DNA from: Candidatus Dadabacteria bacterium
Lineage (GTDB): Bacteria; Desulfobacterota_D; UBA1144; Nemesobacterales; Nemesobacteraceae
Direction of reading: 5' to 3'
NCBI GenBank assembly: GCA_026705445.1
Contig: JAPPAR010000038.1
Span: forward strand, 1-44,659
Length of the DNA: 44,659 bases
The notes under the pieces are model-generated. The model was not told where the DNA came from, did not search any database, and saw only the letters and a list, made by a program, of their open reading frames with translations. Positions 1 to 44,659 of this stretch are shown here, in pieces; the stretch's first letter is position 1, and each line of letters begins with the position of its first letter. Made by a program: the position numbers and the translations under genes.

Positions 1-310
1 GACTCATAACTCTTTCTAGCGTGGGATACGAACGGAGAATGCCCCGCACGGGGTTTAGCGCCGCGTTCAGAGCCGCGTAGTACTTCTCTTCGCCGAATGC
101 ATAGCTATGAAACGCCATAGCATAGAGGTCACGCAGGTCGTCCACGGAGAAAGCCAGCGGATTGTCGTCCCTCTCCCCTAACTCGAAACGCGCACGCGGA
201 TTATGCTTGTGATATTCACTCAAGTAGGGCTTCTGTTCTTCGGCCAGATCGGGGAGAGTCTGGGCAATGCGGTCGATCCAGTCGTCGGCCGAGAATTCTT
301 CCGCTGTCAT
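1..310 (-). CDS. Hypothetical protein, N-terminal part (runs off left edge)
   Basis: An open frame on the minus strand starts with ATG at 308-310 and continues without a stop to base 1, so only about 103 N-terminal residues are visible. It begins MTAEEFSADDWIDRIAQTL and is acidic and soluble-looking, with no signal peptide or membrane segment. I do not recognise the family. Its start overlaps the stop of a 23-codon reading frame (307-378) in an ATGA arrangement, which suggests translational coupling and supports this start; an AAAGGG about 11 nt upstream may also serve as a ribosome-binding site. The pair appears to be read from an extended -10 promoter near 446-451. Function unknown. Confidence 0.6.
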   Translation of the reverse strand, partial: MTAEEFSADDWIDRIAQTLPDLAEEQKPYLSEYHKHNPRARFELGERDDNPLAFSVDDLRDLYAMAFHSYAFGEEKYYAALNAALNPVRGILRSYPTLERVMS

Positions 311-378
311 GAACGCTTACCCTTTGCGACATCTGCCGTCGTGATGATCTCAAGCTTCTCAGAGGTCGTATATCTCAT
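307..378 (-). CDS. 23-aa leader-like ORF with strong ribosome-binding site
   Basis: A short frame, ATG at 376-378 and TGA at 307-309, encodes 23 residues beginning MRYTTSEKLEII and ending AKGKRS. It has a strong GGAGGAGG Shine-Dalgarno four bases before the ATG and its stop overlaps the next gene's start (ATGA), so it is probably translated. The first dozen residues resemble the N-terminus of IS3-family OrfA transposase proteins, which often start in this way, but the helix-turn-helix that should follow is absent. It may be a truncated remnant now acting as a translational lead-in. That origin is inference. Confidence 0.4.
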   Translation of the reverse strand: MRYTTSEKLEIITTADVAKGKRS

Positions 379-414
379 ATGTCCTCCTCCCAATTTCCCA
401 GAACATTTTTTTGA

Positions 415-477
415 GCGGGGAGTTTCTTACTTCTTTTTGTTGGGAATTATATCAAATGGCTTGACGGAAATCCCCGC
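415..477. promoter_or_regulatory. Inverted repeat flanking the -10 box (possible operator)
   Basis: GCGGGGA at 415-421 and its exact reverse complement TCCCCGC at 471-477 flank the minus-strand -10 box symmetrically; the midpoint of the repeat is base 446. The arms are about 56 bp (roughly five helical turns) apart, which could suit a looping or dimer-of-dimers regulator. Chance is possible for arms this short. Confidence 0.25.
446..451 (-). promoter_or_regulatory. Extended -10 promoter of the left-edge operon
   Basis: Read on the minus strand the sequence is TGATATAAT, a perfect TATAAT with the TG extension. No good -35 lies 17 bases upstream, which is normal for extended -10 promoters. Transcription would start near 438, giving about 60 nt of leader before the 23-codon frame. 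The 7-bp inverted repeat 415-421/471-477 is centred on this box. Confidence 0.45.
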
Positions 478-873
478 AAGAGACTGCACTGCAAGGATTT
501 CTAAACTTAATTATACTCGTTTTGAAATGGAGACGATAACCTGATTTTCTTTTCTTAAGGGATTCGTATGCTCAAAAACACGTCATAGTACTTGAGACCA
601 GACCTGCAGCAATGGAGGCAGTTGATGGAACCTGATCACATAATTCATGACTGGAACCGGTCTGGTTTCGGATCCTAATACGGGGAAGTCAGACTACGAA
701 CCTTAATCATGTCTAGTTTGTTCAGACAGCGCGAGTTATAATAGGCATGCGTTACCGGAGAATTGTGTCTACTTGCTCAAATGATTTCACGACAATTAGA
801 GATCGCCTTCGGAATGGGTCCGTCTTGATTAATTTGACAAGAATTCCATAACATAGTTATTTTACTTACTAAC
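452..873. other. Gene-free stretch upstream of the ART-like cassette
   Basis: No convincing coding frame. There is an 8-bp inverted repeat, ACCAGACC at 597-604 and GGTCTGGT at 659-666, with a 54-nt spacer. A perfect TTGACA lies at 834-839, but no good -10 hexamer stands 16-18 bases downstream of it. Any promoter for the genes starting at 874 therefore remains uncertain. Confidence 0.4.
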
Positions 874-1065
874 ATGGGTATTGATATTTCAGTAAAAGAA
901 CTGATGAGAAGGATTAATGAGTCTGAAAAGACTCGCACTCCAGAGGATCGGTTACGCCTGTTGCAGGAAGCCCGCATTCTTGATTCGGACGGGAATTTTG
1001 TACGTGAGCTTTTCAGCGAAGAAACCCATCAGAAAGCCCTGAATTACTCCAAGACAAAAGATTGA
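874..1065 (+). CDS. Small acidic protein paired with ART-like protein (possible antitoxin)
   Basis: Encodes 63 residues beginning MGIDISVKELMRRI, predicted helical and soluble, with the segment LLQEARILDSDGNFVRELFS. I do not know a named family. The TGA stop at 1063-1065 is followed directly by the ATG of the next gene at 1066 with zero spacing, so the two are almost certainly one transcriptional and translational unit. No clear Shine-Dalgarno precedes the ATG, so translation may start on a very short leader. A small upstream partner of an ADP-ribosyltransferase-like protein is a common toxin-antitoxin layout; that role is inferred from position only. Confidence 0.55.
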   Translation: MGIDISVKELMRRINESEKTRTPEDRLRLLQEARILDSDGNFVRELFSEETHQKALNYSKTKD

Positions 1066-1668
1066 ATGTATTCATCAAATCCATCTATTGTCTATGGCTT
1101 CCATGCCATTGACAGGTCCGCCGGATTGAAAATACTCAACCTAGAAGACGAGTTTCAGCCCAGTAGCAATGAATATGATTGGCTAGGCCCCGGCATTTAT
1201 TTCTGGGAAAACAATCTGGAGCGTGCTAATCAGTATGCCCAGCAGGACAGCAGACGGCCTGATTCCAGAATCAAAGAACCTTTTGTTCTCGGCGCCGTCT
1301 TGGAACTGGGTAATTGTCTGGATTTGCTGGATCAGAAGTACAATGATTTCCTCAAAGATGCATATTCCCAATTAGAAAAGGCTCTATTTGAGCAAGACAG
1401 GCCGTTACCAAGCAACAGTAATATGGGTGAAGACGACTTTGATTTTAAAGCCAGAGAGCTTGACTGTTCCGTAATTCGATACGCCTGTGCGTTGTCGAAG
1501 AGGGAATATGACAAGCCGTTTGATTCTGTAAGAGCGGCTTTTATAGAGGGAGAACCTATTTATGAAGGCGCTCATTTTTTCTCCAAGAACCACATCCAGA
1601 TAGCGGTCATCAATCCAAACTGTATCAAGGGTATATTTCTGCCCAGACAAGAGGTGAGTATTAATTAA
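1066..1668 (+). CDS. ADP-ribosyltransferase-like (H-Y-E layout) protein, possible toxin
   Basis: A 200-residue protein without signal peptide. Three blocks match the order of PARP/diphtheria-toxin-type ADP-ribosyltransferase folds. The first is YGFH with His13 on the first strand. The second is LGPGIYFWEN with Tyr45, followed by Ala54 of the helix. The third is a late acidic strand, FIEGEPIYEG (Glu161/163/167), leading into HIQIAVINPN around residues 176-185. Proteins with the GIYFWE block are widespread but mostly annotated only as hypothetical. Starting immediately after the small gene at 874-1065, it looks like the effector of a two-gene toxin-antitoxin or defence cassette. The fold assignment is by eye and enzymatic activity is unproven; the pairing is clear from the sequence. 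Confidence 0.6.
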   Translation: MYSSNPSIVYGFHAIDRSAGLKILNLEDEFQPSSNEYDWLGPGIYFWENNLERANQYAQQDSRRPDSRIKEPFVLGAVLELGNCLDLLDQKYNDFLKDAYSQLEKALFEQDRPLPSNSNMGEDDFDFKARELDCSVIRYACALSKREYDKPFDSVRAAFIEGEPIYEGAHFFSKNHIQIAVINPNCIKGIFLPRQEVSIN

Positions 1669-1765
1669 TCTTCACACTCTGAACCAGGCGGACAGACTGC
1701 GTACTATATAACACGCACTTATTCACAAAATTTTTTCCTGTGTCATAATTAACCGCATGATTACT

Positions 1766-1837
1766 GCCGATGTAGCTCAGTGGTAGAGCAGCTCACTCGT
1801 AATGAGCAGGTCAGGGGTTCGAATCCCCTCGTCGGCT
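1766..1837 (+). tRNA. tRNA-Thr (CGT)
   Basis: A complete cloverleaf can be drawn. Acceptor arm GCCGATG pairs with CGTCGGC, and the anticodon stem GCTCA/TGAGC has loop CTCGTAA and anticodon CGT at 1798-1800. The T arm carries GGTTCGAATCC. The discriminator is T1837 and CCA is not encoded. It lies between the ART-like cassette and a transporter of foreign-looking codon use, a typical place for integration. Confidence 0.95.
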
Positions 1838-1885
1838 GTATGTAGCCTCAGTTCCACCCCGGCGACTAACTGCGTGATACAGCCC

Positions 1886-3580
1886 ATGGCGAGTCTTTTA
1901 TCAAAGGAACGTATCGTTAGAGGTCCGGAATTCAACCGCTGGCTGGTTGTGCCTCCGTCTATTGCGGTTCACCTGTGCATTGGCTCCGTTTACGCCTGGA
2001 GCATATATAATCCCGCGTTAATTGAGGTGCTTGGCGTTGCCACTAGCGCGGGGGATGACTGGGCCTTGCGTCAGGTAGTGTGGATATTCAGCGTCGCAAT
2101 CGCGTTCACCGGGCTTACGGCGGCGTTTGCCGGCAAATGGGTTGAGAAGGTGGGACTACGCATGGTCGGTGTGATGGCGGCGTGTTTTTGGGGTGGTGGC
2201 TACATGCTCAGTAGCCTCGGTGTTACTTTGCATGAACTGTGGCTGATTTATCTGGGTTACGGCGTAATCGGCGGTATCGGTCTGGGCCTTGGTTATGTCT
2301 CACCGGTCAGCAACCTGATTCGCTGGTTTCCGGACCGGCGCGGCCTGGCCGCCGGAATGGCGATCATGGGCTTCGGTGGTGGTGCGATGATCGCAGTGCC
2401 GCTTAAGGAATTTTTCCTCCAGTACTTTTACAAGGCGCCTCAATACTTGGGGACGGTCGACGCAGTCGATATGATCACTCGTTCGGGCCGGCGTTTTGTT
2501 GAAGTCGGCGGTCAGCTCAAAGAGGTTGTCGTCGCGGGGGCTGCCGAGGCGGCACATGTGCTTGTGCCCGGAGCCGAAGCGGCCGGGGTGTATGTGGTTG
2601 GCACCGGCTCCGCGGGAGTCGCCCAGACCTTTCTTTTATTCGGGGTGGTTTATTTTCTTGTGATAATGATCTCGGCGTTTTTATATCGTGTCCCGGTTCC
2701 GGGGTATAGACCGCGGGGATGGGAGCAGCCGGCCGGAGAGGATTCCAGCAAGCGAATGATCAGTCAGAAAGATGTGCATATGGATCAGGCGTTAAAAACA
2801 TCTCAGTTCTACCAGGTGTGGGTAGTGCTGTGCCTTAACGTTACAGCCGGCATCGGGATTATCTCTGTTGCCAAGACAATGATGACCGAGATATTCAGCA
2901 GCGCGCTTCCGGATATTGTTGACGTTACCTTTGCCGCCACTTACGTCTTGATGGTCGGCATGTTCAACATGCTGGGACGAATTATATGGGCAAGCGCCTC
3001 CGATAAACTGGGGCGACGCAATACGTGTTCGATATTCTGCGCGGTCGGTTTTTTGTTGTATTTGTCCATTCCCGTGACTGCCCACCAGGTGAATCTTGAT
3101 CCTTCGATTTTCTGGCTGTTAATGTTTTACGCGGCTACGATGATAATTTTTACTTTCTACGGGGGAGTCTTCGCCACCGTTCCGGCATATCTTGCCGACC
3201 TGTTTGGTACTCGCTACGTCGGCGGCATCTATGGACATTTGCTGACCGCCTGGAGCGTCGCCGGAGTGCTCGGTCCCTTGGCGGTCACCTCGCTTAGAGA
3301 TCGTTCGCTTATGGCCGAAATCAATCGCCTCGCAGAAATGGTATCGCCAGATGAATTCGTCAAGACTTTCGGAGCCGGAGTTAACGACCTCGAGATACTC
3401 GTGCAAAATAAAACCGTAACACTTGCGAAACTCATGGATATTGCTCCTGAGGGAGCAGTAGATCCGACTGCTTCCTTGTACAACTCGACGATGTATGTGA
3501 TGGCGGCGCTATTAATAATCGCCCTGATAAGCAATCTTCTGATAAGACCGGTTGACGAAAAACATCACATAAAGGACTGA
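1886..3580 (+). CDS. OFA-family MFS transporter (oxalate/formate antiporter-like)
   Basis: A 564-residue inner-membrane protein of the major facilitator superfamily, closest in pattern to the oxalate/formate antiporter (OFA) group. Evidence is VVPPSIAVHLCIGSVYAWSI at the first helix, the GKWVEKVGLR loop after helix 2, GYGVIGGIGLGLGYVSPV near helix 4, WFPDRRGLAAGMAIMGFGGG, and SDKLGRRN in the second half. A long loop with a V/A-rich stretch (around residues 190-240) is inserted before helix 7. The frame is open further upstream, but those starts fall inside tRNA-Thr, so the ATG at 1886 is preferred although its Shine-Dalgarno is poor. Leu CTG, Ile ATT/ATC and Arg CGC/CGT dominate, unlike the core genes, suggesting transfer. 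The substrate cannot be named; a monocarboxylate or dicarboxylate is likely. Confidence 0.85.
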   Translation: MASLLSKERIVRGPEFNRWLVVPPSIAVHLCIGSVYAWSIYNPALIEVLGVATSAGDDWALRQVVWIFSVAIAFTGLTAAFAGKWVEKVGLRMVGVMAACFWGGGYMLSSLGVTLHELWLIYLGYGVIGGIGLGLGYVSPVSNLIRWFPDRRGLAAGMAIMGFGGGAMIAVPLKEFFLQYFYKAPQYLGTVDAVDMITRSGRRFVEVGGQLKEVVVAGAAEAAHVLVPGAEAAGVYVVGTGSAGVAQTFLLFGVVYFLVIMISAFLYRVPVPGYRPRGWEQPAGEDSSKRMISQKDVHMDQALKTSQFYQVWVVLCLNVTAGIGIISVAKTMMTEIFSSALPDIVDVTFAATYVLMVGMFNMLGRIIWASASDKLGRRNTCSIFCAVGFLLYLSIPVTAHQVNLDPSIFWLLMFYAATMIIFTFYGGVFATVPAYLADLFGTRYVGGIYGHLLTAWSVAGVLGPLAVTSLRDRSLMAEINRLAEMVSPDEFVKTFGAGVNDLEILVQNKTVTLAKLMDIAPEGAVDPTASLYNSTMYVMAALLIIALISNLLIRPVDEKHHIKD

Positions 3581-3603
3581 TGTGTGCTAGAGCTTAACAG
3601 AAG

Positions 3604-3631
3604 TTTACTTATCCCCAATCCAAGTTATAAT
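3604..3631 (+). promoter_or_regulatory. Promoter with perfect -10 for the structured RNA/lipoprotein leader
   Basis: A perfect TATAAT lies at 3626-3631. TTTACT at 3604-3609 (4 of 6 matches to the -35 consensus) stands 16 bp upstream. The predicted start, about 3638, coincides with the first base of the long closing stem described for 3640-3736. Confidence 0.6.
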
Positions 3632-3639
3632 TATTCCCG

Positions 3640-3760
3640 CTTACAACTGAAGAGGTCCCGCTACGTCGGGTCTCTGTGAATATAAAACCCGATTCCAGGG
3701 AAATAAGCAGAACGTCCAAATCTCTTTGGTTGTAAGCAAGGCCCGGCACCCACGTGTGTC
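3640..3760 (+). ncRNA. Structured RNA or 5' leader of unknown class
   Basis: CTTACAAC at 3640-3647 pairs perfectly with GTTGTAAG at 3729-3736, closing a domain of about 97 nt that starts where the upstream promoter should initiate. Inside it AGAG..CCCG/CGGG..CTCT forms a hairpin at 3651-3674. A second hairpin follows outside the domain, CCGGCAC/GTGTCGG with loop CCACGT, at about 3743-3762. I could not match it to 6S RNA, SRP RNA, tmRNA or any riboswitch class I know. It could be a free small RNA or the 5' leader of the lipoprotein gene that starts at 3796. Confidence 0.4.
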
Positions 3761-3795
3761 GGAGGTCAGTCTTACACTTAAGAAAGGAGGATATC

Positions 3796-4341
3796 GTGAA
3801 AAAGGCTTTATCTTTATTTGCTTTACTGCTTTTTTCCGTGAGCTGTACCCCCAGCGCAGAAGACTTCGTCAGTGATCTTTTTGATGATTACGAATACGAA
3901 GATGAAGAGGAATACTACGAGTGCTCTCTCGGGGATGCGAGCCTGCCCTTCGGGACTCATCCTGAGGAACTGATAACCCCGGAAGGCTACGAATGGGAAT
4001 GTACCGGGGGCGGTGCGAATAGTATACGCTTTGATTCTGACGGCACGTTTTCAGTTGCTCTTAGCACGGTAGCCTACTCGGTAGCCTTGGACTATTTCAG
4101 CGACTGTTCTGGATATCCAAGCCGGGAAGAAACAGGTGAATGGATTGTAGATGTGCGTGGTCGCCTGTGCATCAAGCTTGATAACATTCAGCCGGGTCTC
4201 TACAACTGCCAAAGACTTGCCTATGGATCAGGAACTGTCAGGGGCTCGACCTGCGTTGATTATTATGAGAACGGAGATTATCTCGGACAGGAGTGTGATA
4301 GGGATAACAGACTTGGTACTTGCACTCTAGTGGAAGAATGA
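3796..4341 (+). CDS. Putative lipoprotein with acidic linker
   Basis: The GTG at 3796 is chosen because AAAGGAGGA stands just upstream and because the product then begins with a proper lipoprotein signal: a Lys-Lys start, a hydrophobic stretch LSLFALLLF, and a lipobox SVSC. The mature protein would be anchored by that Cys. Next comes a very acidic, tyrosine-rich stretch (DDYEYEDEEEYYE) and then a Cys-rich, glycine-rich domain of about 130 residues with at least six cysteines, suggesting disulfide-stabilised folding outside the cytoplasm. Full length is 181 residues. I do not recognise the family. It follows the structured RNA at 3640-3760 and may be controlled by it. Confidence 0.7.
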   Translation: MKKALSLFALLLFSVSCTPSAEDFVSDLFDDYEYEDEEEYYECSLGDASLPFGTHPEELITPEGYEWECTGGGANSIRFDSDGTFSVALSTVAYSVALDYFSDCSGYPSREETGEWIVDVRGRLCIKLDNIQPGLYNCQRLAYGSGTVRGSTCVDYYENGDYLGQECDRDNRLGTCTLVEE

Positions 4342-4559
4342 TACTTTTCCTGTAAGAAGTTTTTTGTTTATGTATGTAATTCCCAAAATATCTGAGTGGG
4401 TGATCAATTAAACCTACTAAACCCTGTTCCAGAAACCTTAGAGGCAGACAGACATAGTGGAGAGTTTTTTCGCTAAGGATAAATACATCAGGAAGAAGAA
4501 AGAAGAACCGCAAGAGAAACGAGAAAAAAATCAGATGAAACCTATGGATAAAGGAAGAG

Positions 4560-5108
4560 ATGAGAAAGATTCTAATACTTAGCCTCCTGCTTGCATTGCT
4601 CGCTGGTGGTGCTGAAGCCCAACAAACGCCTTGGGAACACTATCTCCCGACAGACGAAATGACGGGGGGAAAAGATTATAGAAGGGAGAAAGTGGGTACA
4701 GTGACGAACATAGAGAAAAGCAGTCACTATGCGGGATTGATTGTTTTTTGTGGAAGCGGAGAAATAACATTTGTCGTAGGTAGCGATGATGAACCACCAT
4801 TAAAATTGGATGCAACAAATCCAGGTGAAAAGTACGAGTTCACTAAGATCAGGACAAAGTTCGATAACAACGAACCAACTCTACGTCTATTTCATATAGA
4901 TAGCCGGACCCACAACTCGGCTGTATTTCCCAACTTAGACGAACCCAAAATTAACAAAATCTGGAAGGAACTCATAAAGGGAATGATAAAGCATCACCGT
5001 CTCTGGATAGAGTTTCAAGCTCAAAACGTTCCTCATATCGCCAAGTTTGACCTAACCGGCTTTTCCCGTGAACTGGCGAAGTGTTCAAAGATTCCTGACA
5101 CAAATTAA
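4560..5108 (+). CDS. Secreted protein resembling VasI-type domain proteins
   Basis: A 182-residue protein with a clear signal peptide (basic MRK, hydrophobic ILILSLLLALLAGG, cleavage near AEA-QQ) and a predicted periplasmic body. The layout is an early strand with a single Cys (GLIVFCGSGEITFVVG), a central basic/aspartate strand (TKIRTKFDNNEP), a helix with KELIKGMIKHH, then AKFDLTGFSRELAKC near the end. It matches by eye the general pattern of the VasI/EvfG-like secreted family, where the two cysteines form a disulfide. No type VI secretion genes are nearby, so a secretion role is not supported here. Its ribosome-binding site is AAGGAAGAG. Assignment is tentative. Confidence 0.6.
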   Translation: MRKILILSLLLALLAGGAEAQQTPWEHYLPTDEMTGGKDYRREKVGTVTNIEKSSHYAGLIVFCGSGEITFVVGSDDEPPLKLDATNPGEKYEFTKIRTKFDNNEPTLRLFHIDSRTHNSAVFPNLDEPKINKIWKELIKGMIKHHRLWIEFQAQNVPHIAKFDLTGFSRELAKCSKIPDTN

Positions 5109-5255
5109 ACAATGAATAGAATAAGTTAACCTCTGGGCAACAAAATACATATTTCGGAACCACAAACCACAACATTGGCATGCTTTTCTTCCGACTTGCG
5201 TCCCGCAGTTTCGCGGAGAAACCACTCGCGCTGGAAACGAACGTAGCGTGCTGTG

Positions 5256-6503
5256 TCAGCGGAAGATTTTCGCGAAGTACTCCCTGAATTCGCCGCCGCT
5301 AAGATTGGTCTGTTCAGAGAGTTTTTTAAGGGTCGGGGGTGTTTCGATATCGTCGCGGTTTAACTTGATCATGTATTTCTGCGAAACCTCGTAGGCTTCT
5401 GTGTTCTTGTCCATATATCTCACTTTGATGCTGTTTGTCTTTTCATCTATTAGTTCTTGAAACGGGATCGCTTGTATTTTTCCCGTTCTTACGTATACAA
5501 GAGCCCCCTCTCCCCCTCCGTCAAGCAGGTACTTGACGGCGCAGTAGCCGAGCTTTCGCGTATAATCGACGTCAAACGGAATCGGATTGGCCGAGCGCAT
5601 TTCATAGCCAAGTCTCTTGTGCACCAGTTCCACTTCGACTCCTTTCTCGGAGAGTTTTTCGCCAAGAGTGCTTTTGAGAAGCTGACCGAAGTTAACGTCA
5701 ACGTATCTTATTCTTCCCATGCCGTCTTTGTCCATAAGTCCCAAGTCAACGGGATCTATCTTGTCAAGCATTCCTTCGGCGAGTATCGCCACTCCGTAAT
5801 CCCTCCCCATGCTCATTCTTTTTATTATGGAACCCTCGAGAATGGCTATGACTTTCTCAAGCGGGACTTTCTCCTCTTCGAAATCCTCTGGGATTATCGT
5901 TATTGTGGCTCCTGATGACTGCCCGATTCCAAGAGCCAGATGGCCAGTTCTTCTCCCCATGGTTATAACCAGAAACCACCTGCCCGTAGTTCTCGCCTCT
6001 TCCATTATGTTATTCATTATCTTTGCTCCTACATCCCTTGCGGTCTCGAATCCGAAGGTTGATATGTAGTCGGGAAGGGCGATATTGTTGTCTATTGTTT
6101 TGGGCAGGTGCGCTATTTTTAATCTTCCCCCGAAGTGCTCGTGAAGCGTCTTTGCGAGAAACATTGTTCCATCGCCGCCTATGGTTATCAGGTTGCCTAT
6201 GCCGAGTTTTTCAATCGAGGAAACCGTGTTTTTAAAGGTTTGCTCAGTCGCAAGGGGACTTTGTCTTGATATTCCGATAATCGAGCCGCCGGTTGTGTGA
6301 ATCCTCGAAGTGTTCTGGATATCAAGATCTAGAACTTTCGATGTGTCTCCCATGGATATCCACTTAAACCCGTCGAGAATTCCAATTACTTTCTTCCCTC
6401 TGTTTCTGGCCTCGATAGTGGCCGAGCTTATCACGCCGTTTATCCCGGGGGCGGGTCCTCCGGCCGCTATTATTCCCAGATTATCCATTTTCTTGCTAGT
6501 CAT
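5256..6503 (-). CDS. pfkA: 6-phosphofructokinase, phosphoryl donor uncertain
   Basis: A 415-residue phosphofructokinase that phosphorylates fructose 6-phosphate in glycolysis. The N-terminus has the nucleotide-loop AAGGPAPGINGVI, then TGGSIIG, GGDGT at 109-113 and PKTIDN at 134-139 with the catalytic Asp, and an MGRRTGHLA block. Donor choice in this family is read from two positions. Gly in GGDG is typical of ATP enzymes, while Lys in PKTIDN is typical of pyrophosphate enzymes, though it also occurs in some long ATP-dependent ones such as those of trypanosomatids. The combination here therefore leaves ATP versus PPi open. The start codon overlaps the end of the rhomboid gene by 8 bases, so the two are cotranscribed and probably coupled. 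Confidence 0.88.
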   Translation of the reverse strand: MTSKKMDNLGIIAAGGPAPGINGVISSATIEARNRGKKVIGILDGFKWISMGDTSKVLDLDIQNTSRIHTTGGSIIGISRQSPLATEQTFKNTVSSIEKLGIGNLITIGGDGTMFLAKTLHEHFGGRLKIAHLPKTIDNNIALPDYISTFGFETARDVGAKIMNNIMEEARTTGRWFLVITMGRRTGHLALGIGQSSGATITIIPEDFEEEKVPLEKVIAILEGSIIKRMSMGRDYGVAILAEGMLDKIDPVDLGLMDKDGMGRIRYVDVNFGQLLKSTLGEKLSEKGVEVELVHKRLGYEMRSANPIPFDVDYTRKLGYCAVKYLLDGGGEGALVYVRTGKIQAIPFQELIDEKTNSIKVRYMDKNTEAYEVSQKYMIKLNRDDIETPPTLKKLSEQTNLSGGEFREYFAKIFR

Positions 6504-7212
6504 CTTGTCCGTACCACCCCGCTCCGTAACCGGCTTTGTATTTCTTGCTTCGGTATCCCCGCGTGTAAAGAAAACTCCCCCCAGCTATGGCTCCGCAGGC
6601 GAATCCTGACATGTGCGCCCACAGGCCCTCGGTTCCCGCGTCACCAATATAGCCGATTCCGGTCAGAAACTGAACGACAAACCAGAAAATTATGAAAAGA
6701 TAAGCCCTTATGCGCACGAAGTAGACAAACACCAGGACTATGAAAAGCGTAAGGATTTTTGATCTTGGAAAAAAGAGCATGTACGCGCCCAGGACTCCGG
6801 AAACCGCCCCGCTTGCTCCTATTACCGGAACTGCTGAATGGGAGTTTAGAGCCACTTGGATGAATACGGCTACCATCCCGCACACGAGATAGAAAAGCAG
6901 GTATCTTGCGTGGCCCAGCAGGTCTTCAATCGCGTTTCCGAATATGTAGAGGAAAATCAGATTTCCGGCTACGTGTATCCAGTTCTCATGGATGAACATG
7001 GAACTGAAATATTTTGCCGTTCTGTCAAGGAATCCGTAGGCCTCGAGGGTGGTTATCTTGGTGGGCACAATACCGTGCGTATGGTAGAACATCTCAAGCG
7101 TCTCCCCTGTCAGAGAAAGGGTATACGCGAAAACCAGTACGTTTACGGCGAGAAGCGCGTAATTCACAAAGGGAAAGATCTCGGTTTTTATTGTACTTCT
7201 AATCGGTATCAT
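6496..7212 (-). CDS. Rhomboid family intramembrane serine protease
   Basis: A 238-residue polytopic inner-membrane protein. The rhomboid hallmarks are visible: HVAGN (His80, Asn84) in helix 2, the catalytic serine in GASGAVSG (Ser134) and the catalytic histidine in WAHMSGF (His200), with six or seven hydrophobic segments in the usual order. Such enzymes cleave transmembrane segments of membrane proteins; the substrate is unknown. The C-terminus is a short basic and tyrosine/glycine-rich tail. It is the first gene of a two-gene unit with the phosphofructokinase and is divergent from the gene starting near 7258, with only about 45 to 90 bp between them for both promoters. Confidence 0.9.
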   Translation of the reverse strand: MIPIRSTIKTEIFPFVNYALLAVNVLVFAYTLSLTGETLEMFYHTHGIVPTKITTLEAYGFLDRTAKYFSSMFIHENWIHVAGNLIFLYIFGNAIEDLLGHARYLLFYLVCGMVAVFIQVALNSHSAVPVIGASGAVSGVLGAYMLFFPRSKILTLFIVLVFVYFVRIRAYLFIIFWFVVQFLTGIGYIGDAGTEGLWAHMSGFACGAIAGGSFLYTRGYRSKKYKAGYGAGWYGQDD

Positions 7213-7257
7213 TATTGTGACAATTATACTTAAGGCAGTTCCGGGAGTTAGGGTAAA

Positions 7258-7761
7258 TTGCGAAAACGCCGCACGGATTTTCTGACAAGGATAAGGACGG
7301 ACATGGAAAAGAAGTTCCGCGAGGCAACTTGCCTTCTGGTAAACGTCGCGGTGTTCGACTCCGCCTCAGGCGGCGACCTGGGGATTCCTGAGAACTTGTC
7401 TGCGCCCGAGCTTCTTCAGAAGCTTCGTTCCCTTGAAGTGGAAATTGTCTTTTACGGTTCCGGGGGCGGGGACTTCGTCTCAACAAATGGGTTTGGGGGT
7501 CTGATTGAAGAGAACGGTCACCAAATAACCGCCGATCGCGCTTACGTTCTGGACAGCGTGGGGAGAAAGGACAGCGTGCTGCTGGGCTCCGAGCTCTCCG
7601 ACGTTGATTTTTTCCTCTCCGGGGTTTTCTCCGTATCGCCAAGCTCCGCTCCGCTTGACCTCAAGGCGGTTTCGAGCTACGTATCGAACTTCGATGGAGA
7701 GGCGGTTTTCACGGAGCTTGGAAACCTGATTGCTAACTCGAAAAGGGAAGACCGGGAATAG
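7258..7761 (+). CDS. Hypothetical protein upstream of queG
   Basis: A soluble protein of 167 residues if the TTG at 7258 is used, or 152 residues from the ATG at 7303, which has AAGGA about 9 bases upstream and is equally credible. The middle contains EIVFYGSGGGDFVSTNGFGG and the C-terminus is rich in Ser, Leu and Asp. No domain is recognised and there is no signal peptide. Its stop is 6 bases before the ATG of queG, so it is the leader gene of the queG operon. Codon use matches the core genes, which supports it being real. Confidence 0.65.
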   Translation: MRKRRTDFLTRIRTDMEKKFREATCLLVNVAVFDSASGGDLGIPENLSAPELLQKLRSLEVEIVFYGSGGGDFVSTNGFGGLIEENGHQITADRAYVLDSVGRKDSVLLGSELSDVDFFLSGVFSVSPSSAPLDLKAVSSYVSNFDGEAVFTELGNLIANSKREDRE

Positions 7762-7767
7762 GTTTTT

Positions 7768-8904
7768 ATGAATGAAACTACGCGACTCTCGATGCTTATA
7801 AAGAATCACGCGCTTGCCCTGGGCTTTGACCTTGTGGGGATAAGCCCGGCGGAGGGTCATTACGCGGAAGCGGACTTTTTCGAGCGGTGGCTCGGGCGGG
7901 GTTACGCGGGGGAGATGAACTATCTTGAGAGAGGGCTTCTTAAGAGGAAGGAAGTGGAAAGGGTTCTCCCCGGCGCCAGGTCGGTTGTTTCCTGCGCCGT
8001 TAACTACAATACGGAGAATCCACGCTCGACGGAAGCTTCGGGTGGCGGCTGGATATCGAGGTACGCTTGGGGAGACGATTACCACGACGTAATGGGAGAG
8101 ATGCTCGACGGGCTTGCGGACTACATAACGGGTCTTTTCCCCGAAGAAACAGGTGTCAGGACTTACGTGGATACGGGGCCGGTTCTTGAGAAAGTGCACG
8201 CGAGTCGCTCGGGAGTGGGTTGGGTGGGTAAAAACACCTGTCTTATTAATCAGAAGGTCGGCTCCTGGCTTTTTTTGGGAGAGGTGATAACCGACATCGA
8301 GCTTGACTACGACTCGGCGGCTGAAGACCGCTGCGGTACCTGCACCAGGTGCATAGACGCCTGTCCCACCGATGCCATAGTAGAGCCTTACGTGCTTGAC
8401 GCTAGGAAATGCATCTCCTACCTCACGATAGAGCTTAAGGGGAAAATGCCGCTTGAGCTGAGGGAAGGGGTGGAAAACAATGTTTTCGGCTGCGATGTAT
8501 GTCAGGACGTGTGTCCGTGGAACCACGACGCTCTTTTTACTCTCAAAGAAAGCTTCAGGCCGCGGGAAAAACTGCTCAGTCCCGATTTCAAATGGCTTCT
8601 CGAACTTGACGGGGACGGTTTCCGGGAGGTTTTCAGAAAGAGTCCGGTCAAGAGGGCCAAGCGCAGGGGTTTCATGAGAAATGTGCTCGTGGCTGTTGGA
8701 AATTCGGGAAATAAGGAGTATATAGAATACGCAAGGAGCCTTCTCGGAGATGATGAGCCGATCGTAAGGGCTCACGCGGTCTGGGCGCTCTGGATGCTCG
8801 GGAGAGAGGATTGCAGGGGCGAGCTTGAGTGTCTGCTTGAGACCGAAACCGACGGGGAAGTGCTGGAAGAAATTCACCATGCTATCGGTTCCCCGCGAAA
8901 CTGA
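7768..8904 (+). CDS. queG: Epoxyqueuosine reductase QueG
   Basis: A 378-residue cobalamin and iron-sulfur enzyme that reduces epoxyqueuosine to queuosine in the wobble position of tRNAs. The N-terminal half has the DUF1730 region with YVDTGPV and its catalytic Asp135. The ferredoxin part follows, with C189xxC192xxC195xxxC199 (CGTCTRCIDACP) and the second set including Cys215 and C242xxC245xxxC249 (CDVCQDVCPWN). The C-terminal 100 residues are HEAT-like helical repeats (RAHAVWALWMLG), as in the known structure. Length is normal for the family. It lies in a three-gene operon between a hypothetical protein and an NTF2-like protein. Confidence 0.96.
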   Translation: MNETTRLSMLIKNHALALGFDLVGISPAEGHYAEADFFERWLGRGYAGEMNYLERGLLKRKEVERVLPGARSVVSCAVNYNTENPRSTEASGGGWISRYAWGDDYHDVMGEMLDGLADYITGLFPEETGVRTYVDTGPVLEKVHASRSGVGWVGKNTCLINQKVGSWLFLGEVITDIELDYDSAAEDRCGTCTRCIDACPTDAIVEPYVLDARKCISYLTIELKGKMPLELREGVENNVFGCDVCQDVCPWNHDALFTLKESFRPREKLLSPDFKWLLELDGDGFREVFRKSPVKRAKRRGFMRNVLVAVGNSGNKEYIEYARSLLGDDEPIVRAHAVWALWMLGREDCRGELECLLETETDGEVLEEIHHAIGSPRN

Positions 8905-8916
8905 GGTTTGTTTCTC

Positions 8917-10357
<1,441 letters not shown>

Positions 10358-10428
10358 TCATCTCGCCGGGGCTTCGGTCTTGCGGATGGTCTGGAGGTTT
10401 TTCGGACGACCCCCTCCGGGGCGAAGCC

Positions 10429-10851
10429 CTAGAGCTGTTTTTGATGTTCCGCTATGTCCTTTTTTACGTTTCCCGTTATACCGTCCCAGTATCTCCACCA
10501 GTAGGAATCCGGTTCGTGGTTTGCCTTCTGCTGCTCGGCCCAGATGAGAACCTGCATGTGGTCTCCGTGATAGAGCACCAGTTTCTTCGCAGCGTCGGCA
10601 ACCTCTTCATCGTTTATCGGAAGCTTGTTGAGCTCCCCGTCAAAAATGGCCTTTATCTCTTTTATGTAGGGAGCGGCGGCTCTTGAAATCTCCTTGATTT
10701 TCTCAGCCGGGGTTGCTACATCTCCCGGAAAAGATTCCTTTACGTTTTTCATGAGGTCCACGAAGTCAAGAAGATTGTCAAGAGAGTCCTGAGCCTTCTT
10801 CACTTCCTTGAGACATCCCGTGAGTTCCTTTACGTTTACATTTAAAGACAT
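10429..10851 (-). CDS. Hypothetical helical protein
   Basis: A 140-residue soluble protein, almost entirely helical and charged, with coiled-coil character over residues 1-60 (KELTGCLKEVKKAQDSLDNL) and a C-terminal segment rich in aromatic residues, HEPDSYWWRYWDGITG. The ATG has a strong AAGGAGG upstream, which fixes the start. No domain is recognised. It stands alone, 66 bp downstream of the DUF1460 gene and 92 bp upstream of obgE on the same strand. Past its stop a GC-rich inverted repeat with a TTCG loop (about 10415-10430) lacks a U tract, so termination is not assured. Confidence 0.75.
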   Translation of the reverse strand: MSLNVNVKELTGCLKEVKKAQDSLDNLLDFVDLMKNVKESFPGDVATPAEKIKEISRAAAPYIKEIKAIFDGELNKLPINDEEVADAAKKLVLYHGDHMQVLIWAEQQKANHEPDSYWWRYWDGITGNVKKDIAEHQKQL

Positions 10852-10917
10852 TAAACCGCCTCCTTGATTGCAATCATGCCCCGCCCGGGGGCAGTTCTGA
10901 TTCTACCACATAATCCA

Positions 10918-11733
10918 TTACTTTACCCTGTATACCAGAAGTCCAGGCTTGTTTTTCATGTAGGTGGCGAGGTCCTCGTCCAGCACCTTTTCGTGTACCG
11001 TGGAAGCGTGACGCAGGTAAACCACGCCGTTCTTTCTGACGGCTATTCCCGTGTGAGAGACGTCAAGGCCGTCTTTATCGGAGTAGATCCCGAGGTAGTC
11101 CCCCGTTTTTATCTCCTGGAGAACTGGCGGGCTTAACTTCTCAGAGGGGACGTAGCTTACGTCCCTTTTTACTGTCGCAAGTCCCGGAAGCCAGGGAGAG
11201 CCGTCTGTTTTTCTGTTCAGTTCCTTGGTCACGGCTGCCGTTGCGTCGCCCCCGATTTCACGGGTTACATCACGGGCGTTTTTATCGTCTCCGTTTACCC
11301 AGTCGGAGAAAAAGTGTTTTCTGCTCTCCCACCGCACAGCGCCGTCTTTATATCTCGTTTTCACGAGTTCTTCCTTGAATTCCCCGAAGCTTCCTGAAAG
11401 CCTGAGCGACTCCACGTAGTCAATATAGGTAAAGCAGTCAACCCCTGAGAGATCCACTGTAAGCTGCTCCGTCTCGCCGCTTGCTCCACCAAGGGTGTTT
11501 CCCGCGTAGGGAGTTCCGAGAAATTTCTCCGAGAGAAATTCTATTTTGGCGGCGGAACCGTCCTTTAAGGCTGCCTGCTCCATCAGGGTTTCTATTTCCT
11601 GCTGCGTCCAGTCCCCAAGAATCACTTTTTCTGAGTGTACAGTCGAGAAGTCTTTTCCGAAGACCGTGAACAGGAACTTGGCCGCGACAACTATGACGAT
11701 CAGAAGAAAGAGATTTTTGATTATTCTTTTCAT
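10918..11733 (-). CDS. DUF1460 (amidase-like, NlpC/P60-related fold) exported protein
   Basis: A 271-residue protein with an N-terminal hydrophobic segment (residues 5-24) acting as an uncleaved anchor or signal, placing the domain in the periplasm. The DUF1460 signature is clear: FLGTPYAGNTLGG, then GVDCFTYIDYVES with putative nucleophile Cys100, and later SHTGIAVR with His227 and YLRHAS with His242. DUF1460 proteins have an NlpC/P60-like cysteine-peptidase fold and are associated with N-acetylmuramoyl-L-alanine amidase activity, so a cell-wall role is likely. It starts 4 bases after pilD and belongs to the cdc48-pilD unit. Confidence 0.88.
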   Translation of the reverse strand: MKRIIKNLFLLIVIVVAAKFLFTVFGKDFSTVHSEKVILGDWTQQEIETLMEQAALKDGSAAKIEFLSEKFLGTPYAGNTLGGASGETEQLTVDLSGVDCFTYIDYVESLRLSGSFGEFKEELVKTRYKDGAVRWESRKHFFSDWVNGDDKNARDVTREIGGDATAAVTKELNRKTDGSPWLPGLATVKRDVSYVPSEKLSPPVLQEIKTGDYLGIYSDKDGLDVSHTGIAVRKNGVVYLRHASTVHEKVLDEDLATYMKNKPGLLVYRVK

Positions 11734-11737
11734 GGCT

Positions 11738-12604
11738 CTACCCCGGCGACCCGATGTTTATTCCGGCAAGGAGAAAAAGATCGTCTCCGAGCAGGTAAAG
11801 CACGGCCGAGAGGGAAAGAAAGGGGCCGTAGGCTATGGCATGTCCCGGATCTTTCTTGCGCAGTATTATAACCGAGAGTCCGATAAGGGTTCCCAGGATG
11901 GAACTCAGAAATATTACGACCAACACCCCCCACATTCCGAAAAAAGCTCCCAGCATCGCTACGAGCTTTACGTCGCCCATTCCCATTCCTTCTTTTTTTC
12001 TCAAGTTCCTGTATGCCATGGCGATCAGCAAGAAAGCGCCTCCTCCAAGCAGCGTCCCCCCTATGGAATTAAAAATGGCGATACTGGCCGTCGCGGGCAG
12101 AAAGTCCCCAAGGCCGGAGAAAAAAACCGCTTCGGCCGCGGCCGCCCAGTCGGTTCTGACCGCGTTTAGCAAAACCCCGGCTGCTATTCCGGGAAGCGTT
12201 ATCATGTCGGGAATGATCAGGTGTCTTATGTCTATCAGCGTTATAGTCACAAGTCCCGTGCAGAGCGCCAGGTAGAAGAACACTTCAAGCGACACTCCGA
12301 ACTCCCTGTAGAGAAAAACCGCCAGCACAGCGCAGAGAAGTTCTACGAGCGGGTACTCGGCCGATATCCGCTCTTCGCAGTAGGCGCACTTGCCTCTAAG
12401 CAATAGCCAGCTCAGGATCGGAATGTTGTGAAGGGCCCTTATGGGGGTTTCGCAGCTTGTGCAGCGGGAACGCGGAGAGACTATCGAGACTCCGGCTGGA
12501 ATTCTCATTGTGCAGACGTTCGCGAAGCTTCCAAGTGCTGCTCCCAGAATGAAAAACCATATTTCGGGAACGATGCTATGAAGAAAAAGAAAAGAACTTT
12601 CCAA
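11738..12604 (-). CDS. pilD: Prepilin peptidase / N-methyltransferase PilD
   Basis: A 288-residue inner-membrane aspartic peptidase that trims type IV prepilins and type II pseudopilins and methylates the new N-terminus. It has the cytoplasmic zinc-binding domain with C48xxC51 and C73xxC76. The two catalytic aspartates lie in LIDIRHLIIPD (Asp125) and GMGMGDVKL (Asp211), with about eight hydrophobic segments. The ISAEYPLVELL segment between the cysteines and helix 2 is also typical. No pilus or secretion genes are present in this window, so the substrates are elsewhere. It follows cdc48 by 29 bp. Confidence 0.95.
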   Translation of the reverse strand: MESSFLFLHSIVPEIWFFILGAALGSFANVCTMRIPAGVSIVSPRSRCTSCETPIRALHNIPILSWLLLRGKCAYCEERISAEYPLVELLCAVLAVFLYREFGVSLEVFFYLALCTGLVTITLIDIRHLIIPDMITLPGIAAGVLLNAVRTDWAAAAEAVFFSGLGDFLPATASIAIFNSIGGTLLGGGAFLLIAMAYRNLRKKEGMGMGDVKLVAMLGAFFGMWGVLVVIFLSSILGTLIGLSVIILRKKDPGHAIAYGPFLSLSAVLYLLGDDLFLLAGINIGSPG

Positions 12605-12633
12605 GGCGATTCCTGTCCTAGTTGCGGCTTTCG

Positions 12634-14733
12634 TTAAGCGTTTCTTTTCTGCAGTTCCGAAAGCGCCAGGTCAAAATGTCTTCTGCAGAGCTTGATGACT
12701 TTCCTGTTCTTCCCCAGATGCTCTTTTATCGCGTGCAAAGATGCCCTGTTGCATACGAGCTTTACGTCCGCTCCGGTTCTGCCTTCAAGCTGTTCTGCAA
12801 GTGCGGTGAGTTTCACGTCCGTCCCGAGAGGCTTTTTCCGAGTGTGGATTTTGAGGATCTCGAGAATTTCCTCTTTTGAAGGAGTCGGGATCTCGACCAC
12901 GAGATCGAATCTTCCCGGTCTCAGAAGCGCCGGTTCTATCATGTCAATCCTGTTTGTCGCGGCAAGCACCAGCACATCCGGGAGTTCCTCAACCCCGTCA
13001 ATCTCGGCAAGCAGCTGGCTTACCACCCTTTCGCTCACGCGGGTCGAGTTAGATTCGGAGCGTCTCGGGCAAAGGGCGTCGAGCTCGTCGAAAAACACTA
13101 TGCAGGGAGAAACCTGTTTTGCCTTTTTGAAAACTTCCCTTACGGCGCGCTCCGATTCACCGACGTACTTGGAGAGAAGCTCCGCTCCCTTTATGGAAAT
13201 GAAGTTAACATCCGTTCTGTTGGCAAGCGCTTTTGCGAGGAGGGTCTTTCCCGTTCCCGGAGGGCCGTGAAGCAATATTCCCTTGGGTGACTCTACGTCC
13301 AAGGCCTCGTAGAAATTCCTGTGCTTCATGGGCCATATGACGGATTCAATCAGGTCGTCTTTTACGTTCTCAAGACCTCCGACGTCATCCCAGGAGGTTT
13401 TCGGTATCTCAGCCACTATCTCCCTTATTGCGGAGGGATCGATATTTCGAAGCGCCTCAAGGAAGTCTTCCATGCCGACTTCTACAAGAAAGCTGTGTGC
13501 GACGTTGGAGACGAAGTCCTGCTCCATGTCCGGCAGAATGTTGGTAAGAGAATTTATTGCCGCCTCCCTGCAGAGATTCTCTATGTCGGCCCCCACGTAG
13601 CCACTTGAGAGTTCGGAGAGTCTCTGAAGGTCCACGTCGCTTGAAAGTGGCATGCTTCTCGAATGAACCTGGAATATCTCTAGGCGGGCCTTGGTATCGG
13701 GGACCGGAAGGTGAATTTCCCTGTCAAACCTGCCAGGACGGCGAAGCGCGGGGTCGATCATGTCCGGAAGGTTGGTCGCTCCGATAACCGTAACGTTTCC
13801 TCTGTGCGTGAGACCGTCCATGAGGGATAGAAGCTGGGCCACCACCCTTTTTTCAACATCTCCCGTAACCTTGTCCCGGCGGGGAGCTATCGCGTCCAGT
13901 TCATCAAGGAATATTATGGACGGCTGGTTCTTGGTAGCGTTCTCAAATATCTGGCGCAGCTTGGCTTCGCTCTCTCCGTAGAACCTGTGAATTACCTCGG
14001 GGCCGTTTATTACTTGGAAATTTGAATCCGTTTCAAACGCTATGGCTTTTGCGAGCAGGGTTTTTCCGCTTCCCGGGGGGCCTGTAAGAAGGATTCCCCT
14101 GGGAGGCTGAACCCCGAGCTTTTCAAAAAGCGATGGGAAGCGTATCGGAAGTTCGAGAATCTCCTTTATTCTTTTTATCTGGCTTGAAAGTCCCCCTATG
14201 TCCGTATACGAAACCCTTTCCGCATCCACCTTGTTTTTCGGCCTCTGTATCACGTCCATGCGGGTTTTCTGACTTATGACAACCGAGTGCTCAGGCATCG
14301 TGGTAAGCACGTCGAAGTCTTCGGTCTTGGCGGCGGACACTCTCACAGATACCCTGTCTCCGACCGTTACGGGGAGCCCTTCAAGCCTGTTGGTGAGACG
14401 CTTGCTTTTGGACGGGTCGTAGAGAAATGCCTTGTTTCTGGGACACAGGGTTATCCTGCTTGCCTTCTCGAGGTCGGCTTTTGTCACTATTACTATGTCG
14501 TCAAGCTCAACCCCCGCGTTTTCTCTGGTTACAGTGTCTATTTCTATTACGGAATCCGCTCCGCATTCTTCGGCATCAAGCGGCAGAGCTCTCACGACGG
14601 TTTTTTTCCTTCCGTCTATCTGTACCAGATCCCAGGACGTAAGGCCCAGCTCCTGCATGTCTATGGGGCTTATCCTTGCGTAACCCTTTCCCGAATCCCT
14701 CGAGTGGATTTCCGATATTTTAAGCGATATCAT
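12634..14733 (-). CDS. CDC48/VCP-type double AAA+ ATPase
   Basis: A 699-residue protein built like archaeal VAT/CDC48. An N-domain (1-170) contains a double-psi barrel region and a second subdomain. D1 has Walker A GPPGSGKT (218-225), Walker B IIFLDELD (273-280) and the arginine-finger region RRPGRFD. D2 has Walker A GPPGTGKT (490-497), Walker B IVFFDELD and LLRPGRFD. Both Walker B motifs read DELD, where eukaryotic and archaeal proteins usually have DEID. The family are hexameric unfoldases feeding protein degradation; bacterial examples are patchy. It is the first gene of the pilD/DUF1460 unit and is divergent from recF across about 112 bp. Confidence 0.95.
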
Positions 14734-14845
14734 GAGTCAGCACCTTTCAAAAAAGATATTAACGCTTAAAATTCTATGGTCAAGAAAGCGCCTGCGGGAA
14801 GGTGGGAAGCGGCTTTTCCCCGGGAAAAAACGGTTGGCGAGTCAA

Positions 14846-15937
14846 GTGCAGCTTAAACATCTGAGCCTCAGGAACTACAGGAATTACGAAAATCTCTCCC
14901 TCCCGTTCTATACGGGACTGAACGTTATCCACGGACGAAACGCCCAGGGGAAAACCAATCTTCTGGAGGCCATATATCTTGTCTGCGGGATGCGGCCTTT
15001 TTCGGGCGCGAAAAACTCTGAGCTCGTGCGCTTCGGCTGCGAGGCTTCGCTCGTTAAGGGGGAGATTCTTTCCGCAAACGGTCTCAATGAAGTGCACATA
15101 ACCATAAAAAAAGAGGGCCGCCACACGCGGCTTAACTCAAAGACCGTGCGGAGCATAAGTCAGCATTTCGGCCGCTTCAAGGTCGTTTTGTTTCTTCCCT
15201 CGGACATAGAGATAGTGAAGGGCGGGCTTCAGGCAAGAAGAAATTACCTCGATTCCGTCGTGAGCGCCGTTCACCCGGCCCACATAAAGCAGCTTCGCGA
15301 CTACCAGAGGGCCGTAAGCCAGAGAAACCACGTGCTCGGATTAAAGGAGAAATTGTCCCCGCTTTCCGTGGAACTCTGGGATGATCAGATAGCCAGAATC
15401 GGAGCCGACATCGTGGGCAGGCGCATCGAGATGATAAAAAGCTTTAACCGCAAGCTCGCCGAGGTTTACGGGGAGCACGGGGAATCGGACACGTCGGCGC
15501 GCGTTAGCTACGGGTTTTCGTTTGAACGCAGGGCGGATATCGTGGAGGCGATAAGGGAAGCGCTTTCCAAGAATTTTCCTTCTGACAGAAAAAGGGGTCA
15601 CACGACAGTCGGTCCCCACAGGGACCGGGTCGGTTTTCTGCTTAACGGGCAGGACGCTTCACGCTTTGCCTCGCAGGGGCAGTCAAAAAATCTGGTTCTG
15701 GCGCTTAAGGCCTCAGAGATAAGGCTTTTTAAGGAACACACGGGAACCAATCCCATACTTCTTCTCGACGACATAACGAGCGAGCTTGACATAAAGCGCA
15801 GAAGCTTTCTTTTCAAAACTCTCTCGGAATTCACCGGGCAGGTGTTTGTCACCTCGACCGATAAGAACGAGATACCCCGCCGGGGGGAATTCCACTCGTT
15901 TCTCGTTGACTCAGGCCGGGTAAAAGCCGGCGCTTAA
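14846..15937 (+). CDS. recF: DNA replication and repair protein RecF
   Basis: A 363-residue SMC-like ATPase that helps load RecA at single-strand gaps. It has VQLKHLSLRNYRNY at the start, Walker A GRNAQGKT (30-37), the RRNYLDS segment, the signature SQGQSKNLVLALK, Walker B ILLLDDITSELD and VFVTSTD. The frame is open to an ATG near 14732 that overlaps the divergent cdc48 start, but the extra 38 residues are basic and unlike RecF. The GTG at 14846 gives the usual family N-terminus. dnaA, dnaN and gyrB, frequent neighbours of recF, are not here. Confidence 0.95.
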   Translation: MQLKHLSLRNYRNYENLSLPFYTGLNVIHGRNAQGKTNLLEAIYLVCGMRPFSGAKNSELVRFGCEASLVKGEILSANGLNEVHITIKKEGRHTRLNSKTVRSISQHFGRFKVVLFLPSDIEIVKGGLQARRNYLDSVVSAVHPAHIKQLRDYQRAVSQRNHVLGLKEKLSPLSVELWDDQIARIGADIVGRRIEMIKSFNRKLAEVYGEHGESDTSARVSYGFSFERRADIVEAIREALSKNFPSDRKRGHTTVGPHRDRVGFLLNGQDASRFASQGQSKNLVLALKASEIRLFKEHTGTNPILLLDDITSELDIKRRSFLFKTLSEFTGQVFVTSTDKNEIPRRGEFHSFLVDSGRVKAGA

Positions 15938-16037
15938 GAGATTCTGCTCTCTGCGGTCAATGTTTTTAAACAGAGGTCAGAGAAGTTATCATAGAAAGTT
16001 AACCAAAAGGTATGTTTAGTTGAAAGGAGGCAATGAA

Positions 16038-16499
16038 GTGTATAAAATCAAGCTGGTCCTGATAGCGGGCTTAATAGCTATTATGCCGACTCTGGCGGCC
16101 GCGAGCGATTGCAGCACGGTTGAAAACAACAATCTCGCGATTCACGCGGTGCCGGAACTCGTTCACCAGAAGGTCACGTTTGACGTAGCGGCGTCGCATA
16201 CCCCGTTTGATGAAAAGTACTCTGAGATTGATAATATCAGCGTGTTTACGGGGGGAGCGGGCTTCAAGGTAGCGGGGGTAAAACTGGGTATGGGACTCAG
16301 TCACTATACAAACGGGACTTCGTACCCGGTAAAAGATGGAGATCCGTGTGTAGGTAATACCGCGTTGGCTGTGGCGGGTTTTGTTAACTTGGGCGAGAGC
16401 GCGAGGCTGAAACTGGGGATCGCCAGGAGCAGCGACCTAATAGACTCATTGTCAATCGATAATACTACTTTTCACGCGGGTTTACGTTTCGGATTCTAA
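16038..16499 (+). CDS. Small outer-membrane beta-barrel-like protein
   Basis: A 153-residue exported protein. The GTG at 16038 is chosen because AAAGGAGG lies 7 bases upstream. The signal peptide runs through KLVLIAGLIAIMPTLAAAS. The mature part has alternating hydrophobic strands (FTGGAGFKVAGVKLGMGLSH, LAVAGFVNLGESARLKLGIA) and ends in HAGLRFGF, with the terminal Phe typical of BAM substrates. Two cysteines may form a disulfide. The barrel would be small, about eight strands. The MBL hydrolase gene begins 31 bp downstream on the same strand. Function unknown. Confidence 0.72.
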   Translation: MYKIKLVLIAGLIAIMPTLAAASDCSTVENNNLAIHAVPELVHQKVTFDVAASHTPFDEKYSEIDNISVFTGGAGFKVAGVKLGMGLSHYTNGTSYPVKDGDPCVGNTALAVAGFVNLGESARLKLGIARSSDLIDSLSIDNTTFHAGLRFGF

Positions 16500-16530
16500 G
16501 AATGGAACAAATGCAGGAGGATATAACTAA

Positions 16531-17424
16531 ATGGACCTGAAGATAATTGACATTAATTTCTTTATGAAAGAGACGGTAGCGTCTTACCTTATCGAGACCG
16601 GCGAAGGACCGATGCTTATAGAAACAGGTCCCGATACAGCATTTGAGAATCTTAAAAGCGGTCTTTCGGACCTCGGCTACGCGCCCTCTGACGTAAAGCA
16701 CGTGTTCGTAACCCACATTCATCTTGACCACTCGGGTGCCGCCTGGCATTTCGCCGAGGCGGGATCCACCATATACGTTCACCCGGTGGGGGCTCCGCAT
16801 CTTGTTGACCCTGAGAAGCTCATGAGGTCCGCCACAAGGATATACGGGGACAAGATGGATGAGCTCTGGGGCGAGGTGAGGGGAATGGATCAAAGCAGCG
16901 TGGTTGCAATTGAGGACGGCCAAGTCATCAACATAGGGGGCGTAGAAGTAAGGGTTGTTGAGACAGCCGGACATGCCGGGCATCATCACTGCTACCTGAT
17001 TGAGAACGCACTCTTTACCGGGGATACTGCGGGGTGCCTGATGGCGGGCGGGCCCATGGTTCCCGCAACCCCTCCTCCCGAAATACACCTTGAGAAGTGG
17101 AACGCTTCTATTGAGAAGATGAGGGAAATATCCCCCGACATTATTTATCTTACTCATTTCGGCGGGTACACGGATGTGGGTCCCATGCTTGACGCCGCCG
17201 CCGAAAAACTCGAAGAGTGGTCTGAGTGGATTGGCGAGAGATTGTTAGCCGGCAAGAGTGATGAGGAGATAACCGAGGAGTTCGGCGCCTACTTCAAAGA
17301 GATATTCGAGCGTGAGGGTACAAGCGAGGATGTTTACCGCAAGTACGAACTAATGGCTCCTTACTACATGAACGCCGGCGGCCTCATAAGGTACTGGAGG
17401 AGGCACAGGCTTTCTGATTCCTGA
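16531..17424 (+). CDS. MBL-fold metallohydrolase
   Basis: A 297-residue metallo-beta-lactamase-fold hydrolase without signal peptide. The metal site includes THIHLDH (His62, His64, Asp66, His67), then ETAGHAGHHH, a LFTGDTAG block with the bridging Asp, and THFGGYTD providing the last His. The C-terminal helices (residues 220-297) are a typical cap of the glyoxalase II-like or lactonase-like subgroup. The substrate is not evident. Start is well defined by AGGAGGATA upstream. A strong terminator follows at 17431-17454. Confidence 0.92.
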   Translation: MDLKIIDINFFMKETVASYLIETGEGPMLIETGPDTAFENLKSGLSDLGYAPSDVKHVFVTHIHLDHSGAAWHFAEAGSTIYVHPVGAPHLVDPEKLMRSATRIYGDKMDELWGEVRGMDQSSVVAIEDGQVINIGGVEVRVVETAGHAGHHHCYLIENALFTGDTAGCLMAGGPMVPATPPPEIHLEKWNASIEKMREISPDIIYLTHFGGYTDVGPMLDAAAEKLEEWSEWIGERLLAGKSDEEITEEFGAYFKEIFEREGTSEDVYRKYELMAPYYMNAGGLIRYWRRHRLSDS

Positions 17425-17430
17425 GTCTTT

Positions 17431-17454
17431 TCGCCGGAACGGCGGTTTTGTTTT
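17431..17454 (+). terminator. Rho-independent terminator after the MBL gene
   Basis: CGCCG-GAA-CGGCG forms a 5-bp GC stem with a 3-nt loop, followed by GTTTTGTTTT. Its T tract also overlaps the probable -35 of the tRNA promoter. Confidence 0.75.
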
Positions 17455-17476
17455 CTTCGGTTCCTGTCGTTATAAT
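17448..17476 (+). promoter_or_regulatory. Promoter of the tRNA-Pro/tRNA-Arg pair
   Basis: TTGTTT at 17448-17453 and a perfect TATAAT at 17471-17476 are 17 bp apart. Transcription would begin around 17483, just before tRNA-Pro at 17492. Confidence 0.6.
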
Positions 17477-17491
17477 TACTCGTTTTTGAAT

Positions 17492-17567
17492 CGGGGTGTG
17501 GCGCAGCTGGGAGCGCGCAGCATTTGGGATGCTGAGGTCGGAGGTTCGAGCCCTCTCACCCCGACCA
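17492..17567 (+). tRNA. tRNA-Pro (TGG)
   Basis: Acceptor CGGGGTG pairs with CACCCCG; anticodon stem CAGCA/TGCTG with loop TTTGGGA gives anticodon TGG at 17525-17527. The T arm is GGAGGTTCGAGCCCTCT, the discriminator is A and CCA is encoded (17565-17567). Confidence 0.95.
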
Positions 17568-17603
17568 TTTCTTCGTGATTTGATGCGTGACTTGGTTTTT
17601 TCC

Positions 17604-17678
<75 letters not shown>

Positions 17679-17709
17679 CATTTCGGTGGTGCTGGGGGGA
17701 GTTTCTTTT

Positions 17710-19083
17710 TCAGAGAAGTGCGGCGCCTAGGAAAAGGTAGAAGGCGCTACCGAATATATCGTTGAACGTGACGAGAAACGGTCCCGATGATACCGCCGGG
17801 TCCATCTTTAGCCTGTTAAGAACCAGCGGGCCCGCGACTCCAAGGAACGAAGTTGTAAGCGTGGCTCCTACGATCCCCGCGAATATTACCAGAAACAATC
17901 TTGTAACATCAGCCTCCGCAGTATTCAGCAGAAGTCCGATCAGGGAACCCAGAATGCCGCTTATGATCCCCAGAACCAATCCCACTTTGAGTTCTCCCAG
18001 AAGAAGGTCTTTTATCTGGCTTTTAACGAAATCACCGGCGGCTATTGTTCTGACGGTGATGGTGTTTGTCTGAACTCCCACGTTTCCGCCCGTAGCCATG
18101 ACCAAGGGAAGCAGGGCCGCAAGTACGATGAAATTCTCAAGAGTGGTCTGGAATTTTTGCATTATTATAATAGCCAGGACAAGTTCTCCCGCGAGGGCCA
18201 GCATTATCCAGGGAGCTCTCAGCCTCACGTTGTCGTATATGGACGTGTGTACAGGGTGCAGCCCCTCGCCGGTTATACCGCCGAGTTTGTATATGTCTTC
18301 TCCAGCCTCTTCGGATATGACGTCGAGTATGTCGTCGGCGGTTATCCTGCCGAGCAGCACTCCGGCACTGTCTACCACGGGAAGCGACACTTCGTCGTAT
18401 TTCCTGAAGATATTAGCTACTTCCTCCTGGTCCATTTCCGGAGTGACCGTGATCTCGACCGGGTCCATTATGGTCCAGAGGGGAGAATCAGGCGCCGCTG
18501 TTGAGAGCTTAAGCGGGAACACTCTTCCGACGAGCCTACCAGTTTCGTTCACCACATAGACCATGTGCAGGTCCTCTACGTCGTCTTCGTCTTCTTCCTC
18601 GATTTGTCTTATGAGTTCAACGGTTTCTCTCGAAGTGGCGTCGTGCGGACTTTTAAGAACCTCGGTCTGCATGATTCCGCCCGCGGAATCTTGGGGATAC
18701 TTTAGAAGCGGCGTCACTTCCTCGCGTTCTTCCGGGTCCATGGCTTCGAGAACCTTCTTCGCCACATCTTCCGGCAGTTCTCCCAGGAAGTCTGCGGCGT
18801 CGTCCGATTCCATTTCTTCGGCCATCGCGGTGAGGGAAGTCTCCCTCATGGGCTTCAGTAGGCTTACTCGTTCCTCGGGGTTAAGCTGGAAATAGACCTC
18901 GGAGGCTACTTCCGCGTCAAGGGCCTCGAGTATTAGATGTTTTTCTTTCTGAAGAGAAGCTTGTAGGAGTGACGCTATCTCGGAGGGGTGCATGGACTGG
19001 GTTATGCTTCTTACGGCATCCCAGTTCTCCTTCTTAACAGCCCTGTCTATCTTCTTTACCGTTTTCTTGACGTTAACCGGCAT
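17710..19083 (-). CDS. mgtE: Magnesium transporter MgtE
   Basis: A 457-residue Mg2+ channel of the inner membrane. The N domain of helical repeats (about 20-130) includes FLGELPEDVAKKVLEAMDPE. Two CBS domains (about 135-260) include HMVYVVNETGRLVGRVFPL and SLPVVDSAGVLLGRITADDI. Five transmembrane helices follow, with the conserved pore segment LPLVMATGGNVGVQTNTITV. Magnesium binding to the N and CBS domains closes the pore, so regulation is built into the protein. I looked for a magnesium riboswitch upstream (19084-19317) and saw none. The gene stands alone. Confidence 0.96.
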   Translation of the reverse strand: MPVNVKKTVKKIDRAVKKENWDAVRSITQSMHPSEIASLLQASLQKEKHLILEALDAEVASEVYFQLNPEERVSLLKPMRETSLTAMAEEMESDDAADFLGELPEDVAKKVLEAMDPEEREEVTPLLKYPQDSAGGIMQTEVLKSPHDATSRETVELIRQIEEEDEDDVEDLHMVYVVNETGRLVGRVFPLKLSTAAPDSPLWTIMDPVEITVTPEMDQEEVANIFRKYDEVSLPVVDSAGVLLGRITADDILDVISEEAGEDIYKLGGITGEGLHPVHTSIYDNVRLRAPWIMLALAGELVLAIIIMQKFQTTLENFIVLAALLPLVMATGGNVGVQTNTITVRTIAAGDFVKSQIKDLLLGELKVGLVLGIISGILGSLIGLLLNTAEADVTRLFLVIFAGIVGATLTTSFLGVAGPLVLNRLKMDPAVSSGPFLVTFNDIFGSAFYLFLGAALL

Positions 19084-19317
19084 CGCATTACTCTCGGTTC
19101 CGTATTTTTTCAGGAGGAGTGTTGAGACACTGCCCCTTTTCTGAACAGATTAGAATACAGTTTTCGATATCGATTACTACAAAAAATATATACTGCGGTT
19201 TTTTATTGCTGAGGTTTTTCCGGGTTCGGAATAGAGACAGCAGCTTGTTTCCCAGCTTTCCATAGCGAAACAGATGTTTGCGGAGCTACTGTTTTAGAAA
19301 TGTCCCACCTTGCTCGG

Positions 19318-19578
19318 TTATTCCAAAGAAGCGATTTTATCAGGTGTTTCCATCCGCTTTATTTTGTTCCAAGCTTCCCACAGTTCATCTTGCCGGAGAG
19401 ATGCCCATTCAACAACTAGTCCATGAGCGCGCGGAGGAAGGTGCCCGCGCAATACTGCCAAGGTTTCAATATTCATCAGTACTTGATATTCCCCGTAAAA
19501 CGCATGGAAGTGAGGAGGTGCGTGGTCATCAAAATACATGCGTATGATTATTCCGTAGAAACGGCAGAGTTCAGGCAT
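19318..19578 (-). CDS. DUF4160 domain protein (toxin-antitoxin-like pair)
   Basis: An 86-residue protein starting MPELCRFYGIIIRMYFDDHA, followed by PPHFHAFYGEY, the diagnostic core of DUF4160. The ATG at 19578 is preferred to an upstream in-frame start because it gives the family N-terminus; it overlaps the end of the DUF2442 gene by 8 bases. DUF4160 and DUF2442 genes are often found side by side and are suspected of forming toxin-antitoxin-like pairs, but I know of no settled mechanism. The His-rich HAPPHFHA motif could bind metal. Probably a mobile accessory pair. Confidence 0.82.
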   Translation of the reverse strand: MPELCRFYGIIIRMYFDDHAPPHFHAFYGEYQVLMNIETLAVLRGHLPPRAHGLVVEWASLRQDELWEAWNKIKRMETPDKIASLE

Positions 19579-19852
19579 TTGCAGAAGAAGCGTCCACGTC
19601 TGCCATCTCCCCAATAGATTTTCCGGTCAGTCGCATGTAGAGGGCGTCCGGACAGAGTTCAATATCATCTCCCCAAGCTATTGCCCCATACGAGGTTATA
19701 CGTACCACCTCAAAGCATTTACGATCATTCCAGGCTTTGAACACTCCGTGCCCTACCAAGTGAGATAGATTGATTTCCCCGGCCGTGCCATCCGAGTAGG
19801 AAAGCCAAATACGGTAACCATCTCGCGGTTCTATTTCCGTTGCTCTGATCAT
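19571..19852 (-). CDS. DUF2442 domain protein
   Basis: A 93-residue protein with the DUF2442 pattern: RIWLSYSDGTAGEINLSHL, a GVFKAWNDRKCFEVVRI block, and GAIAWGDDIELCPDALYMRL at the end. The ATG at 19852 is preferred; a TTG at 19867 is possible but has no better ribosome-binding site. DUF2442 proteins have a small DNA-binding-like fold and are proposed antitoxin-type partners. It precedes and overlaps the DUF4160 gene by 8 bases, so the two are translated together. Confidence 0.8.
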   Translation of the reverse strand: MIRATEIEPRDGYRIWLSYSDGTAGEINLSHLVGHGVFKAWNDRKCFEVVRITSYGAIAWGDDIELCPDALYMRLTGKSIGEMADVDASSANA

Positions 19853-20254
19853 CCTCTGTTTGTCCAAGTGCTGATTTTGCGTTTTGTCCCCATAATCTGA
19901 TTACGCCGTTTAACGTGAGCGAAATTGCCCTTTAAATCCTCACTCGAAGTTATGAAGCGCTCCGCATAAGGCATATGGAACTTCAGTTAACAAGAATGAT
20001 TATAACTTTTGCCGTGCGTGGTTCAAATTCGTACCGACAAAACTGATTAAATCGAAAGCTGCCAGCCGATTGTGAAGCTGTAATCGCTTTTAAGCTGCGG
20101 GCCATCTAGGTTCTGATAAAGCGGCCATCCAATCTCAATTGCCAGGCGGGGTCTCGCAGAGGAATAAGAGAGAAAAAGTCGCAGCCAAGGCGAAAAGGAA
20201 CACTTCCCGCCCTGGTCGCGTCAAAAAATAGAGTCTTTTCAATCCGGCACCCCG
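19853..20254. other. Gene-poor stretch between the DUF2442 gene and aceA
   Basis: Apart from the beta-barrel remnant at 20047-20160, no coding frame or RNA gene is seen. The sequence is more AT-rich than its surroundings on the side next to the DUF2442/DUF4160 pair. Confidence 0.5.
20047..20160 (-). pseudogene. C-terminal remnant of an outer-membrane beta-barrel protein
   Basis: On the minus strand a frame ending in TAA at 20047-20049 reads SARPRLAIEIGWPLYQNL followed by DGPQLKSDYSFTIGWQLSI. Alternating strand residues and the L-DGPQL-x-D-x(4)-I-GWQ ending look like the last two strands of a porin-like transporter barrel. No start codon or signal sequence is available in the roughly 90 bp remaining before aceA, so this is a remnant and not a gene. 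Resemblance is by eye. Confidence 0.4.
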
Positions 20255-22528
20255 TTACTTCTTTTTGCGTCTGCCGGTTTTTTTCGCGATAAGCTTCTTG
20301 AGTTCCCTACGGTCGGGACTGAGCAGTTCCTTTACGTATTCGACGTTCACCTTCGTCACTATTATGTGACCGACTTCGGTGTTAACCGATTCGTAGATCC
20401 CGAGCCTCATCATCCCCTTGGTCTGCATGAGGTTGTCTTCCGTGGGACTTACGTAATGCACGAAGTCGGTTCTGTAGCGGTGAATCAGGAACAGGTGAAG
20501 CAGGGTGGCGAGACGTTTCTGGCGAAGAGCGGGATCAAAATTGTTCTCGTCCCTCACCGTCAGTATCTTCTCTCCCTTTCTGTCCTGCAGTATCTCGAAT
20601 ATGACATCTCCTACCTTGTCGCCCTTGCCGTTTATGATGTTCAGCTCAAGCACGAAAGTTCCCACGGTGTGAGGCTTGAGTTCAACGGTGAAGCTGTCCT
20701 TAATCTTGTAGTGCCTCGTCCAGGCCTCGAGCCACTCTTCGAGAAGCTTGATCGAAACCTCCGTCTGAACCAGGTGCTGGAACTGGGTCGAACCCTTGCC
20801 CATGGCTTTCGTGGTTGCGGTTCTTCCGGAACTTGCGACGAGTGCTCCGTCCATACGGGGTCCCCCGACATGGGTCTGCGGAGTCTTGTAAGGCGAATCT
20901 ATTAGCCTCAGCCTTCTCTGCACGCGCGCCAGGGCGAGCATGCCGTCTTCCATAAGCGCGGTTGCGAACTCTTCGGCGGCCATGCCGTCGATCTGGTGGC
21001 CTCCGTAGGTTATGAAATCGAACACGAAGCCGAGCTTTCCTATTTCCTCGGGGAATTTCTTCATTTCCTCGTCGGTCATTCCCGTCGTGTCCCAGTTAAA
21101 GGAAGGAGAGAGGTTGTAGGCAAGCATCTTGTCCGGAAAGACCTCGTGGATGGCGTCTGCGAACTGCCTTGCGTCCTCAAGGTCTGCCGTCTTGGTTTCC
21201 ATCCAGAGCAGATCGGCGAAGGGCGCCACGGCAAGCGATTTTGCGATTGCGTATTCGATTCCGCCTTTTACCTGGGAATATCCCTCGGGCGTTCTTGAAA
21301 TCTCGGGGTCCCATATGTAGTCGATTCCCAGGGAATCGGCCTTCTCCATGGCGTCTTTGGTGGAGGCGGTTTTGGCAAACTCTCTCCACTGCTCGATGGT
21401 CATATCGAATTCAATGCCCTGCTCCATGTTAAACTCCATTAGCGTCTCTATTGTTTCGCCGAAGGTGCTGAGGCCGGACTCCTCTTCCCATATCTCGACG
21501 AACTTGGTGACTACGGAATCCAAAGCGGTTTCAAGTTCCTGGGTATCCCCTTTCATTGCTTCTATATTCTCGTCAATAAACGACGCTATGCCGGTTTCCT
21601 CAAGCCACTTGTTCGTTTCCGCGTAGACCTCTTTGCTTATCTTGTAGAGCTTGTGGCCGTTTATCTCCTTTACGCCTTTTTCGTGGATTCTTTTAAGGAT
21701 AGTAAGGTAGGCGTTTTTGTAGCTTGGGATGTTGAGCTTGGTTGCTCCCAGGACAAACGGCTGGTCGCGCTCGTCCCCGTTTCCGTCAAGAAGGGTGGCG
21801 GCTTCGGCGTCAGTCCTTGAAACTATTATTCCGGGCACTTCCATGATATCGAGCTGGAACCGGGCGGCGTTAAGCCTCTTTATCTGCTCGTCGGAAGGAA
21901 CGAGAACCTTTCCGCCCTGATGACCGCATTTCTTGGTTCCGGGCTTCTGGTCTTCTATGTGATAGCCTGTAACGCCCGCCTCGACGAACCTTCTAATAAG
22001 GTTTCTAACGTGGGCGTCTCCGCCGTGTCCAGTGTCCGCGTCAGCGATTATGAATGGGCTATAGTCGATCTCGGGCGTCTGTTCCCTTTCCTTCTCGGTC
22101 ATCCTTGCGCGGTTGTATCTCTGGTTTTTGTCCGCGGCGAGAAGTGCCCTCACTATGGGGGCCGCCTCGTCCGGCACCTGGCTAAGCGGATAGCTCGCGA
22201 GATCCGCTCCCTGGTCCTCGCCGATCGATCCCTTTGCCGACGTGGCCCATCCGCCGAGATATATGCCCTCTATTCCCTTTCTTTTCATCATGACCGCCTG
22301 GCCGGGCGAATAGGGGCCGAAGGACGTTATCTGCTTTCGCTCGGCGAAAAGCTCACGGAGTCTCTTGTAGAACGCCCCCGCGGCGTTTTTCGCGATTGAG
22401 TAGTCCCTTCTTATGGTTCCTCTCTGCTCCACCACCTGGCGGGGCGAGTAAAGACGAGTTATTCCCTTAAAGCGTGCGCTTGAGAAATACCTTTTCGTCT
22501 TCCTTATCTCAGCTTCTAACTGGCTCAT
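20255..22528 (-). CDS. aceA: Isocitrate lyase, long (AceA2-like) form
   Basis: A 757-residue enzyme that splits isocitrate to succinate and glyoxylate, the first step of the glyoxylate bypass. The catalytic signature KKCGH is at 199-203, following [11 protein letters not shown], and [12 protein letters not shown] binds the metal. Canonical bacterial isocitrate lyases have about 430 residues. The extra length is spread over an inserted central helical region and a C-terminal domain of more than 100 residues ending in lysine/arginine-rich GRRKKK, as in the mycobacterial AceA2 type. The malate synthase gene starts upstream on the same strand and ends 44 bp before this start, so both bypass enzymes form one unit. 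Confidence 0.94.
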
Positions 22529-22572
22529 CGATATGCTCTCCTGAAAATAAAAATGGTTGTTTCTTCGGGAAC

Positions 22573-24456
22573 CTAGATTACGAAATCGAGATTCTCGGTG
22601 ATTCTCGTGTCATTGCCCGCGAACTCAGTCATGTAGAGTTCGATTCTCTGCGAGGCCACCTCGTGGTCGTGGTTGTTTAGGTTTATGTTGAGCAGGTCTA
22701 TGTACCACGGCACCTTTACGTCGTCAAGCACGTAGGCCCTCACTATCTGCTTCGCTATCGGAAGGGTAGTGGGCTTGGAGATGTCGTGGACATCCCTGTC
22801 GCTTGCCGCCTGGAGCTTTACGTATTCTTCCTCAAGAAGCCTCTCGAAGACCTCGACGGTGAACGTGTCCCCGGCCTTAAGCCCGGTCTCGGGGTCGTCC
22901 TCGGTGAGATCCGCTCCTTTGTGGATCCACTCCCAGAGTATGCTGAGCCTTATCTCTCCGGTAGCGGCGTCTTCCATCAGGTAGAGGATGTCGTCGTTTC
23001 CGAAGAAGTCGGCGGGCTTAAGCGCCGCGGCCTGGAATCCCTGGCCGAATGCGTTTCCGTACTGAAGTCCGACGCTAAGCAGGTTGCGCGCCCCCCTTAT
23101 CGTTCTCGGGGCGGGCTCGAGAAGTATGAGGCCGTCTGCGTCCTCCTGGGTGTAGGTAAGGGGAGGAAACTCCCTTCCGAGCTGGTTCTCCTCGCCGACT
23201 TTCTCCCAGACGGGCCTTATTATATGGACCATCTTCCAGTGGGCGACCCATTTGCCGCTTGCTCCTTCCTGCTGCTCCCTTACGGCCCCGGCGTAGGCCT
23301 TCTCCATGCTGCTCTCGACCCCTTCCTTCGACCCCACCGGTATATTCGGTTCCATGCCTCCCTGCCAGAGCGCGAAGTTCCCGTTTACGTCCGGAGTGTT
23401 TACGGCCCTTCTAACGCGGTCCTCGTAGTTTCTCATGTATCCGTAGGTCATGGTGATCGACTCTATGTTCGGGTTAACGAAATCCTCATCCCACGCCATG
23501 GCATCTGAGACGCTGTTTATGTAATCCCACCTGCCAGTGTTAAACCCGGCGAAGTGCTTGCCCAAAACTGCCCTTATCTCCATCAGCTGGAACGTTTCCT
23601 CGAGCTGCTCTATAAGCACGTATACCTTTATCGTGCCTTCGGGAAGCCCGATGTGGTTCTCAAGGGCGCTTAGCATCTCGTTCCATAGTGCAGCTTCCTC
23701 GGCGGTCTGGATCTTGGGCAGGTAAAGGACTATGGATGAGTTTCTCTTGGCGAGTTCCCTGTAGTTGTTAACGACAAAGAGCGTCATGTCGACCACGGAG
23801 GCCGAAAGCGCTACGCCGTCAGAGTCGCGTATGTGGCGGTCGTCCAGGTGAAGTCCCCTCGCCCTGAAAATAACGGTGGTGAAGTCAAGCTGCTTTTTCC
23901 AGTCCTCGATTATGTCGTGTCCGAAAAAATCCCGTCCCCAGCTGTTCATCTGCCCGGCCACGCCTTCGGCGGTTTTCATAAACACTTCATCCCTCGCGAT
24001 TGCGAGCTTCAGATTGCGTTGATTGTCAAGGGACATCGTTGATATCTGCCCCAAGGCGTCCTCGCCGTCGAACATCCACCCGTCTGCGCCCGAGAGAAGG
24101 GCGTAGGCGACGTTTCTTATGCTTTTTTCAACCGGGGAGTTCGGTTTTGCCGCTGGGCCCGTTCCCTGTATCCACTGTGTTTTGAGGTCGTGGGGAATCT
24201 CCGGTCCTTCGAATTTTCCGTCCCTTGCGTCCTGGACCTTGAGATTGGTGCGCGGGATAAGAGAATCTGGATCAAGAAAAGTTATTCTTTCCTTGGATTC
24301 ATAGCGCCTTTTTCTTCTCTGGGTTCTTTTTCCCATGAGGGCCTTCTGCTCACCGTTGAAGCGGGCCATGAATTCAAGGGCCTCCAGCGCCTCCGGCGTG
24401 TACACGTCCCCGTAGGATTGCTCGATGTTGTCTCTTATGTGCAGTGTAGTGCCCAT
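22573..24456 (-). CDS. aceB: Malate synthase (AceB-like)
   Basis: A 627-residue enzyme that condenses glyoxylate with acetyl-CoA to malate. The signature region [13 protein letters not shown] is present, together with the preceding [19 protein letters not shown] strand and [10 protein letters not shown]. The start region has [20 protein letters not shown]. It is about 100 residues longer than A-type malate synthases, mainly in the N-terminal part and a C-terminal [11 protein letters not shown] segment. The gene precedes aceA on the same strand with 44 bp between them, so the bypass pair is coexpressed. Confidence 0.92.
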
Positions 24457-24725
24457 TGGTTCTTCGCTCCTCGGATGCCTGTTATGATTGAATAAAGACA
24501 GCCTAGTATAAACAAGTTCTCGATTAAATCAAATATCCAGCCGGAACCCGTTGGGCGTAGGGGAAAACGACGGTTTTTTAGCTTCGAGCGGGATCGTACA
24601 GGCGAGTGGAGAAGGGGCTCTTAAGCTGCCGGTACGCGAGGACTTCGTATGGGAAGACGGACGGCAGGAGCGCCGGTATTTTCCGGCTGACACAGCTAAA
24701 ACTTCCGCGTCTCCTCCTTTTAGCA

Positions 24726-26486
24726 CTAATCGGATGAAGGAGCCGGTGCCTTCACGCGGATCTTGACGATGTCCGTGTCGTAATACTGTTGATGTTGTAC
24801 CGACGAGGCGATGTGCTGCAACAGTCGCAGAGACACATCTTGTTCAGTTGGGGCTTCCGTCGCTCGCTCGCCTAGCAGCGCGATCTGGTCTTCGAGATTC
24901 TCTTTAGTGGCTGATGCAACGAATTCAAGCACAGCTTCGTCGCCTTCCTTGTGCGCAATAATGTGCAGTCGCCGCAAGGGTTCTTTCTCATCTGATGTGG
25001 TCTTCTGCTCAAGCAGTGTGAGCAGGGTTTCTTCACTGGCGGCGTCAAGGCGGTCGGCCATCGCTTCCCCCCAACCGCTGTGGGAAGCAAACGATTGCAG
25101 AAACTCCCGGATTTTCGGCAATGTCGTAATGTGGAACGGAAGCTCTATGCGTCTGCGCCGAGGTTCAGTGACTTCGACAAAAAGCGTCAGGAGCAGAGCG
25201 GTTAGACCACCTGCTGTCATGCCATTCTGCAATAAGCCACCGGCAAATTCCGCAAAATACTCAGGGAAGATCACGCCGTTCTGAAAGCCGACGCCTACCC
25301 AGAATGAAACTCCCGCGATCATGCCTTTGCGGTAGTCAATTCCGTCCTGGACGACGACCTTCATTCCAACCACAAACAGCATGGCTACCAAGATGGCCAG
25401 GTACCCCGCAGCCACCGGACTTGGAATTGCAAGAATTGCGGCGAGCGCCTTGGGGAAGCACGCCAGGACGAGAAAGACGATGCCCGCAGCAGTCCCGACT
25501 GTCCGGGTTCCCACTCCGGTAAGTTCCGTTACCGATACGCTGGTCGAGTACGTCGTATTTGGAATCGTGCCGGCGCACCCGGACAGCAGGTTGCCCACTC
25601 CATCGGCAGCCACGGCTCCCTGAACGGAACGAAAGTCTACGGCCCGTGGCCGTCGCCACGAAATGCGCTGAATTGCTACGGAGTCGCCAACTGTTTCGAT
25701 TGCGCCAATCAGGGTGACGAAGATGAACCCGGGCAGGAGCGTCCAGAATATGGGTCCAAAGCTCAGATCGAGGCCGGGCCAGCCTCCTTGCGGAAACCCG
25801 ATCCAGGCGGCCTCGGAAATGCGAGCCGTGTCGTAAATTCCGAAAAAACCACCAATAATGGATCCTACAATGACGCCTGCTACGGGTGCCCAAAGTCGAA
25901 ATACACCGGTGCCCTTGAGGGCGATGCCAGTGATGACAAGTACGGTTACAAGCGCGCTGAAGGGAGCAGCTTGGGGATGTGCGGCATCCTGAACGTTGTC
26001 CAGAAGATCGAAAATTATTGGCATCACGGTGACGGAAATCAGCATGATTACCGTACCTGCGACCGTGGGGGTGAGTATCCGGCGAAACAGGGAAAGGCGT
26101 CTCGCCAGGGCAAATTGAAACAGAGACGAGATAATGACGAGCGTCGCCAGCATGGCGGGTCCGCCTTGCGCGATCGCGGTAATGCAGATTGCGATGAATG
26201 CGCCGGAGGTTCCCATCAGAAGGACATATCCCGCGCCGATTCGACCAACTCTGACGGCCTGCAGTATCGTGCTGGCCCCGCTGATCACGACTGATGCGAA
26301 TACCGCCCACATCATGTAAGTCTCAGATCCGCCGGCCGCCTTGATCACGATTAACGGGGTGAGGACGATCCCCGATATGGTGAGAATGGCAAGCTGCAGG
26401 CCAAGCCCGGCTACCAGCAGCGTTGGCGGTCTGTCGTCAGGTTCGTAGCGGATGTCTGATCGCGGAGCGGAGGTGTCGGCAGACAT
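24726..26486 (-). CDS. NCS2 xanthine/uracil-type permease with C-terminal HATPase-like extension
   Basis: A 586-residue inner-membrane nucleobase:cation symporter. The NCS2 core (about 20-455) shows LGLQLAILTISGIVLTPLIV, a GTSGAFI turn, FVTLIGAIETVGDS with the key Glu, and GCAGTIPNTTYSTSVSV. The last 130 residues form an extra soluble domain beginning ELPFHITTLPKIREFLQSF and containing RLDAASEETLLTLLEQ and YYDTDIVKIRV. Its order of motifs recalls anti-sigma (RsbW-type) histidine-kinase-like ATPase domains, but ATP-binding glycines are not visible, so it may be a degenerate regulatory domain. Codon use (Leu CTG, Ile ATC) differs from neighbours, so acquisition by transfer is likely. Substrate is unassigned. 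Confidence 0.85.
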   Translation of the reverse strand: MSADTSAPRSDIRYEPDDRPPTLLVAGLGLQLAILTISGIVLTPLIVIKAAGGSETYMMWAVFASVVISGASTILQAVRVGRIGAGYVLLMGTSGAFIAICITAIAQGGPAMLATLVIISSLFQFALARRLSLFRRILTPTVAGTVIMLISVTVMPIIFDLLDNVQDAAHPQAAPFSALVTVLVITGIALKGTGVFRLWAPVAGVIVGSIIGGFFGIYDTARISEAAWIGFPQGGWPGLDLSFGPIFWTLLPGFIFVTLIGAIETVGDSVAIQRISWRRPRAVDFRSVQGAVAADGVGNLLSGCAGTIPNTTYSTSVSVTELTGVGTRTVGTAAGIVFLVLACFPKALAAILAIPSPVAAGYLAILVAMLFVVGMKVVVQDGIDYRKGMIAGVSFWVGVGFQNGVIFPEYFAEFAGGLLQNGMTAGGLTALLLTLFVEVTEPRRRRIELPFHITTLPKIREFLQSFASHSGWGEAMADRLDAASEETLLTLLEQKTTSDEKEPLRRLHIIAHKEGDEAVLEFVASATKENLEDQIALLGERATEAPTEQDVSLRLLQHIASSVQHQQYYDTDIVKIRVKAPAPSSD

Positions 26487-26601
26487 GCCGAGATACTATA
26501 CTAAAATGATCAGATTTTTCCATGGATCGATAAGTGCAGGTGGGAAGCATGACTGGGTCTAAGTAAATTTTGGCAAGCCATAAGCCAATGCACAGGCGTT
26601 A

Positions 26602-26859
26602 TCATGGCTGGTTTTCATCCTGGAACAATACAGACCTGTACCCATAAAGTACCGACAGCGGCAGTTCAACTCCGTGGTCCGGCCCGAAGTAATTCCTGAA
26701 TGCTTCAGACAGTTTGACATGCGCCTCCAATTTCGCACGCCGTTCATGGATCATACGACGCACCAGCTCTTCCATTGAAATGCGCTGACGGCGTGCCTCG
26801 CGCCTAAGCCAGGATTTGTCACCCGGGTCAATATTGCGGACTGTTATGACAGAACTCAT
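26602..26859 (-). CDS. FitA-like ribbon-helix-helix antitoxin (orphan)
   Basis: An 85-residue protein with an N-terminal ribbon-helix-helix (SVITVRNIDPGDKSWLRREA, then RISMEELVRRMI) of the FitA/plasmid-stability type, which binds its own promoter and neutralises a PIN-domain toxin. The C-terminal toxin-binding part (FGPDHGVELPLSVLYGYRSV) is unlike the usual one. No VapC/FitB gene follows. Only a 19-codon frame overlaps the stop, so the antitoxin is orphaned. An imperfect palindrome around GTATAC lies upstream at about 26907-26922 and might be its operator. Confidence 0.72.
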   Translation of the reverse strand: MSSVITVRNIDPGDKSWLRREARRQRISMEELVRRMIHERRAKLEAHVKLSEAFRNYFGPDHGVELPLSVLYGYRSVLFQDENQP

Positions 26860-27048
26860 TACGGTGCCCTCTCGATAATTTCAGATATAAAATATTGCTG
26901 CTGTCAATATCTGTATACATATCCTGGATTCAGGCCATGATTCTCGACATTTTCTCTTTGTCCTGTCGGCGCAGGCTGACAATTTGTCTATTTGCAAGCT
27001 AACCGGTAGATTATCCACTTTTTCAGTGCGGAATACTGAAGATTCTAT

Positions 27049-27127
27049 GGTGGGTGTAGCTCAGCCCGGTTAGAGCACTTGGTTGTGGCCCAAGAGGTCG
27101 CCGGTTCAAATCCGGTCATCCACCCCA
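27049..27127 (+). tRNA. tRNA-His (GTG)
   Basis: Acceptor GTGGGTG (27050-27056) pairs with CATCCAC (27117-27123), with an encoded G-1 at 27049 opposite C73 at 27124, the hallmark of tRNA-His. Anticodon stem CTTGG/CCAAG has loop TTGTGGC and anticodon GTG at 27085-27087. CCA is encoded (27125-27127). The gene ends 23 bp before ychF. Confidence 0.95.
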
Positions 27128-27150
27128 TTTTCCAGAAGGCGGCACAACGT

Positions 27151-28251
27151 ATGGGACTTCGATGCGGAATAGTGGGACTCCCGAATGTCGGGAAATCGAC
27201 TCTTTTTAACGCTCTTACAAACGCCGGGGCTGTGGCCTCAAACTTTCCTTTTTGCACCATAGACCCTAACATAGGAGTTGTCGGGGTCCCGGACCCGAGG
27301 CTCCATGCCCTCTCCAGCATCGTAAAACCCCAGAAAACCACTCCCACGAGCCTTGAGATTGTAGACATCGCGGGACTTGTGAAGGGGGCTTCCGAGGGAA
27401 AGGGAAGGGGAAACGCTTTTTTGTCCCACATAAGGGAGGTTGACCTCATACTCCATGTCGTGAGATGTTTTGAGGATGAAAACGTGACCCACGTTGAGGA
27501 TGGAATCGATGCCATCCGCGATATCCGCACTATAGAGGACGAGCTTGTCCTCAGGGATCTTGAGACTGTGGAGAAAAGGGAGGAAAAACTCGCGAACCAG
27601 GCCAAAAGCAGGGATAAGGACGTAATAAGGGAGCTTGAAACGGTGAAGTCGCTTCGGGAGTTCATAGAGACCGGGCGGCGCGCGAGGGATTTCCCGCGCC
27701 CGGAAGGAAGCCCGGACATCCTACAGGAGCTTTTTCTTTTAAGCGAAAAGCCCGTTATCTATGTCTGCAACGTTTCAGAGGAGGATGTCTCGGGAGCCGC
27801 AGAAAACGCCGAGGTTCTCAGGGTAAGGGAGCATGCGGAGCGCTCGGGGGATGACGTCATAGTCGTTTCGGCCAGGATAGAGGCTGAGATAGCCGAGCTT
27901 GAAGGCGAGGAGAAGACTGCTTTTCTCGAGGAACTCGGACTCAGGACAACCGGCCTTGACAGGCTCGTTAACTGCGCGTACTCGAATCTCGGGCTTCTTA
28001 CCTATTTCACCGCGGGACCGAAAGAAGTGAGAGCCTGGACGGTGAGACGCGGAACCAGGGCCCCCCAGGCGGCCGGGATCATCCACACCGACTTTGAAAG
28101 GGGCTTCGTAAGGGCCGAGACCATATCCTATGAGGATTACGTAAGGGAGGGGTCCGAGCAGATGACAAGGGAGGCGGGGAAGATGAGGCTTGAGGGAAAG
28201 GACTACGAGGTATGCGATGGGGACGTCATGTTTTTCAGGTTCAATGTCTGA
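27151..28251 (+). CDS. ychF: Redox-regulated ATPase YchF (OLA1 family)
   Basis: A 366-residue Obg-family P-loop protein that prefers ATP over GTP. It begins MGLRCGIVGLPNVGKSTLFN with the P-loop at 9-16, then CTIDPNIGVV and VDIAGLVKGASEGKG as switch regions, and CNVSEED where GTPases have NKxD, which explains ATP preference. The C-terminal TGS domain includes TYFTAGPKEVRAWTVRRG and ends YEVCDGDVMFFRFNV. The frame is open upstream through tRNA-His, but the ATG at 27151 gives the family N-terminus. It may be cotranscribed with tRNA-His. Confidence 0.96.
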   Translation: MGLRCGIVGLPNVGKSTLFNALTNAGAVASNFPFCTIDPNIGVVGVPDPRLHALSSIVKPQKTTPTSLEIVDIAGLVKGASEGKGRGNAFLSHIREVDLILHVVRCFEDENVTHVEDGIDAIRDIRTIEDELVLRDLETVEKREEKLANQAKSRDKDVIRELETVKSLREFIETGRRARDFPRPEGSPDILQELFLLSEKPVIYVCNVSEEDVSGAAENAEVLRVREHAERSGDDVIVVSARIEAEIAELEGEEKTAFLEELGLRTTGLDRLVNCAYSNLGLLTYFTAGPKEVRAWTVRRGTRAPQAAGIIHTDFERGFVRAETISYEDYVREGSEQMTREAGKMRLEGKDYEVCDGDVMFFRFNV

Positions 28252-28675
28252 GTTGCCGGCGGCTGATACTAAGAATAATTTCCTGTTTAGGCTCGACGAT
28301 TTTCCGATTCTGGGGCAAACAATGCTAGAGGTAAAAGTGGTTCGGAAGTAGCTTTATATAACCGTTGGCAATTAGTTATTCTACTGAATGAATCTATCAG
28401 TAGATTCAGCGGTAAAATCCAGATATTGGCGCGGAGTTTTAGTTGGACTTTTTACATAACCAGAATCCAGCAACGTTATGCTTCCTATTTACAAAGACAA
28501 GGATTGCCTCGTATTCCTGAAAAGGCTACAGGCATTCCTGAAAATACTACGGATTAATAAAAACAATATCTTGCTAACCGCCTTTCTTGTTCTTGGTTAT
28601 CCGTAGTGTTATAGATAACTCCTATAGAGATGACAGATTAAATCCGGATTAGTGGTTGCCTGTGTTGAAGATCTT
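28252..28675. other. AT-rich gap with direct and inverted repeats before the R-M gene
   Basis: No firm gene. Contents are: a palindrome GAATCT-ATCAGT-AGATTC at 28390-28407; two tandem imperfect copies of a 21-bp unit at 28511-28531 and 28532-28552 (17 of 21 identical); and an inverted repeat CTACGGAT (28547-28554)/ATCCGTAG (28599-28606). A 42-codon open frame (28478-28606) runs through the tandem copies but has no ribosome-binding site and I do not call it a gene. Confidence 0.4.
28511..28552. repeat. Tandem 21-bp imperfect direct repeat
   Basis: Two adjacent 21-bp units, each containing ATTCCTGAAAA followed by a variable triplet and CTAC, with four mismatches between the copies. They lie about 124 bp upstream of the restriction-modification start and could be regulator-binding sites. 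If translated they would encode the repeated pattern FLKRLQ/FLKILR. Confidence 0.5.
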
Positions 28676-31528
28676 ATGACACCTGAAAAATTTATCGATA
28701 AATGGACCCGTTCAAAACTCAAAGAGACCTCTGCGTCACAAGAACAGTTTATCGACCTTTGCAATTTACTAGGTGAACCAACACCAGCGGAAGCTGACTC
28801 CGAGGGTGAGTATTACTGTTTTGAACGTGGTGTACGCAAAGAGGGAGGTGGTGATGGTTGGGCCGATGTTTGGAAACGCCACCATTTCGCTTGGGAGTAC
28901 AAGGGAAAACACAAGAATCTTGATAAAGCTTTAGCCCAGTTACGACAATATATTTCGGCATTGGAAAACCCCCCTCTTTTAATTGTTTCCGATATGGAGA
29001 GGTTTCGCATTCACACTAACTGGACTAACAGTGTGAGTGAAACTTACGAGTTTCAACTTGAAGACTTTTCTGATTCGGCCACGCGCGAAAAGTTTAAATG
29101 GGCATTCTCCGACCCTAGTCGACTTAGACCGGGTGAAACCCGGCAAGCACTCACTAGGCAAGCTGCCGAGACTTTTGCTTCTCTCGCTCAAGCACTGCGG
29201 GAACAGGGTTATAACCCGCAAACGGTAGCCCGTTTTATGAACCGCCTGATTTTCTGCATGTTCGCTGAAGATATAGGGCTTCTGCCTGATGATATGTTCT
29301 CAAATATGCTGAAAAGTGTACGGAACCAGCCTGAAGAGTTTGTTGAATGGGTAGGTGACTTGTTTAAGGCTATGGAATCGGGAGGACGGGTTGGATTTGA
29401 GCAGGTGAGTTGGTTTAACGGTGGCTTATTCAATGATGATACCGCTTTGCCAATGACCCGATTGGATATTGAGAAAGTCCTTAAAGCGGCAATGCTAGAC
29501 TGGTCAGAAATTGATCCTTCTATTTTTGGTACTTTGTTTGAACGCGGTCTTGACCCTAGTAAACGCTCCCAGCTGGGCGCACACTATACTGACCCCGGTA
29601 AGATCATGCGGATTATAAATCCAGTGATATACCATCCTTGGATTGATGAGTGGGAGGCAACAAAGGTAGAGATAAGAAACTGTCTAGAAAAGGCCGGAAA
29701 GACAGACAAGAAGTCGGCAAAAAGTCGGCATGAAAGGCAAGCCAAACGGTTGCTCAACCAGTTCCTTAAACGATTGCGTGAATTTACAGTGCTTGATCCA
29801 GCATGTGGATCAGGCAATTTTCTTTATCTTGCCCTCCATGTACTCAAGGATTTTGAACATCAGGTGCAAATTGAGGCAGAGGGAATGGGTTTTCCAAGAA
29901 CATTCCCTGCGGTGGGTCCAGGCAATGTTAAGGGAATTGAGATTAACTCCTATGCTGCTGAGCTGGCCAGACTCTCTATTTGGATAGGAAATATTCAATG
30001 GATGAGACGTAATGGATTTCAAACGGGGGCAGATGGAGATCAAAAGCCGATTCTTGAACCTCTTGAAACCATAGAATGTCGTGACGCAATACTAACTCCA
30101 GATAATAAGGGACCAGAATGGCCAAAAGCCGATGTAGTAATTGGAAATCCGCCATTTTTGGGTAACAGGAAAATACGAAGTGAGTTGGGGCACAATTACG
30201 CCGAAGCACTACCACGTGCCTATGCTGAGTTAGTGCATGGCAAAAAGCCCGACTTGGTCTGTTATTGGTTCGCCAAAGCCGGTCAACTTCTCGCAAATCG
30301 AGATATTCGATCCTTTGGTCTGGTGGCAACGAATTCGATCCGTGGGGGCACTAATCGCACAGTGTTGGACGGTATTCTTGAAGACTCGATAATTTTCGAT
30401 GCCTGGTCGGATGAACCTTGGGTAGTTGAAGGAGCTAACGTAAGGGTGTCATTGATCTGCTGTGCGCCTAAAGACTCCGGGTTTCCCATATCTTTAAATG
30501 CCGTTAGGGAACCAAATATCAACTCCGATCTCACAGCGGGAACTCTTGATCTTACTCGCGCATCTCCATTAAAACAAAACAGGAAAATAGCTTTCCAAGG
30601 GGATATCAAACGTGGCCCGTTCGACATTTCCGGCGACATTGCCCGGGAGTGGCTTCGCCTGCCCGCAAATCCCAATGGTCGCCCAAATGCCGATGTTCTC
30701 AGGCCGTGGATGAATGGAATGGATATAACCCGTCGTTCAAAAGACAAATGGATCGTCGATTTTGGCGATATGATGAGCGAGACTGAAGCCGCGTTTTACG
30801 AAGCCCCGTTTAGCTATATTGCTGAGCATGTGAAACCTATTCGCCAGGAAAACCGGGAGGAAGCAAGCCAGAAGTTCTGGTTTAGACACTGGAATACTCG
30901 CCCTGCGATGTGGCGGGCAGTGAATGGCATGGCACGCTATATCGCAACTCCGACAGTTGCCAAACACCGCCTCTTTGTCTGGCTGGATGCGCGTATCTGC
31001 CCAGATCATCAACTCATTATTATAGCCCGTGATGACAACACAACGTTAGGAATTCTCCACAGCCGCTTTCATGAGGTGTGGTCGCTCCGGCTTGGCACGA
31101 GCCTAGAAGACCGGCCGCGTTACACGCCAACCACGACCTTCGAGACCTTCCCCTTTCCGGACGGTCTTACTCCCGACACCTCTGCCGCTGGCTACGCTGA
31201 CGACCCGCGTGCCGTTGCCATCGCCGAAGCTGCATGTCGTTTGTTCGAACTGCGTGATCGGTGGCTCAACCCGCCGGAATGGGTGGAATGGGTGGATGAA
31301 CCTGTACCCGGTTATCCCAAGCGACCAATTCCCCGAAATGAATCTGTGGAGAAGGAACTCAAGAAGCGGACACTTACAAATCTTTATAACTCTTCTCCTC
31401 AATGGCTTATCAATGCACATGCGGATATTGACGCCGCTGTTGCCGATGCTTACGGTTGGCCTAATGACATCTCCGATGAAGAAGTATTGGGCAAGTTGTT
31501 AAGATTAAATCTACTAAGGAGTTCTTAG
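28676..31528 (+). CDS. MmeI-like type IIL restriction-modification enzyme
   Basis: A 950-residue single-chain restriction endonuclease and adenine methyltransferase. The nuclease site near the N-terminus is D64-x9-E74-x-K76 (ADVWKRHHFAWEYK), exactly the spacing known from MmeI (D70-x9-ExK82). A helical spacer (150-300) leads to the methyltransferase with motif I LDPACGSGNF (371-380) and motif IV NPPF (489-492). The target-recognition part is at about 640-850 and a helical C-terminal region follows. ATG at 28676 (MTPEKFIDKW) is the expected family start; the GTG at 28652 adds residues without a ribosome-binding site. Arg CGT/CGC and AT-rich flanks indicate transfer. Such enzymes cut on one side of a site methylated on one strand; the site cannot be told by eye. 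Confidence 0.9.
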   Translation: MTPEKFIDKWTRSKLKETSASQEQFIDLCNLLGEPTPAEADSEGEYYCFERGVRKEGGGDGWADVWKRHHFAWEYKGKHKNLDKALAQLRQYISALENPPLLIVSDMERFRIHTNWTNSVSETYEFQLEDFSDSATREKFKWAFSDPSRLRPGETRQALTRQAAETFASLAQALREQGYNPQTVARFMNRLIFCMFAEDIGLLPDDMFSNMLKSVRNQPEEFVEWVGDLFKAMESGGRVGFEQVSWFNGGLFNDDTALPMTRLDIEKVLKAAMLDWSEIDPSIFGTLFERGLDPSKRSQLGAHYTDPGKIMRIINPVIYHPWIDEWEATKVEIRNCLEKAGKTDKKSAKSRHERQAKRLLNQFLKRLREFTVLDPACGSGNFLYLALHVLKDFEHQVQIEAEGMGFPRTFPAVGPGNVKGIEINSYAAELARLSIWIGNIQWMRRNGFQTGADGDQKPILEPLETIECRDAILTPDNKGPEWPKADVVIGNPPFLGNRKIRSELGHNYAEALPRAYAELVHGKKPDLVCYWFAKAGQLLANRDIRSFGLVATNSIRGGTNRTVLDGILEDSIIFDAWSDEPWVVEGANVRVSLICCAPKDSGFPISLNAVREPNINSDLTAGTLDLTRASPLKQNRKIAFQGDIKRGPFDISGDIAREWLRLPANPNGRPNADVLRPWMNGMDITRRSKDKWIVDFGDMMSETEAAFYEAPFSYIAEHVKPIRQENREEASQKFWFRHWNTRPAMWRAVNGMARYIATPTVAKHRLFVWLDARICPDHQLIIIARDDNTTLGILHSRFHEVWSLRLGTSLEDRPRYTPTTTFETFPFPDGLTPDTSAAGYADDPRAVAIAEAACRLFELRDRWLNPPEWVEWVDEPVPGYPKRPIPRNESVEKELKKRTLTNLYNSSPQWLINAHADIDAAVADAYGWPNDISDEEVLGKLLRLNLLRSS

Positions 31529-31676
31529 TAATGGATACTTGTATATCTTTTGTAATTATCCCCGACTGTTAAATTCACTATTACAGCAACTTCTGTTGAT
31601 TTGAAAAATCAAAAGGTTTTTACTAATGAACCAAAACAAAGCGCATGAATAAGAAATTCCCAATTCTATCGAAGCG

Positions 31677-32783
31677 ATGATCTATAAAACTTTTCTAAGG
31701 CCGGCTCTTGACCGTCTTGATTCAGAAATGTGGCACAATAACGTAAAGGAACTCATGCACCTCTGCGAGTTCTCGGGCCTCACTCTGAGACTCCTTGAGT
31801 TCGCCGCAAGCGGCGGGGCTAGGGTCAGGGACAAAAGACTTGGCGTTACGGTCACTGGAGTGCCTTTTGAGAACCCGCTTATAGTGGGCGCCGGATGGGA
31901 CAAGACCGGGAGGGCGCTTCGAGCGCTTTACTCGCTTGGGTTTGCGGGGGTCGAGGTGGGCTCGGTCGTCGAGAGACCCCAGAGGGGAAATCCCAAGCCC
32001 AGGCAGTTCATGGTAACTCCCGATGTGTGCCTTAATTCTCTTGGCCTTAACAGCCCGGGGATGGACGCTGTCCGAGAGAACCTCAGGTGGTACGGCCGCC
32101 TCGATATGCCGATTGGAGTGAACCTGGGAATAAACTCGGACACAAGCCATGAGGATGCCCCGCGAGCCTACGCCGCCGTCGCGCGGAAATTCCGCGCCGA
32201 CGCCGCCTACTTCGCCATAAACGTGAGTTCCCCAAACACCCCGGGGCTCAGGAAGCTTCAGGACGGAGGGCGCCTTGGGGAGATAATACGTGTGGTAACG
32301 GAGTCACTCGCGGATTCCTCGGGCGTGAGGAAACCATTGTTTGTAAAAATCTCCCCGGATCTTTCCTTGGAGTCGATCGATGACCTCCTCAGTGTCGTGA
32401 TCGATTCCGGGATTTCGGGCGTAATCGCCACCAATACGAGTGACAACCGAGGTCTCAGAGCAAAGTACGGCGTGAAGTGGGGAGGTCTTCCCGGGGGGAT
32501 AAGCGGAAACGATCCTGAATACAGGTCGCTTTCAACGTCGATTATTTCCCACATTTACCGTACCGCTGGCGGGGAGCTTGAGATAATCGGAGTCGGGGGC
32601 GTGAGCGACACCGCTTCTGCGCTTGAGAAGCTTTGTGCGGGCGCAAAAGCCCTTCAGGTGGTCACGGGTCTTCGCGGAGAGGGCCTATCGGTTGCGAACT
32701 CGATAAACAGGGGGTTGCTCCAGTTCATGGATAAAAACGGAATCAGCGACATAAGCGAGATTACAGGTTCCGATCACCGGTGA
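31677..32783 (+). CDS. pyrD: Dihydroorotate dehydrogenase (quinone), class 2
   Basis: A 368-residue membrane-associated flavoenzyme that oxidises dihydroorotate to orotate in pyrimidine synthesis, passing electrons to quinone. The N-terminal amphipathic extension (MIYKTFLRPALDRL) marks class 2. VGAGWDKTGRALRAL, NSLGLNSPGMD, the catalytic-serine block FAINVSSPNTPGLR, ATNTSDNR and the FMN-phosphate region IIGVGGVSDTASALEKL are in order. It depends on the menaquinone made by the mqn genes in this window. The gene restores core codon use after the foreign R-M gene. A 150-bp AT-rich spacer precedes it. Confidence 0.95.
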   Translation: MIYKTFLRPALDRLDSEMWHNNVKELMHLCEFSGLTLRLLEFAASGGARVRDKRLGVTVTGVPFENPLIVGAGWDKTGRALRALYSLGFAGVEVGSVVERPQRGNPKPRQFMVTPDVCLNSLGLNSPGMDAVRENLRWYGRLDMPIGVNLGINSDTSHEDAPRAYAAVARKFRADAAYFAINVSSPNTPGLRKLQDGGRLGEIIRVVTESLADSSGVRKPLFVKISPDLSLESIDDLLSVVIDSGISGVIATNTSDNRGLRAKYGVKWGGLPGGISGNDPEYRSLSTSIISHIYRTAGGELEIIGVGGVSDTASALEKLCAGAKALQVVTGLRGEGLSVANSINRGLLQFMDKNGISDISEITGSDHR

Positions 32784-33367
32784 ACCGAGCAAGCGCGTGA
32801 AGAAATGATGCTGGGGGATATGCGGGCAAAAACTATGTGTGAGCAGTAAATGCAATAGACAAGTTTTGTGCTTTTGGTAGCGAAACACTTTTGAATTTCA
32901 AACTTGAAAGCACGCTATAATATAATGAGGGGATTTTATTTGTGTAATTCCCCAAATTTCTTTAGCAAGGTAGAATTTTGAGCCGCTTTGTCCCCCTGCC
33001 TTTCAAAAAAGTTAAGAGAAATCTTATTGAACTCAGGATTTGTGCTCAAGAGTTCGAAAGGCAGTCATTTCAAGTACTAAAACAAACGGACCGGAAAAAT
33101 TGTAATTGTCCTCGTCATGGCAACAAAGATATTCCAGTTGGGACACCCCATGCCATTATAAGTCGCTCGGGCCTCTCAAGGGAACTGTTTGTTGTAAGCT
33201 AAGTCCACTTATGCGCAATTAAATATGCCGTACATACACCGGCACCTTCCTAAGGGCTTTCTTGATTTTTATTCTGCAAACAACATGCGTGCTATTATAT
33301 TGGATATACTGAATGCCAAGACTGAAATCTGCTTGGGGAGAATCTTAGTTTTAAATGCACTTGCGAA
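32784..33367. other. Gap between pyrD and argJ holding a decayed hicA
   Basis: Apart from the hicA pseudogene at 32978-33202, no gene is seen. Overlapping TATAAT boxes occur at 32916-32926 with a weak TTGAAT upstream and could have served hicA. TGCTATTAT at 33290-33298 is a likely extended -10 for argJ. Confidence 0.45.
32978..33202 (+). pseudogene. hicA: HicA-family mRNA interferase toxin, frameshifted
   Basis: The frame starting TTG at 32978 reads MSRFVPLPFKKVKRNLIEL, a normal HicA N-terminus, then turns to nonsense, then resumes as CPRHGNKDIPVGT and AIISRSGLSRE, the conserved HicA C-terminal half. The missing middle is present one frame over: GFVLKSSKGSHFKY, with the catalytic-His motif KGSH, ends at a TAA, and RTGKIVIV follows in that same frame. 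At least two compensating frameshifts and one stop codon therefore interrupt an otherwise recognisable toxin. No hicB is found on either side, so loss of the toxin may have followed or accompanied loss of the antitoxin. Confidence 0.72.
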
Positions 33368-34546
33368 ATGAAAAATGTACCGGGATTTCTGCTAAGCGGC
33401 GTATCCGCCGGGCTTAAGAGAGAGGGAAAGAGGGACCTGGCGCTCATATTCTCAACGGTTCCGGCCCACGCGTCCGCCATATTCACGAAAAACCTGATAA
33501 AAGGCGCCCCTGTGCTTGTTGGGCAGGAGAGAATCGCGGGCGGGCTCTGCCAGGCGATAATAATAAACAGCGTAAATGCTAACGCCTTCACGGGCCAAAA
33601 GGGCTATGAAGACTCGCTTGAAGTTGCAAACACGCTCTCCAGGCGGCTCGGAATAGATGAATCGCTCGTGATCCCTTCGTCAACCGGGGTTACGGGGGAG
33701 TGGCTTCGCGTCGGGAAAATCAAAAAGTCCATTCCCAGGCTCATAAAAGGTCTTGGAGAAGACAATGTCCGCGAGGCGGCAGAAGCCATCATGACGACCG
33801 ACTCCTTTCCCAAGTACGCATCAAGGCAGCTTGCCGTGGGAGAAAAGACAGCCACCGTCTCGGCTATCGGCAAGGGGGCGGGGATGATATGTCCTGACAT
33901 GGCGACCATGCTCTGTTTTATAATGACCGACCTTGATATTCAGCGGAAGGCTCTTTCAAAAGCTCTTGTGGCAGCGGCAAGCGGTTCTTTTAACGCCATA
34001 ACGGTTGACGGGGACACTTCCCCTAACGACTCCGTCTTTATCCTCGCAAACGGGGTTCTGGGAAACAGGCAGATCACGGAGAAAAGCAGGGATTACAGCA
34101 GGTTTGTAGACGCACTTTCGTCTTTATGCGGAGAGATCGCCGAGATGATAGTAAGTGACGGCGAAGGGGCTACGAAGGTCGTCAGGATCAATGTTACTGA
34201 AGCCAGGACAGAGAGGGATGCCGAGAAGATCGCGAGGACGATAGCCAGTTCCCAGCTTGTTAAAACCGCGTTTTACGGGGAGGATGCGAACTGGGGAAGG
34301 ATAGTGGCGGCTGCCGGAAGGGCCGGCGTGAAATTCGATCCGGAAAAAATAAAGCTTTATTTTGAAGGAATAGAGGTATTTTCAAAAGGGGTGAGATCCA
34401 AACCGGAATCAAGGTTTGCCCGAGTGTTCAAAAAACCGTCCTTTACGGTGACGCTTAGCCTCGGGGAGGGGAAGACGGCCTACTCGATTCTCACAAGCGA
34501 TCTAGGCCACAAGTACGTTTCGATCAATGCCGATTACAGGACCTGA
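33368..34546 (+). CDS. argJ: Bifunctional ornithine acetyltransferase / N-acetylglutamate synthase ArgJ
   Basis: A 392-residue self-processing enzyme of the cyclic arginine pathway, transferring acetyl from N-acetylornithine to glutamate. GFLLSGVSAGLK at the start, INSVNANAFTG, and the processing site KGAGMICPDMATML are present; Thr180 would be the nucleophile and new N-terminus of the beta chain. VDGDTSPNDS, KTAFYGEDANWGRI and the C-terminal LGHKYVSINADYR complete the family pattern. Whether it also makes N-acetylglutamate from acetyl-CoA cannot be read from sequence. It is convergent with recO; a perfect hairpin lies between them. Confidence 0.96.
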   Translation: MKNVPGFLLSGVSAGLKREGKRDLALIFSTVPAHASAIFTKNLIKGAPVLVGQERIAGGLCQAIIINSVNANAFTGQKGYEDSLEVANTLSRRLGIDESLVIPSSTGVTGEWLRVGKIKKSIPRLIKGLGEDNVREAAEAIMTTDSFPKYASRQLAVGEKTATVSAIGKGAGMICPDMATMLCFIMTDLDIQRKALSKALVAAASGSFNAITVDGDTSPNDSVFILANGVLGNRQITEKSRDYSRFVDALSSLCGEIAEMIVSDGEGATKVVRINVTEARTERDAEKIARTIASSQLVKTAFYGEDANWGRIVAAAGRAGVKFDPEKIKLYFEGIEVFSKGVRSKPESRFARVFKKPSFTVTLSLGEGKTAYSILTSDLGHKYVSINADYRT

Positions 34547-34554
34547 CCCGGGCG

Positions 34555-34569
34555 GTCTCCGTCGGAGAC
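34555..34569. terminator. Hairpin between convergent argJ and recO
   Basis: GTCTCC-GTC-GGAGAC is a perfect 6-bp stem with a 3-nt loop, centred in the 41-bp space between the two stop codons. Neither side has a good U tract, so efficiency as a terminator is uncertain. Confidence 0.4.
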
Positions 34570-34587
34570 TCTACGCTTCCTTCATGC

Positions 34588-35274
34588 TCAGGTTTCGTCA
34601 GCAAACCCGGTTTTCTCAAGACGCCTTCCGGTACTGTATTCGGTGTATCTCATTAGAATCCGTATGTTGTTTTTTACTTTTTCGAGGTTTGTGTCCATGA
34701 TTTCAGGATGTCTCATTATGTCCATGTGGAAGGGATAGGTGTTCCTTTTCCCCTGTGTTTTCTCAAGACTGCTGAGCTTTCCGTTCTCTACGTCAAACCC
34801 CGCGACCTCTTTTTCCCTCTCAAAGCGCAAATCGGGTCTGTAGCCGCAAAGGGTAAGCGCGCGGAGGAGAAAAACGAGAAAAACGGAGTGCGGTTCCCGT
34901 TTTCCCGAGAGAAGCCCTAGGGTGTCTGTCGCAAGGTCGAACAGCTTGTCTGCGGGTTCCTGTTCGGGGGTTAGGAAATCGAGCAGCTCCAAAACGCGGT
35001 TTGCCGCGACGAAGGAGTCAACCGATTCCGTTATTTCCCTGTAGCTTTCCTTCAAGGTCACGTCCCCGATGAGGTTGAACTTTCCTTTGTTAAGGGTTAC
35101 TTCGATTGCCAGGCGGTTAAAGAAATCGAGACGTCCACCGAAGCGCTTTCGGCTTTTTTTCGCGTTTTTGGCAAGCGCCCTGAATTTTCCGAGTTCCATT
35201 GAGAAAAGGGTTACAATTAGATCGGCTTCCCCGTAGTTTGATTTTCTTAAAACAAGCGCTTCACATGTTTCCAT
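34588..35274 (-). CDS. recO: DNA repair protein RecO
   Basis: A 228-residue recombination mediator that works with RecR and, at gaps, RecF to load RecA. The N-terminal OB-fold shows ETCEALVLRKSNYGEADLIV, FSMELGKFRALAKNAKKS and RFGGRLDFFNRLAIEV, followed by the helical domain with LELLDFLTPEQEPADKLFDL and LRALTLCGYRPDL. The zinc-finger cysteines seen in some RecO proteins are absent from the C-terminal half. Together with recF at 14846-15937, the window carries two members of this pathway. Confidence 0.93.
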   Translation of the reverse strand: METCEALVLRKSNYGEADLIVTLFSMELGKFRALAKNAKKSRKRFGGRLDFFNRLAIEVTLNKGKFNLIGDVTLKESYREITESVDSFVAANRVLELLDFLTPEQEPADKLFDLATDTLGLLSGKREPHSVFLVFLLRALTLCGYRPDLRFEREKEVAGFDVENGKLSSLEKTQGKRNTYPFHMDIMRHPEIMDTNLEKVKNNIRILMRYTEYSTGRRLEKTGFADET

Positions 35275-35355
35275 GGTTTGTTTTCAGGCTCAAAACATTG
35301 ATTTGGGAATTAGATACAATCCCCAGTTTTTAGGGGACTATATGCTTTAGATATT

Positions 35356-35913
35356 TTATGTGCTTTCTGGGTAGTTTTTGGTTAAACGTTTTAACTCTGA
35401 AAGAGGCAGAACATGAACATCTGACACGAGGTTTTCCAAGGGCTGTTTCAATCGTCCCCTTATCCGCGATAACACGCGAGAGTCCTTCCTCTTAACATCA
35501 TTGCATACAACACAGAACTCAACTGTCTTACCCCTTATCAATCTTCTAGTAGTTCTGTCCAAAGAGCAGATTCTACACAAAAGCAGCAAACTTGCGTAAG
35601 CTTTTAAGAGTTGTTCTTTGCCGATGATTCTTACAGATATTTTTTTGGAATACTTTTTCTCCAGTTCCTTTTTTTTCTTTCTGAGGTTCGAGTCCTCCAG
35701 CAGTAAAACATTGCCGTCGTTGATAAGTATATAGTCGCAAGCATGAGCATTGTGCATTCCATATTGACCCTTGAGCGTCTTTCCATTTCCAGGAATAGCT
35801 TTGTCTACAGCATAGGCTTTCGTGGGGAAATTACACGTTTTTTTCTCCTCCTTTACGAGTTTTTTGATTTCCAACGGCCTTGTAAAATCTTCAAACGACA
35901 TCTTCAAGGTCAT
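35356..35913 (-). CDS. Unknown protein with two CxxC motifs, partner of AAA ATPase
   Basis: A 185-residue basic protein. Two CxxC pairs, C113-RI-C116 and C134-VV-C137, suggest a zinc-binding knuckle. Upstream of them is ACDYILINDGNVLLLEDSN (Asp60, Glu73-Asp74), which has the D...(E/D)x spacing of PD-(D/E)xK-type nuclease cores, though the expected Lys is replaced by Ser75. A nuclease fold is therefore possible but not shown. I recognise no named family. The ATG overlaps the stop of the ATPase gene by ATGA, so the two proteins are made together and probably act together, in the manner of two-component anti-phage systems. Confidence 0.6.
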   Translation of the reverse strand: MTLKMSFEDFTRPLEIKKLVKEEKKTCNFPTKAYAVDKAIPGNGKTLKGQYGMHNAHACDYILINDGNVLLLEDSNLRKKKKELEKKYSKKISVRIIGKEQLLKAYASLLLLCRICSLDRTTRRLIRGKTVEFCVVCNDVKRKDSRVLSRIRGRLKQPLENLVSDVHVLPLSELKRLTKNYPEST

Positions 35914-37313
35914 AACCCGCCAAAGAAAAGAGTGGTGAACGGCTCGGTCAAATTTTCCTGTATTGCCTCAAGTTTGCTGTCAAAATCTTCTTCGTAACCT
36001 TCGATGCCCTCAGATGAAAAGCGGTTAAGAGCTATAATATCCCTGCTTTTAGGATCTTTTCTCACTTCCTCTTCGAGAAATTGGAGGATATCTACAGAAT
36101 GGGTAGCGATTACAACATTTATGCCCAAACGAGACAATTCAAAGAGCGTCTTGGCGACTTTAACCTGCCAAGAAGGGTGAAGGTGTGCCTCTGGTTCGTC
36201 GATGAAGAGAAAAGCACCCTCGTTTATGATTCTACGCTCGATGAGTAGAGCAATGATACCAAGGTTGACAACGCCCATTGCGACAAGATGCAAAGTAAGG
36301 GAAGTGTTGTGTTTGTTGTCTTCAAATCGTAACTCTCCAGTTTCAGAAACCGTGAGTCTCCCATCCATAACATCGCTTGAGAGTAATCGCTCATGGAGCT
36401 TCATAATATCTTCGCGACCGTCCTCATCTGGATATTCCTCTCTCAGCGCCCTTGCCAGATCGTAGAAATAACCGGGCACCCCGCTTAGAGCGTCTCCTCC
36501 TACGCTATGAAAACGCGGTGTCATCCTGATCCCCTCCAGCGGAGATTTCAGTTTCCAGTAGAGGGGGGATTCCAGATATATCACTCTGGAATGCTCCTGA
36601 AGTCCGCGAAAACTTGCCTCATCCTTGATGCTGAAATCAACTGACTTGGTATTTTCAATCGTAAATTCACCGACATTGTCGAGCACGATTCTAGCCGGTT
36701 GGGTTGGGTCTTTTCTTAGATTTGAAAGGTTGACTGTCTGGAAATTTCGAACAAGGTTTTGAGCGACCCTTTTCTTTATGCCGTCCATGGTAAATTCTCT
36801 AGCGGTGGTTTTAAGTGCACCATAAAGGTTGTTTATATTTTCTCCCATTCTTTCCAAAGGTTTCTTATATATCCTCTGAGCCACAAAAGTGCCTTCTTCT
36901 CTCGCCCATTTATCAAGGCTTCTCTCAAGCTGTATATGCTCCGCTCTTAATTGCTTTCCATAATCGACAACAATACCCCAAGCTTTTTCTCGCTGATGTG
37001 AGTATTCGGGGTCGAAAAGACTTCCCATTATAGTCAGGATGGATTCCATCTTGGCAAGAGATACTTCGTTTTCTTTTTTCTCGGCAAAGTTAGTACCGCT
37101 CAGCGCTTCAAGACTGCCACGTACGGGCCGGGACAGCATATTGAAGTACATTAAGGCGTGGTCGGCATTCATCACGTCGAAGAGGGAATATAAGAGTTTT
37201 GAAACAAAACTCTTCCCCGTATTGTTAGGTCCTGCAAATACAGTAAATTGTCCAATGCGTAAGTCTGCATTAGTTAATTTTCCGAAGTTTTTTATATTAA
37301 GTTTGAATGACAT
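35910..37313 (-). CDS. AAA/ABC-type ATPase of a candidate two-gene defence cassette
   Basis: A 467-residue soluble ATPase of the OLD/AAA_15 type. Walker A is GPNNTGKS (28-35), close to the N-terminus. A long helical or coiled insert (80-200) follows. The second half holds LHLVAMGVVNLG in the signature position, Walker B AFLFIDEPEAHLHP (Asp372, Glu373) and the switch His in VVIATHSVDIL. This split-head layout is that of SMC-like ATPases in anti-phage systems such as Septu, Gabija-type OLD proteins or AriA. The partner is none of the usual ones. It is AT-richer than its core neighbours and stands between recO and the menaquinone operon. Confidence 0.8.
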   Translation of the reverse strand: MSFKLNIKNFGKLTNADLRIGQFTVFAGPNNTGKSFVSKLLYSLFDVMNADHALMYFNMLSRPVRGSLEALSGTNFAEKKENEVSLAKMESILTIMGSLFDPEYSHQREKAWGIVVDYGKQLRAEHIQLERSLDKWAREEGTFVAQRIYKKPLERMGENINNLYGALKTTAREFTMDGIKKRVAQNLVRNFQTVNLSNLRKDPTQPARIVLDNVGEFTIENTKSVDFSIKDEASFRGLQEHSRVIYLESPLYWKLKSPLEGIRMTPRFHSVGGDALSGVPGYFYDLARALREEYPDEDGREDIMKLHERLLSSDVMDGRLTVSETGELRFEDNKHNTSLTLHLVAMGVVNLGIIALLIERRIINEGAFLFIDEPEAHLHPSWQVKVAKTLFELSRLGINVVIATHSVDILQFLEEEVRKDPKSRDIIALNRFSSEGIEGYEEDFDSKLEAIQENLTEPFTTLFFGGL

Positions 37314-37960
37314 TCTTTACCCACTTTGCCTAATTTTAACCGTTCGGGAGAATTGGACAACAAGCTAACTATTCCTCCTAAGACAGGCAAGAATTTTTTA
37401 GCAAGTAAAAAACGCAATAAGTAGTTATGGGCTTAAAAAGCTAGGGAGAAGAAAAGCACGGTGGTTTAATCCGCTTCTTTAATGCTTCGAGTTCTGCCCA
37501 TATAGCGGGAGCCATTATGAGAGTAAACTACCTCTTGCGACAAGACTGCTTCTCTGAGAAGTTGCAAAACCTCTTTATCCTTTGAACCATCTCCATAAAC
37601 TGTTATCTCTACATCGATGTGGCCTATCTCTTGTTGGGGGCAATGTCCTTCAGGGACTAGATCATGTCTTGCTTCTAGGCCTCTGATTATTCCCCATCTA
37701 AAGCCTGAATCGCTTTCAGTCTTTTCAGGAACTTATTGTATTGTGATGCTTCTTGGCATTCAACTACCCTTTTGTTTTGTTTGCTGGGAATTGCAAGCTA
37801 ATCGACGCGCAAATCTAGGATTTTGTGTAATAAAGTATATAAGCCCCATTGAAATTTCCCGCGTGTTTGAGAAGATTACTGTTATTTTAGATGACAGGCA
37901 AAGCAAGCTGCGGACACGTTCTCTGCGGGCGACTATCCGCCCAAAAGACCGTTCGCGCAG
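37314..37960. other. AT-rich spacer upstream of the ATPase cassette and of mqnP
   Basis: Holds the interrupted small gene at 37466-37759. A possible minus-strand -10, TATACT, lies at 37834-37839. A GGGCG/CGCCC hairpin lies at 37927-37942 just before mqnP. Nothing else is convincing. Confidence 0.4.
37466..37759 (-). pseudogene. Small gene interrupted by an early stop codon
   Basis: On the minus strand, an ATG at 37759 with AAAAGGG upstream reads MPRSITIQ, then TAA, and then continues in the same frame for 88 further sense codons to a TAA at 37466. The continuing part includes SGFRWGIIRGLEARHDLVP, EIGHIDVEITVYGDGSKD and YSHNGSRYMGRTRSI, with no other start codon near its beginning. It has good protein-like composition, so this looks like a real 97-residue protein broken by one nonsense change. 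It lies 152 bp upstream of the AAA ATPase on the same strand and may have been its operon's first gene. I do not recognise the family. Confidence 0.5.
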
Positions 37961-38833
37961 ATGAAACATCCGGTAGAATTCCGTATCCAAATGACGTTTT
38001 TAAAGAATCTCTCGGGATTTCTTAGAATAGAGCACACGTTTTTTTCCCTTCCGGTTATCTTCGCGGGCGCTTTTCTGGCCGTCGGCGGGATATTCAGTGC
38101 CCGGCTTTTCGTGCTGATTGTCCTTGCGGGGACGGGGGCGCGGACCGCCGCTCTGGCTCTTAACAGGATTTTTGACCGGGAAATAGACCGGGAGAACCCG
38201 AGAACCACGCGGAGAGAGCTTCCTTCGGGCAAAATGAGCATGGGCGAGGCTGTGGCCGTGGCGGCTGCGGGAGCCCTGCTTTACTTTGTCTCTGCCTATC
38301 TTATATGTCCGCTTGTCTTCCTTCTCTCCCCGATTCCGCTTGTTGCGTTTACCGTCTATCCGCTGATGAAGAGATTTACTAGCCTCTGTCATTTCGGCGT
38401 GGGACTCTCCCTTGCGCTCGGTCCGCTTGGCGGGTGGCTTGCAGTGAGGTGCTCTTTTGAGGAGATTCTTCCGGCAGTCGTGCTCTCGGTTTTCACTTTT
38501 CTATGGATTTCGGGGTTTGACATCATATACGCCACAGCCGACGAGGAGTTTGACCGCCGCCGCGGCGTTTTTTCCCTTGTCGCCCGTTTCGGGAAACAGA
38601 AGGCGCTTTCTGTTTCCAGGATCTGCCATCTGCTTTCGTTCGTTTCGCTTGTTTTTCTTTACCTTCTTTCGTTTCGCAGTTTCCTGGCGCTTTTGCCGCT
38701 TTTGCTCTGCGGCTACCTCCTTTACCTTGAGCACAGGAGCTTTGGACAGGTGGATTCCGCTTTTTTCAGAACCAACATCCTGATAGGTTTTGCAGTTTTG
38801 TTTTTCACCCTCGCGGGTATATACTTACCCTGA
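37961..38833 (+). CDS. mqnP: UbiA-family prenyltransferase (MqnP) of the futalosine pathway
   Basis: A 290-residue polytopic membrane protein that attaches the polyprenyl chain to the naphthoate ring. The two aspartate-rich motifs of UbiA enzymes are present: NRIFDREIDRENPRT in the loop after helix 2 and DIIYATADEEFDRRRG in the second half. EHTFFSLPVIFAGAFLA is the usual first helix. It could be taken for UbiA of ubiquinone synthesis, but it is followed directly by UbiX- and UbiD-type genes and MqnE, so the menaquinone futalosine branch (MqnP) is the better reading. The start may be the ATG at 37961 or at 37991; neither has a clear ribosome-binding site. Confidence 0.9.
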   Translation: MKHPVEFRIQMTFLKNLSGFLRIEHTFFSLPVIFAGAFLAVGGIFSARLFVLIVLAGTGARTAALALNRIFDREIDRENPRTTRRELPSGKMSMGEAVAVAAAGALLYFVSAYLICPLVFLLSPIPLVAFTVYPLMKRFTSLCHFGVGLSLALGPLGGWLAVRCSFEEILPAVVLSVFTFLWISGFDIIYATADEEFDRRRGVFSLVARFGKQKALSVSRICHLLSFVSLVFLYLLSFRSFLALLPLLLCGYLLYLEHRSFGQVDSAFFRTNILIGFAVLFFTLAGIYLP

Positions 38834-39387
38834 TGATGAGAACCATAGTCGGAATTACTGGAGCTTCAGGGGTTGCTTACGGGGTTGATTTCCTCAGAAG
38901 ATGCCCTGATGAGAAATATCTGGTGGCGAGCAAGTGGGGCAAAAGAGTCCTGCACGAGGAACTCGGCCTGAAGGTTGAGGAACTGCGTCCCTGGGTGACC
39001 GACATTTACAGTGATTCAGACCTCGCGTCTCCTTTTTCATCGGGAAGCAATCATTTTGATTCCATGGTCATAGTGCCGTGTTCTGTATCAACGCTTGCCA
39101 AGATCGCAAACGGAATAGCCGATACCCTGATAACGAGAATAGCGGCCGTGGCGCTAAAGGAGAAAAGAAGGCTCATAATCGCTCTCAGGGAGACGCCGCT
39201 TGGCACAATCGCCCTTGAGAATGCCCTTAAGCTTTCCCGCGAGGGGGTCGTTATCGCGCCGATCTCTCCGACTGACTACATGGGCGCCGAGTCGATTTCG
39301 GACGTGGTGAGCGGATACGTGGACAAGCTCTTGGGCCTAGTCGGCGTCGATACCGGCAGGGGATGGAGGAGGGACGAACTCGAGTAG
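38833..39387 (+). CDS. mqnM: UbiX-family flavin prenyltransferase (MqnM)
   Basis: A 184-residue flavoprotein that prenylates FMN to make the prFMN cofactor of UbiD-type decarboxylases. It begins MMRTIVGITGASGVAYG, followed by VIVPCSVSTLAKIANGIADT and RRLIIALRETPLGTIALENAL, all typical. The second Met (38836) is an equally likely start. It overlaps the end of mqnP by one base and ends 9 bp before the UbiD-type gene that needs its product, so the pair is functionally and physically coupled. Confidence 0.93.
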   Translation: MMRTIVGITGASGVAYGVDFLRRCPDEKYLVASKWGKRVLHEELGLKVEELRPWVTDIYSDSDLASPFSSGSNHFDSMVIVPCSVSTLAKIANGIADTLITRIAAVALKEKRRLIIALRETPLGTIALENALKLSREGVVIAPISPTDYMGAESISDVVSGYVDKLLGLVGVDTGRGWRRDELE

Positions 39388-39396
39388 TCTTTTCTC

Positions 39397-41172
39397 ATGT
39401 CCACAAAAGGTTTTAGGAATCTAGAAAGCTTTATAAGCCATCTTGAAAGCATAGGCGACCTAAAGAGAATAAAAGCCGAGGTCTCCCCCGAGCTTGAGAT
39501 AACGGAAATAGCGTCGCGAACCGTCAGGGATGGCGGTCCCGCCCTTCTGTTTGAAAACGTGGAGGGATCGGATTTTCCTCTGGTGATAAACCTCTTCGGC
39601 ACGGAGCAGAGGGTGGAGCTTGCTCTCGGCAGAAAACCCGCCTCGGTCGGCGAGGAACTCGTCGAGATATTCCGCAAGGTTAACCCTCCATCGATACAGG
39701 GGATTTTTTCCGTGCTTCCAAAGGCCACCGGCCTGCTTTCCATGAGAACCAAGAAGGTAAGGCGCGGCGATGTTCAGCAGGTTGAAACCGAACCCGATCT
39801 CTCGAAGCTTCCCGTGATGAAATGCTGGCCGCGCGACGGGGGAAAGTTCGTGACGTTTGGTCTGGTGCTGACGAGGGATCCCGCTACGGGCTCAAGAAAC
39901 CTCGGGATCTACAGGCTTCAGGTATATGACAACAGGACCACAGGGATGCACTGGCACGCGCACAAGGGAGGAGCCGCGCACTACCACGAGGCGAAAAAAC
40001 TGGGAAGAGACCTTGAAGCCGCGGTGATCCTCGGAGGAGACCCAAGGATGATCTTCTCCGCGGTCGCTCCGCTTCCAGACGGCATGGACGAGCTCGCGTT
40101 TGCGAGCTATCTTCGCGGAAGCCCGATGCCGATGGTGAAGGGCAAGAGTATTTCGCTTCGCGTCCCGGCCGAGGCGGAATTCATACTCGAGGGTTCCGTT
40201 CCGAGGGACGTGCTGAGACAGGAAGGGCCCTTCGGCGATCATTTCGGTCACTACTCGATGGAGGCCGATTTCCCCGTTTTTAACCTGAGCGAGATAACCC
40301 ACAGAAAAAATCCCGTGTACCCCTCCATCGTGGTCGGAAAGCCTCCTCAGGAAGACCTCTACCTTGGGATCGCAGCCGGCGAGATGTTCTCTCCTCTTAT
40401 AAAGATAATACAGCCCGAGGTAAAGGACATGTGGGCGTATCCCGAGGCGGGATTTCATAACCTGCTCGCTGTTTCAGTCGACGAGCGTTATCCCAAGGGT
40501 GGGATAAAGGCCATGCTTGCGCTCTGGGGGACGGGACAGTTGCTCCTCACAAAGTGCATGATTTGCGTTTCAAGCGACGTTAACCCCAGGGATTTCTCCG
40601 CGGTGCTTCACGAAATAGGGGAGAATTTCGATCCTAGGGAGGATTTCCTCATGATACAGTGGGCTCCCTTGGATACCCTTGATTTTACGAGCAACAAGTT
40701 TAACGTGGGAAGCAAGATGGGAATAAACGCGGTAAGGAAAAACTCCCTGGAGAGAAAAACCTATGCCAGGGAGGTTCCCGATCCCAGGGAAAAACACCAG
40801 GATATAACGGGATTCAGGCTTCTTTCGGGAGGTTTCTGCGCCGTCCGGATAGATGAATCCCGGACCGATCCCAAGAAGATGATACGCAGGCTGTTTGAGA
40901 CTCCGGGCCTTGAAGGGGTGCGCATAATCGCCCTTGTGAGCCCGGATATAGATTTAACTGATGACATGGAGCTTATCTGGGGTATCTTTACTAGGTTCGA
41001 TCCTTACCTGGATGTTCTGTTCGAACATACGGAACTTCGGGGCTCAGCGGTAATTTACGACGGCAGGATGGGGATCGACGCCACCATAAAGCAGTGGTAC
41101 CCCCCGGTAATAGAGATGTCGGAGGATATAAAGGACAAGGTTGAGACGAGATGGAGCGAGTACTGGAGCTGA
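39397..41172 (+). CDS. mqnL: UbiD-family decarboxylase (MqnL)
   Basis: A 591-residue prFMN-dependent decarboxylase, here most likely acting on the prenylated dihydroxynaphthoate of the futalosine route. The UbiD pattern is complete: N-terminal FISHLESIGDLKRI, GIYRLQVYDNRTTGMHWHAH at the prFMN site, EGPFGDHFGHYS, and the C-terminal DATIKQWYPP. Its length is at the long end of the family. Its last 22 bases overlap mqnE. In other contexts a protein like this would be called 3-octaprenyl-4-hydroxybenzoate decarboxylase; the neighbours argue for menaquinone. Confidence 0.92.
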   Translation: MSTKGFRNLESFISHLESIGDLKRIKAEVSPELEITEIASRTVRDGGPALLFENVEGSDFPLVINLFGTEQRVELALGRKPASVGEELVEIFRKVNPPSIQGIFSVLPKATGLLSMRTKKVRRGDVQQVETEPDLSKLPVMKCWPRDGGKFVTFGLVLTRDPATGSRNLGIYRLQVYDNRTTGMHWHAHKGGAAHYHEAKKLGRDLEAAVILGGDPRMIFSAVAPLPDGMDELAFASYLRGSPMPMVKGKSISLRVPAEAEFILEGSVPRDVLRQEGPFGDHFGHYSMEADFPVFNLSEITHRKNPVYPSIVVGKPPQEDLYLGIAAGEMFSPLIKIIQPEVKDMWAYPEAGFHNLLAVSVDERYPKGGIKAMLALWGTGQLLLTKCMICVSSDVNPRDFSAVLHEIGENFDPREDFLMIQWAPLDTLDFTSNKFNVGSKMGINAVRKNSLERKTYAREVPDPREKHQDITGFRLLSGGFCAVRIDESRTDPKKMIRRLFETPGLEGVRIIALVSPDIDLTDDMELIWGIFTRFDPYLDVLFEHTELRGSAVIYDGRMGIDATIKQWYPPVIEMSEDIKDKVETRWSEYWS

Positions 41173-42257
41173 CCGAGAGTTTCTGCACCGACCCGAACCT
41201 GCTCCCCATAATGGAGAAGGTCGCCGAGGGCCGCAGGCTTTCCTTTGAAGACGGGCTTTCGATACTTGATTCCCCCGATCTTAACACTGTCGGCATGATG
41301 GCGGATTACGTTAAGAGAAAGAAGTCGGGGGAAAAGGTCTATTTCGTCGTGAACCGCCACATAAATCCTTCCAACATATGCGCCATATCGTGCCGGTTCT
41401 GCGCTTTCGGGACCACGAAAAAGTCCGCAAACGCCTACGAGCTCTCAGACGAGCAGATGCTTTCCATGCTGAGCGAGGAGATGAGGGAGGTTCACATAGT
41501 CGGCGGCCTTCACCCTGACTGGGAGTTCGATCATTACCTGGACATAGTGAAGATGATAAAACGCCACTTCCCGGATATTCACGTGAAGGCCTTCACCGCG
41601 GTTGAGATCGACTGGTTCTCGGAGATAAGCGGTCTTTCCCTGAAGGACGTGCTTCTCGCCCTTCAGGACGCGGGCGTTGACGCGCTTACGGGCGGGGGAG
41701 CGGAGATACTGCACGAAGAGGTGAGAAAGAAGATCTGCGCCCCGAAGACGGTCGCGACAAGATGGGAGGAAATCCACCGCCTGGCCCACACGCTTGGCAT
41801 CCCTACAAACGCCACCATACTCTACGGTCATCTTGAAAAGCCCTTCCACGTGGTTGACCACATGGAGAGGCTTAGAAGAATAGAGGACGAGTTCCCCGGG
41901 TTTTTTGCGTTCATCCCCGTTCTTTTCCAGCCGGAGAACACGGGTCTTAAGAATGTAAAACCTTTCCCGGCCTCATACGACATGAAGGTTCATGCGCTTG
42001 CGAGGCTCTATCTTGACAATTTCCCTCACATAAAGTCCTACTGGATCACCCTCGGGGAAAAAGCAGCCCAGGTGGCACTGCATTACGGTGCGAGCGACGC
42101 GGACGGAACGATAATGAGGGAGAAGATCATCCACGACGCGGGCGCCCCCTCGGAAGTGGGTCACAGCAGGGATTTCATGATAAAGATGATCCGGGATTCG
42201 GGGTACGTTCCCGTTGAGAGAGACGCGCTTTATAACGAAATAAGGGTTTACAACTGA
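41151..42257 (+). CDS. mqnE: Aminofutalosine synthase MqnE (radical SAM)
   Basis: A 368-residue radical SAM enzyme that makes 6-amino-6-deoxyfutalosine, the committed step of the futalosine menaquinone pathway. The [4Fe-4S] motif is C77xxxC81xxC84 (ICAISCRFCAFG). HIVGGLHPDW, HVKAFTAVEIDW and ALTGGGAEILHEEVRKKIC distinguish it from MqnC, as does IPTNATILYGHLEKP followed by HVVDHM. It overlaps the UbiD-type gene by 22 bases and closes a four-gene operon. The genes for MqnA, MqnB, MqnC and MqnD are not in this window. Confidence 0.94.
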   Translation: MERVLELTESFCTDPNLLPIMEKVAEGRRLSFEDGLSILDSPDLNTVGMMADYVKRKKSGEKVYFVVNRHINPSNICAISCRFCAFGTTKKSANAYELSDEQMLSMLSEEMREVHIVGGLHPDWEFDHYLDIVKMIKRHFPDIHVKAFTAVEIDWFSEISGLSLKDVLLALQDAGVDALTGGGAEILHEEVRKKICAPKTVATRWEEIHRLAHTLGIPTNATILYGHLEKPFHVVDHMERLRRIEDEFPGFFAFIPVLFQPENTGLKNVKPFPASYDMKVHALARLYLDNFPHIKSYWITLGEKAAQVALHYGASDADGTIMREKIIHDAGAPSEVGHSRDFMIKMIRDSGYVPVERDALYNEIRVYN

Positions 42258-42328
42258 TTCCCGTCTGGGGGTGGCTCTGCGGGTCCTCAGAGTCGAAATT
42301 TCCCGGTTTTTGCTTGGTGTGAGGAAAA

Positions 42329-42985
42329 ATGAGACGTGATTTCTGGTCCAGGGTTTTTGTCTTGGCGCTTGTTGTGCTTGCGGGCGCGGCTTTTCCCGTG
42401 TACAACGAAAGTGTAGGGGAGGTTAAAAAGATGGAAAGCGGGAAAAACAGCGGTTACATGGAGGCAACTTTCGCCGGAGGATGCTTCTGGTGCATGGAGC
42501 CTCCTTTTGACAGTCTCAGCGGGGTTGTCGAAACGGTGGTGGGCTACTCGGGGGGAAAGGAGAAAAATCCTACCTACGAGCAGGTCTGGCAGGGTAGAAC
42601 GGGCCACACAGAAGCGATAAGGGTCGTTTACGATCCCGCTAAGATAGACTACGAAACCCTTCTTGAGACTTTCTGGATAAACATTGATCCGACGCAGGTG
42701 GACGGGCAGTTTGCCGACAGGGGAAGACACTACAGAACCGCTATCTTCTACCACAACGATTCGCAGAAGGAAAAGGCCCTTCTCTCGAAGAAGAAACTCG
42801 AGGAGTCGGGCAAATTCAAAAAGCCGATAGTCACCTCGGTAGAGAAGTTTGTCTCTTTCTACAGGGCGGAGGAATACCACCAGGATTACTACAAGAAAAA
42901 CCCGATTCACTACGGCAATTACAAAATAGGTTCGGGAAGGGCGGGCTTTATCGAAAGGACCTGGGGGAAGCAGGATCTTCAGTGA
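42329..42985 (+). CDS. msrA: Exported peptide methionine sulfoxide reductase A
   Basis: A 218-residue MsrA that reduces the S form of methionine sulfoxide. The catalytic motif is GCFWC (51-55, nucleophile Cys52), with SGGKEKNPTYEQV, GHTEAIRVVYDP and EEYHQDYYKK. Unlike the cytoplasmic enzyme it has a signal peptide of about 20 residues (RRDFWSRVFVLALVVLAGAA), so it works in the periplasm or on the membrane. No MsrB domain is fused. GAGGAAAA upstream fixes the start. It follows the menaquinone operon by 71 bp. Confidence 0.94.
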   Translation: MRRDFWSRVFVLALVVLAGAAFPVYNESVGEVKKMESGKNSGYMEATFAGGCFWCMEPPFDSLSGVVETVVGYSGGKEKNPTYEQVWQGRTGHTEAIRVVYDPAKIDYETLLETFWINIDPTQVDGQFADRGRHYRTAIFYHNDSQKEKALLSKKKLEESGKFKKPIVTSVEKFVSFYRAEEYHQDYYKKNPIHYGNYKIGSGRAGFIERTWGKQDLQ

Positions 42986-43052
42986 ACTGGCAAACCCGCG
43001 GGATTTTCCTGAGTAAGCGGCCGGCACACTAAAAAGATTTTATCCTGAACCG

Positions 43053-43733
43053 ATGACCGTTTACTTTCTTGACTCCCGAATAATGTTTCCCGATCCGTCC
43101 GAAGCAGAGCCGGGAGGACTTCTGGCGGTCGGAGGGGATCTTTCTCCCGAGAGACTTCTTCTGGCCTACGAAAACGGCATTTTCCCTTGGTATTCCGAGG
43201 AAGACCCCATTTTATGGTTCTCTCCCGACCCGAGAATGGTTTTTCTTCCGGAGGACTTCAAGTTCTCAAAAACCCTTTTAAAGACGGTAGCTTCCGGAAA
43301 GTTCTCGGTAAGAGCCGATACGGATTTCGCCGCGGTCGTTGAGAACTGCGCGCAGGTCCAGAGGAAAGGGCAGAACGGGACGTGGATTACCGAGGGAATG
43401 AAGGCGGCTTACGGGAAACTGCATGAACTGGGTTACGCTCATTCTTTTGAGACCTACCTGGATGGAGAGCTTGTCGGCGGTCTTTACGGAGTGTCTCTCG
43501 GCGGCGCGTTTTTCGGAGAATCGATGTTTCACCTCGAAACCGACGCTTCCAAAGTGGCTCTTTTCCATCTAGCGCGGAAATGCTGGGAATCCGGTTTTGA
43601 TTTCATAGATTCCCAGGTTCCGACGGATCATATGAGGACTCTCGGAGGAAGAGAAGTCAGCAGAAAGGAGTTTCTACTTGTGCTTGAATCCTCTATTCTG
43701 AAGAAGACCCTGCGCGGCAGATGGGAGATCTGA
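43053..43733 (+). CDS. aat: Leucyl/phenylalanyl-tRNA--protein transferase
   Basis: A 226-residue enzyme that adds Leu or Phe from charged tRNA to the N-terminus of proteins beginning with Arg or Lys, marking them for ClpAP degradation. FPDPSEAEPGGLLAVGGDLS, the NGIFPWYSEEDPILWFSPDP block and GGLYGVSLGGAFFGESMFH are diagnostic; ASKVALFHL and DSQVPTDHMRTLGGREVSR follow. Length is normal. It lies between msrA and a glutamine amidotransferase, all on the same strand and 60 to 70 bp apart. Confidence 0.96.
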   Translation: MTVYFLDSRIMFPDPSEAEPGGLLAVGGDLSPERLLLAYENGIFPWYSEEDPILWFSPDPRMVFLPEDFKFSKTLLKTVASGKFSVRADTDFAAVVENCAQVQRKGQNGTWITEGMKAAYGKLHELGYAHSFETYLDGELVGGLYGVSLGGAFFGESMFHLETDASKVALFHLARKCWESGFDFIDSQVPTDHMRTLGGREVSRKEFLLVLESSILKKTLRGRWEI

Positions 43734-43790
43734 ACTGTCCCCGCCCCGGCGAAATGACAGAGGCCGGAAAAGTGGTTAAAATCCTGCCTC

Positions 43791-44540
43791 ATGCCGAGAC
43801 TGCTTGTCTTCCAGCATGTCCCTCACGAGATACTGGGAACTCTTGACCCGATGCTAAGAGATGCCGGTTTCAGGATACGTTACGTGAACTTCGGCCGTTC
43901 AAACTACAAGATCCCCAGACTCCGCAATTACGATGGTCTTGTCGTTCTGGGGGGGCCGATGAACGTGGATGAGACCGAGGAGTATCCTTACCTCGTACCG
44001 GAAACCGAGTCCATAAGGGAGTTTATCGAAATGGACGCTCCGGTGCTCGGCGTGTGCCTCGGTTCGCAGTTGATTGCCAAGGCCCTAGGAGCTCGGGTTA
44101 ACAAGAACCCGGAAAAAGAGATCGGCTGGTATGACGTTTCCCCTACCGAAGAGGGGGGAGAGGACCGTCTTATGAGTGCATTCGGCGCGGTTGAGAAGGT
44201 CTTTCAGTGGCACGGGGATACCTTTGAGATTCCGCCGGGTGCCGTGCATCTGGCAACCTCCCCCGCGTGTACGAATCAGGCGTTTCGATACGGGGACAAG
44301 GTATACGGGTTCCAGTTCCACCTCGAGGTAGACGCGCCAATGATAGAACGCTGGCTTGTTACTCCGGTTAACAAAAAGGAAATCGAAGAACTCGGCGGCA
44401 AGATAAATCCCGATGTTATAAGATCCGAGACGCCAAAATACATAGATGCCCTTTCCGATCTCAGCAGGCGGACTTTCGGGGGTTTTATCGATCTGCTCGG
44501 GGGCACATCGGAGAAAAAGGCGCATATGCCTTCTGTCTGA
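43791..44540 (+). CDS. Class I glutamine amidotransferase domain protein
   Basis: A 249-residue stand-alone class I (triad) amidotransferase. LVVLGGPMNVDE forms the oxyanion region, GVCLGSQLIAKALGA carries the nucleophile Cys89, and GFQFHLEVD provides His177 and Glu179. Such free-standing GMP-synthase-like proteins are common and often act on gamma-glutamyl compounds or with a partner not yet known. No synthetase partner is beside it, so the substrate is unassigned. It is the last complete gene in the window. Confidence 0.9.
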   Translation: MPRLLVFQHVPHEILGTLDPMLRDAGFRIRYVNFGRSNYKIPRLRNYDGLVVLGGPMNVDETEEYPYLVPETESIREFIEMDAPVLGVCLGSQLIAKALGARVNKNPEKEIGWYDVSPTEEGGEDRLMSAFGAVEKVFQWHGDTFEIPPGAVHLATSPACTNQAFRYGDKVYGFQFHLEVDAPMIERWLVTPVNKKEIEELGGKINPDVIRSETPKYIDALSDLSRRTFGGFIDLLGGTSEKKAHMPSV

Positions 44541-44556
44541 AGCTTGGCCGTCCGCG

Positions 44557-44575
44557 GACCGTTCGGCGGTTTTCT
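44557..44575 (+). terminator. Possible terminator after the amidotransferase gene
   Basis: GACCG-TTCGG-CGGTT forms a short stem (four Watson-Crick pairs plus a G-U pair) with a 5-nt loop and runs into TTTTCT. An adjacent GTCCGCGGAC palindrome overlaps it. Moderate strength at best. Confidence 0.35.
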
Positions 44576-44659
44576 CATTAACCGGGAATAACATACAGCG
44601 CTAGCCCGCATTTCTCACCGCATAGGGATATGGAAGGGTTTTTAGGGTCAGCAGCCATG

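Follow-up and report, generated by a model that had tools for sequence, protein, structure and literature searches.

The window, a stretch of 44,659 nucleotides that is an entire contig of a 1.78-Mb Candidatus Dadabacteria assembly, carries two overlapping genes on its minus strand, inserted in the gap between recO and mqnP. The upstream gene encodes a 467-aa ATPase and the downstream gene a 185-aa partner (P0002). The two genes are joined by an ATGA overlap; this arrangement had been described in the original prediction, and its coordinates hold upon checking. The features of the locus are as follows.

35305-37846: inserted cassette, 2,542 bp, in the recO-mqnP gap, delimited by blastn of window positions 34501-38100 against congeners
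35910-37313 (-): OLD-type ABC ATPase, 467 aa; Walker A GPNNTGKS (residues 28-35), Walker B FLFIDEP (E373), switch His405
35356-35913 (-): partner (P0002), 185 aa, putative divergent PD-(D/E)xK fold and predicted effector; D60, E73, S75 (in place of Lys), K104
37825-37846 (-): right terminal inverted repeat, GGGCTTATATACTTTATTACAC, ending exactly on the insertion boundary
35333-35348 (+): GGGGACTATATGCTTT, a tentative left inverted repeat, degenerate and lying 28 bp within the left boundary

A third gene had also been considered possible, but the 534 bp of the insert that lie 5' of the ATPase contain no conserved frame, and we therefore reject it. The sole open frame in this interval, 88 codons at 37466-37732 (-) lacking an ATG, gave zero matches in a Pfam search and has no counterpart in the related cassettes of two other genomes (G025 and G020, see below); it may represent the tail of a gene inserted earlier. 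Between the window genome (G000) and G025, dN/dS is 0.21 for the partner and 0.25 for the ATPase, indicating purifying selection on both.

The pair occupies a variable gap between core genes

recO and mqnP are divergent neighbours, lying roughly 170 bp apart in most congeners. In eight congeners the recO-mqnP site is contiguous and empty, and the blastn query breaks against it at 35304/37847, which confirms the proposed insertion between two core genes. The insert is also AT-rich, as had been noted (42.3% G+C, versus 51.4% in the rest of the window). Three other genomes carry different cargo in the same gap: a DUF7662/FitA-like RHH antitoxin and PIN toxin pair in G025 (L060), a membrane methyltransferase-like gene with a PIN remnant in G019 (L061, assigned by reading the translation alone), and an AAA_14/DUF4143 ATPase in G023 (L062). 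With its differing cargo, the gap is a recurrent insertion hotspot. The pair lies between two core genes and not in a classical defence island; an MmeI-type restriction gene is found about 4 kb away. That gene (28652-31528, +) encodes a 958-aa protein, an MmeI-type (type IIL) fusion of restriction and methylation functions, and is the contig's second defence gene; it sits in AT-richer DNA (~45-50% G+C) and is separated from the cassette by genes for a dihydroorotate dehydrogenase and an argJ-like protein.

Across 58 genomes of the phylum, the partner and a full-length ATPase were found in only three: G000, G025 and G020, the latter two belonging to the window's own genus. The G025 proteins are 73% (partner) and 71% (ATPase) identical to those of the window, and the G020 proteins 46% (44-46%) and 52%, respectively. 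Rare adjacency of the two genes had been set as the refuting observation; they are adjacent and on the same strand in all three genomes that hold either one. In G025, the pair lies beyond the mqn cluster, flanked by two genes that we take to encode nicotinamide-nucleotide adenylyltransferase-like and glutamine-amidotransferase-like proteins. In G020, an insert of 2.19 kb separates tRNA-Val/thrS from purC and contains the pair; the site is empty in the congeners covering both flanks. The presence of the intact pair at three different sites indicates that the two genes have travelled together. The G025 pair shares its gap with a region of small accessory ORFs that is present in other congeners (L002 8706-8906, L102, L104), so this gap may be a second insertion hotspot.

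Spread by viruses was considered and rejected: searches of phages (tblastn) and viral contigs (seven scans) found no relative of the pair; 11 viral loci were considered and rejected, as they encode SbcC-like phage proteins that have only the Walker A region in common with the ATPase. On plasmids, the partner was absent, and the ATPase was matched by three distant ATPases only.

An inverted repeat marks cassette ends in two genomes

Allowing up to two mismatches, the 22-mer GGGNTTRTATRCTTTRTTACAC occurs three times in 14 genomes, each time at a cassette end, while a reversed control pattern gave no occurrence. Two copies lie at opposite ends of the G025 pair, inverted relative to each other and identical at 20 of 22 positions; the third is the window repeat at 37825-37846, which ends with the final base of the insert, and this boundary had been derived independently, by way of the empty site. 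The G025 copy that lies upstream of the ATPase likewise falls on the empty-site junction, and next to the other copy come about 350 bp of further accessory DNA. The degenerate left repeat of the window (35333-35348) matches the G025 repeat at 14 of 16 positions, and its score was reached by 2 of 300 shuffled ends. No 22-bp repeat was found at the G020 cassette.

Because the repeat marks cassette ends in two genomes, it suggests that the cassette is mobile without a transposase of its own. In this it resembles mobile insertion cassettes, transposase-less elements with IS-like ends that are short, bounded by inverted repeats and carry only passenger genes, but it differs from them in that no target-site duplication was visible at the insertion and no parental insertion sequence was found. 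Alternatively, the 22-bp repeats could be shared regulatory repeats rather than transposon ends, with the cassette having been moved by recombination. This account, which concerns mobility only, is possible but in our view doubtful: it fits the lack of a transposase and of a target-site duplication, the degeneracy of the left repeat in the window and the missing repeat in G020, yet it does not predict that the G025 repeats would be inverted at both ends (20/22) with one of them on the empty-site junction, or that the window repeat would end on the junction base. From these sequence features, we regard the locus as a probable, though not proven, transposase-less mobile insertion cassette.

The ATPase belongs to a known class but to a separate lineage

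The 467-aa protein matches Pfam AAA_15 (1.2e-23) and AAA_21 (4e-18). Among PADLOC models, HEC-02A scores best (1.4e-26), with AriA and PD-T4-4_A also matching and several models about equal. Together with the Walker A and Walker B motifs and the switch His, these matches uphold the assignment as an OLD-like ATPase. PHROG family phrog_14430, which has no known function, matches over the full length of the protein (E 1e-71). Beyond switch His405, the protein continues as a C-terminal extension of about 60 aa and then ends; no domain match to TOPRIM was found, and Pfam detected no domain, effector or other, beyond the ATPase core. The ATPase probably forms a dimer whose ATP sites are composite. 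As originally predicted, the pair is distinct from several familiar systems: the lack of a C-terminal TOPRIM separates the ATPase from GajA of Gabija and from the OLD nucleases, and P0002 has no HNH or PtuB match, as in Septu, and no AriB/DUF4435 match, as in PARIS.

The architecture, in contrast, cannot be called undescribed, as first claimed. Under the names WonAB, PD-T4-4 and 'OLD-ABC ATPase + Novel REase', the combination of an OLD-ABC ATPase with a small PD-(D/E)xK-fold nuclease is already in the literature (PMC12137116), and PADLOC lists it as PDC-M47 and HEC-02. We assembled a gallery of PD-T4-4_A and HEC-02A matches from 387 diverse genomes, together with their downstream partners. A D..ExK partner of 134-247 aa follows 14 of 15 PD-T4-4_A matches, the 15th being at a contig edge, and a D..ExK partner in the same size range follows all 11 HEC-02A matches outside the window clade. 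The gallery motif consists of Asp, 12-20 residues and ExK, with small deviations in three partners (for example CDYLFLFEEEGEDYAVFVELK, VDFIVKEQDKVLFIEFK and VDFIGKKSPALWFIEVK), and PADLOC names the gallery partners tested PD-T4-4_B, PDC-M47B or HEC-02B. D..EFK partners likewise accompany two distant phrog_14430 matches in G145. In that genome, a gene for a 528-aa protein (L025 4690-6276) immediately follows an OLD-ABC ATPase and D..EFK pair and is possibly a third gene of that variant.

In a maximum-likelihood tree, the ATPases of G000, G025 and G020 form their own lineage (100/100 support, stem of 2.3 changes per site), placed outside the HEC-02A and PD-T4-4/M47 groups. HEC-02 provides the best PADLOC match to the ATPase, a partner similar in size and motif register, and the top-scoring partner profile (see below); however, HEC-02A proteins are ~340-350 aa long, compared with 467 aa here. 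PD-T4-4 and PDC-M47 share the ATPase length (~460 aa), the two-gene operon and a small CDY..ExK partner, the Cys-Asp-Tyr of which is also present in P0002, but the PD-T4-4_B and PDC-M47B models miss our partner. WonAB, compared here through its published description, is a two-gene operon in which an OLD-ABC ATPase with a C-terminal extension is followed by a partner of PD-(D/E)xK-variant type (PMC12137116); WonB needs a Lys71 whose equivalent is absent here. Since no model matches the partner at E<=1 and the ATPase falls outside each clade, the pair is not a strict member of HEC-02, PD-T4-4 or PDC-M47. The kind is known but the clade is new: its ATPases form a separate lineage and its partner lacks the signature Lys of the ExK motif.

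The partner resembles a PD-(D/E)xK nuclease

The partner had no match in Pfam above threshold, in NCBIfam, or among PADLOC models at E<=1. The profile phrog_34018 matched the window copy only (E 0.005); over the phylum it gave zero matches, as did its controls. Two properties originally ascribed to the partner fail to extend to its relatives. First, the family does not conserve the two CxxC pairs (C113/C116 and C134/C137): the 73%-identical relative has Ser in place of C116, and C113 is the only one of the four cysteines kept in the 44-46%-identical relative. We therefore rejected the idea of a zinc-binding CxxC or zinc-ribbon protein. Second, the protein is basic in the window copy (K+R/D+E 40/21) but not in the relatives (28/30 and 31/34). 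The predicted D..ED site without Lys, on the other hand, is real and invariant, with D60, E73, D74, S75 and N76 present in all three members.

The suggested likeness to PD-(D/E)xK nucleases lacking the Lys is supported as a reading by comparison with the gallery. Scored with an HMM of 11 HEC-02B-type partners, the window partner reached 20.6 bits (E 2.5e-8 for one comparison) in matching motif register, carrying CDYILINDGNVLLLEDSN where gallery partners have D..ExK, with Asp60, Glu73 and, at the Lys position, Ser75. Controls scored far lower (maximum of 8.4 bits in 2,000 shuffles, 4.2 for the reversed sequence and about 3 for the best unrelated ORF), and the two relatives scored just 6.4 and 3.6 bits. 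AlphaFold modelling from the three close sequences gave a pLDDT of 46, and a 16-row alignment with 13 gallery partners added gave a pLDDT of 88.9 and a pTM of 0.85. The order of strands and helices is identical in the two models and is that of the PD-(D/E)xK core. Profile-profile comparison of the three-sequence alignment with hhalign gave no significant score, and Foldseek returned no significant match with either the poor first or the good second model, although the PD-(D/E)xK entries FokI, XPF, MUS81 and Nt.BspD6I were within its top 50, below significance. By position, in our own reading of the alignments and not as the output of a tool, the invariant K104 of the partner appears to match a near-invariant helix Lys of HEC-02B (K81). 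Taken together, sequence and model support, but do not prove, that the partner belongs, as a divergent member, to the small PD-(D/E)xK-fold partners of this ATPase class.

A serine replaces the signature lysine

The partner does not have the full catalytic set of Asp, Glu and Lys: Asp60 and Glu73, the predicted metal ligands, are present, and Ser75 takes the place of Lys in each of the three members, which are 44-73% identical and share invariant D60, E73, D74 and N76. Gallery partners have Lys at this position in 26 of 27 cases and Arg in one. In WonB, the K71A mutant is inactive, and the corresponding kind of Lys is essential there for both protection and toxicity (PMC12137116). The shared substitution suggests a variant that works like these systems rather than a standard member. 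A literature search on PD-(D/E)xK enzymes lacking the Lys, and on HEC-02, yielded nothing usable.

The partner may cut nucleic acid by means of a substitute residue, with the invariant Lys81 and Lys104 as candidates, or it may have turned into an effector that binds or blocks. Retention of both acids (D60 and E73) argues for a modified active site, with K81 or K104 as substitutes. Alternatively, the partner could be a pseudo-nuclease: no longer catalytic, it would act by binding nucleic acids or nucleotides, as a sensor, an adaptor or a blocker, and the ATPase or another factor would be the active component. Ser at the Lys position in every member, set against the 26 of 27 gallery partners with Lys and the one with Arg, is what such a loss would look like, and inactive REase domains paired with NTPases have been proposed as sensors (PMC12839542). 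Yet D60 and E73 are invariant at ~44% identity, which would be unexpected if the fold alone mattered, and the ATPase has no other effector domain; we consider this loss of catalysis rather unlikely, though a serious contender. A more far-reaching reading, possible but less likely than not, is of a distinct clade of these defence systems whose PD-(D/E)xK effector acts without the canonical Lys, through a substitute residue or a non-cutting mechanism, within a terminal-repeat-bounded cassette of 2.2-2.5 kb that moves between core-gene gaps without its own transposase.

The pair is probably a defence system

Comparison with the described systems suggests, with fair confidence, that the pair is a stand-alone mobile abortive-infection cassette of the OLD-ABC-ATPase and PD-(D/E)xK-partner kind, like WonAB, PD-T4-4 and HEC-02; the original reading of the pair as defensive is thus probably right. 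Counting against this explanation are the non-significant hhalign and Foldseek comparisons of the partner, the low profile scores of its two relatives, the long stem of the ATPase clade, and Ser75 at a position where mutation of the Lys inactivates WonB. PD-T4-4 was found in a selection for phage protection in E. coli (PMC9519451), and WonAB aborts infection, WonB alone being toxic and blocking translation (PMC12137116). From these relatives we infer not only defence but also the sensing, complex formation, toxicity and target of the pair. After the model of WonAB (PMC12137116), the ATPase dimer would act as the infection sensor, keeping the partner encoded by the overlapping gene bound and silent on its C-terminal extensions. 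An infection signal would shift the ATP state of the ATPase, and the partner, freed or armed, would halt cell growth prior to capsid assembly.

The pair could instead be a self-stabilising addiction module of the toxin-antitoxin type, with defence a side effect at most. The cassette is a tiny autonomous insert, and a FitA-like/PIN toxin-antitoxin pair occupies the same recO-mqnP gap in G025, but related systems of the same architecture show anti-phage activity in tests and a toxin-antitoxin reading of WonAB has been argued against (PMC12137116), so we consider an addiction module improbable. A repair or housekeeping ATPase beside an unrelated small protein is very unlikely: OLD/SMC/RecF-like ATPases do work in DNA repair too, and Pfam alone cannot tell these roles apart, but only three of the phylum's 58 searched genomes carry the pair, each at an insertion site of its own.

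The locus would extend the group of OLD-ABC ATPases with nuclease partners to a phylum that is uncultured and associated with sponges; judging by its isolate name, the closest named relative presumably comes from a sponge. The clade also offers a natural test of whether the partner needs its nuclease chemistry, since three lineages have kept the Asp and Glu while fixing Ser at the position of a Lys of the kind on which WonB depends. More broadly, the locus suggests that minimal defence cassettes may travel as transposase-less inverted-repeat elements into recurrent core-gene gaps, outside classical defence islands.

Pairs with a Lys-containing partner motif are also present in Dadabacteria. 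In another family, canonical relatives of the system combine OLD-ABC ATPases with PDC-M47B-like partners of 154-160 aa in which ExK is intact (L080/L008 in G011 and L083 in G012). The window's own genus contains PD-T4-4-like pairs with the partner motif IIEQK (L073 in G020 and L076 in G023), the ATPase of L076 being split in two frames.
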